Assembly: GCF_900104025.1 (NCBI RefSeq)
Contig: NZ_FNIQ01000005.1
Coordinates: 372,001 to 436,000, forward strand
Length of the DNA: 64,000 nt
Source: Geodermatophilus sp. DSM 45219
GTDB taxonomy: Bacteria > Actinomycetota > Actinomycetes > Mycobacteriales > Geodermatophilaceae
Direction of reading: 5' to 3'
Below the pieces are notes generated by a model. That model saw nothing but the letters and a program-made list of their open reading frames with translations. It was not told where the DNA came from and did no database searches. Position 1 is the first letter of the stretch, and each line of letters starts with the position of its first letter. Below are positions 1 through 64,000 of this stretch, piece by piece. The translations under genes were made by a program, and so were the position numbers.

Positions 1-311
1 TCGACGCCCTGCTCACCGCACTCGCGCCGGACGTCGTCCTGGTGACCGACGGCGGAGGCAGGGCGAAGGCGGCGCTGCGGCCGATCGTGGGTGCGGCGAA
101 GGTCGCCCGCTTCCTGCTGGCGACCGCCGCGGAGGGCCTGTCGATCCCGGGCGTGCACGTCGAGGTCACCGACGTCAACGGCGCTCCCGGCGTCGTCGCG
201 TGGGTCCGCGGTGCGCCCTACGTGGCGATGTCGCTGGGCGTGGTCGACGGGCTGGTCGAGCAGGTGCTGGTCGTGCGCAACCCGGAGAAGCTGGCCGGCC
301 TGCGCAGGTGA
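1..311 (+). CDS. RNA polymerase sigma factor, SigJ-type ECF, C-terminal fragment
   Basis: Only the last ~102 codons are present; the reading frame enters at base 3 and the 5' end is outside the window. The visible part matches the SnoaL-like C-terminal domain that follows the sigma-2/sigma-4 regions in SigJ-type ECF sigma factors: the stretches APDVVLVTDGGG, LRPIVGAAKVARFLL and VLVVRNPEKLAGL are typical. In this family the extra domain replaces an anti-sigma factor and modulates the sigma factor itself. The DNA- and core-binding regions cannot be checked here. The stop is followed at once by a GC-rich hairpin element. Confidence 0.75.
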   Translation, partial: DALLTALAPDVVLVTDGGGRAKAALRPIVGAAKVARFLLATAAEGLSIPGVHVEVTDVNGAPGVVAWVRGAPYVAMSLGVVDGLVEQVLVVRNPEKLAGLRR

Positions 312-318
312 GGGGGGT

Positions 319-375
319 GGCCCTTCTGCAGGGGCCCGCCGCGAGCCCGCGAGTGGCGGGGGGCAGGAGGGTCCT
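319..375. repeat. GC-rich structured intergenic element, copy 1
   Basis: Outer arms CCCTTCTGC (321-329) and GCAGGAGGG (363-371) pair with one G-U wobble; inner arms CCCGCC (335-340) and GGCGGG (355-360) pair perfectly. The AGGACC end of the consensus points at the downstream deacetylase gene and ends just before its -10 hexamer. It belongs to the family listed at 7695, 14139, 16121, 38834, 40005, 41091, 43994, 46804 and 60463. Confidence 0.7.
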
Positions 376-380
376 CTCAC

Positions 381-386
381 TAGGCT
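381..386 (+). promoter_or_regulatory. -10 hexamer TAGGCT, leaderless promoter of the PIG-L gene
   Basis: TAGGCT ends 7 nt before the GTG at 394 and there is no Shine-Dalgarno between them. This spacing puts the transcription start at the start codon, as in actinobacterial leaderless mRNAs. Confidence 0.55.
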
Positions 387-393
387 CGGCCGG

Positions 394-1128
394 GTGACCT
401 CCCCCCAGAACCCCAGGCCGGCCGAGCACGTGGAGCGCGCGCTGTGCGTGCTCGCCCACCCCGACGACGTCGACTTCGGCAGCGCCGGCACCGTGGCGAC
501 CTGGACCGCGGCGGGCACCGAGGTCACCTACCTGATCGTCACCGACGGGGACGCCGGCGGCTTCGACGACACCCCCCGCGACCAGATGGGGCCGCTGCGG
601 CGGGCCGAGCAGGAGGCCGCGGCCAAGGCCGTGGGCGTCACCGACGTGCGCTTCCTCGGCTACCCCGACGGCCGGCTGGAGCTGACCCTGGACCTGCGGC
701 GCGACATCAGCCGGGTGATCCGGCAGGTGCGCCCGCAGCGGGTGCTGACCAGCTCGCCGGAGCGGATGTGGGACCGCGTCGGGGCCAGCCACCCCGACCA
801 CATGACCGTGGGCGAGTCCACGCTGCGTGCCGTCTACCCCGACGCCCGCAACCCCTTCGCCTTCCCCGAGCTGCTCGCCGACGAGGGCCTGGAGGCGTGG
901 ACCGTCGCCGAGGTGTGGCTGACCGCCAGCCCGCGCGCCGACCACGCCGTCGACGTCACCGACGTCGTCGAGCTGAAGTTCGCGGCCCTGAAGAGCCACC
1001 TGACCCAGGTCAGCCACATGGCCGACCTCGAGCAGTTCGTCACCGACTGGATGCGCCAGACCGGCCGCCGCCTGGGCCTGCCGGAGGGCCGGCTCGGCGA
1101 GGCCTTCCACGTCGTCCACACCGCCTGA
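394..1128 (+). CDS. PIG-L family zinc deacetylase
   Basis: A 244-residue protein of the GlcNAc-PI de-N-acetylase (PIG-L/LmbE) fold, the family of MshB and Mca that hydrolyse N-acetyl or amide bonds on sugar-linked substrates with one zinc ion. The zinc motif AHPDD is at residues 21-25 and the second metal/catalytic motif SHPDH lies near the middle. The frame is open upstream, but GTG 394 is chosen because TAGGCT sits 7 nt before it and the first conserved strand begins shortly after. The substrate is unknown: mycothiol metabolism is possible, but no mycothiol genes are nearby. No signal peptide is seen, so it is probably cytosolic. Confidence 0.85.
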   Translation: MTSPQNPRPAEHVERALCVLAHPDDVDFGSAGTVATWTAAGTEVTYLIVTDGDAGGFDDTPRDQMGPLRRAEQEAAAKAVGVTDVRFLGYPDGRLELTLDLRRDISRVIRQVRPQRVLTSSPERMWDRVGASHPDHMTVGESTLRAVYPDARNPFAFPELLADEGLEAWTVAEVWLTASPRADHAVDVTDVVELKFAALKSHLTQVSHMADLEQFVTDWMRQTGRRLGLPEGRLGEAFHVVHTA

Positions 1129-1236
1129 GCCGGGACGAAACCCCCGCGCAACACCCGGTCTCCCGGGAGGAGCACAGGGGAAACACGGGCCACGTAGAAC
1201 TCCCCGGACTGCCGACTCCGAGCCCCGGGAGAGCCC

Positions 1237-2625
1237 GTGACCACCACCCCGCACCACCCGCCCACCGACCGACCGGACCCGGCCGCTGCCGCCGAGCTGC
1301 TGGAGCGCGGGCTGGGCCGGCGCGCCTTCGTCCGGGCCGCCCTCGCGGTCGGCGCGGCCACCGCCGCCGGCGTCGCCACCGCCGCACCGGCGGCCGCCAC
1401 CCCGACCGGCCGCACCCGGCTGCCCGGTGAGGTCCTGCAGCCCGGCAAGGGCCCGATCGACGGCGACGTCTACCTGCCCTCGCAGGTCGACCAGGTCTAC
1501 TGGGGCTACCTGCCGCGGGTCGGCGACAGCCCGGTCGTGCGGGTCCGCTCCGGCCGCACGATCACCGTCGACACGGTCAGCCACGAGGGTCTGCTCGAGG
1601 ACCAGGGGCGCGACCCCGCGGCCTGGTTCGGCGGCAGGGGCGTCCCCCGGGACCAGGTGCTCGACGACGCGGTGACCATCGCCCGGTCCTACGGCCGGCA
1701 CCGGCGCGACTTCGACGCCGACGGCCCGCACGTCGTGACCGGCCCGGTGTTCGTCGAGGGAGCCGCGCCCGGCGACGTGCTCAAGATCGAACCGCTGACG
1801 GCGCTGCCCCGGGTGCCGTACGGCGTCGTCTCCAGCCGGCACGGCAAGGGCGCGCTGTCCGCTGCCTTCCTGACGCCGAGGGGCGAGCTGACCGCCGAGG
1901 AGGTCATGCCGCCCGTCGCCACCGACGGCCGTGCCACCAAGGACCCGATGAGATACGGCAACGTCTCGCACTTCACGCCCATCAGTCGCGGCCGCGGCGG
2001 CACGACCGTCGCGACGCTGCCGCGGGGGCGCACCGGCGCGGTGTCCTGGCCGGTGTCCCCCTTCGCCGGGCTCATGGCGGTCGCCACCGTCGGGAACGCG
2101 ACGGCGATCAACGACCCGCTGCTCAACTCCATCCCGCCCACCCTGGGCGGCGGCAACATCGACGTGAACCTGCTGACCGTCGGCTCGGCGTTCTACGTGC
2201 CGGTGGTGGCCGAGGGGGCGCTGTTCTCGGTCGGCGACCCGCACATGTCCATGGGCAGCGGCGAGGCCGCGCTCACCGCGCTGGAGGGATCGCTGCGGCT
2301 GACCTTCCGGCTCACCGTCTGCAAGGAGGGGTCGCAGGACGCGCCGTCGGTCGCCTTCCGCTACCCGTTCGGCGAGACCCCGGACCTCTGGGTCCCGATC
2401 GGGCTGTCGGACCCCGACGGCTCCCGCGACGGCCAGGGCAGCGACCTCGACACCGCCAACCGGCGCGCGACCCTGAACGCGCTGGACTTCCTGCAGGACG
2501 ACCTCGGCATGGACCGCTCCGTGGCCTACGCCTATCTCTCGGCGGCCGTGGACTTCACCGTCTCGCAGGTGGTCGACCGCACGGTCGGCGTCCACGCGGT
2601 CATCCCGAAGAGCCACTTCCGCTGA
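1237..2625 (+). CDS. Acetamidase/formamidase family protein with Tat signal
   Basis: A 462-residue member of the FmdA/AmdA family, which hydrolyses short amides such as formamide or acetamide to the acid and ammonia. The N-terminus has a twin-arginine motif (GRRAFV, Arg28-Arg29), an Ala-rich hydrophobic stretch and an AAA cleavage-like site near residue 55, so the mature protein is probably exported folded. Family hallmarks include the GDPHMSMGSGE segment that precedes the C-terminal region. GTG 1237 follows a CGGGAGAG ribosome site. Export is unusual for acetamidases, which are mostly cytosolic, so a different extracellular amide or lactone substrate is possible. Confidence 0.8.
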   Translation: MTTTPHHPPTDRPDPAAAAELLERGLGRRAFVRAALAVGAATAAGVATAAPAAATPTGRTRLPGEVLQPGKGPIDGDVYLPSQVDQVYWGYLPRVGDSPVVRVRSGRTITVDTVSHEGLLEDQGRDPAAWFGGRGVPRDQVLDDAVTIARSYGRHRRDFDADGPHVVTGPVFVEGAAPGDVLKIEPLTALPRVPYGVVSSRHGKGALSAAFLTPRGELTAEEVMPPVATDGRATKDPMRYGNVSHFTPISRGRGGTTVATLPRGRTGAVSWPVSPFAGLMAVATVGNATAINDPLLNSIPPTLGGGNIDVNLLTVGSAFYVPVVAEGALFSVGDPHMSMGSGEAALTALEGSLRLTFRLTVCKEGSQDAPSVAFRYPFGETPDLWVPIGLSDPDGSRDGQGSDLDTANRRATLNALDFLQDDLGMDRSVAYAYLSAAVDFTVSQVVDRTVGVHAVIPKSHFR

Positions 2626-2642
2626 GCGGACGCGGTTCCCAG

Positions 2643-2666
2643 GTGCCTTCCGCACGCGGAAGGCAC
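2643..2666. terminator. Palindrome between convergent genes
   Basis: GTGCCTTCCGC (2643-2653) and GCGGAAGGCAC (2656-2666) are perfect inverted repeats; sterically the hairpin would open a 6-8 nt loop. It abuts the TAG stop of the minus-strand response regulator and lies 18 nt after the plus-strand acetamidase gene, so it could end transcripts from both sides. Confidence 0.6.
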
Positions 2667-3322
2667 TACAGCAGCCGGTTGGTGGCCGCCCAGCGGGTGA
2701 GCTCGTTGCGGTTGGACAGCTGCAGCTTGCGCAGCACGTTCGACGCGTGGGACTCCACCGTCTTCACCGAGATGAACAGCCGCGAGCCGATCTCCCGGTA
2801 GGTGTAGCCGCGGGCGAGCAGCTGCATGACCTCCCGCTCGCGGGCGCTGAGCAGGTCCAGGCCGGGGTCGGTGGCCGGGTCCTCGGGCTGCGGGGCGGAC
2901 GGCGAGGTCGCGGCGAAGGCGTCGAGCACGAACCCGGCCAGCCGCGGGCTGAACACGACGTCCCCGTCGGCGACCCGGGCGACGGCGTCGCGCAGGTCCG
3001 GCCCGGAGATGCTCTTGGTGACGTAGCCGCGGGCGCCGGCGCGGATGACGGCGATGACGTCCTCGGCGGCGTCGGACACCGACAGCGCCAGCCAGCGCAC
3101 CGACGGCAGCTCGGCCCGCAGCGTCTCCAGCACCGCGCGTCCCCCGCCGCCCGGCAGGTGCACGTCGAGCAGGACGACGTCGGGCACCGTGGCCCGGATC
3201 CCGTCGACCGCACCCGCGACGTCGGCGGCCTCGCCGACGACCTCCACCGCGCCGCCGAGCTCGGCCCGGACCCCGGACCGCACCATCGCGTGGTCGTCGA
3301 CCAAGAAGACCCGGGTGCTCAC
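2666..3322 (-). CDS. LuxR/NarL-family response regulator
   Basis: A 218-residue response regulator. The receiver domain spans residues 4-120 with the DD pair at 9-10 and the phospho-acceptor Asp53 in LLDVHLPG; the LuxR helix-turn-helix covers about 155-215 (REREVMQLLARGYTYREIG, then VKTVESHASNVLRKL). GTG 3322 is chosen because it forms a 4-nt GTGA overlap with the stop of the upstream histidine kinase, so the pair is translationally coupled. It is the expected output partner of that PspC-type kinase, binding target promoters as a phosphorylated dimer. Targets probably include the divergent PspC gene at 4628, which is inference. Confidence 0.93.
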   Translation of the reverse strand: MSTRVFLVDDHAMVRSGVRAELGGAVEVVGEAADVAGAVDGIRATVPDVVLLDVHLPGGGGRAVLETLRAELPSVRWLALSVSDAAEDVIAVIRAGARGYVTKSISGPDLRDAVARVADGDVVFSPRLAGFVLDAFAATSPSAPQPEDPATDPGLDLLSAREREVMQLLARGYTYREIGSRLFISVKTVESHASNVLRKLQLSNRNELTRWAATNRLL

Positions 3323-4503
3323 GCGGCCGCCTCCTGGCGGGGGAGGCACAGCTCCACCTCGGTGCCCTCCCCCGGTGCCGAGCGCACCGTCGCCGTCCCG
3401 CCCAGGCGAGTGAGCCGGCCGGTCACGGAGTCCCGCAGGCCGCGCCGGTCGCCGGGCACGGTGGCCGGGTCGAAGCCGGCGCCGCGGTCGCGGACGAAGA
3501 CGGCGACCCGCTGCGGGCCCACCTCGGTGTAGAGGTCGGCCACGGCGGCCCCGGAGTGCTTGGCCGCGTTGACCAGCGCCTCGCGGGTGGCCGCGCCGAG
3601 GGCGGCGAGCGCGTCGTCCAGCGGGGCGTCGCCCACGACGACCGACTCGACGGTGAGCGCGTGGTCGGCCTCCACCTCGGCGACCACCCCGGACACCAGC
3701 GACGCCCAGGTGCCGCCGCCGGCGGCCACCGCCGGCTCGTACAGCCAGGTGCGCAGCTCGCGCTCCTGGCTGCGGGCCAGCCGGGACACCGCGGTGGCGT
3801 CGTCGGCGTGCCGCTGGATCAGCGCGAGGGTCTGCAGCACCGAGTCGTGCAGGTGGGCGGCGACGGCGGCCCGCTCCTCGGAGCGCGCGCGGGCGGTGCG
3901 CTCGGCCTCGCGGGAGGCCAGCAGCCGGCGCCACAGCGGCGCGGTGGCCAGCGCGACGCCGGCCAGGATCACCAGGGTCGCGGTGAAGCCGTTGCGCGCG
4001 TCGTCCAGCTGGCCGGTGGTGGCCAGCAGCAGCACCACCCCGGCGACGCCGAGCAGCACCCCAGCGGCGAGCAGCCAGGGGACGGCGGGCCGGGTGAGGG
4101 TGCGGTCGGTGTCCAGCTGGCGCCAGATGACGGTCAGCCCGAGGACGACCAGCAGCAGCGGCAGCACCAGGTCACCGCCGCCCCAGCTGCCGAGCCGGGT
4201 CACCAGGATCAGCGCGCCGAGGCCGAGCAGGCCCAGGCCCAGCGTCTGACGGCGGCTGGGCTCCTCGGTCGCGCCGTCGGCCACCGGGGCGGCGTCGGCG
4301 TCGGCGACCGGCATGAAGAACCACAGCAGCGCGTAGGCCACGACGCCGATGCCGGTCGAGGCGAGCAGGACGAAGGCGACGCGGACGACGAGCGGGTCGG
4401 CCTGCAGGTGCGCCGCCGTCCCCGCGGCGACCCCGGCCAGCAGGCGCCCCGAGCGCGGGCGCACCAGGGGCGGCCGCACGGGCACGGGCAGGGTCGTGGT
4501 CAC
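3319..4503 (-). CDS. PspC-domain sensor histidine kinase
   Basis: A 394-residue membrane kinase. Residues 10-65 form a PspC domain (GRLLAGVAAGTAAHL then a hydrophobic segment ending LLWFFMP), followed by about four more membrane helices to residue 190. The HisKA_3-like helix carries the phospho-acceptor His219 in HLHDSVLQTL, and the HATPase domain shows an N box (EALVNAAKHSG) and a DRGAGFDP G1 box. Such PspC kinases sense envelope or membrane stress, as in the EsrISR-type systems of Actinobacteria. GTG 4503 is preferred over in-frame starts up to 4785 because it begins TTTLPVPVR just before the PspC domain and has a -10-like GACGAT 7 nt upstream. Confidence 0.9.
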   Translation of the reverse strand: MTTTLPVPVRPPLVRPRSGRLLAGVAAGTAAHLQADPLVVRVAFVLLASTGIGVVAYALLWFFMPVADADAAPVADGATEEPSRRQTLGLGLLGLGALILVTRLGSWGGGDLVLPLLLVVLGLTVIWRQLDTDRTLTRPAVPWLLAAGVLLGVAGVVLLLATTGQLDDARNGFTATLVILAGVALATAPLWRRLLASREAERTARARSEERAAVAAHLHDSVLQTLALIQRHADDATAVSRLARSQERELRTWLYEPAVAAGGGTWASLVSGVVAEVEADHALTVESVVVGDAPLDDALAALGAATREALVNAAKHSGAAVADLYTEVGPQRVAVFVRDRGAGFDPATVPGDRRGLRDSVTGRLTRLGGTATVRSAPGEGTEVELCLPRQEAAA

Positions 4504-4510
4504 GGTGCCG

Positions 4511-4516
4511 ATCGTC
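4511..4516 (-). promoter_or_regulatory. Possible leaderless -10 (GACGAT) for the PspC kinase operon
   Basis: On the minus strand GACGAT ends 7 nt before GTG 4503. The hexamer is weaker than TANNNT but the spacing matches the other leaderless genes of this window. The 124-bp gap to the divergent gene at 4628 would hold both promoters. Confidence 0.35.
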
Positions 4517-4627
4517 GCACCGCCGCGGCCCGCCCCGACACCAGGAACCACCCGGGCTGGTGGACCGGGGTCGGATGGGGGCGTTCCCTGATGGACCGCT
4601 CCCCTCGCCGCGAGCAGGGTCTGTGCC

Positions 4628-5542
4628 ATGACATCCGCACCGCCTCCCGCTCCCCCGTCGGCGGACCCGCCGGCGGCTGCGTACACCCCGCCGCCCGGTC
4701 CCCCGGTGCGGCCGCCGCTGCGGCGCAGCCGCAGCGACAAGGTCATCGGCGGCGTCGCCGGCGGCCTCGCCGAGTACAGCGGCATCGACGCGCTGCTGTG
4801 GCGGGTCGGCCTGGTCGCGCTGGCGCTGGCCGGCCCCGGCGTCCCGGTCTACCTGCTGCTGTGGCTGTTCACGCCCTCCGACGGGTCCCCGCACGTACCG
4901 CGCGCCGCCCGTCCCGCCGGGCCGCGGTCCCCCGTCCCCGGCCTGACGGTGGCCGGCCTGCTCATCGTCGTCGGCTCGCTGGTGCTGATCACCCGGCTCA
5001 CCGACTGGGACGTCGGCCCGCGCATCGTGCTCGGCACCGCGCTCCTGCTCGTCGGGCTCGGGCTGGTCGCCGCCGCGTTCTCCGGCGGGCGGACGGGCAG
5101 GGGCGGGCTGATCACCCTCGGCGTCGTCCTGTCGATCGCGCTGGTGGCCGTCGCCGCCGAGCCGTGGCGGGCCGTCGACGACGACGGCATGGGCAACCGC
5201 ACCTATCGCCCGGCGACCGCGGACGCCGTCCAGCCGGTCTACGACCAGGGGATCGGCGACGCGACGCTGGACCTCTCCCGCATCGGCCTGTCCGACCTCG
5301 ACGGCCCGCTCGCCACGAGGCTGGACGGCGGCGTCGGCAACGTCGAGGTGATCGTCCCCCGCTCGGCGGACGTCCGGGTCGACGTGGACGGCGGTATCGG
5401 CAACGTCGACGTCCTCGACCTCGGCTCCGACGGCGGCTTCTCCCCCGGCACCGGCTCCGCGTCCTGGACCGGCGACGGGAACCCCGAGATCGAACTGACC
5501 ATCGACGCCGGCGTCGGTGACGTGGAGGTGCGCCGTGCCTGA
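4628..5542 (+). CDS. PspC/LiaF-like membrane protein
   Basis: A 304-residue protein with a Pro-rich cytosolic N-terminus, a PspC domain at about residues 30-90 (KVIGGVAGGLAEYSGID... LLLWLFTP), three further hydrophobic helices between 105 and 175, and a C-terminal beta-repeat region from about 215 to the end with recurring units GIGDATLDL, GGVGNVEVIVP, GGIGNVDVLDL and AGVGDVEVRR. The C-terminal repeats resemble the extracellular domain of LiaF-type inhibitors. It is divergent from the PspC kinase/regulator pair and is probably its membrane-bound modulator or main target; this is inferred from context and domain sharing. Confidence 0.82.
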   Translation: MTSAPPPAPPSADPPAAAYTPPPGPPVRPPLRRSRSDKVIGGVAGGLAEYSGIDALLWRVGLVALALAGPGVPVYLLLWLFTPSDGSPHVPRAARPAGPRSPVPGLTVAGLLIVVGSLVLITRLTDWDVGPRIVLGTALLLVGLGLVAAAFSGGRTGRGGLITLGVVLSIALVAVAAEPWRAVDDDGMGNRTYRPATADAVQPVYDQGIGDATLDLSRIGLSDLDGPLATRLDGGVGNVEVIVPRSADVRVDVDGGIGNVDVLDLGSDGGFSPGTGSASWTGDGNPEIELTIDAGVGDVEVRRA

Positions 5543-5825
5543 CTACAGCGAGTTCCCGACGACCCCGACCGCCTGGCAGGAGCACGCCTGGGGCGAGGTC
5601 ACCCCGCTGGAGACCGAGGACCCGCCCCGGCCGCAGCGCCGCGGCGTCGACCTCACCGCCCTGATCCCGGGTCTCTTCTTCGTCGTCCTGGCGGTCGTGC
5701 TGATGGCCGGTGCGGTCCTCCCGCTGGGCCTGGTCACCGAGGGCGGCCTGCTGTGGCTGGTGCTCATCGGCGGCGGCGTGGCGCTGCTGGTGTCCGAGCT
5801 GCGCCGGGCCCGCCGCCGGCGCTGA
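5535..5825 (+). CDS. Small two-helix membrane protein
   Basis: A 96-residue protein of no family I recognise. A charged N-terminal half of 40 residues (DYSEFPTTPTAWQEHAWGEV) is followed by two hydrophobic helices at about 41-65 and 70-87, and ends in a run of arginines (RRARRRR). GTG 5535 overlaps the end of the PspC/LiaF-like gene by 8 nt and has GGAGG just upstream, so the two are co-translated. The arrangement suggests an accessory subunit of the PspC stress complex, but nothing in the sequence proves it. Confidence 0.7.
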   Translation: MPDYSEFPTTPTAWQEHAWGEVTPLETEDPPRPQRRGVDLTALIPGLFFVVLAVVLMAGAVLPLGLVTEGGLLWLVLIGGGVALLVSELRRARRRR

Positions 5826-5837
5826 CCGCACGCACCC

Positions 5838-5875
5838 GGAGGGCCCGGGGAGCCGATCGGCTCCCCGGGCCCTCC
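5838..5875. terminator. Bidirectional terminator hairpin
   Basis: A 17-bp perfect stem (GGAGGGCCCGGGGAGCC at 5838-5854 with its complement at 5859-5875) closes on a GATC loop. It lies between two converging genes ending at 5825 and 5882 and can serve both. No U-tract follows, as is usual in Actinobacteria. Confidence 0.85.
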
Positions 5876-5881
5876 GCCGTG

Positions 5882-6460
5882 TCAGGTCCGGCCGACGAAG
5901 GCGAGGGCGCGCGACCAGAACAGCTCGGTCGCCTGCCCGTCGTACTCCGCCGGCAGGCTCGGGTCGGTGAACAGGTGCCCCTCGCCCGGGTAGCCGAAGA
6001 CCTCGACCGGCGCCGGCGCCCGCCGGACGTCGGCGGCGAAGGCGTCCAGCCACTCGGGCGCGTGCTTCGGGTCGCCCTCGCTGTGGTGGACCTGCACCGG
6101 GACGCCGGCCGGCCAGGCGTCCACGCCGAGCACCGCCAGCGGCAGCGCGCCCGCGACGAGCAGCGCGCCGCGGCAGGACCGCTGGGTGGCCACGTACTCG
6201 GCCATGCCGGCGCCGTTGGAGAAGCCCGCGACGACGAACCCGTCCGGCAGGTCCGCGACCGCGTCCACGGCTGCCTGCATCAGCGCCGGGAAGCCGACCC
6301 GGTCGACGTAGGCACCCGCCTCCTCGTAGTCGTCGAAGACCCGCCCGCCGTACTGGTCGACGACGAGCACCTCGTGCCCGGCGGCCCGGAGGCGCTCGGC
6401 GGCGTCGAGGACCCCCGGGCGGACGCCGAGGACGGAGTGGAACAGCGCGATGGATGCCAT
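5882..6460 (-). CDS. Dienelactone hydrolase-like alpha/beta hydrolase
   Basis: A 192-residue alpha/beta-hydrolase of the dienelactone hydrolase family. The nucleophile elbow reads GFSNGAG (Ser81), so serine replaces the cysteine of classical dienelactone hydrolases. The acid residue is likely in SEGDP and the catalytic histidine in GEGHLF. ATG 6460 has GGGAGGG upstream. It is divergent from a WYL regulator at 6524, with a perfect inverted repeat in between, so repression or activation by that regulator is likely. The natural substrate is unknown. Confidence 0.85.
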   Translation of the reverse strand: MASIALFHSVLGVRPGVLDAAERLRAAGHEVLVVDQYGGRVFDDYEEAGAYVDRVGFPALMQAAVDAVADLPDGFVVAGFSNGAGMAEYVATQRSCRGALLVAGALPLAVLGVDAWPAGVPVQVHHSEGDPKHAPEWLDAFAADVRRAPAPVEVFGYPGEGHLFTDPSLPAEYDGQATELFWSRALAFVGRT

Positions 6461-6480
6461 GGGACGACCCTCCCGCGGGC

Positions 6481-6504
6481 TCGGTGACACCGTCCTGTCA
6501 CCGA
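6481..6504. promoter_or_regulatory. Inverted repeat, likely operator for the WYL regulator
   Basis: TCGGTGACA (6481-6489) and TGTCACCGA (6496-6504) are perfect 9-bp arms around a 6-nt spacer, centred in the 63-bp gap between the hydrolase and the regulator. A weak -10 (CACGAT, 6512-6517) sits 6 nt before the regulator GTG, so a bound dimer would cover its promoter and that of the hydrolase. Confidence 0.65.
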
Positions 6505-6523
6505 CTCCTGCCACGATCCGGGC

Positions 6524-7228
6524 GTGAACCGCACCGACCGGCTGCACGCGCTCACCGAGGAGCTGCGCCGGGCCGGGCCGCGCGGCCGGACGGCGCAGCG
6601 GCTGGCCGGGTGGCTGGAGGTGTCCACCCGCGCGGTCAAGCGGGACGTCGCCGCGCTGCAGCAGGCCGGGGTGCCGATCTGGGCAAGCGCTGGACCGGGC
6701 GGCGGGTACGTGCTCGACGCGGTCGCCACGCTCCCGCCGGTCAACCTCACGCCGGCGCAGGCGGTCGCGGTCGCCGTGGCGCTCAGCGGGTCCGCCGACG
6801 CGCCGTTCGCCGCCGACGGCCGGGTGGCGCTGGAGAAGGTGCTCGACGTGCTGGGCCCGGCGGCGCGCGCGGAGGTGGAGCGGCTGGCCGGCCGGGTGTG
6901 GGTGCACGGGACGTCGGCCCCCCGCAGCCGCGCGGCCGCGGTGGTCGAGCAGGCCCTCGCCGGGCGCCGGGTGGTGGCCCTGACCTACCGGGACCGGGAC
7001 GGCGCGACGACGCGACGCCGGGTGGAGCCGCAGCTGCTGGCGCGCACCGGCGACCGCTGGTACCTGGCCGCCTGGTGCCGGGAGCGGCAGGGACCGCGCT
7101 GGTTCCGCCGGGACCGCATCATGGGCGCCGCGCTCACCCCCGAGACCGCGCCGCCCCGCGACCCGGCGCTCTTCGGCATCCCCCCGCCCGAGGCCCGCAG
7201 CGTCCGCGCGACTCAGAGCGCGCGGTAG
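6524..7228 (+). CDS. HTH-WYL transcriptional regulator (YafY family)
   Basis: A 234-residue regulator with an N-terminal DeoR-like winged helix (residues 1-60, including AQRLAGWLEVSTRAVKRDVAALQQAGVPI split across the recognition helix) and the Gly-rich wing PGGGYVLD, then a WYL domain at about 135-200 with RWYLAAWC in place of the usual core. WYL domains bind nucleic acid or small ligands and switch the N-terminal DNA-binding domain. The start GTG 6524 has no Shine-Dalgarno but a -10-like CACGAT 6 nt away. The inverted repeat at 6481-6504 is its probable site; the divergent hydrolase is its probable target. Confidence 0.87.
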   Translation: MNRTDRLHALTEELRRAGPRGRTAQRLAGWLEVSTRAVKRDVAALQQAGVPIWASAGPGGGYVLDAVATLPPVNLTPAQAVAVAVALSGSADAPFAADGRVALEKVLDVLGPAARAEVERLAGRVWVHGTSAPRSRAAAVVEQALAGRRVVALTYRDRDGATTRRRVEPQLLARTGDRWYLAAWCRERQGPRWFRRDRIMGAALTPETAPPRDPALFGIPPPEARSVRATQSAR

Positions 7229-7794
7229 TAGCGCACCAGCGGCAGGCCGGTGAAGCCGTGCCGCTCGTAGAGGGCGCGGGCCGGCGCGTGTCCGTCGTCC
7301 CCGCCGGTGCCGATGACGGCGAGCGGGACGCCCCGTGCGGCGATCTCGTCGACCGCCCGGCCGAGCAGCCGGCCGGCGATCCCGGCCCGCTGGTGCGCCG
7401 GGGCGACGGCGATCATCTCGACCTCCCCGACCGGCGTGGCGTCCTCCTCGGTCCACCGGACGGCGACGAAGCCGACCGGGACGCCGTCGACGTCGGCGAT
7501 CCAGGCATCGAGGGACCGGCACACCTCGGCCACCGCGGCGGCCTGTGCCGTCCGCCAGTCGGGGTGGACCATCCCGAACACCCGCGGCCCCATGACGGCC
7601 TCGAAGCTCGCGAACACCGGCTCCCACGCGTCGAGGGAGAAGGCGACGACCGCGTCGACGTCGGCGTCGGTCAGCGGCCGGATGGTGACACCCTGGAACG
7701 GCCCCGCTGCAGGGCTTCCGTTGGCCCCGTCCAGAGGCTCGTCCCGAGCCTGCGAGGGATGAGGAGGACGGGGTCCTTCTACTTCTATTCCCAT
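7213..7794 (-). CDS. GNAT family N-acetyltransferase
   Basis: An acetyl-CoA-dependent acyltransferase of the GNAT fold. The core begins [15 protein letters not shown], and the acetyl-CoA loop reads [14 protein letters not shown] with a C-terminal ALYERHGF motif. The only ATG/GTG/TTG in frame upstream of the core is the ATG at 7794, which overlaps the end of guaA and makes residues 2-36 a translation of the intergenic repeat at 7695. The usual start of such genes, a GTG before ACC ATC CGG, is GTC here (7686 region). Either the protein has a repeat-derived extension (193 residues in total) or a non-standard start is used. Substrate unknown. Confidence 0.75.
7695..7777. repeat. GC-rich structured intergenic element, copy 2
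   Basis: Outer arms CCCCGTCC (7725-7732) and GGACGGGG (7766-7773); inner arms GGCTCG (7736-7741) and CGAGCC (7745-7750) on a 3-nt loop. A further GGAACGGCCCC tail extends to 7695. It lies immediately after the guaA stop (7785, minus strand) and inside the extended GNAT frame. Best-conserved copy of the family. Confidence 0.75.
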
Positions 7795-9347
7795 TCGATG
7801 GTGCCCGGCGGCTTGCTCGTCACGTCGAGCACCACCCGGTTGACCTCGGGCACCTCGTTGGTGATCCGGGTGGAGATGCGGGCCAGCACGTCGTAGGGCA
7901 GCCGCGTCCAGTCGGCGGTCATCGCGTCCTCGCTGGACACCGGCCGCAGCACCACCGGGTGGCCGTAGGTGCGCCCGTCGCCCTGCACACCCACCGAGCG
8001 GACGTCGGCCAGCAGCACCACCGGGCACTGCCAGATCTCGCGGTCCAGGCCGGCGGCGGTGAGCTCGGCACGGGCGATCGCGTCGGCCTGCCGCAGCACG
8101 TCGAGCCGCTCCTGGGTCACCTCGCCGACGATCCGGATGCCCAGCCCCGGGCCGGGGAACGGCTGGCGCCACACCAGCGACTCGGGCAGCCCGAGCTGCA
8201 GGCCGACCTCGCGCACCTCGTCCTTGAACAGCGTCCGCAGCGGCTCGACCAGGGTGAACGTGAGGTCCTCGGGGAGCCCGCCGACGTTGTGGTGGCTCTT
8301 GATGTTCGCCGTCCCCGTGCCGCCGCCGGACTCGACGACGTCCGGGTACAGCGTGCCCTGCACGAGGAAGTCGACGGTCTCGCCGTGCGCCTCGGCGTCC
8401 TTCACGATGTCGAGCGCGGCCTGCTCGAAGACCCGGATGAACTCCCGGCCGATGACCTTGCGCTTCTGCTCGGGGTCGCTGGTCCCGGCCAGTGCTGCGA
8501 GGAACTGCCCGCGCGCGTCGACCACCCGCAGGTCCGCACCGGTGACGGCGACGAAGTCCCGCTCGATCTGCTCGGTCTCGCCCTCGCGCATCAGACCGTG
8601 GTCGACGTAGACGCAGGTCAGCCGGTCACCGACGGCCCGCTGCACGAGTGCCGCGGCGACCGCGGAGTCGACCCCGCCGGACAGCGCGCACAGCGCCCGC
8701 CGGTCGCCGACCTGGGCGCGGATCCGCTCGACCTGCTCCTCGACGACGTTGGCCATCGTCCAGGTCGGCTCGAGGCCGGCGATGTCGAACAGGAAGTGCT
8801 CGAGCACGGTCTGCCCGTGCGCGGTGTGCCGCACCTCGGGGTGGAACTGGACGCCGGCGAGCTTGCGGTCGACGTCCTCGAACGCGGCGACCGGCGCACC
8901 GGTGGAGGTGGCGGTGACGGTGAACCCGGGCGGGGCGGCGCTGACGGCGTCCCCGTGGCTCATCCACACCGACTGCTCGACCGGCAGCGAGCCGAACAGC
9001 CGGCCCTGCGTGGTGACCGTCAGCGGGGTGCCGCCGTACTCGCGGTCGCCGGTGCGGGCCACCGTGCCGCCCAGCGAGGCGGCCATCGCCTGGAAGCCGT
9101 AGCAGATGCCGAACGCCGGGACGCCGGCCTCGAACAGCGTCGGGTCGATCCGCGGGGCGTCGTCCGCGTAGACGCTGGACGGCCCGCCGGAGAGGACGAT
9201 CGCCGCCGGCTTGCGGGCGACGATCTCCTCGGCCGGGACGTCGGAGGGGACGATCTCGGAGTAGACCCCGGCCTCCCGGATCCGCCGCGCGATGAGCTGG
9301 GCGTACTGCGCGCCGAAGTCGACGACGAGGACGGTCGGGAACTCCAT
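7785..9347 (-). CDS. guaA: GMP synthase (glutamine-hydrolysing)
   Basis: A 520-residue enzyme converting XMP, glutamine and ATP to GMP, the last step of guanine nucleotide synthesis, in the cytosol. The N-terminal class I amidotransferase domain has Cys82 in GICYGFQ and the His-Glu pair in FHPEV; the ATP pyrophosphatase domain has the P-loop SGGVDSAV; the C-terminal dimerisation domain ends GTIEWE. Length is normal. ATG 9347 shares one base with the guaB3 stop (TGATG), so translation is coupled; a GTG one codon earlier is an alternative. It is last in the guaB-guaB3-guaA operon. Confidence 0.97.
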
Positions 9348-10522
9348 CACGACCCGCCGATGCCCTGCTGCCCGGAGCCACCCTCCCGGGGGGCCCCTCC
9401 CCCAATCACGAGGTCGACCCGCTGGAACTCCTTGAGGTCCCGGTAGCCGGTCTTGGCCATCGTCCGGCGCAGCGCGCCGAACAGGTTGGTCCGCCCGTCG
9501 GCGCTGCGGGCCTCCCCGAGCAGCACGTCGTGCAGGGAGCCCGCCGGGGCGACCGGGGCCGAGGTCCCGCCGCGGGGCAGCCGCGGGTGCGCCGCCACCG
9601 AGTCCCACCAGATCCCCCCGCCGGGCGCCTCGGCGGCCGCGCGGAGCGGCTCGCCGACCTGCACGGCGTCCGCCCCGCAGGCCAGGGCGCGGGCGATGGC
9701 GCCGCTGGTCTCGATCCGGCCGTTGGCGATGACGTGCACGTAGCGGCCGCCGGTCTCGTCGAGGTAGTCGCGGCGGGCCGCGGCGGCGTCGGCGATGGCA
9801 CTGGCCAGCGGCACCCGGATGCCCATGACGGCGTCGGTGGTCGAGTAGGTGTCGGCGCCCACGCCCACGATCACACCGGCCGCACCGGTGCGCATGAGGT
9901 GCAGGGTGGTCTGGTAGTCAGCGGCCCCGCCGACGACGACGGGGACGTCGAGGTCGGCGATGAACTCCTTGAGGTTGAGCGCCTCGCCCGACGTGGTGAC
10001 GTGCTCCGCGGACACGATGGTGCCCTGGATGACCAGCAGGTCGACGCCGGCGGCCAGCACCGTCGGGGCCAGCTGGAGGGTGTGCTGCGGCGAGACGCGC
10101 ACCGCCGTGGTCACGCCGGCGTCGCGGACCTCCTTGACCCGTGCGGCGATCAGGTCCGGGTCGACCGGCCGGGCGTAGACCTCCTGCAGCAGCGACACCG
10201 GCGGCGGCCCGTCACCGGCGGCCTCACGCAGCCGCTGGTAGGCCGGCTCGGGGTCCTCGTAGCGGGTCCACAGCCCCTCGGCGTTGAGCACCCCGAGCCC
10301 GCCGGCCTGCCCGACGGCGATCGCGGTGGCCGGGCTGACCACCGCGTCCGACGGGCTGGTGACCAGCGGGATGTCGAACCGGAAGGCGTCGATCTGCCAG
10401 GCGGTCGAGACGTCGTCCATGTCCCGGGTGCGCCGGCTGGGGACGATGGAGACCTCGTCGAGGTCGTACCCCCGGCGGGCGAAGCGGTTGAGGCCGATCT
10501 CGACGGTGTCGCGCGTGGGCAT
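9347..10522 (-). CDS. guaB3: GuaB3 family IMP dehydrogenase-related protein
   Basis: A 391-residue TIM-barrel protein of the IMPDH/GMPR superfamily without CBS domains, typical of Actinobacteria. The barrel, nucleotide-binding (GGAADYQTT) and NAD-side segments are present. The active-site loop that carries the catalytic cysteine in IMPDH reads [11 protein letters not shown] at residues 220-230 and has no cysteine, so a covalent E-XMP intermediate cannot form in the usual way. Cyanobacterial GuaB3 has been reported as a GMP reductase, but those proteins keep the cysteine, so the activity here is open. It sits 2 nt after guaB and overlaps guaA by 1 nt. Confidence 0.93.
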
Positions 10523-10524
10523 GG

Positions 10525-13507
<2,983 letters not shown>

Positions 13508-13836
13508 GCCTGCTCCTCGCTCGCCGGTCGCACGTCTCGACCGGGTCCACCGCCCGGGTCCCCCGGCCGGGTGTCGCTCGGACGCGTCCCGCCCGGGGAC
13601 TCCGTCGTCGCGCCGGCCGCGCCGGTCGCCTCGGGTGTCCCGGGGCGGTGTTCGGCAGGGCCTGCAGCCACCTTGATCGACTACACGGGCGGGCGACAGC
13701 CGCTCTCACCCAGCGGGGGGAGGCCGGAGCCGACAAAATGCAGGGTCACCGTGTGTTTGACCCGCGGAGGCCTCGGGCACCCGGCCCCATGCGACCGGAC
13801 CGCCCCCTCCGGCTCGCACCGAGCCGAGGAGGACGA
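13508..13836. other. 329-bp divergent regulatory gap between bldM-like and whiD-like genes
   Basis: No gene, tRNA or convincing -35/-10 pair is seen. Notable points are TTGACC at 13757-13762, an AT-richer ACAAAAT at 13733-13739 in otherwise very GC-rich DNA, and TTGATC at 13673-13678. The size suggests complex developmental control of the two divergent regulators, perhaps by alternative sigma factors whose sites I cannot recognise. Confidence 0.4.
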
Positions 13837-14136
13837 ATGGCCGACATCCGCCGCCTGCCCACGCCCGTTGCCGAGGTCTGGGACTGGCAGCTGCACGGCG
13901 CCTGCCGCGGGGAGAGCACGGCTCTCTTCTTCCACCCGGACGGCGAGCGCGGCCCGGCCCGAGCCCGTCGCCAGGCAGCCGCGAAGGCGGTCTGCGGCCG
14001 CTGCCCGGTCGTCGAGTCCTGCCTGAAGCACGCACTGTCGGTCCGCGAGCCCTACGGCGTCTGGGGCGGCATGAGCGAGGAGGAGCGGGCCCGGCTGATC
14101 GCCGCGGAGCCCGCCGCCGTCGCCGCGGGGGTCTGA
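13837..14136 (+). CDS. whiB3: WhiB-family iron-sulfur transcription factor, WhiD/WhiB3 type
   Basis: A 99-residue Wbl protein. Cys23, Cys53, Cys56 and Cys62 form the C-x29-C-x2-C-x5-C set that holds a [4Fe-4S] cluster, and the GVWGG turn (residues 74-78) precedes the basic tail. The N-terminus with WDWQLHGACRG and FFHPDGERG matches Mycobacterium WhiB3 and Streptomyces WhiD rather than WhiB1 or WhiB2. Such proteins bind region 4 of the principal sigma factor and respond to redox or NO. ATG 13837 has an ideal GAGGAGG 5 nt upstream. Synteny with bldM and groEL1 supports WhiD orthology and a developmental or stress role. Confidence 0.93.
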   Translation: MADIRRLPTPVAEVWDWQLHGACRGESTALFFHPDGERGPARARRQAAAKAVCGRCPVVESCLKHALSVREPYGVWGGMSEEERARLIAAEPAAVAAGV

Positions 14137-14138
14137 AG

Positions 14139-14200
14139 GAGGACCCCGCGTCCCCCATCCCCCGGAGGCTCGGGACGGGGCCCTGACGCGGGGCCGTTCC
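14139..14200. repeat. GC-rich structured intergenic element, copy 3
   Basis: Outer arms CCCCGCGTC (14144-14152) and GACGCGGGG (14185-14193), then the CCGTTCC tail. It begins 3 nt after the whiD-like stop, in the forward orientation for this plus-strand gene (AGGACCCC next to the stop). Confidence 0.75.
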
Positions 14201-14210
14201 AGAGAGTCAC

Positions 14211-14250
14211 CGAGAGGGCCGGTCCAGCAGCTGCTGGACCGGCCCTCTCG
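14211..14250. terminator. Perfect 40-bp palindrome
   Basis: The left arm, starting CGAGAGGGCC and ending in CAGCAG (14211-14230), is exactly complementary to 14231-14250, with no mismatch and no fixed loop. It separates the converging whiD-like and groEL1 genes and is likely a bidirectional terminator. Two other structured elements flank it. Confidence 0.8.
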
Positions 14251-14291
14251 GCGTCTGCGGGACGGTTGCGGACAGCATCCGGGCTCACGAT

Positions 14292-14353
14292 CGCGGCTCC
14301 TGGCTCACGGTCGGTGGTGAGCCAGGAGCCGCGGTGATCAGCTCAGCTGATCA
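14292..14353. repeat. Two-hairpin REP-like element, copy A
   Basis: Hairpin 1 has perfect 17-bp arms (14292-14308 and 14317-14333; core GGCTCCTGGCTCAC) with an 8-nt loop. Hairpin 2 is TGATCAGCT-c-AGCTGATCA (14335-14353), followed by TCGAG. The same two-part layout recurs at 25749-25808 after glmS. Here it lies 14 bp after the groEL1 stop. Confidence 0.75.
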
Positions 14354-14367
14354 TCGAGCGGGTCAGC

Positions 14368-16492
<2,125 letters not shown>

Positions 16493-16594
16493 GTGGTGAC
16501 GCCCCCTTCGGTGTCGGACGGCTGGTGGGCTTGCATGCTGTGGCACGGGGGCCGGGGCCTGCCGTCGCGGGGGTCAGGCACCTGCCCGTGTCGA

Positions 16595-16621
16595 TTGGCA
16601 CTCTACCTACGAGAGTGCCAG
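16595..16621. promoter_or_regulatory. CIRCE operator (HrcA site)
   Basis: TTGGCACTC (16595-16603), a 9-nt spacer, and GAGTGCCAG (16613-16621). This matches the CIRCE consensus TTAGCACTC-N9-GAGTGCTAA with 8-bp perfect arms. The heat-shock repressor HrcA binds it, so groES-groEL1 should be derepressed on heat shock. Confidence 0.92.
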
Positions 16622-16629
16622 CCGCTCAA
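16600..16629 (-). promoter_or_regulatory. groES-groEL1 promoter
   Basis: On the minus strand, -35 TTGAGC (16624-16629), an 18-nt spacer and -10 TAGAGT (16600-16605). The spacer and -10 are covered by CIRCE, which explains repression by HrcA. The mRNA leader would be about 100 nt. Confidence 0.7.
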
Positions 16630-16676
16630 CCGGGTCCCCGGAGCAGGCGGCAGACCCGTGCGGGACGCTCTCCTGC

Positions 16677-17888
16677 GTGTCCGACGACGTGCTCGCCCAG
16701 CTCCGCTGGCTGCGCACCCCCGAGGGGACGGCGGGCGTGGCCCGTGCGGCCGCCTTGCTCGCCGAGGGCGCCGACCTGCTGACCGGGCTGGCCCGGCTGC
16801 GGGCGGAGGTCGGGGCGGAGCACGCCGGGCCGGCCTGGGAGCTGGCGCGGCTGCGCGCGCGGGCGCGGCCGCTGTTCGGCGCCGACGCCGACGTCCTGTT
16901 CCTCACCGCCGACACCCTCGAGCAGGCCGGCCGTCCCGCGCTGGCCACCCGGCGGGCGCGGCGGCTGCTGGGGGACGACGCCGACTCGGCCGCCGACCTC
17001 GGCTGCGCGTCCGGCACCGACACCGTCGCCCTGGCGCGGGCCGGGGCGACCGTGCTCGCCGTCGACACCGACCCGGTGGCCCGCGAGCTGACCGCTGCCA
17101 ACGCGGAGGCGCTCGGGGTGGCTGACCGGGTGTGGGTGGTCGCCGGGGACGCCGTCGAGCTGGTCGACGCCGCCCGTGGTGGCGAGGTGGCCGGCTGCGG
17201 CGCCGCCGTCCTGGACCCGGCCCGGCGGGCCGGCGGGCGACGGCAACTGGACCCCGACCGCTGGTCACCGCCCTGGTCGACGGTGGTGACACTGCTGGAG
17301 CGCATGCCCCGCGCGGTGGTGAAGGTGGCCCCGGGTCTGGACCACGAGCGGGTGCCGGCCGGGGTCGAGGCGGAGTGGGTGTCGGCGGGCGGCTCGATCG
17401 TCGAGGCGCTGCTGTGGGGGCGCGGGGTCTCGTCGGTGTGGCGGCGGGCGTCCCTGGTGCGGGACGGCGCGGTGCTGGAGCTGACCGCCGACGCCGACCC
17501 CGGGCCCGCGCCGACCGGTCCGGTGCGCGGCCGGCTGCACGAGCCGGACCCGGCGGTGATCCGCTCGGGGCTGGTGTCGCTGGTCGCGGCCGACCTCGGC
17601 GCCACGCTGGTCGACCCGACGATCGCCTACCTGACCTCCGACGTGGAGGCCGGCTCCCCCTGGGTGTCCTCCTACCGGGTCGACGAGGTGCTGCCGTTCA
17701 ACCTGAAGAAGCTCAAGGCGCTGCTGCGCGCCCGCGACGTCGGCCGGGTCGTGGTCAAGAAGCGCGGCTCCGCGATCGAGCCGGAGGCACTCGCCCGCCA
17801 GCTGCGCGGCCCGGGCGCGGGGACGGCGACCGTCGTCGTCACCCGCGTCGCCGGCACGCCCACAGCGCTCGTCTGCGACCTCCGCTGA
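16677..17888 (+). CDS. Class I SAM-dependent methyltransferase with THUMP-like C-terminal domain
   Basis: A 403-residue protein. The SAM-binding motif I is [17 protein letters not shown] near residue 105-120, followed by the acidic motif VLAVDTDP and a DPARR motif IV-like segment (VLDPARRAG). The C-terminal part ([24 protein letters not shown]) is the THUMP-like region found in this actinobacterial family, which suggests RNA as substrate. GTG 16677 begins [16 protein letters not shown]. It is divergent from groES, across the CIRCE region, and convergent with tsaD. The target nucleotide is unknown. Confidence 0.82.
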
Positions 17889-17894
17889 CCACCA

Positions 17895-17906
17895 TTATCG
17901 CGATAA
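17895..17906. other. Perfect 12-bp palindrome TTATCGCGATAA
   Basis: It lies in the 27-bp gap between the methyltransferase gene and tsaD, which converge. Too short for a strong GC-rich terminator, and AT-rich relative to its surroundings. A protein-binding site is possible. Confidence 0.4.
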
Positions 17907-17915
17907 AGGCGGTCC

Positions 17916-18950
17916 TCAGCGGGTGACGACCTCGATCGGCAGGGAGCTGTCGGCGCCGACGTCCGGTGCCGACGGTGCCACCCCCGCCTCGACCAGCCGC
18001 GAGCCGAGCGCGGCGACCATCGCGCCGTTGTCGGTGCACAGCCGCGGACTGGGCACCCGCAGCACGATGCCCGCCGCGGCGCACCGCTCCTCGGCCAGCG
18101 CGCGCAGCCGCGAGTTGGCCGCGACCCCGCCGCCGAGCACCAGGTGGTCGACGCCCTGGTCGCGGCAGGCGCGGACCGCCTTGGCGGTCAGCACGTCGGC
18201 GACCGCCTCCTGGAAGGACGCCGCGACGTCGGCCACGGGCACCGGCTCCCCCGCCCGCTGCCGGGCCTCGACCCACCGGGCGACGGCGGTCTTCAGGCCG
18301 GAGAAGGAGAAGTCGTAGGGGGCGTCGCGGGGGCCGGTGAGCCCGCGCGGGAACGCGATCGCGGCCGGGTCGCCCTCGCGCGCCGCCCTGTCGATCGGCG
18401 GGCCGCCGGGGAACGGCATGCCCAGCACCCGGGCGACCTTGTCGAAGGCCTCCCCCGCCGCGTCGTCGATCGTGCGGCCCAGCGACTGCACCTCGCGGGC
18501 GAGGTCGGGCACCAGCAGCAGCGAGCTGTGCCCGCCGGAGACCAGCAGCGCCAGCGACGGCTCGGCGAGCTTCCCGTGCTGCAGCTCGTCGACGGCGACG
18601 TGCGCGGCCAGGTGGTTGACCCCGTACAGCGGCTTGTCCAGGGCCAGCGCGTAGGCCTTGGCCGCGGCCAGCCCGACCAGCAGCGCGCCGGTGAGCCCCG
18701 GGCCGGCGGTCACCGCCACCGCGTCGACGTCGGACGCCTGCACCCCGGCCTCGGCCAGCGCCCGGTGCACCGCCGGCACCATCGCCTCCAGGTGCGCCCG
18801 CGAGGCGATCTCGGGCACCACCCCGCCGAAGCGCTCGTGCTCGGCCACCGAGGTGGCCAGCGCGTCGGAGAGCAGCGTCCGCCCGCGCACGAGGCCGACC
18901 CCGGTCTCGTCGCACGAGGTCTCGAATCCCAGGACCAGCGGCTCAGCCAC
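17916..18950 (-). CDS. tsaD: tRNA N6-adenosine threonylcarbamoyltransferase TsaD
   Basis: A 344-residue enzyme transferring threonylcarbamoyl from TC-AMP to A37 of ANN-decoding tRNAs, together with TsaB and TsaE. The ASKHA nucleotide fold is present, with the metal-binding H113-x3-H117 in VNHLAAH and the SGGHSSLLL loop. The start GTG lies inside the end of rimI (8-nt overlap). It is last in the alr-hydrolase-UDG-tsaE-NUDIX-tsaB-rimI-tsaD block. Essential in most bacteria. Confidence 0.97.
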
Positions 18951-19395
18951 GCGGCACCTCCCGTTTCATCACGACGGCGTCCGTGCCGCTCGGCTGGTAG
19001 TAGCGCGGTCGCCGTCCGATCTCGGTGAACCCGCGCCGCCGGTACAGCTCCTGCGCCACCCCGTTGTCCGCGCGGACCTCCAGCAGGACGACGGGGCTGC
19101 GCCGGTCGGCCTCGGCGAGCAGCGCGTCGAGCAGCAGCGCGCCGATCCCCTCGCCCTGGCGGTCCTCGGCGACCCCGATGGTGGCCACGTGCGCCTCGTC
19201 GTCGTAGGCGATGAGCCCGGCGTACCCGACGACCCGGTCGCCGTCCTCGGCCACCAGGTAGAGCCGGGTGTCGGGGCGGGCGAGCTCGTCGCGGTACATC
19301 GCCCGGGTCCAGGTGTCCGGGGCGAACAGCTGGTCCTCGAGCTCGAGGACGGCGTCCAGGTCGGCCGGCCGCATGGGCCGCAGCCGCGCCGTCAC
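18943..19395 (-). CDS. rimI: Ribosomal protein S18-alanine N-acetyltransferase-like
   Basis: A 150-residue GNAT enzyme. RimI acetylates protein N-termini, classically that of S18, using acetyl-CoA. The acetyl-CoA-binding loop [13 protein letters not shown] and the C-terminal [19 protein letters not shown], split over two strands, are typical. GTG 19395 gives a 4-nt overlap with the tsaB stop. Position between tsaB and tsaD is the conserved bacterial arrangement and is the main reason to prefer RimI over a generic GNAT. Confidence 0.92.
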
Positions 19396-20030
19396 GTCGT
19401 GGTCACCGGCTTGAACGACGTCGGCGGGACGGCGTCCGGGCGGCGCAGGTACAGCGGCACCAGCGGCGCGGCGGACGACGGGTCGGCCAGCTGCGCCGCC
19501 GCGGCACGCACCAGCCCCGCCGTCGTCACCTCGGCCGGGGTGACCTCCACGCCCAGCCGCCCGGCGAACCGGACGTCACCCACCACCGGGCCGACGACCG
19601 TCAGCTCCTCCGGCCGCGCCACGCCGGGGCCGTCGACCCGCGAGCCGTCGGCGGCGTAGGCGGCCCAGTAGACCTCCTTGCGCCGGGCGTCGGTGACCAC
19701 GGTGCGGGCGCCGGAGCCCACGGCGTCCAGCGAGCAGACACCCACCACGGGCAGCCCGCGGGCGTCGGCGATGGCGGCGGCGGTGACCACGCCGACGCGC
19801 AGCCCGGTGAACGGCCCGGGACCCAGGCCGGTCACGACGGCGTCGACCTCGGCCAGCGGCAGCCCGGCGTCGCCCAGCACGTCGGTGACGGCGACGGTCA
19901 GCAGCTCGGCGTGCCGGTTGCCCGAGGGCACCGCGCGCTCGGCGAGCACCTCGGTCGCGCCGTCCGGCGACCACCGGGCGAGGCCGGTAACCAGCGTCGG
20001 CGTGGCGGTGTCGAGGGCGAGGACGAGCAC
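19392..20030 (-). CDS. tsaB: tRNA threonylcarbamoyladenosine biosynthesis protein TsaB
   Basis: A 212-residue inactive TsaD paralogue that scaffolds the TsaB-TsaD-TsaE complex making t6A37. The N-terminal VLALDTATP and the GPGPFTGLRVG loop are diagnostic. Two GTG codons compete. GTG 20030 is preferred because TAGGCT (20039-20044) ends 8 nt upstream and the encoded start VLVLALDT is typical; GTG 20036 would lie almost on the -10. So tsaB probably has its own leaderless promoter inside the larger block. Confidence 0.94.
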   Translation of the reverse strand: MLVLALDTATPTLVTGLARWSPDGATEVLAERAVPSGNRHAELLTVAVTDVLGDAGLPLAEVDAVVTGLGPGPFTGLRVGVVTAAAIADARGLPVVGVCSLDAVGSGARTVVTDARRKEVYWAAYAADGSRVDGPGVARPEELTVVGPVVGDVRFAGRLGVEVTPAEVTTAGLVRAAAAQLADPSSAAPLVPLYLRRPDAVPPTSFKPVTTT

Positions 20031-20038
20031 GACCACCC

Positions 20039-20044
20039 AGCCTA
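20039..20044 (-). promoter_or_regulatory. -10 hexamer TAGGCT, internal promoter of tsaB-rimI-tsaD
   Basis: Minus-strand TAGGCT, 8 nt before GTG 20030, in the 25-nt gap after the NUDIX gene. No ribosome site lies between. Confidence 0.5.
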
Positions 20045-20055
20045 GTCAGCGCACC

Positions 20056-20370
20056 TCAGCCGGCACCCGCCACCGCCTGCCGGACCACGTCGACGCAGGC
20101 GGGGTGGGCCAGCCGCAGCTCGCCGTCCTCGATGCGGTCCGGCCGCGTCGTCTCCCGCGGGACCACGCCGACCTCCTCGCGCAGCTCCCGGGCCAGCGCC
20201 GTCCGCTCGTCCTCGCCGGGCTCGACGTGGCCGCCGGGGAGGTCCCACACGTCGGGGTGCCAGCGGCGCCCCGGCGACCGGTGGCCCAGCAGCACCTCGG
20301 TGCCGCGGACGAGCAGGCCCGCGACGACGTGGTGGACGGTCAGCGGGTCCAGTCCAGCCGCCGTGCCCAC
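20056..20370 (-). CDS. NUDIX hydrolase
   Basis: A small (about 104-residue) NUDIX hydrolase that would cleave nucleoside diphosphate-linked substrates. The NUDIX box G-x5-E-x7-RE-x2-EE-x-G is complete: GHVEPGEDERTALARELREE, followed by VGV. Metal-binding glutamates are all present. The start is uncertain: no start codon follows the tsaE stop, and the nearest usable one is GTG 20370, which overlaps tsaE by 31 nt. Insertion of a NUDIX gene between tsaE and tsaB is unusual. Substrate unknown; house-cleaning of oxidised nucleotides is one option. Confidence 0.78.
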   Translation of the reverse strand: MGTAAGLDPLTVHHVVAGLLVRGTEVLLGHRSPGRRWHPDVWDLPGGHVEPGEDERTALARELREEVGVVPRETTRPDRIEDGELRLAHPACVDVVRQAVAGAG

Positions 20371-20795
20371 CCGGGGCCGTGCGGCACCAGCAGCGCGGTC
20401 CGGACGTCGTCGTCCCGGCGGTCCAGCCGCACCTCGAGGTGCTCGTCGGCGAGCTGCTCCACCAGCCCCTGACCCCACTCGACGACGGTGACCGACTCGT
20501 CGGTGGACGCGTCGAGGTCCAGGTCGTCGACGTCGGCGACGCCGCCCAGCCGGTAGGCGTCGACGTGCACCAGCGGCACCCGGCCGCCGCGGTGCACGCG
20601 GGCGATGACGAACGTCGGTGACGTCACCGGTTCCCGCACGCCCAGCGCCTCGCCCAGGCCCTGGGTGAGCGCGGTCTTGCCCGCGCCCAGCGGGCCGACC
20701 AGCACCACGAGGTCACCGGGGCGCACCACCCCGGCCAGCTCCGCGCCGAGCGCCCGGGTGTCCTCCGGGGTCGGCAGGACGTGCTCGCGCCTCAC
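20340..20795 (-). CDS. tsaE: tRNA threonylcarbamoyladenosine biosynthesis ATPase TsaE
   Basis: A 151-residue ATPase of the t6A complex. The Walker A loop GPLGAGKTALTQGL, the SPTFVIARVH segment and the HVDAYRLGG region are canonical. GTG 20795 makes a 4-nt GTGA overlap with the upstream uracil-DNA glycosylase stop. Encoded with tsaB and tsaD in the same direction, separated from tsaB by the NUDIX gene. Confidence 0.95.
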   Translation of the reverse strand: MRREHVLPTPEDTRALGAELAGVVRPGDLVVLVGPLGAGKTALTQGLGEALGVREPVTSPTFVIARVHRGGRVPLVHVDAYRLGGVADVDDLDLDASTDESVTVVEWGQGLVEQLADEHLEVRLDRRDDDVRTALLVPHGPGWARRLDWTR

Positions 20796-21415
20796 GCCAG
20801 GGTCCCCGCGACCGCGGTCAGGTCGGCCAGCAGCCCGGCCCGCGGCGCCCCGTCCGGGCCGAAGCGGATCGCCGCCGACGGGTGGTAGGTCGCCCAGACG
20901 GCGCGGCCGTCGACGTCGTGCGCGCGGCCGCGGGCCTGGGCCAGCACGGTGCGCGGGCCGAGGAACCACTTGGCCGACGAGAGCCCCAGGGCCACGACGA
21001 CCGGCGGGTCCAGCAGCTCCAGCTGCCGCCGCAGCCAGCCGCTGCAGCGGGCCACCTCGGGCGCCTTCGGCGTCCGGTTGCCGGGGGGACGGCACTTCAC
21101 GACGTTGAGCACGGCGGCCTCGGCGCGGTCCAGCCCGGCCTCGGCCAGCAGCTGGTCGAGCAGCTGACCCGACCTCCCCACGAAGGGCCGGCCGGTCTCG
21201 TCCTCGTTCGCCCCGGGCGCCTCGCCGACCAGGGCGAACCTCGGGCGCCCGGCGGCCGGGACGTCGCCCACCACCACGTGCCGCCGGGTGGCGGCCAGCT
21301 CGGGGCAGGCCACGCAGGGGCGGGCCGCGGCGGCCAGCGCCTCCCAGTCGGCGGCCTCGGCCGCGACCCGGGCGACCTCCCCGGCGGCGGCGTCGGAGCG
21401 CGGCGACCGGGTCAC
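20792..21415 (-). CDS. Uracil-DNA glycosylase, family 4 type
   Basis: A 207-residue iron-sulfur DNA glycosylase that excises uracil from DNA, important in a very GC-rich genome where cytosine deamination is frequent. Cys34, Cys37, Cys107 and Cys123 are placed to hold a [4Fe-4S] cluster. Motif A GEAPGANEDETGRPFVGRSG and motif B with HPSAAIR are present. The KRRIH insertion of UdgX is absent, so a conventional family 4 enzyme is favoured. GTG 21415 and stop 20792 both make 4-nt overlaps with neighbours. Confidence 0.9.
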   Translation of the reverse strand: MTRSPRSDAAAGEVARVAAEAADWEALAAAARPCVACPELAATRRHVVVGDVPAAGRPRFALVGEAPGANEDETGRPFVGRSGQLLDQLLAEAGLDRAEAAVLNVVKCRPPGNRTPKAPEVARCSGWLRRQLELLDPPVVVALGLSSAKWFLGPRTVLAQARGRAHDVDGRAVWATYHPSAAIRFGPDGAPRAGLLADLTAVAGTLA

Positions 21416-22626
21416 CGGCCCGCTCCGGTCGGCAGGTCGGCGACCACCCGGCGCAGCAGCGCCGACAGCGCCGCGGTCACCTCGTCGGGCTTCTCCAGGA
21501 CCACCATGTGGCCCGCCTCGTGCACCACGACGAACTCCACACCGGGCGCATCCGGCCCGCCGAGCAGCTCCACCAGCATGTCGCTGTGGCGGGACGGGAT
21601 CAGCGTGTCGCGGTCGCCGGTCAGCACCAGCACCGGGACGGCGCGCAGCGGCTCCAGCGAGGCGGTCTCGTCCAGGCCGGCCAGCGCGGGGTAGAACTCC
21701 GCGATCACCTCGACCGGCGTCCCGGCGATCATCGAGTCGACGTAGCGCCCGAGCGCGGGGTCGACGTCCCGCGACGCGAACGACAGCGACCAGGTGACGG
21801 TCGAAATGAGGTCGGCGGCCAGCCGGCGGGTGCGCTCGGCGAGGCCGGGACGGCGGCGCATCGTGAACGCCGCGATCGGCAGGACCGCCGCCCGCACGCG
21901 GGTCAGCAGCTCGGGCATGCCGAAGTCGAGGTCGGAGAGGTTGCCGCTGGAGGTGCTCATCAGCGCCGCGCCGACGACCCGCGTGCCGAACAGCCCCGGG
22001 CGCAGCGCGGCCAGGGCCATCACCGTCATGCCGCCCATCGAGTGGCCGACCAGCACCACGGGCCCGTGCGGCACCCGCGCGCGCAGCACGGCGTCGAGGT
22101 CGCGGCCCAGCTGCCGCATCGTCGAGTGCGCGGCCGGCCCGCGGGTGGAGGCGCCGTGGCCGCGCTGGTCGTAGAAGACCAGCCGGGCCGTCGGGCGGGA
22201 GCCGTTCGCGGTGGCCAGCGCGGCGCCCAGGGCCCGGCGCTGGAAGGTCCAGGACGCCATCGACAGCGAGTAGCCGTGGACGAAGACGACGGTCAGCGGG
22301 GCGTCGGCCGGCCCGACCTCCTCCACGTACAGCAGCGCCCCGTCGTCGGCCGCCACGTGCGCGGTCCGGTCGGCGCGCCGGGACCGCGGGCCGAGCGGGT
22401 CGTCCTCGCGCAGCTCGGCGTCCGACGCACCGCTGGGCAGCCCGGCGGCCGAGCCCAGCCGCTCGGCACCCACCCGGCGGGCGGCGGCCCGACTGACGGC
22501 GACGCCGACGGCGGCGCCGGCCGCGGCCAGGCCGAGCACCGCGCCCACGATCCCGGCGCGGGAGTGCGCGTGGCCCCCGCTCCGGGCGGGCAGGGTGTGC
22601 TTCCTCGTGTGCCTGCGGAGCGCCAT
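21412..22626 (-). CDS. Membrane-anchored or exported alpha/beta hydrolase
   Basis: A 404-residue alpha/beta hydrolase. A basic N-terminus (RRHTRKHTLPARSGG) precedes a hydrophobic Ala/Gly segment at about residues 24-45, so the enzyme is probably anchored with the catalytic domain outside, or retained by the charged tail. The oxyanion-hole HGYSLS, the nucleophile elbow GHSMGG, and HEAGHMV with the catalytic histidine are present. ATG 22626 shares one base with the alr stop (TGATG). The same gene lies next to alr in Mycobacterium. Substrate unknown. Confidence 0.87.
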   Translation of the reverse strand: MALRRHTRKHTLPARSGGHAHSRAGIVGAVLGLAAAGAAVGVAVSRAAARRVGAERLGSAAGLPSGASDAELREDDPLGPRSRRADRTAHVAADDGALLYVEEVGPADAPLTVVFVHGYSLSMASWTFQRRALGAALATANGSRPTARLVFYDQRGHGASTRGPAAHSTMRQLGRDLDAVLRARVPHGPVVLVGHSMGGMTVMALAALRPGLFGTRVVGAALMSTSSGNLSDLDFGMPELLTRVRAAVLPIAAFTMRRRPGLAERTRRLAADLISTVTWSLSFASRDVDPALGRYVDSMIAGTPVEVIAEFYPALAGLDETASLEPLRAVPVLVLTGDRDTLIPSRHSDMLVELLGGPDAPGVEFVVVHEAGHMVVLEKPDEVTAALSALLRRVVADLPTGAGR

Positions 22627-23762
22627 CAGACCGCGCCCGCCGAGCCGACGTAGCGGCGGCTGAAGCGGCCGCCGATCCGGGTGACCAGCTCGTAGTGGAT
22701 GGTGTCCACCGCGTCGGCCCAGTCCTGCGCCGTGGGCTCGCCGCGGTCACCCGGGCCCCACAGGACGACCTCGTCGCCGGGGCGGACCTGCGCGTCGCCG
22801 ACGTCCAGCACGAACTGGTCCATGCAGACCCGCCCGGCGATGGTCCGGTGCGCGCCGGCGGCCAGGACCGGTGCCCGGTTGCCCGCCGCGCGGGGCACGC
22901 CGTCGGCGTAGCCGACCGGCACCAGCAGCAGCGTCGTCTCCCGCTCGGGGAAGTACGTGTGGCCGTAGGAGACGCCGACGCCGGCCGGCACCCGCTTGGT
23001 CAGCGCCGCGCTGGCCCGCACCGTCATCGCCGGCCGCAGCCCGTGGACGGCGGGGTCGCCGCCGAGGGGGTCCAGCCCGTAGACGGCGATGCCGGGGCGG
23101 ACCATGTCGTACCAGGTGTCCGGGAGGGCGACCGTCGCCGCGGAGTTGGCCAGGTGCAGCCGCGCACCGGTCAGCCCGGCCCGCCGCGCGAGGGCCACCG
23201 CCTCCTCGAACACCCGGACCTGGGCGCCGATGGTCGGGTGGGTCGGCGCGTCGGCGTAGGCCATGTGGCTCCACAGGCCCACGACGTCCACCTCCCCGTC
23301 GGCCTGCGCCCGTGCCGCGGCGGCCACCAGGCCGGGCCAGTCGGCCTCGGTGGCGCCCTCCCGGGACAGGCCGGTGTCGACGAACAGGTGCACGCGGGCG
23401 ATGCGGCCGGCCGCGCGGGCGGCGGCGACCAGCTCGGCCAGCGCCCACTCGGCGTTGACCGACACCTCGACGTCGGCGGCCAGCGCCGCGGCGTAGTCGG
23501 TGCCCGGGGCGTGCAGCCAGGCGAGCAGCGGGGCGTCGACGCCGGCGGCGCGCAGGGCCAGGGCCTCCTCCAGCACCGCGACGCCCAGCGCGTCGGCGCC
23601 CCCGGCCAGCGCCGCGCGAGCGGCGGGGACCATGCCGTGGCCGTAGCCGTCGGCCTTCACCACCGCCATGAGCGGCCGGCCGACCCGCTCGCGGAGCGCC
23701 GCGGTGTTGGCGGCGATGGCGTCGAGGTCGACCACCACCTCCGCACGGGCTGCGTTCGTCAC
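22626..23762 (-). CDS. alr: Alanine racemase
   Basis: A 378-residue PLP enzyme making D-alanine for peptidoglycan. The PLP lysine is Lys36 in MAVVKADGYGHG, and the C-terminal catalytic tyrosine lies in GVSYGHTY. The CMDQFVLDVGD segment at the dimer interface is normal. GTG 23762 begins TNAARAEVVVDLDAI. A 73-bp gap separates it from nnrD-nnrE, so it may have its own promoter; it is coupled to the downstream hydrolase by a 1-nt overlap. Confidence 0.97.
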   Translation of the reverse strand: MTNAARAEVVVDLDAIAANTAALRERVGRPLMAVVKADGYGHGMVPAARAALAGGADALGVAVLEEALALRAAGVDAPLLAWLHAPGTDYAAALAADVEVSVNAEWALAELVAAARAAGRIARVHLFVDTGLSREGATEADWPGLVAAAARAQADGEVDVVGLWSHMAYADAPTHPTIGAQVRVFEEAVALARRAGLTGARLHLANSAATVALPDTWYDMVRPGIAVYGLDPLGGDPAVHGLRPAMTVRASAALTKRVPAGVGVSYGHTYFPERETTLLLVPVGYADGVPRAAGNRAPVLAAGAHRTIAGRVCMDQFVLDVGDAQVRPGDEVVLWGPGDRGEPTAQDWADAVDTIHYELVTRIGGRFSRRYVGSAGAV

Positions 23763-23835
23763 GTCCCCTCCTCGCTGGCGCTCGTCGGCGACGTGCCGGT
23801 CCGTGCCGCGCCTCCGCGTGACCTCGCGGGCTCGG

Positions 23836-25293
23836 TCACGTCCTCGAGTCTCCCAGCCGGCCGTCCGGCGCCCGGTGCAGGTGCGCCATCGCGGCCGGCA
23901 GGTGCCGCACGAGGTCGCCGGCGATCAGCGGGCCCCCTTCCGCGGCCCGCTGCCCGGCCCGGCCGTGCACGTGCGCACCGACCGCGGCCGCCTCCGCGGC
24001 CGGGAGCCCGGTGGCCAGCAGGGCGCCGGTGAGGCCCGACAGGACGTCGCCGGTCCCGGCCGTGGCCAGCCACGGCGTCCCGGTGGCGTTGACGTAGGCG
24101 GTGCCGTCGGGTGCGGCGACGACCGTCGCGTCGCCCTTGAGCAGCACGACGGCCGCGAGGTCCGCGGCCAGCCGGCGAGCGGCACCCACGCGGTCGTCCC
24201 CGACCTCCGCCCCGAAGCGGGCGAACTCGCGGTCGTGCGGCGTCAGCACGGTGGGCGCCTCGCGCCGCCGCACGAGACCGGGGTCGTGCGCCGCCATCGT
24301 CAGCGCGTCCGCGTCCACCAGCACCGGCAGGTCGGTGGCCAGCACCTCGGCCAGCACGCCGCGGGCGTCATCGTCGGTGCCCATCCCCGGCCCGACCACC
24401 CAGGCCTGCACCCGTCCGGCGTCCCCCGGCCGGCCCTCGGTGACGATCACCTCCGGCCACGCGGCCCGCACGCCCGCGGCCGCCGTCCCGGCGTAGCGGA
24501 CCAGCCCGGGCCGGGCGCGCAGCGCCGCCCCGGTGCAGAGCACGGCGGCGCCGGGGTAGGTCGAGGAGCCGGCGACGATGCCGACCACGCCCTGCGTGTA
24601 CTTGTCGTCGTCGCTGCCCGGCGGGCGGATGCGGGCGGCCGCGTCGGCGTCGGTCAGCTGGTGGGTGCCGGCGGCCGGCAGGTCCAGCCCGATGTCGACC
24701 AGGTGGACCCTGCCCGCGTACCCGCGGCCCTCCCCCACCACCAGCCCGGTCTTCAGCGCGCCGAACGTGACGGTGTGCTGGGCAGGGAACGCCGTCCCGG
24801 GGACCGCGCCGGTGGTCGCGTCCACCCCGCTGGGGACGTCGACGGCGACCATCAGGCCCGGCCCGGTCGCGGCCCGCTCGACCAGCGCGGCCGCCGGCGG
24901 GCGCAGTCCGCCGCGGCCGCCGATGCCCACGATGCCGTCGAGGACGAGGTCGGCGCGCTCGAGCCCGGTGTCCCCCTCGGGCCCGGCGACCCGCCCGCCC
25001 GCGGCGCGCAGCGCGGCCAGCCCGGCGGCGTGCACCCGGTCCGGGTCGAGCGGGACGGCGGTGACGCGGGCGCCACGACGGGCCAGGTGGGCGCCGGCGA
25101 AGAGGGTGTCCCCGCCGTTGTCGCCGGCACCGACGAGCGCGGTGACCCGCGTGCCGTGCGCGCGGCCGAGCAGCCGCAGGCAGACGGTGGCCAGGCCGGT
25201 CGCGGCGCGCTGCATGAGCGTGCCCTCGGGCGTGGCGGCCAGCAGCGGCTCCTCGGCGGCACGCACCTCCGCGGCGCTGTACAGCCCGATCAC
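23836..25293 (-). CDS. nnrD: Bifunctional NAD(P)H-hydrate epimerase / ADP-dependent dehydratase
   Basis: A 485-residue fusion of NnrE (N-terminal YjeF_N epimerase, about residues 1-210, with [11 protein letters not shown]) and NnrD (C-terminal ribokinase-like dehydratase, about 225-480, with [11 protein letters not shown] and catalytic AGTGDVLSG). It repairs NADHX and NADPHX, hydrated cofactors formed by heat or by GAPDH side reaction. GTG 25293 makes a 4-nt GTGA overlap with the acpS stop. The acpS-nnr-alr order is the common actinobacterial one. Confidence 0.95.
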
Positions 25294-25679
25294 GGGGTCT
25301 CCCCTCGCAGCACGCCCTCGGCGACGACCACCGCCGAGGCGATGCCGCCGTCGTGGCTGAGCGACACGTGCCAGGAGGTGACGCCGAGCTGCGCCGCCCG
25401 GCCGGCCACCGTCCCGCGGATCGCCAGGTGCGGCCGGCCGTGGTCGCCGACGGTCACCTCGGCGTCGTGCCAGCGCAGGTCCCCGGGCGCGCCGAGGGCC
25501 TTGGCGACGGCCTCCTTGGCGGCGAAGCGGGCGGCCAGCGACTCACCGGTCCGCGCGCCGCCGCTGGGTGTGCGCTGCTCGTCGGCGGTGAACAGCCGGT
25601 CGCGCAGACCCGGGGTGCGGATCAGGGACTCGGCGAAGCGGTCGACCGGCACCACGTCGATCCCGACCCCGATGATCAC
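25290..25679 (-). CDS. acpS: Holo-[acyl-carrier-protein] synthase
   Basis: A 129-residue phosphopantetheinyl transferase that moves 4'-phosphopantetheine from CoA to acyl carrier proteins. The motifs [12 protein letters not shown] (with the metal-binding Asp8) and [13 protein letters not shown] are intact; [11 protein letters not shown] ends the core. A CAGACT hexamer (25686-25691, minus strand) ends 6 nt before GTG 25679, a possible leaderless promoter. It heads the acpS-nnr-alr group. Confidence 0.95.
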
Positions 25680-25748
25680 AGACGTAGTCTGCCGCGCCGC
25701 CGTCCGGGCCGCCGTCCGTGTCGCGGACCGTCGTCCTGGCTCACCGTT

Positions 25749-25808
25749 CCGGTTCCGGGCTCAGCACCGGTGGTGAGCCCGGAGCCGGCTGGATCAGCTC
25801 AGCTGATC
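25749..25808. repeat. Two-hairpin REP-like element, copy B
   Basis: Hairpin 1 arms 25749-25763 (CCGGTTCCGGGCTCA) and 25774-25788 pair with one wobble; hairpin 2 is GATCAGCT-c-AGCTGATC (25792-25808), followed by GTCGAG. The layout and the second hairpin match copy A at 14292. It lies 10 bp after the glmS stop. Confidence 0.75.
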
Positions 25809-25818
25809 GTCGAGGACG

Positions 25819-27681
25819 TCACTCGACGGTGACCGACTTCGCGAGGTTGCGCGGCTGGTCGACGTCGAACCCGCGGGTGTCGGCGATCTCGCAGGCCAGG
25901 ATCTGCAGCGGCACCGTGGTGACCACGGGCGCGAGCAGCGTCGGGGTGCGGGGCACGCGGATCAGGTGGTCGGCGTAGGGCACGACGTCGTCGTCGCCGT
26001 CCTCGGCGATCACGATGGTCCGCGCCCCGCGGGCCCGGACCTCCTGGATGTTGGAGACCACCTTGCCGTGCAGCAGGCTGCGACCCCGCGGCGACGGGAC
26101 GATGACGACCACCGGGGTGCCCTGGTCGATCACCGCGATCGGGCCGTGCTTGAGCTCGCCGGCGGCGAACCCCTCGGCGTGGATGTAGGCCAGCTCCTTG
26201 AGCTTCAGCGCCCCCTCCAGCGCGACGGGGAACCCGACGTGGCGGCCCAGGAACAGGATCGTGTCCGCGTCGGCCAGCGACCGGCCCAGCTCCCGCACCG
26301 GCTCCATCTGGGTCAGCACCTGCGCCACCGCCTCGGGCAGCTTCTGCAGCTCGGCGACGATCGCGGCGACCTCGTCGGCGTACTTGACGCCGCGCACCTG
26401 CGCCAGGATCAGGCCGACCAGGTAGCAGGCCACGATCTGCGCCAGGAAGCTCTTGGTCGACGCGACCGCGATCTCCGGGCCGGCGTGGGTGTAGAGGACC
26501 GCGTCGGACTCCCGCGGGATGGTCGAGCCGTTGACGTTGCAGATCGCCAGCACGCGGGCCTTCTGGTCCTTGGCGTGCCGCAGCGCCATCAGGGTGTCCA
26601 TCGTCTCGCCGGACTGGCTGATCACCACGACCAGCGTGGAGCGGTCCAGCACCGGGTCCCGGTAGCGGAACTCGCTGGCCACCTCGACCTCGACCGGGAT
26701 CCGCGTCCAGTGCTCGATGGCGTACTTCGCGATGAGGCCCGCGTGGAAGGAGGTGCCGCAGGAGACGACGAAGACCTTGTCGATGTCGCGCAGGTCCTGG
26801 TCGGTCAGCCGCACCTCGTCCAGCACCAGCCCGCCGTCCTCACCGAGCCGCCCGAGCAGGGTGTCGGCCACGGCCTGGGGCTGCTCGGCGATCTCCTTGA
26901 GCATGAACCACTCGTGGCCGCCCTTCTCGGCGGCCTCGGCGTCCCAGTCGACGGTGTAGGCGGCGGGCTCCACGACCGTGCCGGCGAAGTCGGTGACGGT
27001 CAGGCCGCGGTGCCGGTCGATCTCGACGACCTGGTCCTGGCCGAGCTCGCGGGCCTCGCGGGTGTGGGAGATGAACGCGGCGACGTCGGAGCCGAGGAAG
27101 TACTCGCCGTCCCCGACCCCGACCACCAGCGGGCTGTTGCGGCGCGAGGCCACCAGCGTGTCCGGCTCGTCGGCGTGCGACGCGACGAGGGTGAACGCGC
27201 CCTCCAGCCGGCTGCTGACCGCGCGCATCGCCTCCGCCAGCCGCCCCGGCCCCGCCGGCGCGGCCTCGTAGGCAGCGGCGAGCAGGTGCCCGGCGACCTC
27301 GGTGTCGGTCTCCGAGGCGAACTCGATGCCGGTGGCCTCGCACTCGGAGCGCAGCGCGGCGAAGTTCTCGATGATCCCGTTGTGCACCACCGCGACCTTG
27401 CCGTCGGCGGACACGTGCGGGTGTGCGTTGCGGTCGGTCGGCCCGCCGTGCGTGGCCCACCGGGTGTGCCCGATGCCGATCGTGGACTCCGGCAGCGGGG
27501 AGTCGGCCAGCGCCTTCTCCAGGTTCGCCAGCTTCCCGGCCTTCTTGGCCGTCGCCTGCCCGCCGTCAGCGAGGACGGCCACCCCCGCCGAGTCGTACCC
27601 CCGGTACTCCAGCCGGCGCAGGCCCCCCAGGACGACGTCCAGGGCGTTCTGCGGGCCGACGTATCCCACGATGCCGCACAT
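25819..27681 (-). CDS. glmS: Glutamine-fructose-6-phosphate aminotransferase (isomerising)
   Basis: A 620-residue enzyme making glucosamine-6-phosphate for peptidoglycan and related sugars. The N-terminal glutaminase starts with the Cys2 nucleophile (MCGIVGYVG) and RLEYRGYDSAG; the isomerase half has SCGTSFHAG and SQSGETMDT; the C-terminus ends in KSVTVE. ATG 27681 is fixed by the required Cys2. TACCCT (27689-27694) ends 7 nt upstream, so the mRNA is probably leaderless and a glmS ribozyme is excluded. Confidence 0.97.
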   Translation of the reverse strand: MCGIVGYVGPQNALDVVLGGLRRLEYRGYDSAGVAVLADGGQATAKKAGKLANLEKALADSPLPESTIGIGHTRWATHGGPTDRNAHPHVSADGKVAVVHNGIIENFAALRSECEATGIEFASETDTEVAGHLLAAAYEAAPAGPGRLAEAMRAVSSRLEGAFTLVASHADEPDTLVASRRNSPLVVGVGDGEYFLGSDVAAFISHTREARELGQDQVVEIDRHRGLTVTDFAGTVVEPAAYTVDWDAEAAEKGGHEWFMLKEIAEQPQAVADTLLGRLGEDGGLVLDEVRLTDQDLRDIDKVFVVSCGTSFHAGLIAKYAIEHWTRIPVEVEVASEFRYRDPVLDRSTLVVVISQSGETMDTLMALRHAKDQKARVLAICNVNGSTIPRESDAVLYTHAGPEIAVASTKSFLAQIVACYLVGLILAQVRGVKYADEVAAIVAELQKLPEAVAQVLTQMEPVRELGRSLADADTILFLGRHVGFPVALEGALKLKELAYIHAEGFAAGELKHGPIAVIDQGTPVVVIVPSPRGRSLLHGKVVSNIQEVRARGARTIVIAEDGDDDVVPYADHLIRVPRTPTLLAPVVTTVPLQILACEIADTRGFDVDQPRNLAKSVTVE

Positions 27682-27688
27682 TCGGTCG

Positions 27689-27694
27689 AGGGTA
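27689..27694 (-). promoter_or_regulatory. -10 hexamer TACCCT, leaderless promoter of glmS
   Basis: Minus-strand TACCCT ends 7 nt before ATG 27681. The gap between glmM and glmS is 78 bp, so glmS can be transcribed apart from glmM. Confidence 0.6.
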
Positions 27695-27759
27695 CCGGCG
27701 GCGGCCCGCCGCTCCCTCCCTCACACGGGTGGGAGCGTGTCGATGTGAGCGGCGTGACG

Positions 27760-29103
27760 TCAGTCGACGGCGGCGACGACGGCGGCGAGCCGGGCGGCGA
27801 TCGCGTCGGCCTGCTCCTGCGTCGGTGCCTCGACCATCACGCGCACCAGCTGCTCGGTGCCCGACGGGCGCAGCAGCACCCGCCCGTCGTCCCCCAGCTC
27901 GGCCTCGCACTGGTTGACCGCTGCGGCGACCTCGTCGCTGGCCGACACGGCCATCCGGTCGCGCACGGGCACGTTGACCAGGGTCTGCGGCAGCCGCTGG
28001 ACCACGGCGGCGAGCTCGGCCAGCGACGAGCCGGTCTCGGCCATCCGGGACAGCAGGGACAGGCCGGTGAGCAGCCCGTCGCCGGTGGTCGCGTGGTCGA
28101 GGAAGACCAGGTGGCCGCTCTGCTCGCCGCCCAGGCTCAGCCCGTGCGCGCGCAGCGCCTCGAGCACGTACCGGTCACCGACGGCGGTGGTGTGCACCGC
28201 GATGCCCGCGTCGCGCATCGCGTGGTGGAAGCCCAGGTTGCTCATGACCGTCGCGACGACGGTGTCGCCGGCCAGCCGGCCGTGCTCGTGCAGTCCGAGC
28301 GCGCAGACCGCGAGGATCGCGTCGCCGTCGACGACGGCGCCGTCGGCGGACACCGCCAGGCAGCGGTCGGCGTCGCCGTCGTGCGCGATGCCGAGGTCGG
28401 CCCCGTGTGCCCGGACCGCCTCGGTCACCGGCCCCAGGTGGGTCGAGCCCACACCGTCGTTGGTGTTCCAGCCGTCGGGCTCGCCACCGATCACGTGGAC
28501 CGTGGCGCCGGCCCGGCGATACACCTCGGGCGCGCACACCGCGGCCGCGCCGTGGGCACAGTCGACGACGAGGGTCAGCCCGGTCAGCGGCCGGGACACC
28601 GTCGAGAGCAGGTGCTCGACGTAGGCGGCACCGGCGTCGGGGAGGTCGGAGACCCGGCCGATCGCCGCGCCGGTGGGCCGTGGCCCGTCGGTCGAGCCGG
28701 CGGTGACCGCCTGCTCGATGGCGGCCTCGACCGCGTCGGGCAGCTTGTGACCGCCCCGGCTGAAGAGCTTGATGCCGTTGTCGGGCATCGGGTTGTGACT
28801 GGCGGAGATCATCACGCCGAGGTCCGCGCCGGTGTGCGCGGTGAGGTGCGCGATCGCCGGGGTGGGCAGCACACCGGCCCGCAGCACCTGCGCACCGGCG
28901 CTGGCGAGGCCCGCCACGACGGCGGCCTCGAGCATCTCCCCGCTGGCGCGGGGGTCACGGCCGACGACCGCGACGGGACGCTGGGTCCCGTCGCGGTCGG
29001 CGAGCACACCGGCGGCAGCACGTGCCACCGAGAGGGCCAACTCCGGCGTGAGGTCGGCGTTGGCCCGACCCCGGACGCCGTCGGTCCCGAAGAGGCGACC
29101 CAC
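27760..29103 (-). CDS. glmM: Phosphoglucosamine mutase
   Basis: A 447-residue enzyme converting glucosamine-6-phosphate to glucosamine-1-phosphate, the step after GlmS. The phosphoserine loop is ISASHNPM with Ser102; the metal loop is DGDADRCL; the sugar-binding loop GGEQSGHL and the C-terminal phosphate loop [12 protein letters not shown] are all present. GTG 29103 follows rpsI by 11 nt, so glmM is probably read from the rplM-rpsI promoter, linking cell-wall precursor supply to ribosome synthesis. Confidence 0.97.
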
Positions 29104-29114
29104 GGGCGTACCGG

Positions 29115-29534
29115 TCAGCGCTTCGAGTACTGAGGCGCCTTGCGGGCCTTCTTGAGCCCGTACTTCTTGCGCTCGGTGACGCGGGGGTCCCGGGTCAGGA
29201 AGCCGGCCTTCTTGAGGGCCGGGCGGTCCTCGGCCTCGACGGCGACGAGCGCACGGGCGATGGCCAGGCGCAGCGCCCCGGCCTGGCCGCTGACACCGCC
29301 ACCCCGGAGGATGCCGACGACGTCGTACTGCTCGGTGCGCTCGACGGTCACGAACGGCTCACGGATGAGCTGCTGGTGCACCTTGTTCGGGAAGTACTCC
29401 TCGATGGTGCGGCCGTTGAGCCGGAACTGGCCGGTGCCCGGCAGCAGGCGCACGCGGACGATGGCCTCCTTGCGCCGGCCGACGGTCTGCACCGGACGCC
29501 CCTCGGCGTCGGTCACGGTGAGGGCGGTCGTCAC
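29115..29534 (-). CDS. rpsI: 30S ribosomal protein S9
   Basis: A 139-residue small-subunit protein whose C-terminal tail contacts tRNA in the P site. The conserved core [18 protein letters not shown] and the tail [19 protein letters not shown] are complete, ending in the invariant SKR. GTG 29534 is chosen because it overlaps the rplM stop by 4 nt (GTGA); about 15 variable residues precede the core. Second gene of the rplM-rpsI pair. Confidence 0.97.
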
Positions 29535-29974
29535 TGGGCCACCTGCTTGATCTCGTAGGACTGGGGCTGCTGGGCGGCGTGCGGGTGCTCGGGCCCGGCG
29601 TACACCTTCAGCTTCTTGAGCATCTGACGGCCCAGGCTGTTGTGCGGCAGCATGCCCTTGATCGCGCGCTCGATGACGCGGTCGGGGTGCGTGCGCAGCT
29701 GGTCGCCGACGTTGATCCGCTTGAGGCCGCCCGGGTAGCCCGAGTGGCGGTAGGCGATCTTCTCGTCGCGCTTGGAGCCGGTTAGCGCGACCTTCCCCGC
29801 GTTGACGATGACGACGAAGTCGCCGACGTCGACGTGCGGGGCGTACTGGGGCTTGTGCTTGCCGCGGAGCAGGATCGCGGTCTGGCTGGCGAGTCGACCG
29901 AGCACCACGTCGGTGGCGTCGATGACGTGCCAGGCCCGGCTGACCTCGCCGGGCTTGGGGGTGTACGTGCGCAC
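29531..29974 (-). CDS. rplM: 50S ribosomal protein L13
   Basis: A 147-residue early-assembly protein of the large subunit. The segments [35 protein letters not shown] and [17 protein letters not shown] are diagnostic. GTG 29974 begins [14 protein letters not shown]. It heads the rplM-rpsI-glmM transcription unit; an extended -10 at 30082-30087 lies about 108 nt upstream. Confidence 0.97.
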
Positions 29975-30081
29975 GGCGCTCGTGTCCTCCGTCGTCGTCG
30001 GGGCGGCTGGTGGATCGCCTCACCGAGCACGGGAGACGGGACGGCACGCGGACACCAGCCGGCCGCGCGCACCAGCGGACG

Positions 30082-30087
30082 ACGATA
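30082..30087 (-). promoter_or_regulatory. Possible rplM promoter, extended -10 TGG-TATCGT
   Basis: TATCGT on the minus strand is preceded by TGG, giving an extended -10; the same hexamer drives the str operon at 59191. No good -35 is seen at 17 nt. The leader would be about 100 nt. Confidence 0.45.
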
Positions 30088-30173
30088 CCAGCCGGCGGGA
30101 CCGGCCCTCCCGGCCGCCGATCGGTCCCCGACCGCGACCCCACCGCCGGTCCGCGTCCGCGCCCCGGTCCGCT

Positions 30174-30262
30174 CCTCGCCCGCCGGCGCTCGCCGCGATG
30201 CTTCCTCGCTCGCCGGCGCTCGCCGCGATGCTTCCTCGCTCGCCGGCGCTCGCCGCGATGCT
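30174..30262. repeat. Three-unit 30-bp tandem repeat
   Basis: The unit starting CGCCGGCGCTCGCCGCGATG occurs at 30181-30210, 30211-30240 (identical) and 30241-30262 (partial), with seven bases of a preceding unit. It lies between the carbonic anhydrase stop and the rplM promoter. There are no spacers, so it is not a CRISPR array. Confidence 0.85.
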
Positions 30263-30272
30263 CCCGTGGCCG

Positions 30273-30758
30273 TCAGCGGACTTCGCGCAGCACCCCGGTG
30301 TCCACGTCGTAGACCGTCCCGCGCACGTCGGAGGACACCAGGTACGGGCAGGCCCGCAGCGTCCGGACCGACTCGCGGACGTCCTCCTCGACGTCGGCGA
30401 AGCCCTGCACCGGCCAGTCGGGGCGCACCCCCGTGGCCCGTTCGACCACGTCGAGGACGGCGGCGTCCTCGGCGCCCTCCATGCCGCAGCGGGTGTGGTG
30501 GACCAGGACCACCTCCCGGGTGCCGAGCACGTGCTGGGAGATGGCCAGCGAGCGCAGGGTGTCGGCGGTGACGACCCCGCCGGCGTTGCGGATGACGTGG
30601 GCGTCACCGGGCTCCAGCCCGAGGATCCGGTAGACGTCCATCCGCGCGTCCATGCAGGCCACGACGGCGACCGCGCGGGCCGGCCGGGCCGGCTGCCCAC
30701 CGGGCGACTGCTGCGCCCACCGTGCGTTCGCCGCCAGCATCCGGTCCACCTCGGCCAC
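30273..30758 (-). CDS. Beta-class carbonic anhydrase
   Basis: A 161-residue zinc enzyme interconverting CO2 and bicarbonate. Ligands Cys35 and Asp37 (ACMDARMD), His88 and Cys91 (HHTRCGM) are in the beta-class pattern; RNAGG follows the dimer strand. It resembles the short Mycobacterium Rv1284-type enzymes. GTG 30758 is preferred over GTG 30764 because GAGGAGG then lies 6 nt upstream. It is isolated: the tandem repeat lies downstream and the divergent moeA upstream. Bicarbonate supply for carboxylases is the likely role. Confidence 0.92.
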   Translation of the reverse strand: MAEVDRMLAANARWAQQSPGGQPARPARAVAVVACMDARMDVYRILGLEPGDAHVIRNAGGVVTADTLRSLAISQHVLGTREVVLVHHTRCGMEGAEDAAVLDVVERATGVRPDWPVQGFADVEEDVRESVRTLRACPYLVSSDVRGTVYDVDTGVLREVR

Positions 30759-30839
30759 GGCCACCCTCCTCGATCCCGGCTGGCCAGACCCTAGCGGCGC
30801 CGTGCGCCGCCCTGCGGGGTGCCCTCGGCGGTGATCGGT

Positions 30840-30845
30840 CAGGAT
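30840..30845 (+). promoter_or_regulatory. Possible leaderless -10 (CAGGAT) for moeA
   Basis: CAGGAT ends 7 nt before GTG 30853. It argues for that start rather than the ATG at 30844, which overlaps the hexamer. Confidence 0.45.
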
Positions 30846-30852
30846 GGGCCTC

Positions 30853-32046
30853 GTGCGCACGGTCGAGGAACACCAGGCGGTCGTCGCGGCGCTGCTCGCC
30901 CCGCTGGGCGAGGAGGAGGTGCCGCTGGCGGCCGCGCACAACCGGGTCCTCGCCCGGGACGTGACCGCGCGGGTCTCGCTGCCCGGCTTCGACAACTCCG
31001 CGATGGACGGCTACGCCGCGCGCTCGGTGGAGGTGGCGGCCCTCCCGGCGCGGCTGCCGGTCGCCGACGACGTCCCGGCCGGGCGCACCGACGTCCGCCC
31101 GCTCGAGCCCGGCACCGTGCAGCGGATCATGACCGGCGCCCCGCTCCCGGACGGCGCCGACGTCGTCGTGCCGGTCGAGCTCACCGACGGCGCCACCGAC
31201 GTGGTCGAGATCCGCGACGCCCCGGCCGCCGGCACCCACCTGCGGCGGGCCGGGGAGGACATCGCCGCCGGGACGGTCGCGCTGACCGCCGGCAGCCCGC
31301 TCGGCGCGGCCCAGCTCGGCCTGGCCGCCGCCGTGGGCGCGCGGACGCTGTGGGTGCGCCGCCGCCCGCGGGTGCTGGTGCTCTCCACCGGCAGCGAGCT
31401 GGTCTCCCCCGGTGAGCCGTTGCTGCCCGGGCAGATCTACGAGTCCAACTCCGCGCTGCTGGTCGCCGCCGTGGCGGACGCCGGGGGGACGGCGCGGCGG
31501 CTGCACTTCGTGCCCGACGACGTCGGCGAGTTCCTCGCCACCGTCCGGGCGGAGCTGGCCACCGCCGACCTGCTCGTGACCAGCGGCGGGGTCAGCGCCG
31601 GCGCCTACGAGGTGGTCAAGGACGCCTTCCGCGAGCTGGGCACCGTCGAGTTCGTCAAGGTCGCGATGCAGCCCGGCGGCCCGCAGGGGGCGGGCACGGT
31701 GGACGGCGTCCCCGTCGTCACCCTGCCCGGCAACCCGGTGAGCGCGTTCGTCTCGTTCGAGGTGTTCGTCCGGCCCGCGTTGCGCCGCGCGCTGGGCCAC
31801 GCCGCCCCCGGCCGGCTGCGCGCCCCCGCGACCCTGACCGCCCCGCTGCGCTCCCCGGCCGGGCGCCGCCAGTTCCTCCGCGGCCGCTACGACGCCGGCA
31901 CCGTCTCCCAGGTGGGCGGGCCGGGCTCGCACCTGGTCGCCCACCTGGCCCGCGCCAACTGCCTGGTCGTCGTCCCCGAGGACGTCACCGAGCTGCCCGC
32001 CGGCGCCCCGGTGGACGTCGTGCTGATCGAAGGAGCGCTGCAATGA
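30853..32046 (+). CDS. moeA: Molybdopterin molybdotransferase
   Basis: A 397-residue enzyme that inserts molybdate into adenylated molybdopterin. The hallmark motifs SAMDGYAAR, IMTGAPLPDGADVVVPVE, LSTGSELV, TSGGVSAGAYE and LPGNPVSAF are intact. GTG 30853 (RTVEEHQAVV) is favoured over ATG 30844 by the leaderless -10. It overlaps moaC by 4 nt (ATGA), so moeA-moaC-mogA form one operon. Genes for the earlier steps (moaA, moaD, moaE) are not in the window, so the pathway must be completed elsewhere. Confidence 0.94.
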   Translation: MRTVEEHQAVVAALLAPLGEEEVPLAAAHNRVLARDVTARVSLPGFDNSAMDGYAARSVEVAALPARLPVADDVPAGRTDVRPLEPGTVQRIMTGAPLPDGADVVVPVELTDGATDVVEIRDAPAAGTHLRRAGEDIAAGTVALTAGSPLGAAQLGLAAAVGARTLWVRRRPRVLVLSTGSELVSPGEPLLPGQIYESNSALLVAAVADAGGTARRLHFVPDDVGEFLATVRAELATADLLVTSGGVSAGAYEVVKDAFRELGTVEFVKVAMQPGGPQGAGTVDGVPVVTLPGNPVSAFVSFEVFVRPALRRALGHAAPGRLRAPATLTAPLRSPAGRRQFLRGRYDAGTVSQVGGPGSHLVAHLARANCLVVVPEDVTELPAGAPVDVVLIEGALQ

Positions 32047-32513
32047 GCGACAGGCTCACGCACGTCGACGAGGCCGGCGCCGCCCGCATGGTCGACGTCT
32101 CCGCCAAGCCGGTCACCGCCCGCGAGGCCACGGCCGCCGGCCGGGTGCTGGTCAGCCCCGAGGTGGTGGCGCTGCTGCGCGGCGAGGGCGTGCCCAAGGG
32201 GGACGCCGTGGCCGTGGCACGCATCGCGGGCATCGCCGGCGCCAAGCGGACGCCGGACCTGGTGCCGCTGTGCCACCCCATCGCCCTGCACGGGGTCACC
32301 GTGGACGTGACCGTCGCCGACGACGCCGTCGAGATCGTCGCCACCGCCCGCACCGCGGACCGCACCGGCGTGGAGATGGAAGCGCTCACCTCGGTCGCCG
32401 TCGCCGGGCTGACCGTGATCGACATGGTCAAGGCCGTCGACCCGCGCGCGTCCATCACCGACGTCCGGCTGCTGGCAAAGTCCGGCGGCAAGAGCGGGGA
32501 GTGGCGGCGGTGA
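32043..32513 (+). CDS. moaC: Cyclic pyranopterin monophosphate synthase
   Basis: A 156-residue enzyme of the first stage of molybdenum cofactor synthesis, converting the MoaA product to cPMP. The segments MVDVSAKPVTAREA, GDAVAVARIAGIAGAKRT, LCHPIALHGV and GVEMEALTSVAVAGLT, with the catalytic Lys/Asp/His set, are conserved. ATG 32043 overlaps the moeA stop (ATGA); its own stop overlaps the next GTG (GTGA), so translation of all three genes is coupled. Confidence 0.96.
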   Translation: MSDRLTHVDEAGAARMVDVSAKPVTAREATAAGRVLVSPEVVALLRGEGVPKGDAVAVARIAGIAGAKRTPDLVPLCHPIALHGVTVDVTVADDAVEIVATARTADRTGVEMEALTSVAVAGLTVIDMVKAVDPRASITDVRLLAKSGGKSGEWRR

Positions 32514-33013
32514 GCGGCCGGCTGCCGGACGACGCCCGCGCCGTCGTCGTCACCGCCTCCAACCGGGCGTCGGCCGGGGTCTACGAGGACCGCAGCGGCC
32601 AGGTGCTGGCCGAGGGACTGCGCGCCCTCGGGTTCACCGTCGAGGGCCCGCACGTGCGCCCGGACGACGCCGCCGAGCTGGAGATGGTGCTGCTCCAGGC
32701 GATCGGCTCCGGCGCCGACGTCGTCGTCACCACCGGCGGCACGGGGCTGTCCCCCACCGACGTCACGCCCGAGGCCACCCGCCGGGTGCTCGACCGGGAG
32801 GCCCCCGGCATCGCCGAGGCCGTGCGGCGGTACGGCGAGAGCGAGGTGCCGACCGCGGTGCTCTCCCGCGGCCTCGCCGGCACCGCCGGGCGCACGCTCG
32901 TCGTGAACCTGCCCGGCTCGACCGGTGGGGTGCGGGACGGGCTCGCCGTGCTGGGGCCGCTGCTCCCCCACGTCGTCTCGCAGCTCCGCGGCGGCGACCA
33001 CCCGCGTCCCTGA
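32510..33013 (+). CDS. mogA: MogA/MoaB-family molybdopterin adenylyltransferase
   Basis: A 167-residue MPT-binding domain protein that adenylylates molybdopterin before MoeA inserts molybdate. The TTGGTGLSPTDVTPEA motif is the MPT-binding loop, and LPGSTGGVRDGL is the second signature. GTG 32510 overlaps the moaC stop by 4 nt. MoaB and MogA cannot be told apart safely by eye. Third gene of the moeA-moaC-mogA operon. Confidence 0.92.
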   Translation: MSGRLPDDARAVVVTASNRASAGVYEDRSGQVLAEGLRALGFTVEGPHVRPDDAAELEMVLLQAIGSGADVVVTTGGTGLSPTDVTPEATRRVLDREAPGIAEAVRRYGESEVPTAVLSRGLAGTAGRTLVVNLPGSTGGVRDGLAVLGPLLPHVVSQLRGGDHPRP

Positions 33014-33016
33014 GCG

Positions 33017-33403
33017 ATGCGCGTCCGCGTGTCCCTCGCTGGGTGGGAGGTCGACTGCTGCCAGCACCTGCCCGAGGTCGGTGACCCGGTCGGCCGGCCA
33101 CTGGAGTGGCACGACCTCCCCGACGCCCCCGGCGCCTTCGACATCCGGTGGTCCACCCGCGCCGTGACCCTGAGCCGGGACGACGCCCGGGTGGTCGGCG
33201 TCGACGCCGGCCTGGTGCTCGGCCGCGGGGGCCTCCGCGCGTGGTGGCCGGCGCCCGCAGCGGACCCGGTGCCGCGGCGCGGCCTGCTGGTGGTGCAGGC
33301 GCACGTCGGCGTCCCGTCGATCGTGCCGGACACCCGGGGACGGGCCACCGGCGTCGAGGGGGTCGACGGCGGGTGGCTGGTGGGCATCGACGTCGTCCAC
33401 TGA
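33017..33403 (+). CDS. Conserved hypothetical protein
   Basis: A 128-residue protein I cannot assign firmly. It starts MRVRVSLAGWEVDCCQHLPEVGD, with a Cys-Cys pair at residues 14-15 or nearby, is beta-rich and has no signal peptide or membrane helix. The start resembles small actinobacterial proteins of the DUF6578 type, but this is from memory only. ATG 33017 is 3 nt after the mogA stop, so it is probably the last gene of the molybdenum-cofactor operon. Convergent with fdhD. Confidence 0.6.
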   Translation: MRVRVSLAGWEVDCCQHLPEVGDPVGRPLEWHDLPDAPGAFDIRWSTRAVTLSRDDARVVGVDAGLVLGRGGLRAWWPAPAADPVPRRGLLVVQAHVGVPSIVPDTRGRATGVEGVDGGWLVGIDVVH

Positions 33404-33443
33404 CCGGCTCCGTCCCGAGCCCGGGCGCACGCGCGTCGGCGAG

Positions 33444-34274
33444 CTAGTCGTCCAGGACGATCCGTTCCGGGCGGGTGTAGACGTTGCAGCCGTCACCGCG
33501 GAGGAAGCCGACCAGCGTGATGCCCACCTCCGCGGCCAGCTCCACCGCCAGGGACGACGGCGCCGACACCGCGGCCAGCACGGGGATGCCGGCCATCGCC
33601 GCCTTCTGCGTCAGCTCGAAGCTCGCCCGCCCGCTCACCATGAGCACGTGCCCGGACAGCGGCAGCCGCCCGCCGCGCACCCCGTCGCCGATGACCTTGT
33701 CGACGGCGTTGTGCCGGCCGACGTCCTCGCGCAGGGCCACCATCTCGCCGCCCGCGGTGAACAGCCCCGCCGCGTGCAGCCCGCCGGTCTTGTCGAAGAC
33801 CTGCTGGGCCGCGCGCAGCCGGTCCGGCAGCGCGAGCAGCGTCGCCAGCGGCAGCCGGAGGTCGTCCCCCGCCACGTCGTGCCGCGTCTTCGTACGGATC
33901 GCGTCGATGCTGGCCTTGCCGCAGACGCCGCAGGAGCTGGTCGTGTAGAAGTTCCGGTCCAGCGCGGTGTCCGGGGCCTCCACGCCGGGGGCCAGGTCGA
34001 CGTCGACGACGTTGTAGGTGTTGCGGCCGTCGGCGTCCACCGAGTCGCAGTAGCGCAGCCCCAGCACGTCGCCGGACCCGGCGATCACGCCCTCGGTGGC
34101 CAGGAAGCCGTGCACCAGGTCGAAGTCGTCGCCCGGCGTGCGCATCGTGACCGCCAGCGCCTGGCCGTCCAGCCGGATCTCCAGCGGCTCCTCGGCCGCG
34201 ACCGTGTCCGGGCGGGTGCTGTGTGCCGCGCCGCGGATCCGCAGCACCGGTGTCCGGCTCGTGACTCGTCCCAC
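33444..34274 (-). CDS. fdhD: Formate dehydrogenase accessory sulfurtransferase
   Basis: A 276-residue protein that passes sulfur from a cysteine desulfurase to the bis-MGD cofactor of formate dehydrogenase. The essential CxxC is in [24 protein letters not shown] and [10 protein letters not shown] are family hallmarks. GTG 34274 has TACCGT 8 nt upstream, a leaderless arrangement. It is divergent from mobA across 31 bp. Its presence implies a formate dehydrogenase or similar molybdoenzyme elsewhere in the genome. Confidence 0.95.
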
Positions 34275-34282
34275 GGCTGGCG

Positions 34283-34299
34283 ACGGTAACCCCTACGGT
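34283..34299. promoter_or_regulatory. Back-to-back leaderless promoters of fdhD and mobA
   Basis: TACCGT on the minus strand (34283-34288) serves fdhD and TACGGT on the plus strand (34294-34299) serves mobA; they are 5 bp apart. Each -35 region must lie in the other promoter or gene, so RNA polymerase can probably occupy only one at a time. Confidence 0.6.
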
Positions 34300-34305
34300 C
34301 GCAAC

Positions 34306-34911
34306 GTGTCCGAACTGCCGCCCTACGCCGCCGTCGTCCTGGCCGGCGGCCGCGCGGCGCGGATGGGCGGGCAGGCCAAACCACAGCTGGACGTCGGCGG
34401 CCGCACCATCCTCGAGGCGGTCCTCGCCGCCGTCCCGGACGCCTCGCCGCGGATTGTGGTCGGCCCGCCCCAGCCGGTGCCGGCCGACGTCCTGGTGGTC
34501 CGCGAGGACCCGCCGCGCGGCGGCCCGGTCGCCGCGATGCGGGCCGGGCTGGCGCAGGTGCCCACCGACGTGGTGGCGCTGCTCGCCGGCGACCTGCCGT
34601 TCCTCACCGGCGCCCTCGTGCGGGCGCTGCGCGCGCGGCTGACCGGCGACGGCGTGCTCGTCGTCGACGACACCGACCGCGACCAGCTACTGCTCGGGGT
34701 CTGGCGGACCGCGGCGCTGCGCGCGGCTGTCGCCGGCGTCGAGGGCCCGACCTCCGTGCGCCGGGCGCTGGCCCCGCTCGCCGTCCGCCGGCTGCACCCG
34801 GAGGTCGGCCCCGGGCAGCCACCGCCGTGGACCGACTGCGACACCCCCGCCGACCTCGCCCGCGCCCGGACGGCCGCGGCCCGCCGGGTTCCGCGCCGCC
34901 CCGGGGGGTAG
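34306..34911 (+). CDS. mobA: Molybdenum cofactor guanylyltransferase
   Basis: A 201-residue nucleotidyltransferase that joins GMP to Mo-molybdopterin to give MGD. The GTP-binding signature LAGGRAARMGGQAKPQL and the acidic LAGDLPFL are present. The family also includes MobA-like enzymes (MocA for MCD), but the neighbouring fdhD, specific for bis-MGD enzymes, favours MobA. GTG 34306 is 6 nt after TACGGT and has no Shine-Dalgarno. Confidence 0.9.
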   Translation: MSELPPYAAVVLAGGRAARMGGQAKPQLDVGGRTILEAVLAAVPDASPRIVVGPPQPVPADVLVVREDPPRGGPVAAMRAGLAQVPTDVVALLAGDLPFLTGALVRALRARLTGDGVLVVDDTDRDQLLLGVWRTAALRAAVAGVEGPTSVRRALAPLAVRRLHPEVGPGQPPPWTDCDTPADLARARTAAARRVPRRPGG

Positions 34912-34921
34912 GGCGCAGGCC

Positions 34922-35584
34922 ATGCGCATCGTCATCGCCGGGGCCCACGGGCAGGTCGCCCGCCGCCTCGGCCGCCTGCTCTCCGCCCGCGGCGACACGG
35001 TGCTGGGCATCGTCCGCAACCCCGCGCACTCCGACGACCTGCGCGCCGACGGGGTCGAGCCGGTGGTCCTCGACCTCGCGCAGGCCGGCGTCGAGCAGGT
35101 GGCCGAGGTGGTCTCCGGGGCGGATGCCGTCGTCTTCGCCGCCGGCGCGGGCCCGGGCAGCGGCGCGGCCCGCAAGCACACCGTCGACAAGGGGGCGGCC
35201 CTGCTGCTGGCCGACGCGGCCGAGCGGGCCGGCGTCCGCCCGTACCTGCTGGTGTCCTCGATGGGCGCCGAGCAGGCCCGGCAGGGGACGCCGCAGGGCA
35301 TGGACCCGGTCTTCGCCGTCTACCTGCAGGCCAAGCTGGCCGCCGAGGACGCGATCCTGCCGCGCCCCGGGCTCGACACCGTCGTCCTGCGGCCCGGCCG
35401 GCTCACCGACGAGCCCGGCACCGGCCGGGTCACCCTCCAGCACGGCGTGGAGTACGGCGACGTCCCGCGGGACGACGTCGCCGCCGTGCTGCTCGCGCTG
35501 CTGGTCGCCGGGAAGACGAACGAGGTCGTCGAGCTGGTCAGCGGGAACACCCCGATCGCGGAGGCCGTCGCCGCGCTGCCCTGA
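34922..35584 (+). CDS. NAD(P)-binding SDR-family protein
   Basis: A 220-residue atypical short-chain dehydrogenase of the NAD(P)H-binding (SDR5/NmrA-like) type. The Rossmann loop is GAHGQVARRLG at residues 7-17; the SSMGAEQ strand holds the usual serine, and the YLQAKLAAEDAIL helix has the Tyr-x3-Lys pair. Such proteins act as redox enzymes or NAD(P) sensors. ATG 34922 follows mobA by 10 nt, so they may be co-transcribed, but no link to molybdenum metabolism is evident. Confidence 0.85.
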   Translation: MRIVIAGAHGQVARRLGRLLSARGDTVLGIVRNPAHSDDLRADGVEPVVLDLAQAGVEQVAEVVSGADAVVFAAGAGPGSGAARKHTVDKGAALLLADAAERAGVRPYLLVSSMGAEQARQGTPQGMDPVFAVYLQAKLAAEDAILPRPGLDTVVLRPGRLTDEPGTGRVTLQHGVEYGDVPRDDVAAVLLALLVAGKTNEVVELVSGNTPIAEAVAALP

Positions 35585-35603
35585 CCGAGGACCCCGTCCC
35601 TGG

Positions 35604-36452
35604 TCAGGAGCGCAGCGCTCGGGTGACCACCGCCCGGGCGGCGAGCTCGGCGTCGGGCGGGTAGTCCACCCCGACCAGGGTGAGCCCCGCCGCGGGGACG
35701 ACCGGCACCTCGCTGGAGCGCTCGGTGCGGCTCAGCAGCGCGGCCGGCCACTCCGGTGGACGCCGCCCCTCCCCCACGGCGGTGAGGGCTCCGACGAGGC
35801 TGCGGACCATCGAGTGGCAGAAGGCGTCCGCGGACGCCCGCACGGTCACCAGGTCGCCCTCGCGGGCGACGTCCAGGGTCAGCAGCGTGCGGATCGTCGT
35901 GGCGAACTCGCGACGACGGCAGAACGCGGCGAAGTCGTGCATGCCGAGGAGGTGGTCCGCGGCAGCGCCCATGGCGTCGACGTCGAGTCGCCGCGGCCAG
36001 CCGACCGTGTCCGCGCGGCGCAGCGGCGGCGGCCCGCTGTCGGCGTCGGTGAGCCGGTAGACGTAGTGCCGGCGCAGTGCCGCGAAGCGGGCGTCGAAGT
36101 CCGGCGGCGCCTCCTCGACGGCGGTGACGGCGATGTCGGGCGGCAGGACCCGGCGCAGCCTGCGCACCAGCCGCCCGCGGTGCTCCTCCCAGACGGTCCG
36201 CGGGACGTCGGTGTGGGCGACCTGGCCGGTGGCGTGCACGCCGGCGTCGGTGCGCCCGGCGACGGTGAGCCCGGCGGGGTGCCGCAGCACGGTGGCCAGG
36301 GCCGCCTCGAGGTCGCCCTGGACGCTGCGGAGCACCGGCTGCCGCGCCCAGCCGTGCAGCGCGGTGCCGTCGTACGAGACGGCCAGCCGGAGACGGACGA
36401 GCCCGCCACCGGGTGCGGTGGCGGGCTCGTCAGCGGTGCGTGGAGTGGTCAG
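35604..36452 (-). CDS. truA: tRNA pseudouridine(38-40) synthase, proposed CTG start
   Basis: A 282-residue enzyme making pseudouridine at positions 38-40 of tRNA anticodon arms. The catalytic Asp69 lies in [12 protein letters not shown], and [13 protein letters not shown] follows. The conserved first strand [19 protein letters not shown] is encoded upstream of the first canonical start (GTG 36335), and no ATG, GTG or TTG exists in frame before it. A CTG at 36452, 7 nt after the previous stop, would begin TTPRTADEP, a normal-looking N-terminus, and gives the usual length. The reading is inference from frame and conservation. Last gene of the alpha operon after the acidic ORF. Confidence 0.88.
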
Positions 36453-36459
36453 CGACCGC

Positions 36460-36843
36460 TCACTTCGGGTCGGGGGCGGCCTCGCCCCCGGGGGCCTGCA
36501 GACCGGCGGTCGCGGCGTCGCCCAGTTCGGCGGCCTCCACCTCGGCGGCGGCCGCGCGGGCCACCTCCGGGGACAGCGCCGGGTCCTCGACGATCGCCAC
36601 GTTCTCGCGCTGCGGCTGCGGGGTGACGTCGGCGTCGTCCTGGTGCTCGCCGTCCGGGTTGAACAGGTCGGTGACGACCTGCTGGGCCTCGGGGTCGGCC
36701 TCGCCGGACGTCACGGCCGGCGAGGTGTCGCCGCCGGGACCGGTGGTCTCGCCCTCGGACGTCGCACCCTGGTCACCCCCACCGACGGAGACCCCGGCGG
36801 CGCCGGCGGGGGCGCCCTCGCCCGGGTTCTCCCGCTCGCTCAT
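36460..36843 (-). CDS. Acidic hypothetical protein coupled to rplQ
   Basis: A 127-residue, strongly acidic protein with no family I recognise, between rplQ and truA. Residues 1-45 are low-complexity Gly/Ala/Thr/Glu; the second half ([19 protein letters not shown], then [20 protein letters not shown]) is more ordered, with a predicted helix at about 90-115. There are no cysteines, signal peptide or membrane segment. ATG 36843 overlaps the rplQ stop by 4 nt (ATGA), so it is translated with L17. The composition resembles the acidic tails of L17, S3 and L4 here. Confidence 0.7.
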
Positions 36844-37511
36844 CGCGCGCCGTCCGTGCCCTCGGCGTCGTTCGGGGACCCGGCGTCGTTCGGGGACTCG
36901 GCATCCGCGGCCACGGCCTCGTCCGCCTCGGTCGCGGCGGCGGCGTCCTCGGTGCCGGCGTCCGCGACGGTGGGCTCACCGGTCGCCGTGGCGCCGGCGT
37001 CGGCTGTCGTCGCCTCGGTGTCGGCGTCGGCGGTCTCGAGCGCGTCGGCGGTGACCTCACCGGCGGCGGACGCGGCACCGGCACCGGCGGTGGCACCGGC
37101 GAAGCGGGTGCCGCGGGCGCGCTCGGCCTCGCCGACCGCCTGCTGGGCGACCGTCTGGCCCTCGACCAGCTCGATGACCGCCATGGGGGCGTTGTCGCCC
37201 TTGCGCGGGCCCACCTTGGTGATGCGGGTGTAGCCGCCCGGACGGTTCGCGAAGCGCGGCCCGATCTCGGCGAACAGCGTGTGGACGACGTCCTTGTCCC
37301 GGATCGTCGTCATCACCTGACGACGGGCGTGCAGGTCACCGCGCTTGGCGAAGGTCACCAGCTTCTCGGCCAGGGGACGCAGCCGCTTGGCCTTGGTCTC
37401 GGTGGTGGTGATCCGCCCGTGCTCGAACAGCGACGTGGCCAGGTTGGCCAGCATCAGCCGTTCGTGCGAGGGGGAACCGCCGAGACGGGGGCCCTTGGTG
37501 GGGGTGGGCAT
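36840..37511 (-). CDS. rplQ: 50S ribosomal protein L17 with acidic C-terminal extension
   Basis: A 223-residue L17. The core (1-125: [38 protein letters not shown]) sits near the peptide exit tunnel. Residues 130-223 form an Ala/Asp/Glu/Thr-rich tail absent from short L17 proteins; it ends in a [12 protein letters not shown] repeat encoded by an 18-bp tandem duplication (36863-36898). Many Actinobacteria have extended L17, but this one is long. Follows rpoA by 148 bp. Confidence 0.95.
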
Positions 37512-37659
37512 GTCGGTCCTTCCTCAGGCTGCCGGGCCGCGGTGCCGGCTGCGTTCCATGGTGGTGCTGATGTTCGTGCGCGGGTGGTGCGTCCGGGCCA
37601 GTGTGGCGGGCCCGGGAGCGGCGCCGGACGGCGGGTGATCCCGCCGTCCGGCACGCGCC

Positions 37660-38736
37660 TCAGAGCTGCTCGGTCTCCTGGTAGGAGCCGTCGTCGTACT
37701 GGACCTGGTCGTAGCCGGCGGCGAACTCGCCGTGGCCCTGGTAGGCGTCGGTCTCGTAGCCCTCGTCGTAGCTCTCGATCGAGGTGGGGATGAACCCGGG
37801 CGGGCTGTCCTTGAGCGCCAGGCCCATGGCCGCCAGCTTCATCTTGACCTCGTCGATCGACTTGGCCCCGAAGTTCCGGATGTCGAGCAGGTCGGCCTCC
37901 GAGCGGGTGACGAGCTCCCCGACAGTGTGCACGCCCTCGCGCTTGAGGCAGTTGTAGGACCGGACGGTGAGGTCCATGTCCTCGATCGGCATCGAGAAGT
38001 TCGCGATGTCGGCGGCCTCGGCGGGGCTCGGGCCGACCTCGATGCCCTCGGCGTCGATGTTCAGCTCGCGGAGCAGACCGAACAGCTCGACCAGCGTGGA
38101 GCCGGCGGACGCGATGGCGTCGCGCGGGGCGATCGACGGCTTGGTCTCGACGTCGACGACCAGGCGGTCGAAGTCGGTGCGCTGCTCGACGCGGGTCGCC
38201 TCCACGGCGTAGGTGACCTTGAGGACCGGCGAGTAGATCGAGTCCACGGGGATGCGGCCGATCTCCTGGCCGGGCTGCTTGTTCTGCGGCGCCGGCACGT
38301 AGCCGCGGCCCCGCTCGACGACCAGCTCGATTTCCAGCCGGCCCTTGCCGTTCAGGGTCGCGATGTGCAGCTCGGGGTTGTGCACCTCGACACCGGCCGG
38401 GGGCGCGATGTCGGCGGCGGTGACCTCACCGGGGCCCTGCTTGCGCAGGTACATGGTCACCGGCTCGTCGGAGTCGGAGCTGACGACCAGGCCCTTGAGG
38501 TTCAGGATGATCTCGGTGACGTCCTCCTTGACGCCCGGCACGGTGGTGAACTCGTGCAGGGTGCCCTCGATCCGGATGCTGGTGACAGCAGCGCCGGGGA
38601 TCGACGACAGGAGGGTGCGGCGCAGGGAGTTGCCGAGGGTGTAGCCGAAGCCGGGCTCCAGCGGCTCGATGACGAACCGCGAGCGCGACTCGGAGAGGGT
38701 CTCCTCGGTCAGCGTGGGGCGCTGTGCGATGAGCAT
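37660..38736 (-). CDS. rpoA: DNA-directed RNA polymerase subunit alpha
   Basis: A 358-residue alpha subunit. The N-terminal dimerisation domain (1-230, with [14 protein letters not shown]) assembles beta and beta', and the C-terminal domain (about 250-320: [35 protein letters not shown]) binds UP elements and activators. An acidic Tyr/Asp/Glu tail of about 40 residues ([15 protein letters not shown]) extends past the usual end. ATG 38736 (LIAQRPTL) has AAGGAG upstream. Confidence 0.97.
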
Positions 38737-38833
38737 GGTGCAGTTCTCCTTCTGGTCCTCCGGCGACCGCCATATGACGCCGTGAGGGAGTGGTGCCGGC
38801 GAGGCGGACATCGGTCCACCCGCCCTGCCGTCG

Positions 38834-38888
38834 TTCGGCCCCCTGCCCCCCGCGCCGCGCGGAGCGTGGCGTGGGGGGCAGGGGGTCC
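38834..38888. repeat. GC-rich structured intergenic element, copy 5
   Basis: Perfect 13-bp arms CCCCCTGCCCCCC (38839-38851) and GGGGGGCAGGGGG (38873-38885), ending in GTCCTC 5 nt from the rpsD stop. It separates rpsD from rpoA and could reduce read-through or protect the rpsD mRNA end. Confidence 0.75.
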
Positions 38889-38893
38889 TCGTA

Positions 38894-39520
38894 CTACTTG
38901 GAGTAGAGCTCGACGATCAGCTGCTCCTGGACCGGGGTGTCGATCACCTGGCGGGCCGGGACGCTGTGGACCAGCACGCGCAGCTGGCTGCTGATGACCT
39001 CCAGCCACGGCGGCACCGGGCGCTCGCCGGCGCGGGCCTGGGCGATCTCGAAGGGCAGCATCCGCCGCGACTTCTCGGCGACCTCGATGATGTCGTTGGA
39101 GCTCACCCGGTACGACGGGATGTCGACCTTGCGGCCGTTGACCCGGATGTGGCCGTGGCGCACCAGCTGACGGGCCATGTCACGGGACTCGGCGAAGCCG
39201 GCCCGGTACACGACGTTGTCCAGGCGTGACTCGAGGATCTGCAGCAGGACCTCACCGGTCTTGCCCGACTTCTTGTTGGCCTCTTCGTAGTAGCCGCGGA
39301 ACTGCTTCTCCAGCACGCCGTAGATGCGGCGGGCCTTCTGCTTCTCGCGCAGCTGCAGCAGGTACTCGCTGTCCTTGCTGCGGCCCCGGCCGTGCTCGCC
39401 CGGCGGGTACGGCCGGATCTCGATCGGGCACTTCGGGGACTCGCACTTGCTGCCCTTGAGGAACAGCTTCATCTTCTCGCGCCGGCACATGCGGCAGTCG
39501 GCTCCGGTGTAACGGGCCAC
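38894..39520 (-). CDS. rpsD: 30S ribosomal protein S4, zinc-binding form
   Basis: A 208-residue primary 16S rRNA-binding protein. Cys9, Cys12, Cys26 and Cys31 form a C-x2-C-x13-C-x4-C zinc site, so this is the C+ form; zinc-free paralogues are induced under zinc limitation in some Actinobacteria. The S4 RNA-binding domain is at about 98-160 ([19 protein letters not shown]). GTG 39520. Gene order rpsM-rpsK-rpsD-rpoA-rplQ is standard. Confidence 0.97.
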
Positions 39521-39555
39521 GTCAGGTACTCCTCGTCAGTCTCGTCAGTGGCCGG

Positions 39556-39963
39556 TCAGACCCGGCGGCGCTTCTTGGGGCGGCAGCCGTTGTGCGGCTG
39601 CGGGGTCACGTCCTGGATCTGGCCGACCTCGAGGCCGGTGGCCTGCAGGGACCGGATGGCGGTCTCACGGCCGGAGCCGGGGCCCTTGACGAAGACGTCG
39701 ACCTTGCGCATGCCGTGCTCCTGCGCCTTGCGCGCGGCGTTCTCGGCGGCCATCTGCGCGGCGAACGGCGTGGACTTGCGCGAGCCCTTGAAGCCGACGT
39801 GGCCGGCCGAGGCCCAGCTGATCACGTTCCCGGTGGGGTCGGTGATCGACACGATCGTGTTGTTGAACGTGCTCTTGATGTGCGCGGCGCCGTGGGCGAC
39901 GTTCTTCTTCTCCTTGCGGCGGACCTTCTTGGCGCCGGCCGCAGTACGAGCCCTGGGAGGCAT
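39556..39963 (-). CDS. rpsK: 30S ribosomal protein S11
   Basis: A 135-residue platform protein of the small subunit, next to the mRNA exit. Conserved blocks are [40 protein letters not shown] and the C-terminal [13 protein letters not shown]. The basic N-terminus ([19 protein letters not shown]) is typical of Actinobacteria. Lies 35 nt before rpsD. Confidence 0.97.
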
Positions 39964-40004
39964 GTATCCGGTTCCTCTTGTCTTTCGTGGCCTGGTGAGG
40001 GAAT

Positions 40005-40066
40005 GGAACGGCCCCGGCGCAGGGGCCCGGCCCGAGCGGAGCGAGGGCTGGGGGGCGCCGGGGTCC
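40005..40066. repeat. GC-rich structured intergenic element, copy 6
   Basis: Perfect arms CCCCGGCGC (40012-40020) and GCGCCGGGG (40055-40063), with the GGAACGG end at the left and GTCCTT next to the rpsM stop. It lies in the 105-bp gap between rpsM and rpsK, inside the alpha operon. Confidence 0.75.
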
Positions 40067-40068
40067 TT

Positions 40069-40449
40069 CTACTTCTTGCCGGCCTTCTTCTTGCCGGCGA
40101 TGGTCTTGCGCGGGCCCTTGCTCGAGCGCGCGTTGGTGCGGGTGCGCTGCCCGTGCACGGGCAGACCGCGACGGTGACGCAGGCCCTGGTAGCAGCCGAT
40201 CTCCACCTTGCGGCGGATGTCGGCGGCCACCTCGCGGCGCAGGTCACCCTCGACCCGGAAGTGCTCGTCGATGTAGTCGCGCAGCTTCAGCAGGTCCTCG
40301 TCCGTGAGGTCCTTGGCGCGCAGGTCGGGGCTGACGCCCGTCGCGGCCAGGGTCTCCTTGGCGTGGGTCTTGCCGATGCCGTAGATGTAGGTGAGCGCGA
40401 TCTCCATCCGCTTCTCGCGGGGCAGGTCGACGCCGGCCAGTCGTGCCAT
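40069..40449 (-). CDS. rpsM: 30S ribosomal protein S13
   Basis: A 126-residue head protein of the 30S subunit that contacts P-site tRNA and the B1 bridges. Blocks [48 protein letters not shown] and the basic tail [12 protein letters not shown] are complete. ATG 40449 is 14 nt after rpmJ. Confidence 0.97.
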
Positions 40450-40463
40450 GTCCAGGTACTCCC

Positions 40464-40577
40464 TCAGCCCTGCCGCTGCTTGTGGCGGGCGTTGTCGCAG
40501 ATGACCATGACCCGGCCGTGCCGGCGGATCACCTTGCACTTGTCGCAGATCTTCTTCACCGACGGCTGGACCTTCAC
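40464..40577 (-). CDS. rpmJ: 50S ribosomal protein L36
   Basis: A 37-residue zinc-ribbon protein of the large subunit, beginning with GTG 40577 ([20 protein letters not shown]) and ending with RHKQRQG. Cys11, Cys14, Cys27 and His32 match the C+ zinc site. Its position between infA and rpsM is conserved. Too short for default gene callers. Confidence 0.96.
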
Positions 40578-40648
40578 CGGTGCCGCCCCTCATTCCTGTC
40601 GATCGTGCGCCGAGCGCGCCCGCCCCTCGGGGCTGCGCGCAGCGGCGG

Positions 40649-40870
40649 TTACTTGTACCGGTAGACGATGCGACCGCGGGTCAGGTCGTAGGGCGAGAGC
40701 TCCACGACCACGCGGTCCTCGGGCAGGATGCGGATGTAGTGCTGCCGCATCTTGCCGCTGATGTGGGCGAGCACCCGGTGCCCGTTCTGCAGCTCGACCC
40801 GGAACATCGCGTTGGGCAGCGGCTCGACGACGCGACCCTCGACCTCGATGGCCCCGTCCTTCTTCGCCAT
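40649..40870 (-). CDS. infA: Translation initiation factor IF-1
   Basis: A 73-residue OB-fold factor that binds the 30S A site during initiation. The sequence ([20 protein letters not shown] ... [16 protein letters not shown]) is essentially the universal bacterial form. ATG 40870 has GGGAGG upstream. It opens the infA-rpmJ-rpsM-rpsK-rpsD-rpoA-rplQ group, with a promoter at 41042-41071. Confidence 0.97.
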
Positions 40871-41041
40871 GCCCTACACGGCCTCCCTGTCTCGGTGGTG
40901 CTGGTGCCCTCGCGCGCCCATGCCGGGACCCGGCGGACGCACTCGGTGGTGTACGGAACGGGTGGAGCAGACGCTCCCGCGAGGGCGCTCCGGGTCGTGC
41001 GGCCACAGCACGACAGCAGAGCGGCGCGAGCGCCATCGGCC

Positions 41042-41071
41042 ACTGTACCCCGCCCCGGCGCGCCTCTCCAA
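41042..41071 (-). promoter_or_regulatory. Promoter of the infA operon
   Basis: On the minus strand, -35 TTGGAG (41066-41071), 18-nt spacer, -10 TACAGT (41042-41047). It lies in the 266-bp map-infA gap and gives a leader of about 165 nt. Confidence 0.65.
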
Positions 41072-41090
41072 CCCGGCCCTCGTCACAGCC

Positions 41091-41134
41091 GGCCAGGTCC
41101 CGGGTGTGCGAAGGGTGGGGAGGGCGGGGTCCTT
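41091..41134. repeat. GC-rich structured intergenic element, copy 7 (degenerate)
   Basis: It keeps GGTGGGGAGGG-CGGGGTCCTT at the end next to the map stop, but the opposite arm is eroded (GGCCAGGTCCCGGG). Same orientation as the copies after rpsM and rpsD. Confidence 0.5.
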
Positions 41135-41136
41135 GT

Positions 41137-41940
41137 TCAGGTGCGGGGGGTGATCCCGAAGGGGGCCAGGCCCGCGACGCCGCCGTCCTCGGCCGTGAGG
41201 ACCCACGGGCCCTCCGGTGTGATGGCGACGCTGTGCTCGAAGTGGGCCGCGCGCGACCCGTCCTTCGTCACCACGGTCCAGCCGTCCTCGAGCTCCACCG
41301 TGGCCGGGTCCCCGACGGTGACCATCGGCTCGATGGCCAGGGCGAGCCCCGGCACCAGCCGCGGACCTCGTCCGGGCCGGCCGTAGTTGAGCACGTGCGG
41401 GTCCTGGTGCATCTCGGTGCCGATCCCGTGACCGCCGTAGTGGTCGACGATCCCGTACGGGTGCTGCTCCGCGGTGACCGTCTGCTCGACGGCGTGGCTG
41501 ATGTCGGTCAGCCGGCCACCCGCGATCGCCCTGGCCAGACCCGCCCACATCGACCGCTCGGTGACGTCGATGAGCGCGGCGTCCTCTGCGGACGGCTCCC
41601 CGACGGTCACGGTGACCGCCGAGTCGCCGTGCCAGCCGTGCAGGATCGCGCCGCAGTCGATGGAGACGTTGTCGCCCTCGGCGAGCGTGCGGCTCCGGTT
41701 CGGTATGCCGTGCACGATCTCGTCGTTGATCGACGCGCAGATGCTGCCGGTGAACCCGTGGTACCCGAGGAAGGAGGGCACCGCGCCGGCGCTGCGGATG
41801 TGGTCCTCGGCGATCGCGTCCAGCTCACCGGTGGTGACGCCGGGGCGCACCGCCCCCCGCACCGCGGCGATGGCGCCGGCGACGACGAGCCCGGCGCCCC
41901 GCATGAGCTCCAGCTCGTGCGGCGTCTTGATCTGGATCAT
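41137..41940 (-). CDS. map: Methionine aminopeptidase
   Basis: A 267-residue dimetal peptidase removing initiator methionine. The metal ligands fit the pattern: DCGAILHGWHGDSA with two aspartates, GHGIGTEMH with the histidine, and the two glutamates in AIEPMVT and EHSVAI. ATG 41940 (IQIKTPHELELM) is the normal start; the frame is open to 41997 but that extension is not conserved. It follows adk by 91 bp in the secY-adk-map group. Confidence 0.96.
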   Translation of the reverse strand: MIQIKTPHELELMRGAGLVVAGAIAAVRGAVRPGVTTGELDAIAEDHIRSAGAVPSFLGYHGFTGSICASINDEIVHGIPNRSRTLAEGDNVSIDCGAILHGWHGDSAVTVTVGEPSAEDAALIDVTERSMWAGLARAIAGGRLTDISHAVEQTVTAEQHPYGIVDHYGGHGIGTEMHQDPHVLNYGRPGRGPRLVPGLALAIEPMVTVGDPATVELEDGWTVVTKDGSRAAHFEHSVAITPEGPWVLTAEDGGVAGLAPFGITPRT

Positions 41941-42031
41941 CCGTCCACTCCACTTCGCCAGCAGCGGGATCCGGCCGAGGATCCCCGCGGCCGTCACGAC
42001 GCCGCCGTCTCCAGCCCGCGCCCGGCCCGGA

Positions 42032-42622
42032 TCACGCGCTCCCGCGGGCCTCCAGCGCGCTCATCGCCCGCTGGGTGACCTCCTCCACCGCGCCGATGGC
42101 GTCGATGCGCGAGAGCAGTCCCTCGCCCTCGTACCAACCCGACAGCGGGGCGGTCTGTTCCCGGTAGACCTGTAGCCGGTGACGCACCGTCTCGGGCTCG
42201 TCGTCGGAACGCTGCACCCACTGACCGTCGACGAGCATCCGGCGGCCGGAGAGCCGGCGCACCAGCTCGTCCTCGTCGACGACGAGCTCGAGGACGCAGT
42301 CCAGCCCGTGCCCGAGCTCCCGGAGGGAGTCCCGCAGCTGCTCGGCCTGGGCGATGGTCCGCGGGAAGCCGTCGAGCAGGAACCCGCCCTTGGCGTCGGT
42401 CTCGGCCAGCCGGTCCTTGACCATGGCCACGGTGATCTCGTCGGGGACGAGGTCGCCGGCGTCCATGTAGGACTTCGCCTGCACGCCGAGCTCGGTCTCG
42501 CCGCTCACGTTGGCGCGGAAGATGTCACCGGTCGAGATGGCGGGGACGCCGAGCTGCCCGGCGATGATCTGAGCCTGGGTGCCCTTGCCCGCTCCGGGGG
42601 GGCCCAGCAGGACGACGCGCAC
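42032..42622 (-). CDS. adk: Adenylate kinase
   Basis: A 196-residue enzyme equilibrating ATP + AMP with 2 ADP. The P-loop [11 protein letters not shown], the NMP-binding [10 protein letters not shown] and [10 protein letters not shown] segments are canonical. The LID is of the short type: [20 protein letters not shown] replaces the zinc-binding CxxC domain. GTG 42622 shares one base with the secY stop (TAGTG), so it is coupled to secY. Confidence 0.96.
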
Positions 42623-43932
42623 TACTTCAGGAACCCTTCGTAGTTGCGCTGGTTGAGTTGCGTCTCGATCTGCTTCACCGTCTCCAACCCCACTCCGACC
42701 ATGATGAGGACCGCCGTCCCCCCGAACGGGAAGTTCTGGTTCTGACCCGCCTGCGTGATGGACAGGAAGAAGTTCGGCAGCACGGCCACGATGCCGAGGT
42801 ACAGGGACCCGGGCAGGGTGATCCGGGACAGCACGTACTGCAGGTACTCCGCGGTCGGCCGACCGGGGCGGATGCCCGGGATGAAGCCGCCGTAGCGCTT
42901 CATGTCCTCGGCGCGCTCCTCCGGGTTGAACGTGATCGACACGTAGAAGTACGTGAAGAAGACGATCAGGCCGAAGTAGAGGGCCACGTGCACCGGGCTG
43001 CTCTGGTCGATGACGTAGTTCTCGAAGAACTGGCGCACCGGCCCGGTCTCGTTGCCCTGGAGCTGCGTGATCAGCTGCGGCAGGTAGAGCAGCGACGAGG
43101 CGAAGATGACCGGGATGACGCCGGCCTGGTTGACCTTCAGCGGCAGGTAGGTCGACGTCCCGCCGTACATCCTGCGGCCGACCATCCGCTTGGCGTACTG
43201 GACGGGGATCCGCCGCTGGGCCTGCTCGACGTAGACGACCGAGCCGATGACCAGCAGGGCGAAGGCGCAGACGACGGCGAAGACCAGCGCCCCGCGGGTC
43301 TGCAGGATGGCGCCACCCTCGGCCGGGATGCGCGCCGCGATCGAGGTGAAGATCAGCACGGACATGCCGTTGCCGATCCCCTTCTCCGTCAGCAGCTCGC
43401 CGAGCCACATGATCACCGCGGTGCCGGCCGTGAGCGCGACCACCAGGACGATCGTCGTCCAGATGGAGTCCGACGGGATGATGTCCTGCGGGCAGCCGGG
43501 GAACAGCTGGCCGCTGCGGGCGAGCGCGATGATGCCGGTGCTCTGCAGGACGGCGAGGGCGATCGTGAGGTAGCGGGTGTACTGGGTCAGCTTTGCCTGA
43601 CCCGACTGCCCTTCCTTCTTCAGCTGCTCGAAGCGCGGGATGACCACGACCAGCAGCTGCACGATGATGCTCGCCGTGATGTACGGCATGATGCCGAGCG
43701 CGAAGACGCTCAGGCGCAGCAGCGCACCGCCGGAGAACAGGTTGACCAGCGAGTAGAGGTCGCGCTGGTCGGAGGCCTGTGCGGCCTCGAGGCAGCTGTT
43801 GATGGCCTCGACCGAGACGCCGGGGCCGGGGATCGCGGCCCCCAGCCGGTACACGGCGATGATCGCCAGGGAGAACAGCAGCTTGCGCCGGAGGTCTGGC
43901 GTCCGGAACGCCGCGGCGAACGCCTGCAGCAC
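42622..43932 (-). CDS. secY: Preprotein translocase subunit SecY
   Basis: A 436-residue channel subunit of the Sec translocon with about ten membrane helices. The plug region near [14 protein letters not shown], the signature [15 protein letters not shown] and the cytosolic loop [20 protein letters not shown] are conserved. GTG 43932 ([16 protein letters not shown]) has GGGAGGG upstream. It opens the secY-adk-map unit, 124 bp after rplO; a weak promoter lies at 43958. Confidence 0.97.
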
Positions 43933-43957
43933 GTGCCCTCCCCTACTCGGTCGGTCG

Positions 43958-43963
43958 AGACTA
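43958..43963 (-). promoter_or_regulatory. Possible secY promoter, -10 TAGTCT
   Basis: Minus-strand TAGTCT about 26 nt before the secY start. A -35 is weak (TGGGAC at 17 nt). The preceding structured element would end rplO transcripts, so an own promoter for secY makes sense. Confidence 0.4.
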
Positions 43964-43993
43964 ACAGCGGCCCTTGAACGTCCCAGGACCGCA

Positions 43994-44053
43994 GAAGGCC
44001 CCCCTGCAGGGCCCCGCCGCGAGCTAGCGAGCGGCGGGGGGCAGGGGGGTCCT
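43994..44053. repeat. GC-rich structured intergenic element, copy 8
   Basis: Outer arms CCCCCCTGC (43999-44007) and GCAGGGGGG (44041-44049); inner arms CCCCGCCGC (44012-44020) and GCGGCGGGG (44031-44039), all perfect. It ends 4 nt from the rplO stop and separates the spc genes from secY. Confidence 0.8.
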
Positions 44054-44056
44054 CTT

Positions 44057-44500
44057 TCAGATGCGGGTGGTGCTGCCCCCGGCGGCGCCGATCTTCTCGG
44101 CGGCCGACGCGGAGAAGGCGTGCGCGTGGACGTGGACCTGGACACCGCCTAGGTCGCCGGTGCCCAGCACCTTCACCGGCTGGCCGCGGCGCACGGCGCC
44201 GGCCTCGGCGAGGGTGTCTGGGTTGACCGAGCCGCCCTGCGGGAACAGGGAGGCGATCCGGTCGAGGTTGACGACCTGGAAGACGACCTTGTTCGGGTTC
44301 TTGAAGCCGGACAGCTTGGGCAGCCGCATGTGCAGCGGCGTCTGTCCGCCCTCGAAGCGCGCGGAGGTGTTGCCGCGCGCGCCGGTGCCCTTGGTGCCGC
44401 GACCGGCGGTCTTGCCCTTGGAGCCCTCACCGCGACCCACGCGGGTCTTCGGGGTGTGGGCGCCGGGGGCCGGACGCAGGTGGTGGACCTTGAGAGTCAT
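44057..44500 (-). CDS. rplO: 50S ribosomal protein L15
   Basis: A 147-residue late-assembly protein of the large subunit. The Gly/Arg/Lys-rich N-terminal loop ([20 protein letters not shown]), [16 protein letters not shown] and the C-terminal [14 protein letters not shown] are typical. 13 nt after rpmD; followed by the structured element before secY. Confidence 0.97.
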
Positions 44501-44513
44501 GTGGGTTCCCTGC

Positions 44514-44696
44514 TCAGCTGATCTCTTCGACGGTGACCAGGTGCGGCACCGTCGCGACCATCCCGCGGATCTCGGGACGGTCCTCCTGGACGACCGAGTC
44601 GTTGATCCGCTTGAGGCCCAGCGAGCGCAGCGTCTGGCGCTGGTTGGGCTTGGTGCCGATCGCCGACCGGATCTGGGTGACCTTCAGCTGCGCCAT
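44514..44696 (-). CDS. rpmD: 50S ribosomal protein L30
   Basis: A 60-residue protein: [20 protein letters not shown], then [17 protein letters not shown] and [11 protein letters not shown]. This matches the universal short bacterial L30. ATG 44696 is one base after the rpsE stop, so the two are coupled. Confidence 0.96.
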
Positions 44697-44697
44697 C

Positions 44698-45312
44698 TCA
44701 GACCCCCTGGCCCGCACGCGCCCGCAGCATGGCCGCGGGGGCGACGTCCTCGAGGGGGAGACCGCGGCGGGCCGCGATCTCCTCGGGACGGACGAGCTCC
44801 CGCAGGGCCTGCATCGTGGCGTGCACGATGTTGATCGGGTTCGAGGACCCGAGGCTCTTGGAGAGCACGTCGTGGATGCCGGCGCACTCGAGCACGGCAC
44901 GCACCGGGCCACCGGCGATGACACCGGTACCCGGGCTGGCCGGCTTCAGCAGCACGACGCCGGCCGCCGCCTCACCCTGCACGGGGTGCGGGATGGTGCT
45001 GGCGATGCGCGGCACCTTGTAGAAGTGCTTCTTGGCCTCCTCGACGCCCTTGGCGATCGCCGCGGGCACCTCCTTGGCCTTGCCGTAGCCGACGCCCACG
45101 GTGCCGTCGCCGTCGCCCACGATCACCAGGGCGGTGAAGCTGAAGCGCCGACCGCCCTTGACGACCTTGGACACGCGGTTGATGGCCACCACGCGCTCGA
45201 TGAAGTTGCTCTTCTCGGCAGGCGCGCCGCCGGGCCCCCGCCCGCCGTCACGACGGTCGCGGCGGTCGTTGCCGCCGCCGGCGCCGCCGCCGCGTCGCTG
45301 TGGTCCTGGCAT
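44698..45312 (-). CDS. rpsE: 30S ribosomal protein S5
   Basis: A 204-residue protein at the mRNA entry site with roles in decoding accuracy. The double-stranded RNA-binding part ([20 protein letters not shown]) and C-terminal [20 protein letters not shown] are conserved. The N-terminal 35 residues are Gly/Arg-rich ([20 protein letters not shown]), a common actinobacterial extension. ATG 45312. Confidence 0.97.
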
Positions 45313-45352
45313 CAGACGTCCCTCTCGATCTGCTCGCTCACGGTGTCGCTCA

Positions 45353-45763
45353 TCAGAAGTCCAGCCCGCCCTCACGGGCGCCGTCGGCCAGCGCCGCGAT
45401 CCGGCCCTGGTACCGGTTGCCACCCCGGTCGAAGACGACCGCGGTGATGCCGGCGGCCTTCGCGCGGTCGGCCACCAGGGCGCCGACCTGGCGGGCCAGC
45501 GTGGACTTGTCGCCCTCGGCGGTGCGCAGGCTGGGGTCCAGCGTCGAGGCACTGACCAGGGTACGGCCGACGGTGTCGTCGACGACCTGGACGTGGATGT
45601 GCCGCGAGCTGCGCTTGACCACCAGGCGCGGACGCTCCGGGGTCCCCGACACGCGCTTGCGCAGCCGGGTGTGCCGGCGCAAGCGGGAGACCCGCCGCGC
45701 GGTGCTGATGTCGGTGCCCACGGGCTTGTGCACCCGAGCACCGCTCTTCTCGGTCTGTGCCAT
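45353..45763 (-). CDS. rplR: 50S ribosomal protein L18
   Basis: A 136-residue 5S rRNA-binding protein. Blocks [20 protein letters not shown] and [17 protein letters not shown], and the C-terminal [20 protein letters not shown], are diagnostic. ATG 45763 shares one base with the rplF stop (TGATG); a GTG one codon earlier is an alternative. Confidence 0.96.
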
Positions 45764-46302
45764 CACTTACCCGTCTTCCCGACCTTGCGCTTGACGACCT
45801 CGCCCTGGTAGCGCACGCCCTTGCCCTTGTACGGGTCCGGACGGCGCAGCCCACGGATGTTGGCCGCGACCTGGCCCACCAGCTGCTTGTCGATGCCGGT
45901 CACCCGCAGGCGGGTGGGCGACTCGACGGCGAAGGTGATGCCCTCGGGGGCCCTCACCGGCACCGGGTGGCTGTAGCCGAGGGCGAACTCGAGGTCCGAC
46001 CCGCGGGCCTGCACGCGGTACCCGACGCCGACGATCTCGAGGGTCTTGGTGTAGCCCTCGGTCACGCCGGTGATCATGTTGGCGATGAGCGTGCGCGACA
46101 GCCCGTGCAGGGCCCGGCTCTCCCGCTCGTCGTCCGGGCGCTGCACCTGCAGCGTCCCGTCGTCGCTGCGCCCGACGGTGATGGGCGAGGCGACGGTGTG
46201 GCTCAGCGTGCCCTTGGGACCCTTGACGCTCAGCGTCTGGCCGTCGATGGTGACGTCCACGCCACCGGGCACGGGAATCGGCAGTCGTCCGATTCGCGAC
46301 AT
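45763..46302 (-). CDS. rplF: 50S ribosomal protein L6
   Basis: A 179-residue large-subunit protein near the sarcin-ricin loop. It starts [18 protein letters not shown] and has [11 protein letters not shown] and the C-terminal [18 protein letters not shown] signature. Two duplicated domains are visible by length. 12 nt after rpsH. Confidence 0.97.
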
Positions 46303-46314
46303 GTCACTCGCTCC

Positions 46315-46725
46315 TCACCAGACGTAGGCGAGGACTTCCCCACCCACGCCCTTCTTGTTCGCCTGGCGGTCGGTCAGGAGCCCCGTCGAGGTGGAGATGA
46401 TGGCCACCCCGAGGCCGCCCAGCACCTTCGGCAGTGCGGTGGACTTGGCGTACACCCGCAGACCGGGCTTGGAGACGCGCCGGACGCCGGCGATGCTCCG
46501 CTCACGGTTGGGGCCGTACTTGAGGTCCACCACCAGCTCCTTGAGGGTGGTGCCGTCCCTCTCGACCTCGTTGACGGTCCAGCCGGCGATGTAACCCTCC
46601 TGCTGGAGGATCTCGGCGATGTGCGTCTTCAGCTTGGACGACGGCATGGTCGTGGAGTCGTGGTACGCCTGGTTGGCGTTCCGGATCCGCGTCAGCATGT
46701 CCGCGATCGGGTCGGTCATCGTCAT
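46315..46725 (-). CDS. rpsH: 30S ribosomal protein S8
   Basis: A 136-residue 16S rRNA-binding protein and, in E. coli, the translational repressor of the spc operon. [18 protein letters not shown] and the C-terminal [20 protein letters not shown] are canonical. The gap to rpsN upstream is 148 bp and holds a structured element, which is unusual inside this operon. Confidence 0.97.
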
Positions 46726-46803
46726 GGGTGTCGTGCCTCTCTCACCGCGGTTCCTCTCGCCGTCCGGCTCGTGCCGTCGAGCGGGGCCTCTCGGTGATCG
46801 TTG

Positions 46804-46860
46804 AAGGACCTCGTACCTCTCGACCCTTGCAAGCTCGGGCCGAGCCTCTGGACGAGGCCG
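46804..46860. repeat. GC-rich structured intergenic element, copy 9, inside the spc operon
   Basis: Outer arms CCTCGT (46809-46814) and ACGAGG (46852-46857); inner GCTCG (46833-46837) and CGAGC (46841-46845). It aligns along its length with copy 2, but both outer arms have changed C-to-T/G-to-A together, keeping the pairs. It is inverted relative to the other operon copies: its AAGGACC end faces rpsH. Confidence 0.7.
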
Positions 46861-46873
46861 TGGGGTCGTTGCG

Positions 46874-47059
46874 TTACCAGGAACTCTTGCTGACGCCCGG
46901 GAGCTCGCCGGCGTGGGCCATCTCCCGCAGGCAGATCCGGCACAGGCCGAACTTGCGGAAGACCGAGTGCGGGCGACCGCACCGCTGGCAGCGGGTGTAG
47001 CCGCGGACCGCGAACTTGGGCTTGCGGGCCGCCTTGTTGATCAGCGCCTTCTTGGCCAT
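46874..47059 (-). CDS. rpsZ: 30S ribosomal protein S14 type Z
   Basis: A 61-residue zinc-binding S14. Cys24, Cys27, Cys40 and Cys43 form the C-x2-C-x12-C-x2-C ribbon; the ends [16 protein letters not shown] and [10 protein letters not shown] are standard. Being the C+ form, it depends on zinc; a longer C- paralogue may exist elsewhere. 21 nt after rplE. Confidence 0.97.
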
Positions 47060-47080
47060 CTGTCTGTCTCCTCCCCCGGC

Positions 47081-47665
47081 TCAGCGGGTGGTGGTGACGA
47101 CGGGCTGGCCGGCGAACGGGAAGCCCAGCAGGCGGAGGAGCTCGCGACCCTCCTCGTCGTTCGTGGCGGTGGTGACCAGCGTGATGTCCATCCCGCGGGG
47201 CCGGTCGATCTTGTCGACGTCGATCTCGCGGAACATGGACTGCTCGGTCAGGCCGAACGTGTAGTTGCCGTGACCGTCGAACTGCTTGGCGTTCAGGCCA
47301 CGGAAGTCACGGATGCGGGGAAGGGCGAGGCTCAGCAGCCGGTCCAGGAACTCCCACATGCGGTCGCCGCGGAGAGTGACCTTCGCGCCGATCGGCATGC
47401 CCTCGCGCAGCTTGAACTGGGCGATGGACTTGCGGGCCCGGACGACGGCCGGCTTCTGACCGGTGATGGCGGTGAGGTCGCGGACCGCGCCGTCCATCAG
47501 CTTGGCGTCGCGGGTGGCCTCGCCGACGCCCATGTTCACGACGATCTTCGTCAGGCGGGGGATCTGCATGACGTTCTCGTAGCCGAATTCGCCCTGCAGC
47601 GCCGGGAGAATCTCGTCGCGGTAGCGGGCGAGCATGCGGGGCAGCTCACGGGTGGGTGCACTCAT
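47081..47665 (-). CDS. rplE: 50S ribosomal protein L5
   Basis: A 194-residue 5S rRNA-binding protein of the central protuberance. Blocks [35 protein letters not shown] and [19 protein letters not shown] are conserved. ATG 47665 is 4 nt after rplX. Confidence 0.97.
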
Positions 47666-47669
47666 GGGA

Positions 47670-48035
47670 TCAGAGGTCCTTACCGGTGCGCCGCGAGACC
47701 CGGATGCTGCGGCCTTCCTCGTCCTTGCGGAAGCCGACCCGGGTCGGCTTGTCCTCGGAGTCGATCACCATCACGTTGCTCACGTGGATGGGCGCCTCCT
47801 GCGTGACGATCCCGCCCGACTGGGCACCACGCTGGTTGGAGCTGATGCGGGTGTGCTTCTTCACCCGGCCGACGCCCTCGACGAGGACCTTCTGCAGCTT
47901 CGGGTAGGCAGCGATCACCCGCCCCTTCGCGCCCTTGTCCTTGCCGGCCAGCACCACGACGGTGTCGCCCTTCTTGACCTTCATCGACGGCGCCTTGGCC
48001 TTCGAGTGGGCCGTCGTGTCCTTCTTCGTCGCCAT
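47670..48035 (-). CDS. rplX: 50S ribosomal protein L24
   Basis: A 121-residue assembly-initiator protein with a KOW motif ([20 protein letters not shown]). The usual L24 starts near MKVKKGD; here about 18 extra residues ([16 protein letters not shown]) precede it. ATG 48035 is preferred over GTG 48041, since GGAGGT is then 9 nt away; the GTG would overlap the rplN stop. Confidence 0.95.
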
Positions 48036-48037
48036 GG

Positions 48038-48406
48038 TCACAGCACCTCCGGAGCGAGCGAGATGATCCGCATGAAGCGCTTGTCGCGGAGCTCACGGCC
48101 GACCGGGCCGAAGATGCGCGTACCGCGCGGGTCGCCGCTGTCGCGGATGATCACCGCGGCGTTCTCGTCGAAGCGGATGTAGGAGCCGTCGGGACGACGG
48201 CGCTCCTTGACGGTGCGGACGACGACGGCCTTGACCACGTCACCCCGCTTGACGCCTGCACCCGGCAGCGCGTCCTTCACGGTCGCGACGATGACGTCGC
48301 CGATGCCCGCGTAGCGTCGCCCGGAACCGCCGAGCACCCGGATGCAGAGGATCTCCTTCGCACCGGTGTTGTCGGCGACCCGCAGTCGCGACTCCTGCTG
48401 GATCAC
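48038..48406 (-). CDS. rplN: 50S ribosomal protein L14
   Basis: A 122-residue intersubunit-bridge protein, also the binding site of Rsf[35 protein letters not shown] and [21 protein letters not shown] are canonical. It opens the spc operon after a 223-bp gap that contains a likely promoter and leader hairpins. Confidence 0.97.
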
Positions 48407-48431
48407 GTCCTACTCCTGATCTTCCGTGGTG

Positions 48432-48510
48432 ACAGCCGGGCCGGAACGGTGAACCGGCTGTCCGGCACCCACGTGCGGACGCACCGGCAGCGTTCGCCGC
48501 CGGTGCGTCC
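48432..48510 (-). promoter_or_regulatory. Structured leader upstream of rplN
   Basis: Two hairpins lie in the rplN leader: a perfect 12-bp stem GGACGCACCGGC (48477-48488) with 48499-48510 around a 10-nt loop, and an 8-bp stem ACAGCCGG (48432-48439) with CCGGCTGT (48454-48461). A -10-like TACCCT (minus strand, 48562-48567) is upstream, so both hairpins would be in the mRNA. They could be a ribosomal-protein autoregulatory site. Confidence 0.5.
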
Positions 48511-48629
48511 GAGCACGGGTACCGGGATGGGCGCGCACTCGCAATCGCGCGCCAGTGGTCCAGGGTACTCGCTCCCGGACCGCCCGCGGAGGGCGCCTCC
48601 TGCAGGGGACCGCGCGGCCCCCGCCGGTA

Positions 48630-48944
48630 CTACTTGGCCTTCTCCACGACCTCGACCAGCCGCCACCGCTTGGTGGCCGACGTCGGCCGGGTCTCCATGA
48701 TCTGCACCCGGTCGCCGATCCCGGCCACCTGCTGCTCGTCGTGGGCCTTCAACTTGCTGGTGCGACGGATGACCTTGCCGTAGAGGCCGTGCTTCACGCG
48801 GTCCTCGACCTCGACGACGATGGTCTTGTCCATCTTGTCGCTGACCACGAGGCCCTCGCGGACCTTGCGGTAGCCACGGCCGGCCAGGCCGGGGCCCGAC
48901 GCGGCAGCAGTGTTCGGCGCAGCCGCCGACTGGGGCTCGCTCAT
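48630..48944 (-). CDS. rpsQ: 30S ribosomal protein S17
   Basis: A 104-residue OB-fold protein. The core [20 protein letters not shown] and [20 protein letters not shown] is standard; an Ala/Pro/Ser-rich extension of about 25 residues precedes it. ATG 48944 overlaps the rpmC stop by 4 nt. It is the last gene of the S10 group. Confidence 0.96.
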
Positions 48945-49174
48945 GCCACACCCTCGTTCGGGGCGACCGACAGGCCCAGCTCGCGCTCACGCATGATCGT
49001 GTAGATCCGCGCGATGTCGCGGCGGACGGTCTGCAGCCGCCGGTTGTTGTCCAGCTGGCCGGTGGCCACCTGGAACCGCAGGTTGAACAGTTCTTCCTTG
49101 GACTCGCGCAGCCGCGTGGCGAGGTCCTCGGCGGAGAGCTCGCGCAGCTCGGGAGCGGTCAGACCGGCGGCCAT
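48941..49174 (-). CDS. rpmC: 50S ribosomal protein L29
   Basis: A 77-residue helical protein at the exit tunnel, a docking site for SRP and trigger factor. [38 protein letters not shown] and [16 protein letters not shown] are typical. ATG 49174 shares one base with the rplP stop; GTG 49177 is an alternative. Confidence 0.96.
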
Positions 49175-49590
49175 CACACCTCTCCTTCACGGGTGATGAA
49201 GCGGCACTTCATCGGCAGCTTGTGGATCGCGCGGCGCATGGCCTCGCGGGCGACCGGCTCCGCCACGCCCGACAGCTCGAACATGATCCGGCCCGGCTTG
49301 ACGTTGGCGACCCACCACTCCGGCGAACCCTTGCCGGAGCCCATGCGGGTCTCGGCCGGCTTCTTGGTGAGCGGACGGTCCGGGTAGATGGAGATCCAGA
49401 CCTTCCCGCCACGGCGGATGTGGCGGGTCATGGCGATACGAGCGGACTCGATCTGCCGGTTGGTCACGTACGCCGGCTCGAGCGCCTGGATGGCGTACTC
49501 GCCGAAGTTGATCTCGGTCCCGCCCTTGGCACGCCCCGAACGGCTCGGGTGGTGCTGCTTGCGGTGCTTGACGCGCCGTGGGATGAGCAT
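49174..49590 (-). CDS. rplP: 50S ribosomal protein L16
   Basis: A 138-residue protein at the A-site tRNA elbow. [40 protein letters not shown] and [20 protein letters not shown] (split blocks) are diagnostic. 3 nt after rpsC, with its end coupled to rpmC. Confidence 0.97.
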
Positions 49591-49593
49591 GGC

Positions 49594-50508
49594 TCAGCTC
49601 TCCGTGTTCTCGGTGGCGGTCGTCTCGGCGGCAGCGGTGGCCTCCGGGCCGGCCGCCTCGGCGAGGGTCTGCTCGTGAGCGCCCTCGCCGGAGGTGACGG
49701 CCACCGAGCTGTCGGTGGTGTCGACGGCCGGTCCGGTGGAGGACTCGGCCGCGGCGCGACCGGCCTCGGTCCCGCCGGCGGTCGTGCCCGACGAGCCGGA
49801 GCGGCGCTGCGGGCGCTGGGCCCGCTCACGGCGCTGCTGCCGGGCGGCGAGCGCCTCCAGGGCCTCCCGCTCGGCACGCGAGCCACTGACGTCGCCCTTG
49901 TAGATCCAGACCTTCACGCCGATGCGGCCGAAGGTGGTCCGGGCCTCGTAGATGCCGTAGTCGATGTTCGCCCGGAGGGTGTGCAGCGGGACACGGCCCT
50001 CGCGGTAGAACTCCGAGCGGCTCATCTCGGTGCCGCCCAGGCGACCGGAGCACTGCACCCGGATGCCCTTGACCTGCGGGCTGCGCTGGGCCGACTGCAT
50101 GGCCTTGCGCATGGCACGGCGGAAGCTGACCCGGCTGGAGAGCTGCTCGGCGACCCCCTGGGCGACCAGCTGCGCGTCGGCCTCGGGGTTCTTCACCTCG
50201 AGGATGTTCAGCTGCACCTGCTTGCCGGTGAGCTTCTCCAGCTCGCCACGGATGCGGTCGGCCTCGGCGCCGCGGCGGCCGATGACGATCCCCGGGCGCG
50301 CGGTGTGGATGTCGACGCGGACGCGGTCACGGGTGCGCTCGATCTCCACCTTGGAGATGCCGGCCCGCTCCATGCCCTTGCTCATGAGCTTGCGGATGGC
50401 CACGTCTTCCTTGACGTAGTCCTTGTAGAGCTTGTCGGCGTACCACCGGGACTTGTAGTCGGTGGTGATGCCCAGTCGGAACCCGTGCGGGTTGACCTTC
50501 TGACCCAC
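49594..50508 (-). CDS. rpsC: 30S ribosomal protein S3 with long C-terminal extension
   Basis: A 304-residue S3. The KH domain with the [18 protein letters not shown] loop and the C-terminal VKVWIYKGD core end near residue 212. Then follows a basic linker ([16 protein letters not shown]) and a tail of about 65 residues rich in Ala, Thr, Glu and Ser, ending [10 protein letters not shown]3 is at the mRNA entry channel and has helicase activity. Extended S3 tails occur in Actinobacteria. GTG 50508 shares one base with the rplV stop (TAGTG). Confidence 0.96.
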
Positions 50509-50972
50509 TAGCGGGTCCCTCCCCTCGTGTTGCTCTGCTGCTGCGTCGCCGGGCCGGACTGCCCGGTGCGACGGCGGGCCGTGCGGGACTTGCCGGCGAG
50601 CTCGGTGCTGGAGGAGACCTCCGCGACCTCGACCGTGATGTGGCAGGTCCGCTTGTTGATGCGGTAGGCGCGCCCCTGGGCCCGCGGACGGATCCGCTTC
50701 AGGGTCGGCCCCTCGTCGACGTAGGCGGCGCTGACGACCAGCGCGGCCGGGTCGAGCCGCAGGTTGTGCTCGGCGTTGGCGACCGCGCTGGCCACCACCT
50801 TGAGCACCGGCTCACTGGCCGACTGCGGCGCGAACCGCAGCAGGGCCAGGGCCTCGTCGGTGGGCAGGTAGCGGATGAGGTCCACCACCCGGCGTGCCTT
50901 CATGGGGGTGACGCGGACGAACCGGGCGGTGGCCCGGGCGGTCGGCGTCTCCTCTCCCAGCTGGGAAGTCAT
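50508..50972 (-). CDS. rplV: 50S ribosomal protein L22
   Basis: A 154-residue protein whose beta-hairpin lines the exit tunnel and where macrolide-resistance changes occur. [32 protein letters not shown] and [20 protein letters not shown] are conserved. A tail of about 35 residues ([16 protein letters not shown]...) exceeds the short form. 19 nt after rpsS. Confidence 0.96.
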
Positions 50973-50991
50973 CGGATCTCTCTCTACCTGG

Positions 50992-51273
50992 TCAGCCGCG
51001 CCGGGACCGGCGGTCGTCCTTCACGTGCCCACGGAAGGTGCGCGTGGGCGCGAACTCGCCGAGCTTGTGCCCGACCATCGCCTCGGTCACGAAGACCGGG
51101 ACGTGCTTGCGGCCGTCGTGGACGGCGATCGTGTGGCCGAGCATGTCCGGGATGATCGTCGAACGACGCGACCAGGTCCGGATGACGTTCTTGGTGCCCT
51201 TGTCGTTCTGCGCGTCCACCTTCTTGAGCAGGTGGTCGTCGACGAACGGGCCCTTCTTCAGGCTGCGTGGCAT
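50992..51273 (-). CDS. rpsS: 30S ribosomal protein S19
   Basis: A 93-residue head protein. [40 protein letters not shown] and [20 protein letters not shown] are essentially universal. 23 nt after rplB. Confidence 0.97.
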
Positions 51274-51296
51274 GTCTGTCGGACTCCTCTACCCGC

Positions 51297-52130
51297 TCAG
51301 CGCTTCTTGTTGGTGCGCCGGCGGCGCACGATCAGGGCGTCACTGGCCTTGCGCTTGCGCGTACGGCCCTCCGGCTTGCCCTTCGGGTTCACCGGGTGGC
51401 GACCACCGGAGGTCTTGCCCTCACCACCACCGTGCGGGTGGTCGACCGGGTTCATGGCGACACCGCGGACGGTCGGGCGCTTGCCCTTCCACCGCATGCG
51501 ACCGGCCTTGCCCCAGTTGATGTTGGACTGCTCGGCGTTGCCCACCTCGCCGACGGTCGCGCGGCAGCGGACGTCGACGTTGCGGATCTCGCCCGAGGGC
51601 ATGCGCAGCTGCGCGAGCCGGCCCTCGCGGGCGACCAGCTGGACGCTCGTGCCGGCCGAGCGGGCGATCTTCGCCCCGCCGCCGGGGCGCAGCTCGATGG
51701 CGTGGACCACCGTGCCGACCGGGATGTTGCGCAGCGGCAGGTTGTTGCCCGGCTTGATGTCGGCCGCGGGGCCGCACTCCACCGTGTCGCCCTGCTTGAG
51801 CCGCGCCGGCGCGATGATGTAGCGCTTCTCGCCGTCGGCGAAGTGCAGCAGCGCGATCCGCGAGGTGCGGTTGGGGTCGTACTCGATGTGCGCGACCTTG
51901 GCCGGCACGCCGTCCTTGTCGGCCCGGCGGAAGTCGATCACCCGGTAGGCGCGCTTGTGCCCGCCGCCCTGGTGCCGCGCGGTGACCTTCCCGTGGACGT
52001 TGCGCCCACCGCGACCGTGCAGCGGCCGGACCAGCGACTTCTCGGGATGGTCGCGGGTGACCTCAGCAAAGTCGGCGACGCTCGAGCCACGCCGGCCCGG
52101 CGTCGTCGGCTTGTACTTGCGGATAGCCAT
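51297..52130 (-). CDS. rplB: 50S ribosomal protein L2
   Basis: A 277-residue protein needed for subunit association and peptidyl transfer. [20 protein letters not shown], the RNA-binding core and the catalytic-centre segment [20 protein letters not shown] are intact; the C-terminus is basic (RRRRTNKKR). ATG 52130. Confidence 0.97.
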
Positions 52131-52174
52131 CTGACTGGAGTTCCTCTGTCTCTGGTCCGATCGGTCACCGGCGC

Positions 52175-52477
52175 TCAGGCGCCGGGACCACCGAAGATCT
52201 CGATGCGGTCGCCGGGCGCCAGCGAGACGATGGCCCGCTTGGTGTCCTTGCGCTTGCCGAGCTTGTTGCCCTTGCTGCGCTTGCGCTTGCCCTGGCGGTT
52301 GATCGTGTTCACGCCGAGGACCTTCACGTTGAAGACCTGCTCGACCGCGATCTTGATCTGCGTCTTGTTGGCCTCGGGCAGGACGACGAACGTGTACTGG
52401 TTCTCGTCGAGCAGCCCGTAGCTCTTCTCCGAGATGACCGGGGACAGCAGGACGTCCCGGGGGTCGCGGACGCTCAT
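52175..52477 (-). CDS. rplW: 50S ribosomal protein L23
   Basis: A 100-residue exit-tunnel protein that binds trigger factor. [40 protein letters not shown] and the long internal loop with [15 protein letters not shown] are typical. ATG 52477 overlaps the rplD stop by 4 nt (ATGA). Confidence 0.97.
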
Positions 52478-53448
52478 GCCTTCTCCTCGGGGGTCGCGTC
52501 GGTCGTGCCGTCCTCGGTGGGCGGCGTGGCGTCGGCTCCGGCGTTGGCGGCCTCGGCCTGCGCGACCGGGGCCGCGGCGGCCTCGGCAGCGGTGGCCGGA
52601 GCGGCCTCCTGCGGCGTGACCGCGGTGGGCGTGGCCGTCCGCGCGGCGGACGTCGTCGCCGGGGCCGGCTCGGCCGGGCTCTCGCCCAGGTCGAGGTCGG
52701 TGGTGCCCTCGCCCTGGATGGACGGGATCGCACCCGGGATGTCCGGCGTCGTCAGGTCCGGCTTCGCGACGCCGCGGCCCCTGGCCGGGCCCGAGACGAA
52801 CTCGGCGAGCGCGGCCTCGGTGAAGACCACCTCGTCGGCGACCAGCACGTCGTAGGTGTTCAGCTGGCCGGCCTCGAGCAGGTGCACCTGCGGCACGTTG
52901 CGCAGGCTGACCCAGTTGAGGACGTCGTCCCGGTCGAGGACCACGAGCACCCGCTTGGCCTGCGTGATCGCCTCGAGGGTCGCCAGCGCGGCCTTGGTCC
53001 TCGGCGCGTCGCCGTCCACGAAGGTGCTGACCACGTGCACGCGGTCCTCGCGGGCCCGGTCGGACAGGGCACCGCGCAGCGCGGCGGCCTTCATCTTCTT
53101 CGGGGTCTTCTGCGAGTAGTCGCGCGGCTGCGGACCGTGGACGATGCCACCGCCCTCGAACTGCGGCGCCCGGGTCGAGCCCTGGCGGGCCCGGCCGGTG
53201 CCCTTCTGGCGGTACGGCTTGGCGCCACCACCGCTGACCTGGCCGCGGGTCTTGGTCGAGTGCGTGCCCTGGCGCGCGGCAGCCAGCTGGGCCACCACCA
53301 CCTGGTGCATGAGCGAGACGTTGGCCGACGCGTCGAAGAGCTCACCGGGCAGCGTCACGCTGCCGGAGGTCTCCCCCGCCGGGGTCCGGACGTCGACCTG
53401 ACGGTCGCTCCGGGTCTCGGTCGCCCCGCCGTCGATGGACGTGGTCAC
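52474..53448 (-). CDS. rplD: 50S ribosomal protein L4 with long acidic C-terminal extension
   Basis: A 324-residue L4; the usual length is about 200-220. The core ([20 protein letters not shown], the tunnel loop [35 protein letters not shown]) ends near residue 225. About 100 extra residues rich in Ala, Thr, Pro and Glu follow, ending [10 protein letters not shown]. In E. coli L4 represses the S10 operon and inhibits RNase E through its C-terminal part, so a tail could change such regulation. GTG/ATG start at 53448 overlaps the rplC stop by 4 nt. Confidence 0.95.
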
Positions 53449-54110
53449 TGGTTCTCACTCCCCACGGGGCCACCCTTGACGGCCGAGCGGACGAGCACGA
53501 GGCCGCCCTTCGGGCCCGGGATCGCACCCTTGATCAGCAGCAGCCCGCGCTCGGCGTCCACCTTGTGGACGGTGAGCGACAGGGTCGTCGTCTTGACCGC
53601 GCCCATGCGGCCGGCCATGCGGAGGCCCTTGAAGACCCGGCCGGGGGTCGAGGCCCCGCCGATGGAACCGGGCGACCGGTGCTTGCGCTGGGTGCCGTGC
53701 GCGGCGCCGAGGCCCTTGAAGCCGTGGCGCTTCATGACACCGGCCGTGCCCTTGCCCTTGCTGGTGCCGATGACGTCGACCTTGGCCACGCCGTCGAAGA
53801 CCTCAGCGGTCAGCTCCTGGCCGACCGTGTACTCCGACGCGTCCTTCGTGCGCAGCTCCACCAGGTGGCGACGCGGCGTGACGCCCGCCTTGGTGAAGTG
53901 CCCGCCCTCGGGCTTGTTCACCTTGCGCGGGTCGATCTCGCCGAAGCCGAGCTGGACGGCGGAGTAGCCGTCGACCTCGGGGGTGCGCACCTGGGTCACC
54001 ACACACGGGCCCGCCTTGACGACGGTCACCGGCACGATGCGGTTGTTCTCGTCGAAGACCTGGGTCATGCCCAGCTTCTCGCCGAGGAGTCCGCGGAATG
54101 TGCTCGCCAT
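53445..54110 (-). CDS. rplC: 50S ribosomal protein L3
   Basis: A 221-residue protein reaching the peptidyl transferase centre. [40 protein letters not shown] and [20 protein letters not shown] are diagnostic, with the tip near the linezolid-resistance region. 15 nt after rpsJ. Confidence 0.97.
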
Positions 54111-54125
54111 GTCTGCTGACTGCCC

Positions 54126-54431
54126 TTACTGGATGTTGACGTCGACCGAGGCCGGCAGGTCGATGCGCATGAGCGCGTCGACCGTCTTCGGCGTCGGGTC
54201 GAGGATGTCGATGAGACGCTTGTGCGTGCGCATCTCGAAGTGCTCGCGCGAGTCCTTGTACTTGTGCGGCGAGCGGATGACGCAGTACACGTTCTTCTCC
54301 GTCGGCAGCGGCACCGGGCCGACGACGCGCGCACCGGTCTTGGTCACCGTCTCGACGATGCGCCGCGCCGAGGCGTCGATCGCCTCGTGGTCGTAGGCCT
54401 TCAGCCGGATGCGGATCTTCTGTCCCGCCAT
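54126..54431 (-). CDS. rpsJ: 30S ribosomal protein S10 (NusE)
   Basis: A 101-residue protein that is also NusE in antitermination. [40 protein letters not shown] and [20 protein letters not shown] are nearly invariant. It opens the S10 operon, 168 bp after tuf; a -10-like TACGGA is present in that gap but no clear -35. Confidence 0.97.
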
Positions 54432-54558
54432 CGCTGTCTTCTGCTCCTGCCGATCGGTGTTCGTCCGTAGCTGGGGAACGCCGGGAGGTCCTGACCGTCA
54501 TCCGGTCGGGCCCCAGCGGTTCGGGTGGTGGTGCCCACAGGCCCCGGCCACCCGGGAA

Positions 54559-54590
54559 CGGGCGGCGGCGCAGGGGTGCGCCGCCGCCCG
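54559..54590 (-). terminator. Terminator after tuf
   Basis: A perfect 14-bp stem CGGGCGGCGGCGCA (54559-54572) with 54577-54590 on a 4-nt loop, 9 nt after the tuf stop. It separates the str and S10 groups. Confidence 0.85.
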
Positions 54591-54599
54591 TCGCAGGTG

Positions 54600-55793
54600 T
54601 TACTTGACGATCTTGGTGACGCGACCGGCACCGACGGTGCGGCCACCCTCACGGATGGCGAACCGCAGGCCCTCCTCCATGGCGATCGGCTGGATGAGCT
54701 CGACCGTCATCTCGGTGTTGTCGCCCGGCATGACCATCTCGGTGCCGGCCGGCAGGGTCACGACGCCGGTGACGTCGGTCGTCCGGAAGTAGAACTGCGG
54801 ACGGTAGTTGTTGAAGAAGGGGGTGTGACGACCGCCCTCGTCCTTCGAGAGGATGTAGACCGAGCCCTCGAAGTTCGTGTGCGGGGTGATCGAACCCGGC
54901 TTCACGACGACCTGACCGCGCTCGACGTCCTCGCGCTTGATGCCGCGCAGCAGCAGGCCCACGTTGTCGCCGGCCTGGCCCTGGTCGAGCAGCTTGCGGA
55001 ACATCTCGACGCCGGTGACGGTCGTCTTGGTCGAGGTCGGGCGGATGCCGACGATCTCGATCTCCTCGGACACCTTGACGATGCCGCGCTCCACGCGACC
55101 GGTGACGACGGTGCCGCGACCGGTGATGGTGAAGACGTCCTCGACGGGCATGAGGAAGGGCTTGTCGATCTCACGCTGCGGCTCGGGGATCGCGGTGTCG
55201 ACCGCGTTCATGAGCTCCATCAGCTTGTCGCCCCACTCGGCGTCGCCCTCGAGGGCCTTCAGCGCCGAGACGCGGACCACGGGGACGTCGTCGCCCGGGA
55301 ACTCGTACTCGGACAGCAGCTCGCGGACCTCCAGCTCGACGAGCTCGAGGATCTCCTCGTCGTCGACCATGTCGGCCTTGTTGAGCGCCACGACGATGTA
55401 GGGGACGCCGACCTGGCGGGCCAGGAGGACGTGCTCCTTCGTCTGCGGCATCGGGCCGTCGGTGGCCGCGACCACCAGGATGGCGCCGTCCATCTGCGCC
55501 GCACCGGTGATCATGTTCTTGATGTAGTCGGCGTGCCCGGGGCAGTCGACGTGCGCGTAGTGACGGTTCTCCGTCTGGTACTCGACGTGGGCGATCGAGA
55601 TCGTGATGCCGCGGGCCTTCTCCTCGGGCGCCTTGTCGATCTGATCGAAGGCCGACGCCTCGTTGAGGTCCGGGTACTTGTCGTGCAGCACCTTGGTGAT
55701 CGCCGCGGTCAGCGTGGTCTTGCCGTGGTCGATGTGCCCGATGGTGCCGATGTTGACGTGCGGCTTGGTCCGCTCGAACTTGGCCTTGGCCAC
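54600..55793 (-). CDS. tuf: Elongation factor Tu
   Basis: A 397-residue GTPase bringing aminoacyl-tRNA to the ribosome. G1 [11 protein letters not shown]3 DCPGHADY and G4 NKADMVDD are intact, followed by two beta-barrel domains ending [17 protein letters not shown] 55793 ([13 protein letters not shown]). 90 nt after fusA, behind a strong hairpin, so tuf may also have its own promoter. Confidence 0.98.
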
Positions 55794-55853
55794 TGGGTTC
55801 CTCTCCTCGTGGTGTCGCAGTCGTGCGCGAACTCTGGGGTGGGCTTGCTGGGG

Positions 55854-55880
55854 GCCGGGCGGGGGACACCCCCGCCCGGC
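55854..55880 (-). terminator. Hairpin between fusA and tuf
   Basis: A 12-bp perfect stem GCCGGGCGGGGG (55854-55865) with 55869-55880 on a 3-nt loop, starting 3 nt after the fusA stop. It may end or process the fusA message, uncoupling tuf, which is needed in excess. Confidence 0.7.
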
Positions 55881-55883
55881 GGG

Positions 55884-57983
<2,100 letters not shown>

Positions 57984-58015
57984 CTGTCTCTCCTCTTTGG
58001 ATCGGGTCCGCGTGC

Positions 58016-58073
58016 GGTGTTCCGGGTGGTGGCCCGGAACACCCGCCGGCCGCGGGGGCTGGCGGAGCCAGCC
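58016..58073 (-). promoter_or_regulatory. Two hairpins between rpsG and fusA
   Basis: GGTGTTCCGGG (58016-58026) pairs with 58033-58043 around a 6-nt loop, and GGCTGGC (58057-58063) pairs with GCCAGCC (58067-58073). Possible processing or attenuation point in the str operon. Confidence 0.5.
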
Positions 58074-58083
58074 GGGGTGGCAC

Positions 58084-58554
58084 CTACCAGCGGTAGTGCG
58101 CGAAGGCCTTGTTCGACTCGGCCATCTTGTGGGTGTCCTCGCGGCGCTTCACCGCGGCGCCCAGGCCGTTGCTCGCGTCGAGCAGCTCGTTCATCAGCCG
58201 CTCGGTCATCGTCTTCTCCCGGCGCGCCCGGCTGTACTGGATCAGCCAGCGCAGGCCGAGGGTGGTGCTGCGCGAGGCGCGGACCTCGACCGGGACCTGG
58301 TAGGTCGCACCACCGACGCGGCGGCTGCGGACCTCGAGGGCCGGCTTGACGTTGTCCAGCGCACGCTTGAGCGTGACCACCGGGTCGGTGTCGGTCTTGG
58401 CGCGGCAGCCCTCGAGGGCGCCGTAGACGATCGCCTCGGCGACCGAGCGCTTGCCGTCGACGAGCACCTTGTTGACCAGCTGGGTCACCAGCGGCGACTG
58501 GTACACCGGGTCGGCGACCAGGGGACGGCGCGGTGCAGGGCCCTTGCGCGGCAT
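58084..58554 (-). CDS. rpsG: 30S ribosomal protein S7
   Basis: A 156-residue head-assembly initiator. [40 protein letters not shown] and [20 protein letters not shown] (C-terminal) are canonical. ATG 58554 is one base after the rpsL stop. Confidence 0.97.
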
Positions 58555-58555
58555 G

Positions 58556-58930
58556 TCAGCTCTTCTCCTTCTTCGCGCCGTACCGGCTGCGAGCCTGCTT
58601 GCGGTTGCGGACACCCTGGGTGTCGAGCGAGCCGCGGATGATCTTGTAGCGCACGCCGGGGAGGTCCTTCACGCGGCCGCCGCGCACGAGCACCATCGAG
58701 TGCTCCTGCAGGTTGTGGCCGACGCCCGGGATGTAGGCGGTCACCTCGATGCCACTGGTGAGGCGGACGCGAGCGACCTTGCGCAGCGCCGAGTTCGGCT
58801 TCTTCGGCGTCGTCGTGTACACGCGGGTGCACACCCCACGACGCTGAGGGGAGCCCTTCAGCGCCGGGGTCTTGGTCTTCTCGACCTTGTCCTCGCGGCC
58901 CTTGCGGACCAGCTGGTTGATCGTGGGCAT
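58556..58930 (-). CDS. rpsL: 30S ribosomal protein S12
   Basis: A 124-residue decoding-centre protein. [35 protein letters not shown] and [18 protein letters not shown] are present. The lysines at the streptomycin-resistance sites (K43 and K88 in E. coli numbering) are wild type. First gene of the str operon; promoter at 59191-59219 with a long leader. Confidence 0.98.
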
Positions 58931-59190
58931 GGGTGGCCTGGATCTCCTACCTGCGCTGGGTCGTGCTGTGGACGGTGCTCTGCTGTGCGGGGTGCCGGTC
59001 CTACTGGTGGGGCCGTCCCCGATCCCGGCCGTGGTCCACCACCGGTCCCCGCGGTCGGGCGTGTCGCCTTCCCCGGGACCGGCCGGCGATTCGAACCGGA
59101 TCGGTCGCCCCCCGCGACTCGGCGCCACCACCTGCCGGCAGGCGCACCGCGAACGGGAGCAGGCCCAGGGCACCCTGGGCACGGCTGACC

Positions 59191-59219
59191 ACGATACCCG
59201 CGTGCCGGAGGCCGGTCAA
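59191..59219 (-). promoter_or_regulatory. Promoter of the str operon (rpsL-rpsG-fusA)
   Basis: On the minus strand, -35 TTGACC (59214-59219), a 17-nt spacer and -10 TATCGT (59191-59196). This is the best sigma-70-type promoter in the window. The start site would be near 59184, 254 nt before rpsL. Confidence 0.8.
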
Positions 59220-59426
59220 AGCCGGGTCCGCCACAGCCGGCGGGCAGGGGCCGGCCACGTCCACCGGCGTCCCCGGAGGGGTCAACGGCGCCCGGGGACA
59301 CGGTGTTCCCGGGGCTGCGGGGGGTGGTGGCGCGACTGTAGCGGCTGCCGGGCGAGGACGGCCCGCCTCGGGCGCCGACATCCCGGCGGCCCACCCGCAC
59401 CGCGCGCGGCTGTCACACCCCGGCCC

Positions 59427-59432
59427 TACGGT
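59427..59432 (+). promoter_or_regulatory. -10 hexamer TACGGT of the protease gene
   Basis: TACGGT, 38 nt before the GTG at 59471, followed by the GGAGG ribosome site. No clear -35. Confidence 0.4.
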
Positions 59433-59470
59433 CGGTCCCAAGACGCCCACTCACAGCCACCGGAGGACTC

Positions 59471-60445
59471 GTGCACGTCGACCTCGCCCGCGAGCTCAAG
59501 GCTCACCTGTCGGCCCGGCTGGCCCGGTCGGCCGAGCCGGTGACCGCCAGCGACGCCGGCGGACGGCGGTGGACGCGGCCGGCGCTCGGGCTCGCCCCGG
59601 TGGGTCCCGACCGGGCACACCTGGCCATCCGGCTGGCCGCCAAGGAGGACGCCGACCTGCTGCTGGCCGGCCTGGACGACGCGGTGCTCGAGGAGGTCGA
59701 CGTCCGGGTCATCGGTGCCGTCCGGGCCCTCACCGCCCCCACGCCGGATGACCTGCGGCAGCGCACCCGGCCGCTGTTCCCCGGGCTGTCGATCGGGCAC
59801 CCGGCCGTGTCGGCCGGGACGCTGGGCGGCTTCGTCCGGGTCGGCGGCCGGCTGGCCGTGCTGTCCAACAACCACGTGATCGCCGCCAGCGACGCCGCGT
59901 CGGTGGGTGACCCGGTGCTGCAGCCCGGGCCGGCCGACGGCGGTGACCCCACGACCGACCAGGTGGCCACGCTGACGGCGTTCGAGCGGTTCACCGCCGA
60001 CGGGCAGGCCAACCTGGTCGATGCCGCGGTCGCGGTCGTCGACGTCGAGGTGCCCCTGGAGCCCGGTCGCCTGCCAGGGGGTCCGCTGGGCACCGAACCC
60101 CTGCGGGTGGACGACCTCGAACCGGACGACCAGGTGGAGAAGGTCGGCCGCACCACGGGCTACACCGTCGGGCGGGTCAGCGCGGTCGAGGTCGACGGCG
60201 TCGCCGTCCAGTACGACCAGGCGCTCTACACGTTCGACGACCAGATCGAGGTCGACGGTGTCGCCGGGGGGTTCAGCGCCGGCGGCGACAGCGGCTCGGT
60301 GATCTGGCGCAGTGCCGACCGCGCCCCGCTGGGGCTGCTCTTCGCGGGCAGCGAGACCGGCGGTCGCACCGGCGGCGGGGTCACCTTCGCCAATCCGCTG
60401 GTGACCGTGCTGTCGGTGCTGGACCTCCAGTGGGTCGCCGGCTGA
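59471..60445 (+). CDS. Nal1-like trypsin-fold serine protease, cytosolic
   Basis: A 324-residue protein with a chymotrypsin-like fold. The triad is readable: His in LSNNHVIAAS, Asp in LVDAAVAVVD and Ser in GGDSGSVIW. VGRTTGYTVGRVSAV before the serine is typical of Nal1-type bacterial proteases. There is no signal peptide or membrane helix, so it acts in the cytosol, unlike most trypsin-like enzymes. Residues 1-95 form a separate alpha/beta region. GTG 59471 has CGGAGGAC upstream. The next gene encodes a small domain often seen with such proteases. Substrate unknown. Confidence 0.8.
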   Translation: MHVDLARELKAHLSARLARSAEPVTASDAGGRRWTRPALGLAPVGPDRAHLAIRLAAKEDADLLLAGLDDAVLEEVDVRVIGAVRALTAPTPDDLRQRTRPLFPGLSIGHPAVSAGTLGGFVRVGGRLAVLSNNHVIAASDAASVGDPVLQPGPADGGDPTTDQVATLTAFERFTADGQANLVDAAVAVVDVEVPLEPGRLPGGPLGTEPLRVDDLEPDDQVEKVGRTTGYTVGRVSAVEVDGVAVQYDQALYTFDDQIEVDGVAGGFSAGGDSGSVIWRSADRAPLGLLFAGSETGGRTGGGVTFANPLVTVLSVLDLQWVAG

Positions 60446-60462
60446 CGAGGACGTCGGCCCAC

Positions 60463-60516
60463 GGCCCCGTCGCGTGGCCCTCCTGAGCCTGCGAGGGGTG
60501 CGGAGGACGAGGTCCT
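60463..60516. repeat. GC-rich structured intergenic element, copy 10
   Basis: Outer arms CCCCGTC (60465-60471) and GACGAGG (60506-60512) with one mismatch; it keeps AGCCTGCGAGGGGTG and GAGGTCCT. It follows the protease stop by 18 nt in reverse orientation (AGGACC end away from the stop). Confidence 0.6.
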
Positions 60517-60592
60517 CCCGTGGTGGGGTCAGGGGGTCCTCCTGGGGGGCCTGTCCCTGTCGCCGCGGCCCGATCGGGGGCACCATGGGCAC

Positions 60593-60808
60593 ATGACCGA
60601 CCGCGCGTCCGCCCGAGCTGCGAAGACGGCCCTCAGCAGCCGGCTGGCCGCCGTCCCTGGCGTCGTCGGCATCGGGCTGGCCCGCCGGGACACCGGCTAC
60701 GTCGTCAAGGTCGACCTCGCCGACGCGCACGCCGCCGAGCGGGTGCCCGGGGACGTCGACGGCGTCCGCGTGGTGATCGAGGTCGTCGGGGTCGTCCGCC
60801 CGCTCTGA
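60593..60808 (+). CDS. Small protein, possible partner of the protease
   Basis: A 71-residue protein with an N-terminal helix (RASARAAKTALSSRLAAV) and an alpha/beta core GVVGIGLARRDTGYVVKVDL followed by VPGDVDGVRVVIEVVG. The pattern V-x-G-V-G-I ... VP-x-x-VDGV-x-V resembles the small domain found at the N-terminus of, or next to, Nal1-like and other trypsin-type bacterial proteases, where it may act like a propeptide. ATG 60593 is 147 bp after the protease gene, across a structured element. The functional link is inference. Confidence 0.65.
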   Translation: MTDRASARAAKTALSSRLAAVPGVVGIGLARRDTGYVVKVDLADAHAAERVPGDVDGVRVVIEVVGVVRPL

Positions 60809-60832
60809 GGAAGGACCCTCCCCCTCTGCCGA

Positions 60833-60838
60833 TACGGT
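60833..60838 (+). promoter_or_regulatory. -10 hexamer TACGGT of the LLM oxidoreductase gene
   Basis: TACGGT about 45 nt before GTG 60883, which has an AGAGGAG ribosome site. No clear -35. Confidence 0.4.
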
Positions 60839-60882
60839 CGGCGACGGCGTCAACGGTGGCGCCGTCGACCAGAGGAGCGGAC

Positions 60883-61926
60883 GTGCGCATCGGCATCCAG
60901 GCCAGCTACAGCGGGGGGTTCCGCGAGACGGCGGCGGAGATCCGCGACCTCGAGTCCGCGGGGCTGGACCTCGCCACGGTCGCGGAGGTCTACACCTTCG
61001 ACGCCGTCAGCCAGCTGGGCTACCTGGCCGCGGTCACCGAGCGGGTCGAGCTGATGAGCGGGATCTTCCCCATCTACAGCCGCACCCCCGCCCTCACCGC
61101 GATGACCGCCGCGGGCCTGGACTTCGTGTCCGACGGCCGCTTCACCCTGGGTCTGGGCGCCTCCGGCCCGCAGGTGGTCGAGGGCTGGCACGGCGTCCCC
61201 TACGACGCGCCCCTGCAACGCACGCGCGAGGTCGTGGAGATCTGCCGGCAGGTGTGGCGTCGCGAGCGCCTGGTGCACGAGGGCCCGAAGTACACGGTGC
61301 CGCTGCCCGCCGAGCAGGGCACCGGCCTGGGCAAGCCGCTCAAGCTGATCAACACCCCGGTCCGCGACCGCATCCCGGTCATGCTCGCCGCCCTCGGACC
61401 CAAGAACGTGGAGCTGGCCGCGGAGATCGCCGAGGCGTGGGAGCCGATCTTCTTCATGCCGGAGAAGGCGGGCTCGGTGTGGGGCGAGTCCCTCGCCGCG
61501 GGCCGGGCCAAGCGCGACCCGGCCCTGGGTGAGCTGCAGGTCGTCGTCGGCGTCCCGGTCGCGATCGGGGACGACGTCGAGCCGATGCTGGACCTGGTGC
61601 GCCCGCAGCTGGCCCTCTACATCGGCGGCATGGGCGCCCGCGGCAAGAATTTCTACAACGACCTGGCGCGGCGCTACGGCTACGAGGACGAGGCCCGCAC
61701 CATCCAGGACCTCTACCTCGACGGCAACAAGGACGAGGCGGCCGCCGTCGTCCCCGAGGAGCTGGTGCGGGCGGTGTCCCTGGTCGGCTCCGAGTCGCAC
61801 GTCGCCGAGCGGGTCGCTGCCTTCCGCGAGGCCGGGGTGACCACGCTGATGCTGCAGCCGCTCGACGACAGCCCCGAGAGCCGACTCCGCACCGTGCAGA
61901 CCATGCGCGCGATCGCCGACCGGTGA
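60883..61926 (+). CDS. LLM-class F420-dependent oxidoreductase
   Basis: A 347-residue luciferase-like TIM-barrel oxidoreductase. It starts RIGIQASYSGGFRETAAEIR, with the cofactor-side segments LMSGIFPIYSRTPALTAMTA and FTLGLGASGPQVVEGWHG and the C-terminal GNKDEAAAVVPEELV. The actinobacterial LLM group with this start usually uses coenzyme F420 rather than FMN. GTG 60883 has AGAGGAG upstream. No biosynthetic cluster surrounds it, so the substrate cannot be named. Confidence 0.87.
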   Translation: MRIGIQASYSGGFRETAAEIRDLESAGLDLATVAEVYTFDAVSQLGYLAAVTERVELMSGIFPIYSRTPALTAMTAAGLDFVSDGRFTLGLGASGPQVVEGWHGVPYDAPLQRTREVVEICRQVWRRERLVHEGPKYTVPLPAEQGTGLGKPLKLINTPVRDRIPVMLAALGPKNVELAAEIAEAWEPIFFMPEKAGSVWGESLAAGRAKRDPALGELQVVVGVPVAIGDDVEPMLDLVRPQLALYIGGMGARGKNFYNDLARRYGYEDEARTIQDLYLDGNKDEAAAVVPEELVRAVSLVGSESHVAERVAAFREAGVTTLMLQPLDDSPESRLRTVQTMRAIADR

Positions 61927-61945
61927 CCGGACCGACTTCCGTCAC

Positions 61946-62446
61946 GTGACGCTCGGGGGCCGCGGGCGGACGGCGCTCGTCTCCCGGCGCTGGGGCCACC
62001 TGGCGGCGGCCTGGTCGGTGACCTTCGCGGTGCTCCACCTGTACTGGGGCCTGGGCGGCTCGGTCGGGCTCGCGGAGTCGGCGGGCACGGACCTGGCGGA
62101 GCAGCGACCCACCTGGTTCGTCGTCCTCGGGCTGTACGGGGTCGCGCTGACGCTCGGCGTGGCCGCCGTACTGGGCCTCGCCCTGGCCCGGGTCCACAGC
62201 GTCAGGAGGTCGGGGCGGCTGCTCACCGTCCTCGGCGCCGGGCTCGCGGCGGTGCTGCTGGCACGGGCGGTCGCCATCGAACTGCTGCTCCTGGCCGACG
62301 CCGGGTACGGCGGTGGAGCCATCAGCGAGGCCCAGCGCTCCTGGACCCTGGTGGTGTGGAACCCCTGGTTCCTCGTCGGTGGCACGACGTTCGGCTTGGC
62401 TGCACGTGCAGCCCGGCGACGGTGGACCAGCCGCTCCGCGAGGTGA
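61946..62446 (+). CDS. DUF3995 family membrane protein
   Basis: A 166-residue integral membrane protein with four hydrophobic helices. The first carries the family motif FAVLHLYWGLGGSVGL, and WTLVVWNPWFLVGGTTFGLA ends the last pair; the C-terminus is Arg-rich (RAARRRWTSRSAR), probably cytosolic. GTG 61946 is 19 nt after the oxidoreductase, so co-transcription is likely. Function unknown. Confidence 0.82.
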   Translation: MTLGGRGRTALVSRRWGHLAAAWSVTFAVLHLYWGLGGSVGLAESAGTDLAEQRPTWFVVLGLYGVALTLGVAAVLGLALARVHSVRRSGRLLTVLGAGLAAVLLARAVAIELLLLADAGYGGGAISEAQRSWTLVVWNPWFLVGGTTFGLAARAARRRWTSRSAR

Positions 62447-62489
62447 CGATCGAGCCGGCAGACGCCTGCTCCGCGCCGTCGCCGTGGAC

Positions 62490-62530
62490 ACCAGAGGGCC
62501 CCCAGGTCACCGACCTGGGGGCCCTCTGGT
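62490..62530. terminator. Strong bidirectional terminator
   Basis: An 18-bp perfect stem (ACCAGAGGGCCCCCAGGT, 62490-62507, with 62513-62530) on a 5-nt loop, between the DUF3995 gene and the convergent rpoC end, 16 nt after the rpoC stop. Confidence 0.9.
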
Positions 62531-62546
62531 CACTGCCTGACGGTGA

Positions 62547-64000
62547 TCAGCCCCGCCAGTCGTACTCCTCCAGGCGCACGGCCTCGCCGCTGCCCTGACC
62601 GAAGACGTCCGGGCTGTAGTACTGCCCGTCGTCGTACCCGGCCATCGTGTAAACGGCGGCGCGGGCCTCCTCGGTCGGCTCGACCGTGATGTTCCGGTAG
62701 CGGCTGATCCCGGTGCCGGCCGGGATCAGCTTGCCGATGATCACGTTCTCCTTGAGGCCGAGCAGGCTGTCGCTCTTGCCCTGGATGGCGGCGTCGGTGA
62801 GCACCTTGGTCGTCTCCTGGAAGGAGGCGGCCGACAGCCACGACTCGGTCGCCAGCGAGGCCTTGGTGATGCCCATGAGCACCGGGCGGGCCGAGGCCGG
62901 CTCGTTGCCCTCGGCGACGACCCGGCGGTTCTCGGTCTCGAACAGCGTCCGCTCGACCAGCGCACCGGGGAGGAACTCCGTGGCGCCCGAGTCGATGATG
63001 GTCACCCGCTTGAGCATCTGGCGGATGATCACCTCGATGTGCTTGTCGTGGATCGACACGCCCTGGCTGCGGTAGACCTCCTGGACCTCGCGGACCAGGT
63101 GCAGCTGCACCTCGCGCGGGCCCATGATCCGCAGCACCTCGTGCGGGTCCACCGCACCCTCGGTGAGCTGCTCGCCGACCTCGACGTGGGCGCCGTCCTC
63201 GACCCGCAGCCGCGACCGGCGCGACAGCTTGTCGTAGACGACCTCGTCGGAGCCGTCGTCCGGGGTGATCGTGAGCTTGCGGAACTGCTCGCCGTCCTCG
63301 ATGCGGACGGTGCCGGCCAGCTCGGCGATCGGGGCCTTGCCCTTGGGGACGCGGGCCTCGAAGAGCTCCACCACACGCGGCAGACCGTGGGTGATGTCCT
63401 CACCGGCGACACCACCGGTGTGGAAGGTGCGCATCGTCAGCTGGGTGCCGGGCTCACCGATCGACTGGGCGGCGATGATGCCGACCGCCTCGCCGACGTC
63501 CACCAGCTTGCCGGTCGCGAGCGACCGGCCGTAGCAGGTGGCGCAGGTGCCGAGCAGCGACTCGCAGGTCAGGACGCAGCGGACCTTGACCTCCGAGACG
63601 CCGGCCTCGACGAGCTGGCTGATGAGCACGTCGCCCAGGTCGGAGTTCGCCTGCGCGATGACCGTCCCGTCCTCGGCCACCACGTCGGCGGCCAGGGCGC
63701 GGGCGTAGACGCTGGTCTCCGCGTGCGGGTCGCGGGTGAGCACCCCGTCGACCGCCGTGGCGATCGGCATGAACACGCCGCGCTCGGTGCCGCAGTCCTC
63801 CTCGCGGATGATGACGTCCTGGGAGACGTCGACCAGCCGGCGGGTGAGGTACCCGGAGTCCGCGGTCCGCAGCGCGGTGTCGGCCAGACCCTTGCGCGCG
63901 CCGTGCGTGGAGATGAAGTACTCCAGCACGGACAGACCCTCCCGGAAGTTGGCCTTGATCGGCCGCGGGATGATCTCGCCCTTCGGGTTGGCGACCAGGC
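62547..64000 (-). CDS. rpoC: DNA-directed RNA polymerase subunit beta' (C-terminal part)
   Basis: The last 484 codons of rpoC; the 5' part runs past the window end. The bridge-helix-adjacent and trigger-loop region begins at the window edge ([40 protein letters not shown]). A zinc site of four cysteines ([23 protein letters not shown]) and the C-terminal jaw/clamp region follow. The order rpoC ... rpsL in the same direction is the conserved beta-str arrangement, but here four genes of opposite strand and a terminator lie between rpoC and rpsL. Confidence 0.98.

Follow-up and report, generated by a model that had tools for sequence, protein, structure and literature searches.

The window that we analysed (the whole stretch of 64,000 nucleotides from Geodermatophilus sp. 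DSM 45219) contains two genes, groEL1 and glmS, that are each followed by a copy of the same palindromic element. A preliminary description of this DNA had noticed a two-hairpin repeat behind both genes, and both copies are where it placed them. The two-hairpin repeat turns out to be part of one larger unit of 88 bp, with these parts and neighbours:

14210-14251: separate terminator-like hairpin downstream of groEL1, outside the element
14270-14357: element copy A, between groEL1 (minus strand, stop at 14370-14368) and the end, near 14136, of a convergent plus-strand gene
about 14277-14289: extra copy of the 5' core arm (half-arm A1) of copy A, from the alignment and the class definition
14293-14332: core hairpin of copy A (5' arm, 8-nt loop, 3' arm; model columns 24-63)
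14336-14352: palindrome box P of copy A, exactly GATCAGCTCAGCTGATC
25726-25813: element copy B, flanked by glmS (its stop at 25821-25819, minus strand) and by the minus-strand gene that comes next, 25290-25679
about 25733-25745: extra copy of the 5' core arm of copy B, from the alignment
25749-25788: core hairpin of copy B (model columns 24-63)
25792-25808: palindrome box P of copy B, exactly GATCAGCTCAGCTGATC and identical to that of copy A

Read in the plus direction of the window, the unit runs from a left part through an 8-nt spacer, the core hairpin, and another 8-nt spacer to the palindrome GATCAGSTSASCTGATC; seen from groEL1 and glmS, the first box after the stop is the palindrome. The left part is either a degenerate second palindrome or an extra 5' core arm. 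Both window copies have the extra arm, about 20 nt upstream, and it had gone unlisted in the preliminary description, which had the two hairpins right. That description was also right that the short palindrome is identical in the two copies, and that the long hairpin differs between them but remains paired (14293-14308 with 14317-14332 in copy A, 25749-25764 with 25773-25788 in copy B). It put both copies 10-14 bp after a stop codon; this is true for glmS (10 nt after the TGA) and nearly so for groEL1 (15 nt after the TGA). The TCGAG that it took as the end of the element is not conserved, and most copies carry ATCG, GTCG, or ACCG there.

The conserved core arms are TCCTGGCTCA and TGAGCCAGGA, with a loop of 8-10 nt, and the mean folding energy of the core is -36 kcal/mol (144 copies). 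Among these 144 copies, 75 have two palindromes, 67 have one palindrome and an extra arm, and 2 are unclear. There are 4 matches to GATCAGCTCAGCTGATC on the two strands with up to 3 mismatches; 100 shuffles gave 0.10 on average and never reached 4. We considered whether the whole unit could be a single long hairpin. All 39 mirrored pairs are in register, but two of them are disrupted in nearly all of the 21 copies from this genome (columns 17/70 in 19, columns 19/68 in 20), so we prefer separate hairpins. We also set aside the idea that the third arm forms an RNA switch: the 5' arm has a nearer partner across the 8-nt loop. Rfam 15 had no match above its gathering score in the 64-kb window, and we found no description of such an element in Geodermatophilaceae in the open-licence papers that we searched.

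The preliminary description held that its idea would fail if these were the only two copies, with no wider distribution in relatives. This is not the case, because the element is widespread in relatives. In its own genome, model R1 finds 24 loci, each matched on both strands (48 matches), although this count comes from 150 scored candidates and may miss weak copies. Copy A is the best of these matches, at 99.3 bits, and copy B scores 89.4 bits. The palindrome alone, with up to 2 mismatches, has 24 forward and 23 reverse matches in this genome, as compared to none for a reversed control pattern. With the covariance model, the element is found in all 26 congeners (E ≤ 0.01) and in 95 of 112 genomes of Geodermatophilaceae (E ≤ 0.001), a family of bacteria from soil and rock. 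Of 298 genomes sampled evenly from the order, 47 matched and 45 of those belong to this family, which leaves 2 of up to 247 other genomes. These two, G230 (4 matches, the best at 8.1e-12, in a genome that is 82% complete) and G223 (2 weak matches, 3.5e-5), belong to other families, and their matches may reflect transfer, contamination, or chance. All of the 80 matches to the exact core pattern that were listed among named records, out of 115, are from Geodermatophilus, Blastococcus, or Klenkia; Geodermatophilus and Klenkia are Geodermatophilaceae according to NCBI.

The copies that we compare were found with model R1 and a weight matrix, both built from 21 copies of this genome. The search itself therefore partly rewards invariant boxes, fixed length, and the composition of the best-match lists, and the top matches to R1 are biased toward orthologs of the own copies. 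Copies per genome are lower bounds, since 39 candidates were scored per family genome and 14 per genome of the order sample; for example, G079 and G093 were positive in the scan of 112 family genomes and had 0 matches in the order sample. We reduced 154 matches to 144 distinct copies, and dropped L074 and L075, which had no weight-matrix match over 25. From genomes with other cores we used 82 of 90 loci (L428 and L247, which are 87-base matches, and L237, L241, L248, L251, L253, and L255 were excluded).

The element lies at the ends of genes. Genes were called with a codon-usage script that was trained on the window, rather than a standard gene caller, and its start calls are rough. In 134 of 144 copies, the 88 bp have a facing stop codon no more than 30 nt away (a few stops fall inside the unit), while the baseline is 22% of noncoding positions in the window. 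The flanking genes are convergent for 87 copies, tandem for 52, and divergent for 2, with one side uncalled for 3; gaps of at least 30 nt in the window are tandem in 29 cases, divergent in 7, and convergent in 6. Both stops are within 30 nt in 47 of the 87 convergent copies, so in these cases the element fills the gap. At the named loci, among the 80 of 115 matches listed, gaps with the element are convergent 38 times, tandem 29 times, and divergent 3 times, and other gaps of at least 30 nt number 25, 160, and 89, respectively. The difference between convergent and tandem gaps is significant (Fisher p = 2.5e-11), but some species contribute to both the named loci and the 144 copies, whose position statistics are therefore not independent. 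The 82 other-core copies follow the same pattern (40 convergent, 38 tandem, 1 divergent, 3 incomplete). Also, where a copy with one palindrome lies between tandem genes, P faces the upstream stop 21 times and the opposite way twice.

The gap from the stop codon to P has a median of 14 nt (117 sides) and is 5-25 nt on 87 of the 117 sides. This spacing brings to mind the REPs of E. coli, which are described as stalling ribosomes when they lie within 15 nt of a stop codon (PMC12306157), and the element might be a translational control element of this kind. We think that this is very unlikely, as such a role does not require the symmetry of the element or its enrichment between convergent genes, and many of the gaps exceed 15 nt. 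We did notice that, by the codon-usage gene calls, a stop codon falls inside P in 5 of 144 copies (L168, L171, L201, L204, and L215) and in 8 of 82 other-core copies. The palindrome carries TGA on both strands, and P may supply or back up stop codons.

Is the element a REP, as its layout had suggested? The preliminary description likened it to REP/BIME elements moved by RAYT transposases. The likeness of layout stands: these are short, dispersed, extragenic palindromes 3' of genes. The proposed movement finds no support. A search for PF01797 (Y1_Tnp) gave no match in this genome at E ≤ 10, and the same search was positive in 10 of 14 control genomes; at E ≤ 0.001 it gave no match in any of the 112 family genomes, with 5 of 14 controls positive. 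There is no conserved GTAG head either: GTAG is present in 30 of 226 copies, where it mostly lies within the variable core arm, and GTGG, which occurs in 159 of 226, is commonest in the loop and is not a conserved head. REPs are described as palindromes of 20-40 bp that usually exceed 100 copies per genome (PMC3733652, PMC2817692), and here we have an 88-bp unit with 24 copies. So the element is REP-like in a broad sense, but it fails the defining tests of RAYT-moved REPs, which are ruled out as far as PF01797 can tell and by the missing GTAG head. A classical REP/BIME could still be rescued by a RAYT that is too divergent for PF01797, which we find hardly credible.

A broader alternative is a non-autonomous mobile element (similar to a MITE or a REPIN) that is moved by some other transposase, and that either inserts next to stop codons or is removed by purifying selection elsewhere. 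The copies are dispersed, and 75 of 144 have inverted ends. Presence also varies among congeners. Of 26 congeners, 8 have the element, whole or in part, behind purA, 14 behind glmS, and 11 behind groEL1 (6+2, 10+4, and 9+2 whole plus partial copies, where the whole copies were scored by script and the parts were read by eye); it is missing even in part in 18, 12, and 15, respectively. On the other hand, many junctions are shared. For 18 of the 24 own copies, there is a counterpart among the sampled foreign copies that shares a flanking gene, and of the 120 foreign copies, 51 share at least one flank with an own copy and 38 share both. In genus g2, 13 of 29 copies share one flank or more and 12 of 29 share both. 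Because model R1 was built on own copies and favours orthologs, we repeated the comparison with the other-core genomes, and found 17 shared junction pairs for 82 copies (6 of 24 in G024, 5 of 13 in G032, 3 of 12 in G037, 2 of 12 in G004, and 1 of 1 in G016, though 0 of 15 in G025 and 0 of 5 in G006). By chance, we would expect about one or fewer per comparison, if we assume 4,500-4,700 gene ends.

Orthologous copies behind purA in 5 species differ by 4-11% in their boxes and by 30-44% in their spacers. Behind groEL1, the P box and arms are identical in four species, and the extra arm (0.157) is as variable as the spacer (0.125). Given the shared junctions and the patchy presence at purA, glmS, and groEL1, the element is old at many junctions, yet it is often gained, lost, or replaced. 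We saw no autonomous version of it (the transposase search being PF01797), nor any clean pair of empty and filled sites with a target duplication at the junctions of the three genes in 26 congeners. Repeats do move at these places: at groEL1 in G024, the P box holds an insertion of another repeat family, and the same probably applies to glmS in G011. Overall, a mobile element is a real possibility, though an unlikely one.

That other family is a second repeat that adjoins stop codons. It lies at 7723-7782, 14153-14202, 16119-16177, and 46800-46859 of the window, has the core CTCGCASGCTCGNNNCGGGNCC and ends like AAGGACCCC..GGGGCCGTTCCAGCACGTCAC, and is commoner than the 88-bp element: with up to 2 mismatches allowed, this genome has 131 matches on the forward strand and 119 on the reverse, as compared to 2 and 3 for a control. 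In congeners that lack the 88-bp element, it often occupies the same junction. Downstream of the stop, it lies inside the P palindrome, or replaces half of it, in L137 (groEL1 of G024) and L108 (glmS of G011), which is a nested insertion. A third repeat, GTGAGCACCGCAGCGAGCG.., follows the stop at the end of glmS in L095 (G009) and L115 (G001), and the end of glmS with its stop is duplicated behind it, like a target duplication. The window also contains about three tandem copies of a 30-nt repeat, TCCTCGCTCGCCGGCGCTCGCCGCGATGCT, at 30173-30287.

The stem of the core hairpin changes in a paired way. Across 226 copies, the TCC/GGA at its base is constant, and both partners of four inner pairs change yet stay paired in 94-99% of copies: columns 33-54 (G-C, C-G, A-T), 34-53 (G-C, C-G), 36-51 (T-A, C-G), and 37-50 (C-G, G-C). 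The favoured arms differ between species. As a control for relatedness, we shuffled the 3' arms within each genome, and pairing fell: 367 of 410 cells were observed, against a mean of 341 and a maximum of 360 in 2000 shuffles. Within this genome alone, covariation is weak. Its arms hardly vary, its pair counts are barely above those of shuffles, 15 of 500 shuffles reach the observed percentage of paired positions, and the covariation term from RNAalifold for 21 own copies is near nil (+0.5). So the covariation that the preliminary description proposed to look for is there, but the claim rests on the wider set.

Paired change could also arise without selection on pairing. Template switching between inverted repeats is described as homogenising the arms and inverting the spacer (PMC8604942), with a similar account for RNA hairpins (PMC8794818). 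In 130 copies, the extra arm shows which way the element runs. Among them, the loop CCGTGGGACG is found 7 times in one orientation and 8 times as its reverse complement, and four further loops likewise occur in both orientations; controls with loops that were only reversed or only complemented gave none. Most of the flips come from G024 and G025 (24 of 27 non-palindromic loops), and this genome has 0 of 5. The extra arm is closer to the arm of its own element than to those of other copies in the same genome (349 of 441, as compared to a shuffled mean of 332.5 and a maximum of 348). Loops in both orientations fit template switching, and because they do, the covariation need not stem from selection alone. 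One could go further and propose concerted evolution of a 3'-end element that is specific to this family and mostly stays in place: it would occupy the same junctions across genera, its arms (including the extra unpaired one) would be rewritten together by hairpin-templated replication, and this might keep pace with a trans-acting factor that recognises the invariant TCC/GGA and GATCAG boxes at a spacing of three turns. We consider this proposal improbable.

The invariant boxes could also mean that the element is bound as DNA by a sequence-specific protein, of the nucleoid or chromosome-organising kind, that would find them on one face of the helix. On either side, 31.5 bp separate the box centres, or three turns at 10.5 bp; there is almost no variation in length; and, like TCC/GGA, the GATCAG boxes are invariant or nearly so in 226 copies. 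However, the fixed length is partly an artefact of searching with an 88-column model without gaps, and the middle of the stem covaries and is different in different species. A role in RNA would also fit better with the tie to stop codons and the near absence between divergent genes, so we think that a DNA site is quite improbable.

The preliminary description had allowed that the element might be a terminator, and this idea survives in part. A stable hairpin shortly after a stop codon is what is expected of an intrinsic terminator, and the position and the pairing fit. There is no U-tract: the 12 nt after the stem contain 1.4 and 0.4 T's on average on the two strands (144 copies), and a terminator scan of 14100-14450 found nothing at copy A. 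Furthermore, groEL1 has the other terminator-like hairpin downstream (14210-14251), and a similar hairpin is present in most congeners, with or without the element. Behind groEL1, all 15 congeners that lack the element have another strong hairpin. We rejected a general need for a strong hairpin at such junctions, as a strong substitute (z ≤ -2) is present where the element is missing in just 3 of 12 cases at glmS and 5 of 18 at purA. The lack of a U-tract, the separate hairpin at groEL1, and the lack of a substitute in most cases at purA and glmS count against termination as the sole task. And on 18 of 57 start-facing sides, the next predicted start is just 13-40 nt away (these start calls being rough), where a strong terminator would be awkward.

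Our best explanation, which we hold with moderate confidence, is that the element is a mainly inherited, bidirectional 3'-end RNA element of Geodermatophilaceae that acts as a terminator without a U-tract, as a protector of mRNA ends, or as both. That it acts in RNA, and in what way, we infer from the sequence: we favour a role at gene ends because of the tie to stop codons, the symmetry together with the enrichment between convergent genes, the orientation of P toward the upstream stop, and the pairing that is kept. From 5' to 3', the transcript would contain the stop codon, about 14 nt, the small P hairpin, an 8-nt linker, the strong GC-rich core hairpin, another 8-nt linker, and then a second P or the extra core arm. 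As the element reads much alike on the other strand, it should be able to serve two convergent genes. In the RNA, it would form a hairpin terminator without a U-tract, a barrier to 3' exonucleases, or both. Selection would keep the arms matched, probably with help from hairpin-templated mutation (template switching), through which the loop can be inverted and both arms rewritten at once. The points raised above against termination also weigh against this explanation, as do the weak covariation within this genome alone, the chance that template switching produces covariation without selection, and an extra arm that, in the groEL1 orthologs, is no better conserved than the spacer.

If this explanation is correct, then a single standard hairpin module that works in both directions marks some gene ends in most members of a bacterial family, and it does so without the transposase that spreads REPs. 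The family would also offer natural replicates, in which the same gene junction occurs with and without the module or with different arms, for the study of how mRNAs end or are protected in GC-rich Actinomycetes without U-tracts. And it would become possible to tell selection on RNA pairing from template-switch mutation of DNA, two sources of paired change in hairpins that are often mistaken for each other.

How does the element compare to known systems? It resembles REP, BIME, and REPIN (PMC3116915) elements as described (PMC12306157, PMC3733652, PMC2817692) in being a short dispersed extragenic palindrome 3' of genes, often with inverted pairs, and some of those elements also lie near stop codons. 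Unlike them, it is a fixed unit of three boxes over 88 bp with 24 copies, the family has no RAYT that we could find and the element no conserved GTAG head, and many of its junctions are common to different genera. CGTC-tagged REPs are described as palindromic repeats without a dedicated transposase (PMC3733652), and CGTC occurs in 212 of 226 copies of our element. In the element, CGTC is mostly in the stem, at the base of the core arm or of its extra copy, rather than forming an unpaired end tag; also, PMC3733652 places the CGTC-tagged repeats in five other phyla, and its main text does not contain “Actino.” The joint rewriting of the arms and the inverted loops are like those of template-switched inverted repeats (PMC8794818, PMC8604942), but unlike the cases described there, ours is a dispersed bacterial 3'-end element. 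Finally, the intrinsic terminators of Streptomyces are described as poor in U's, with long, stable, covarying stems (PMC12207403). The element is like such terminators of GC-rich Actinomycetes in having a stable GC-rich hairpin behind a gene, covariation, and few U's, and it differs from them in being a repeated family with a fixed geometry, a second palindrome, and an extra arm, known here from its sequence.
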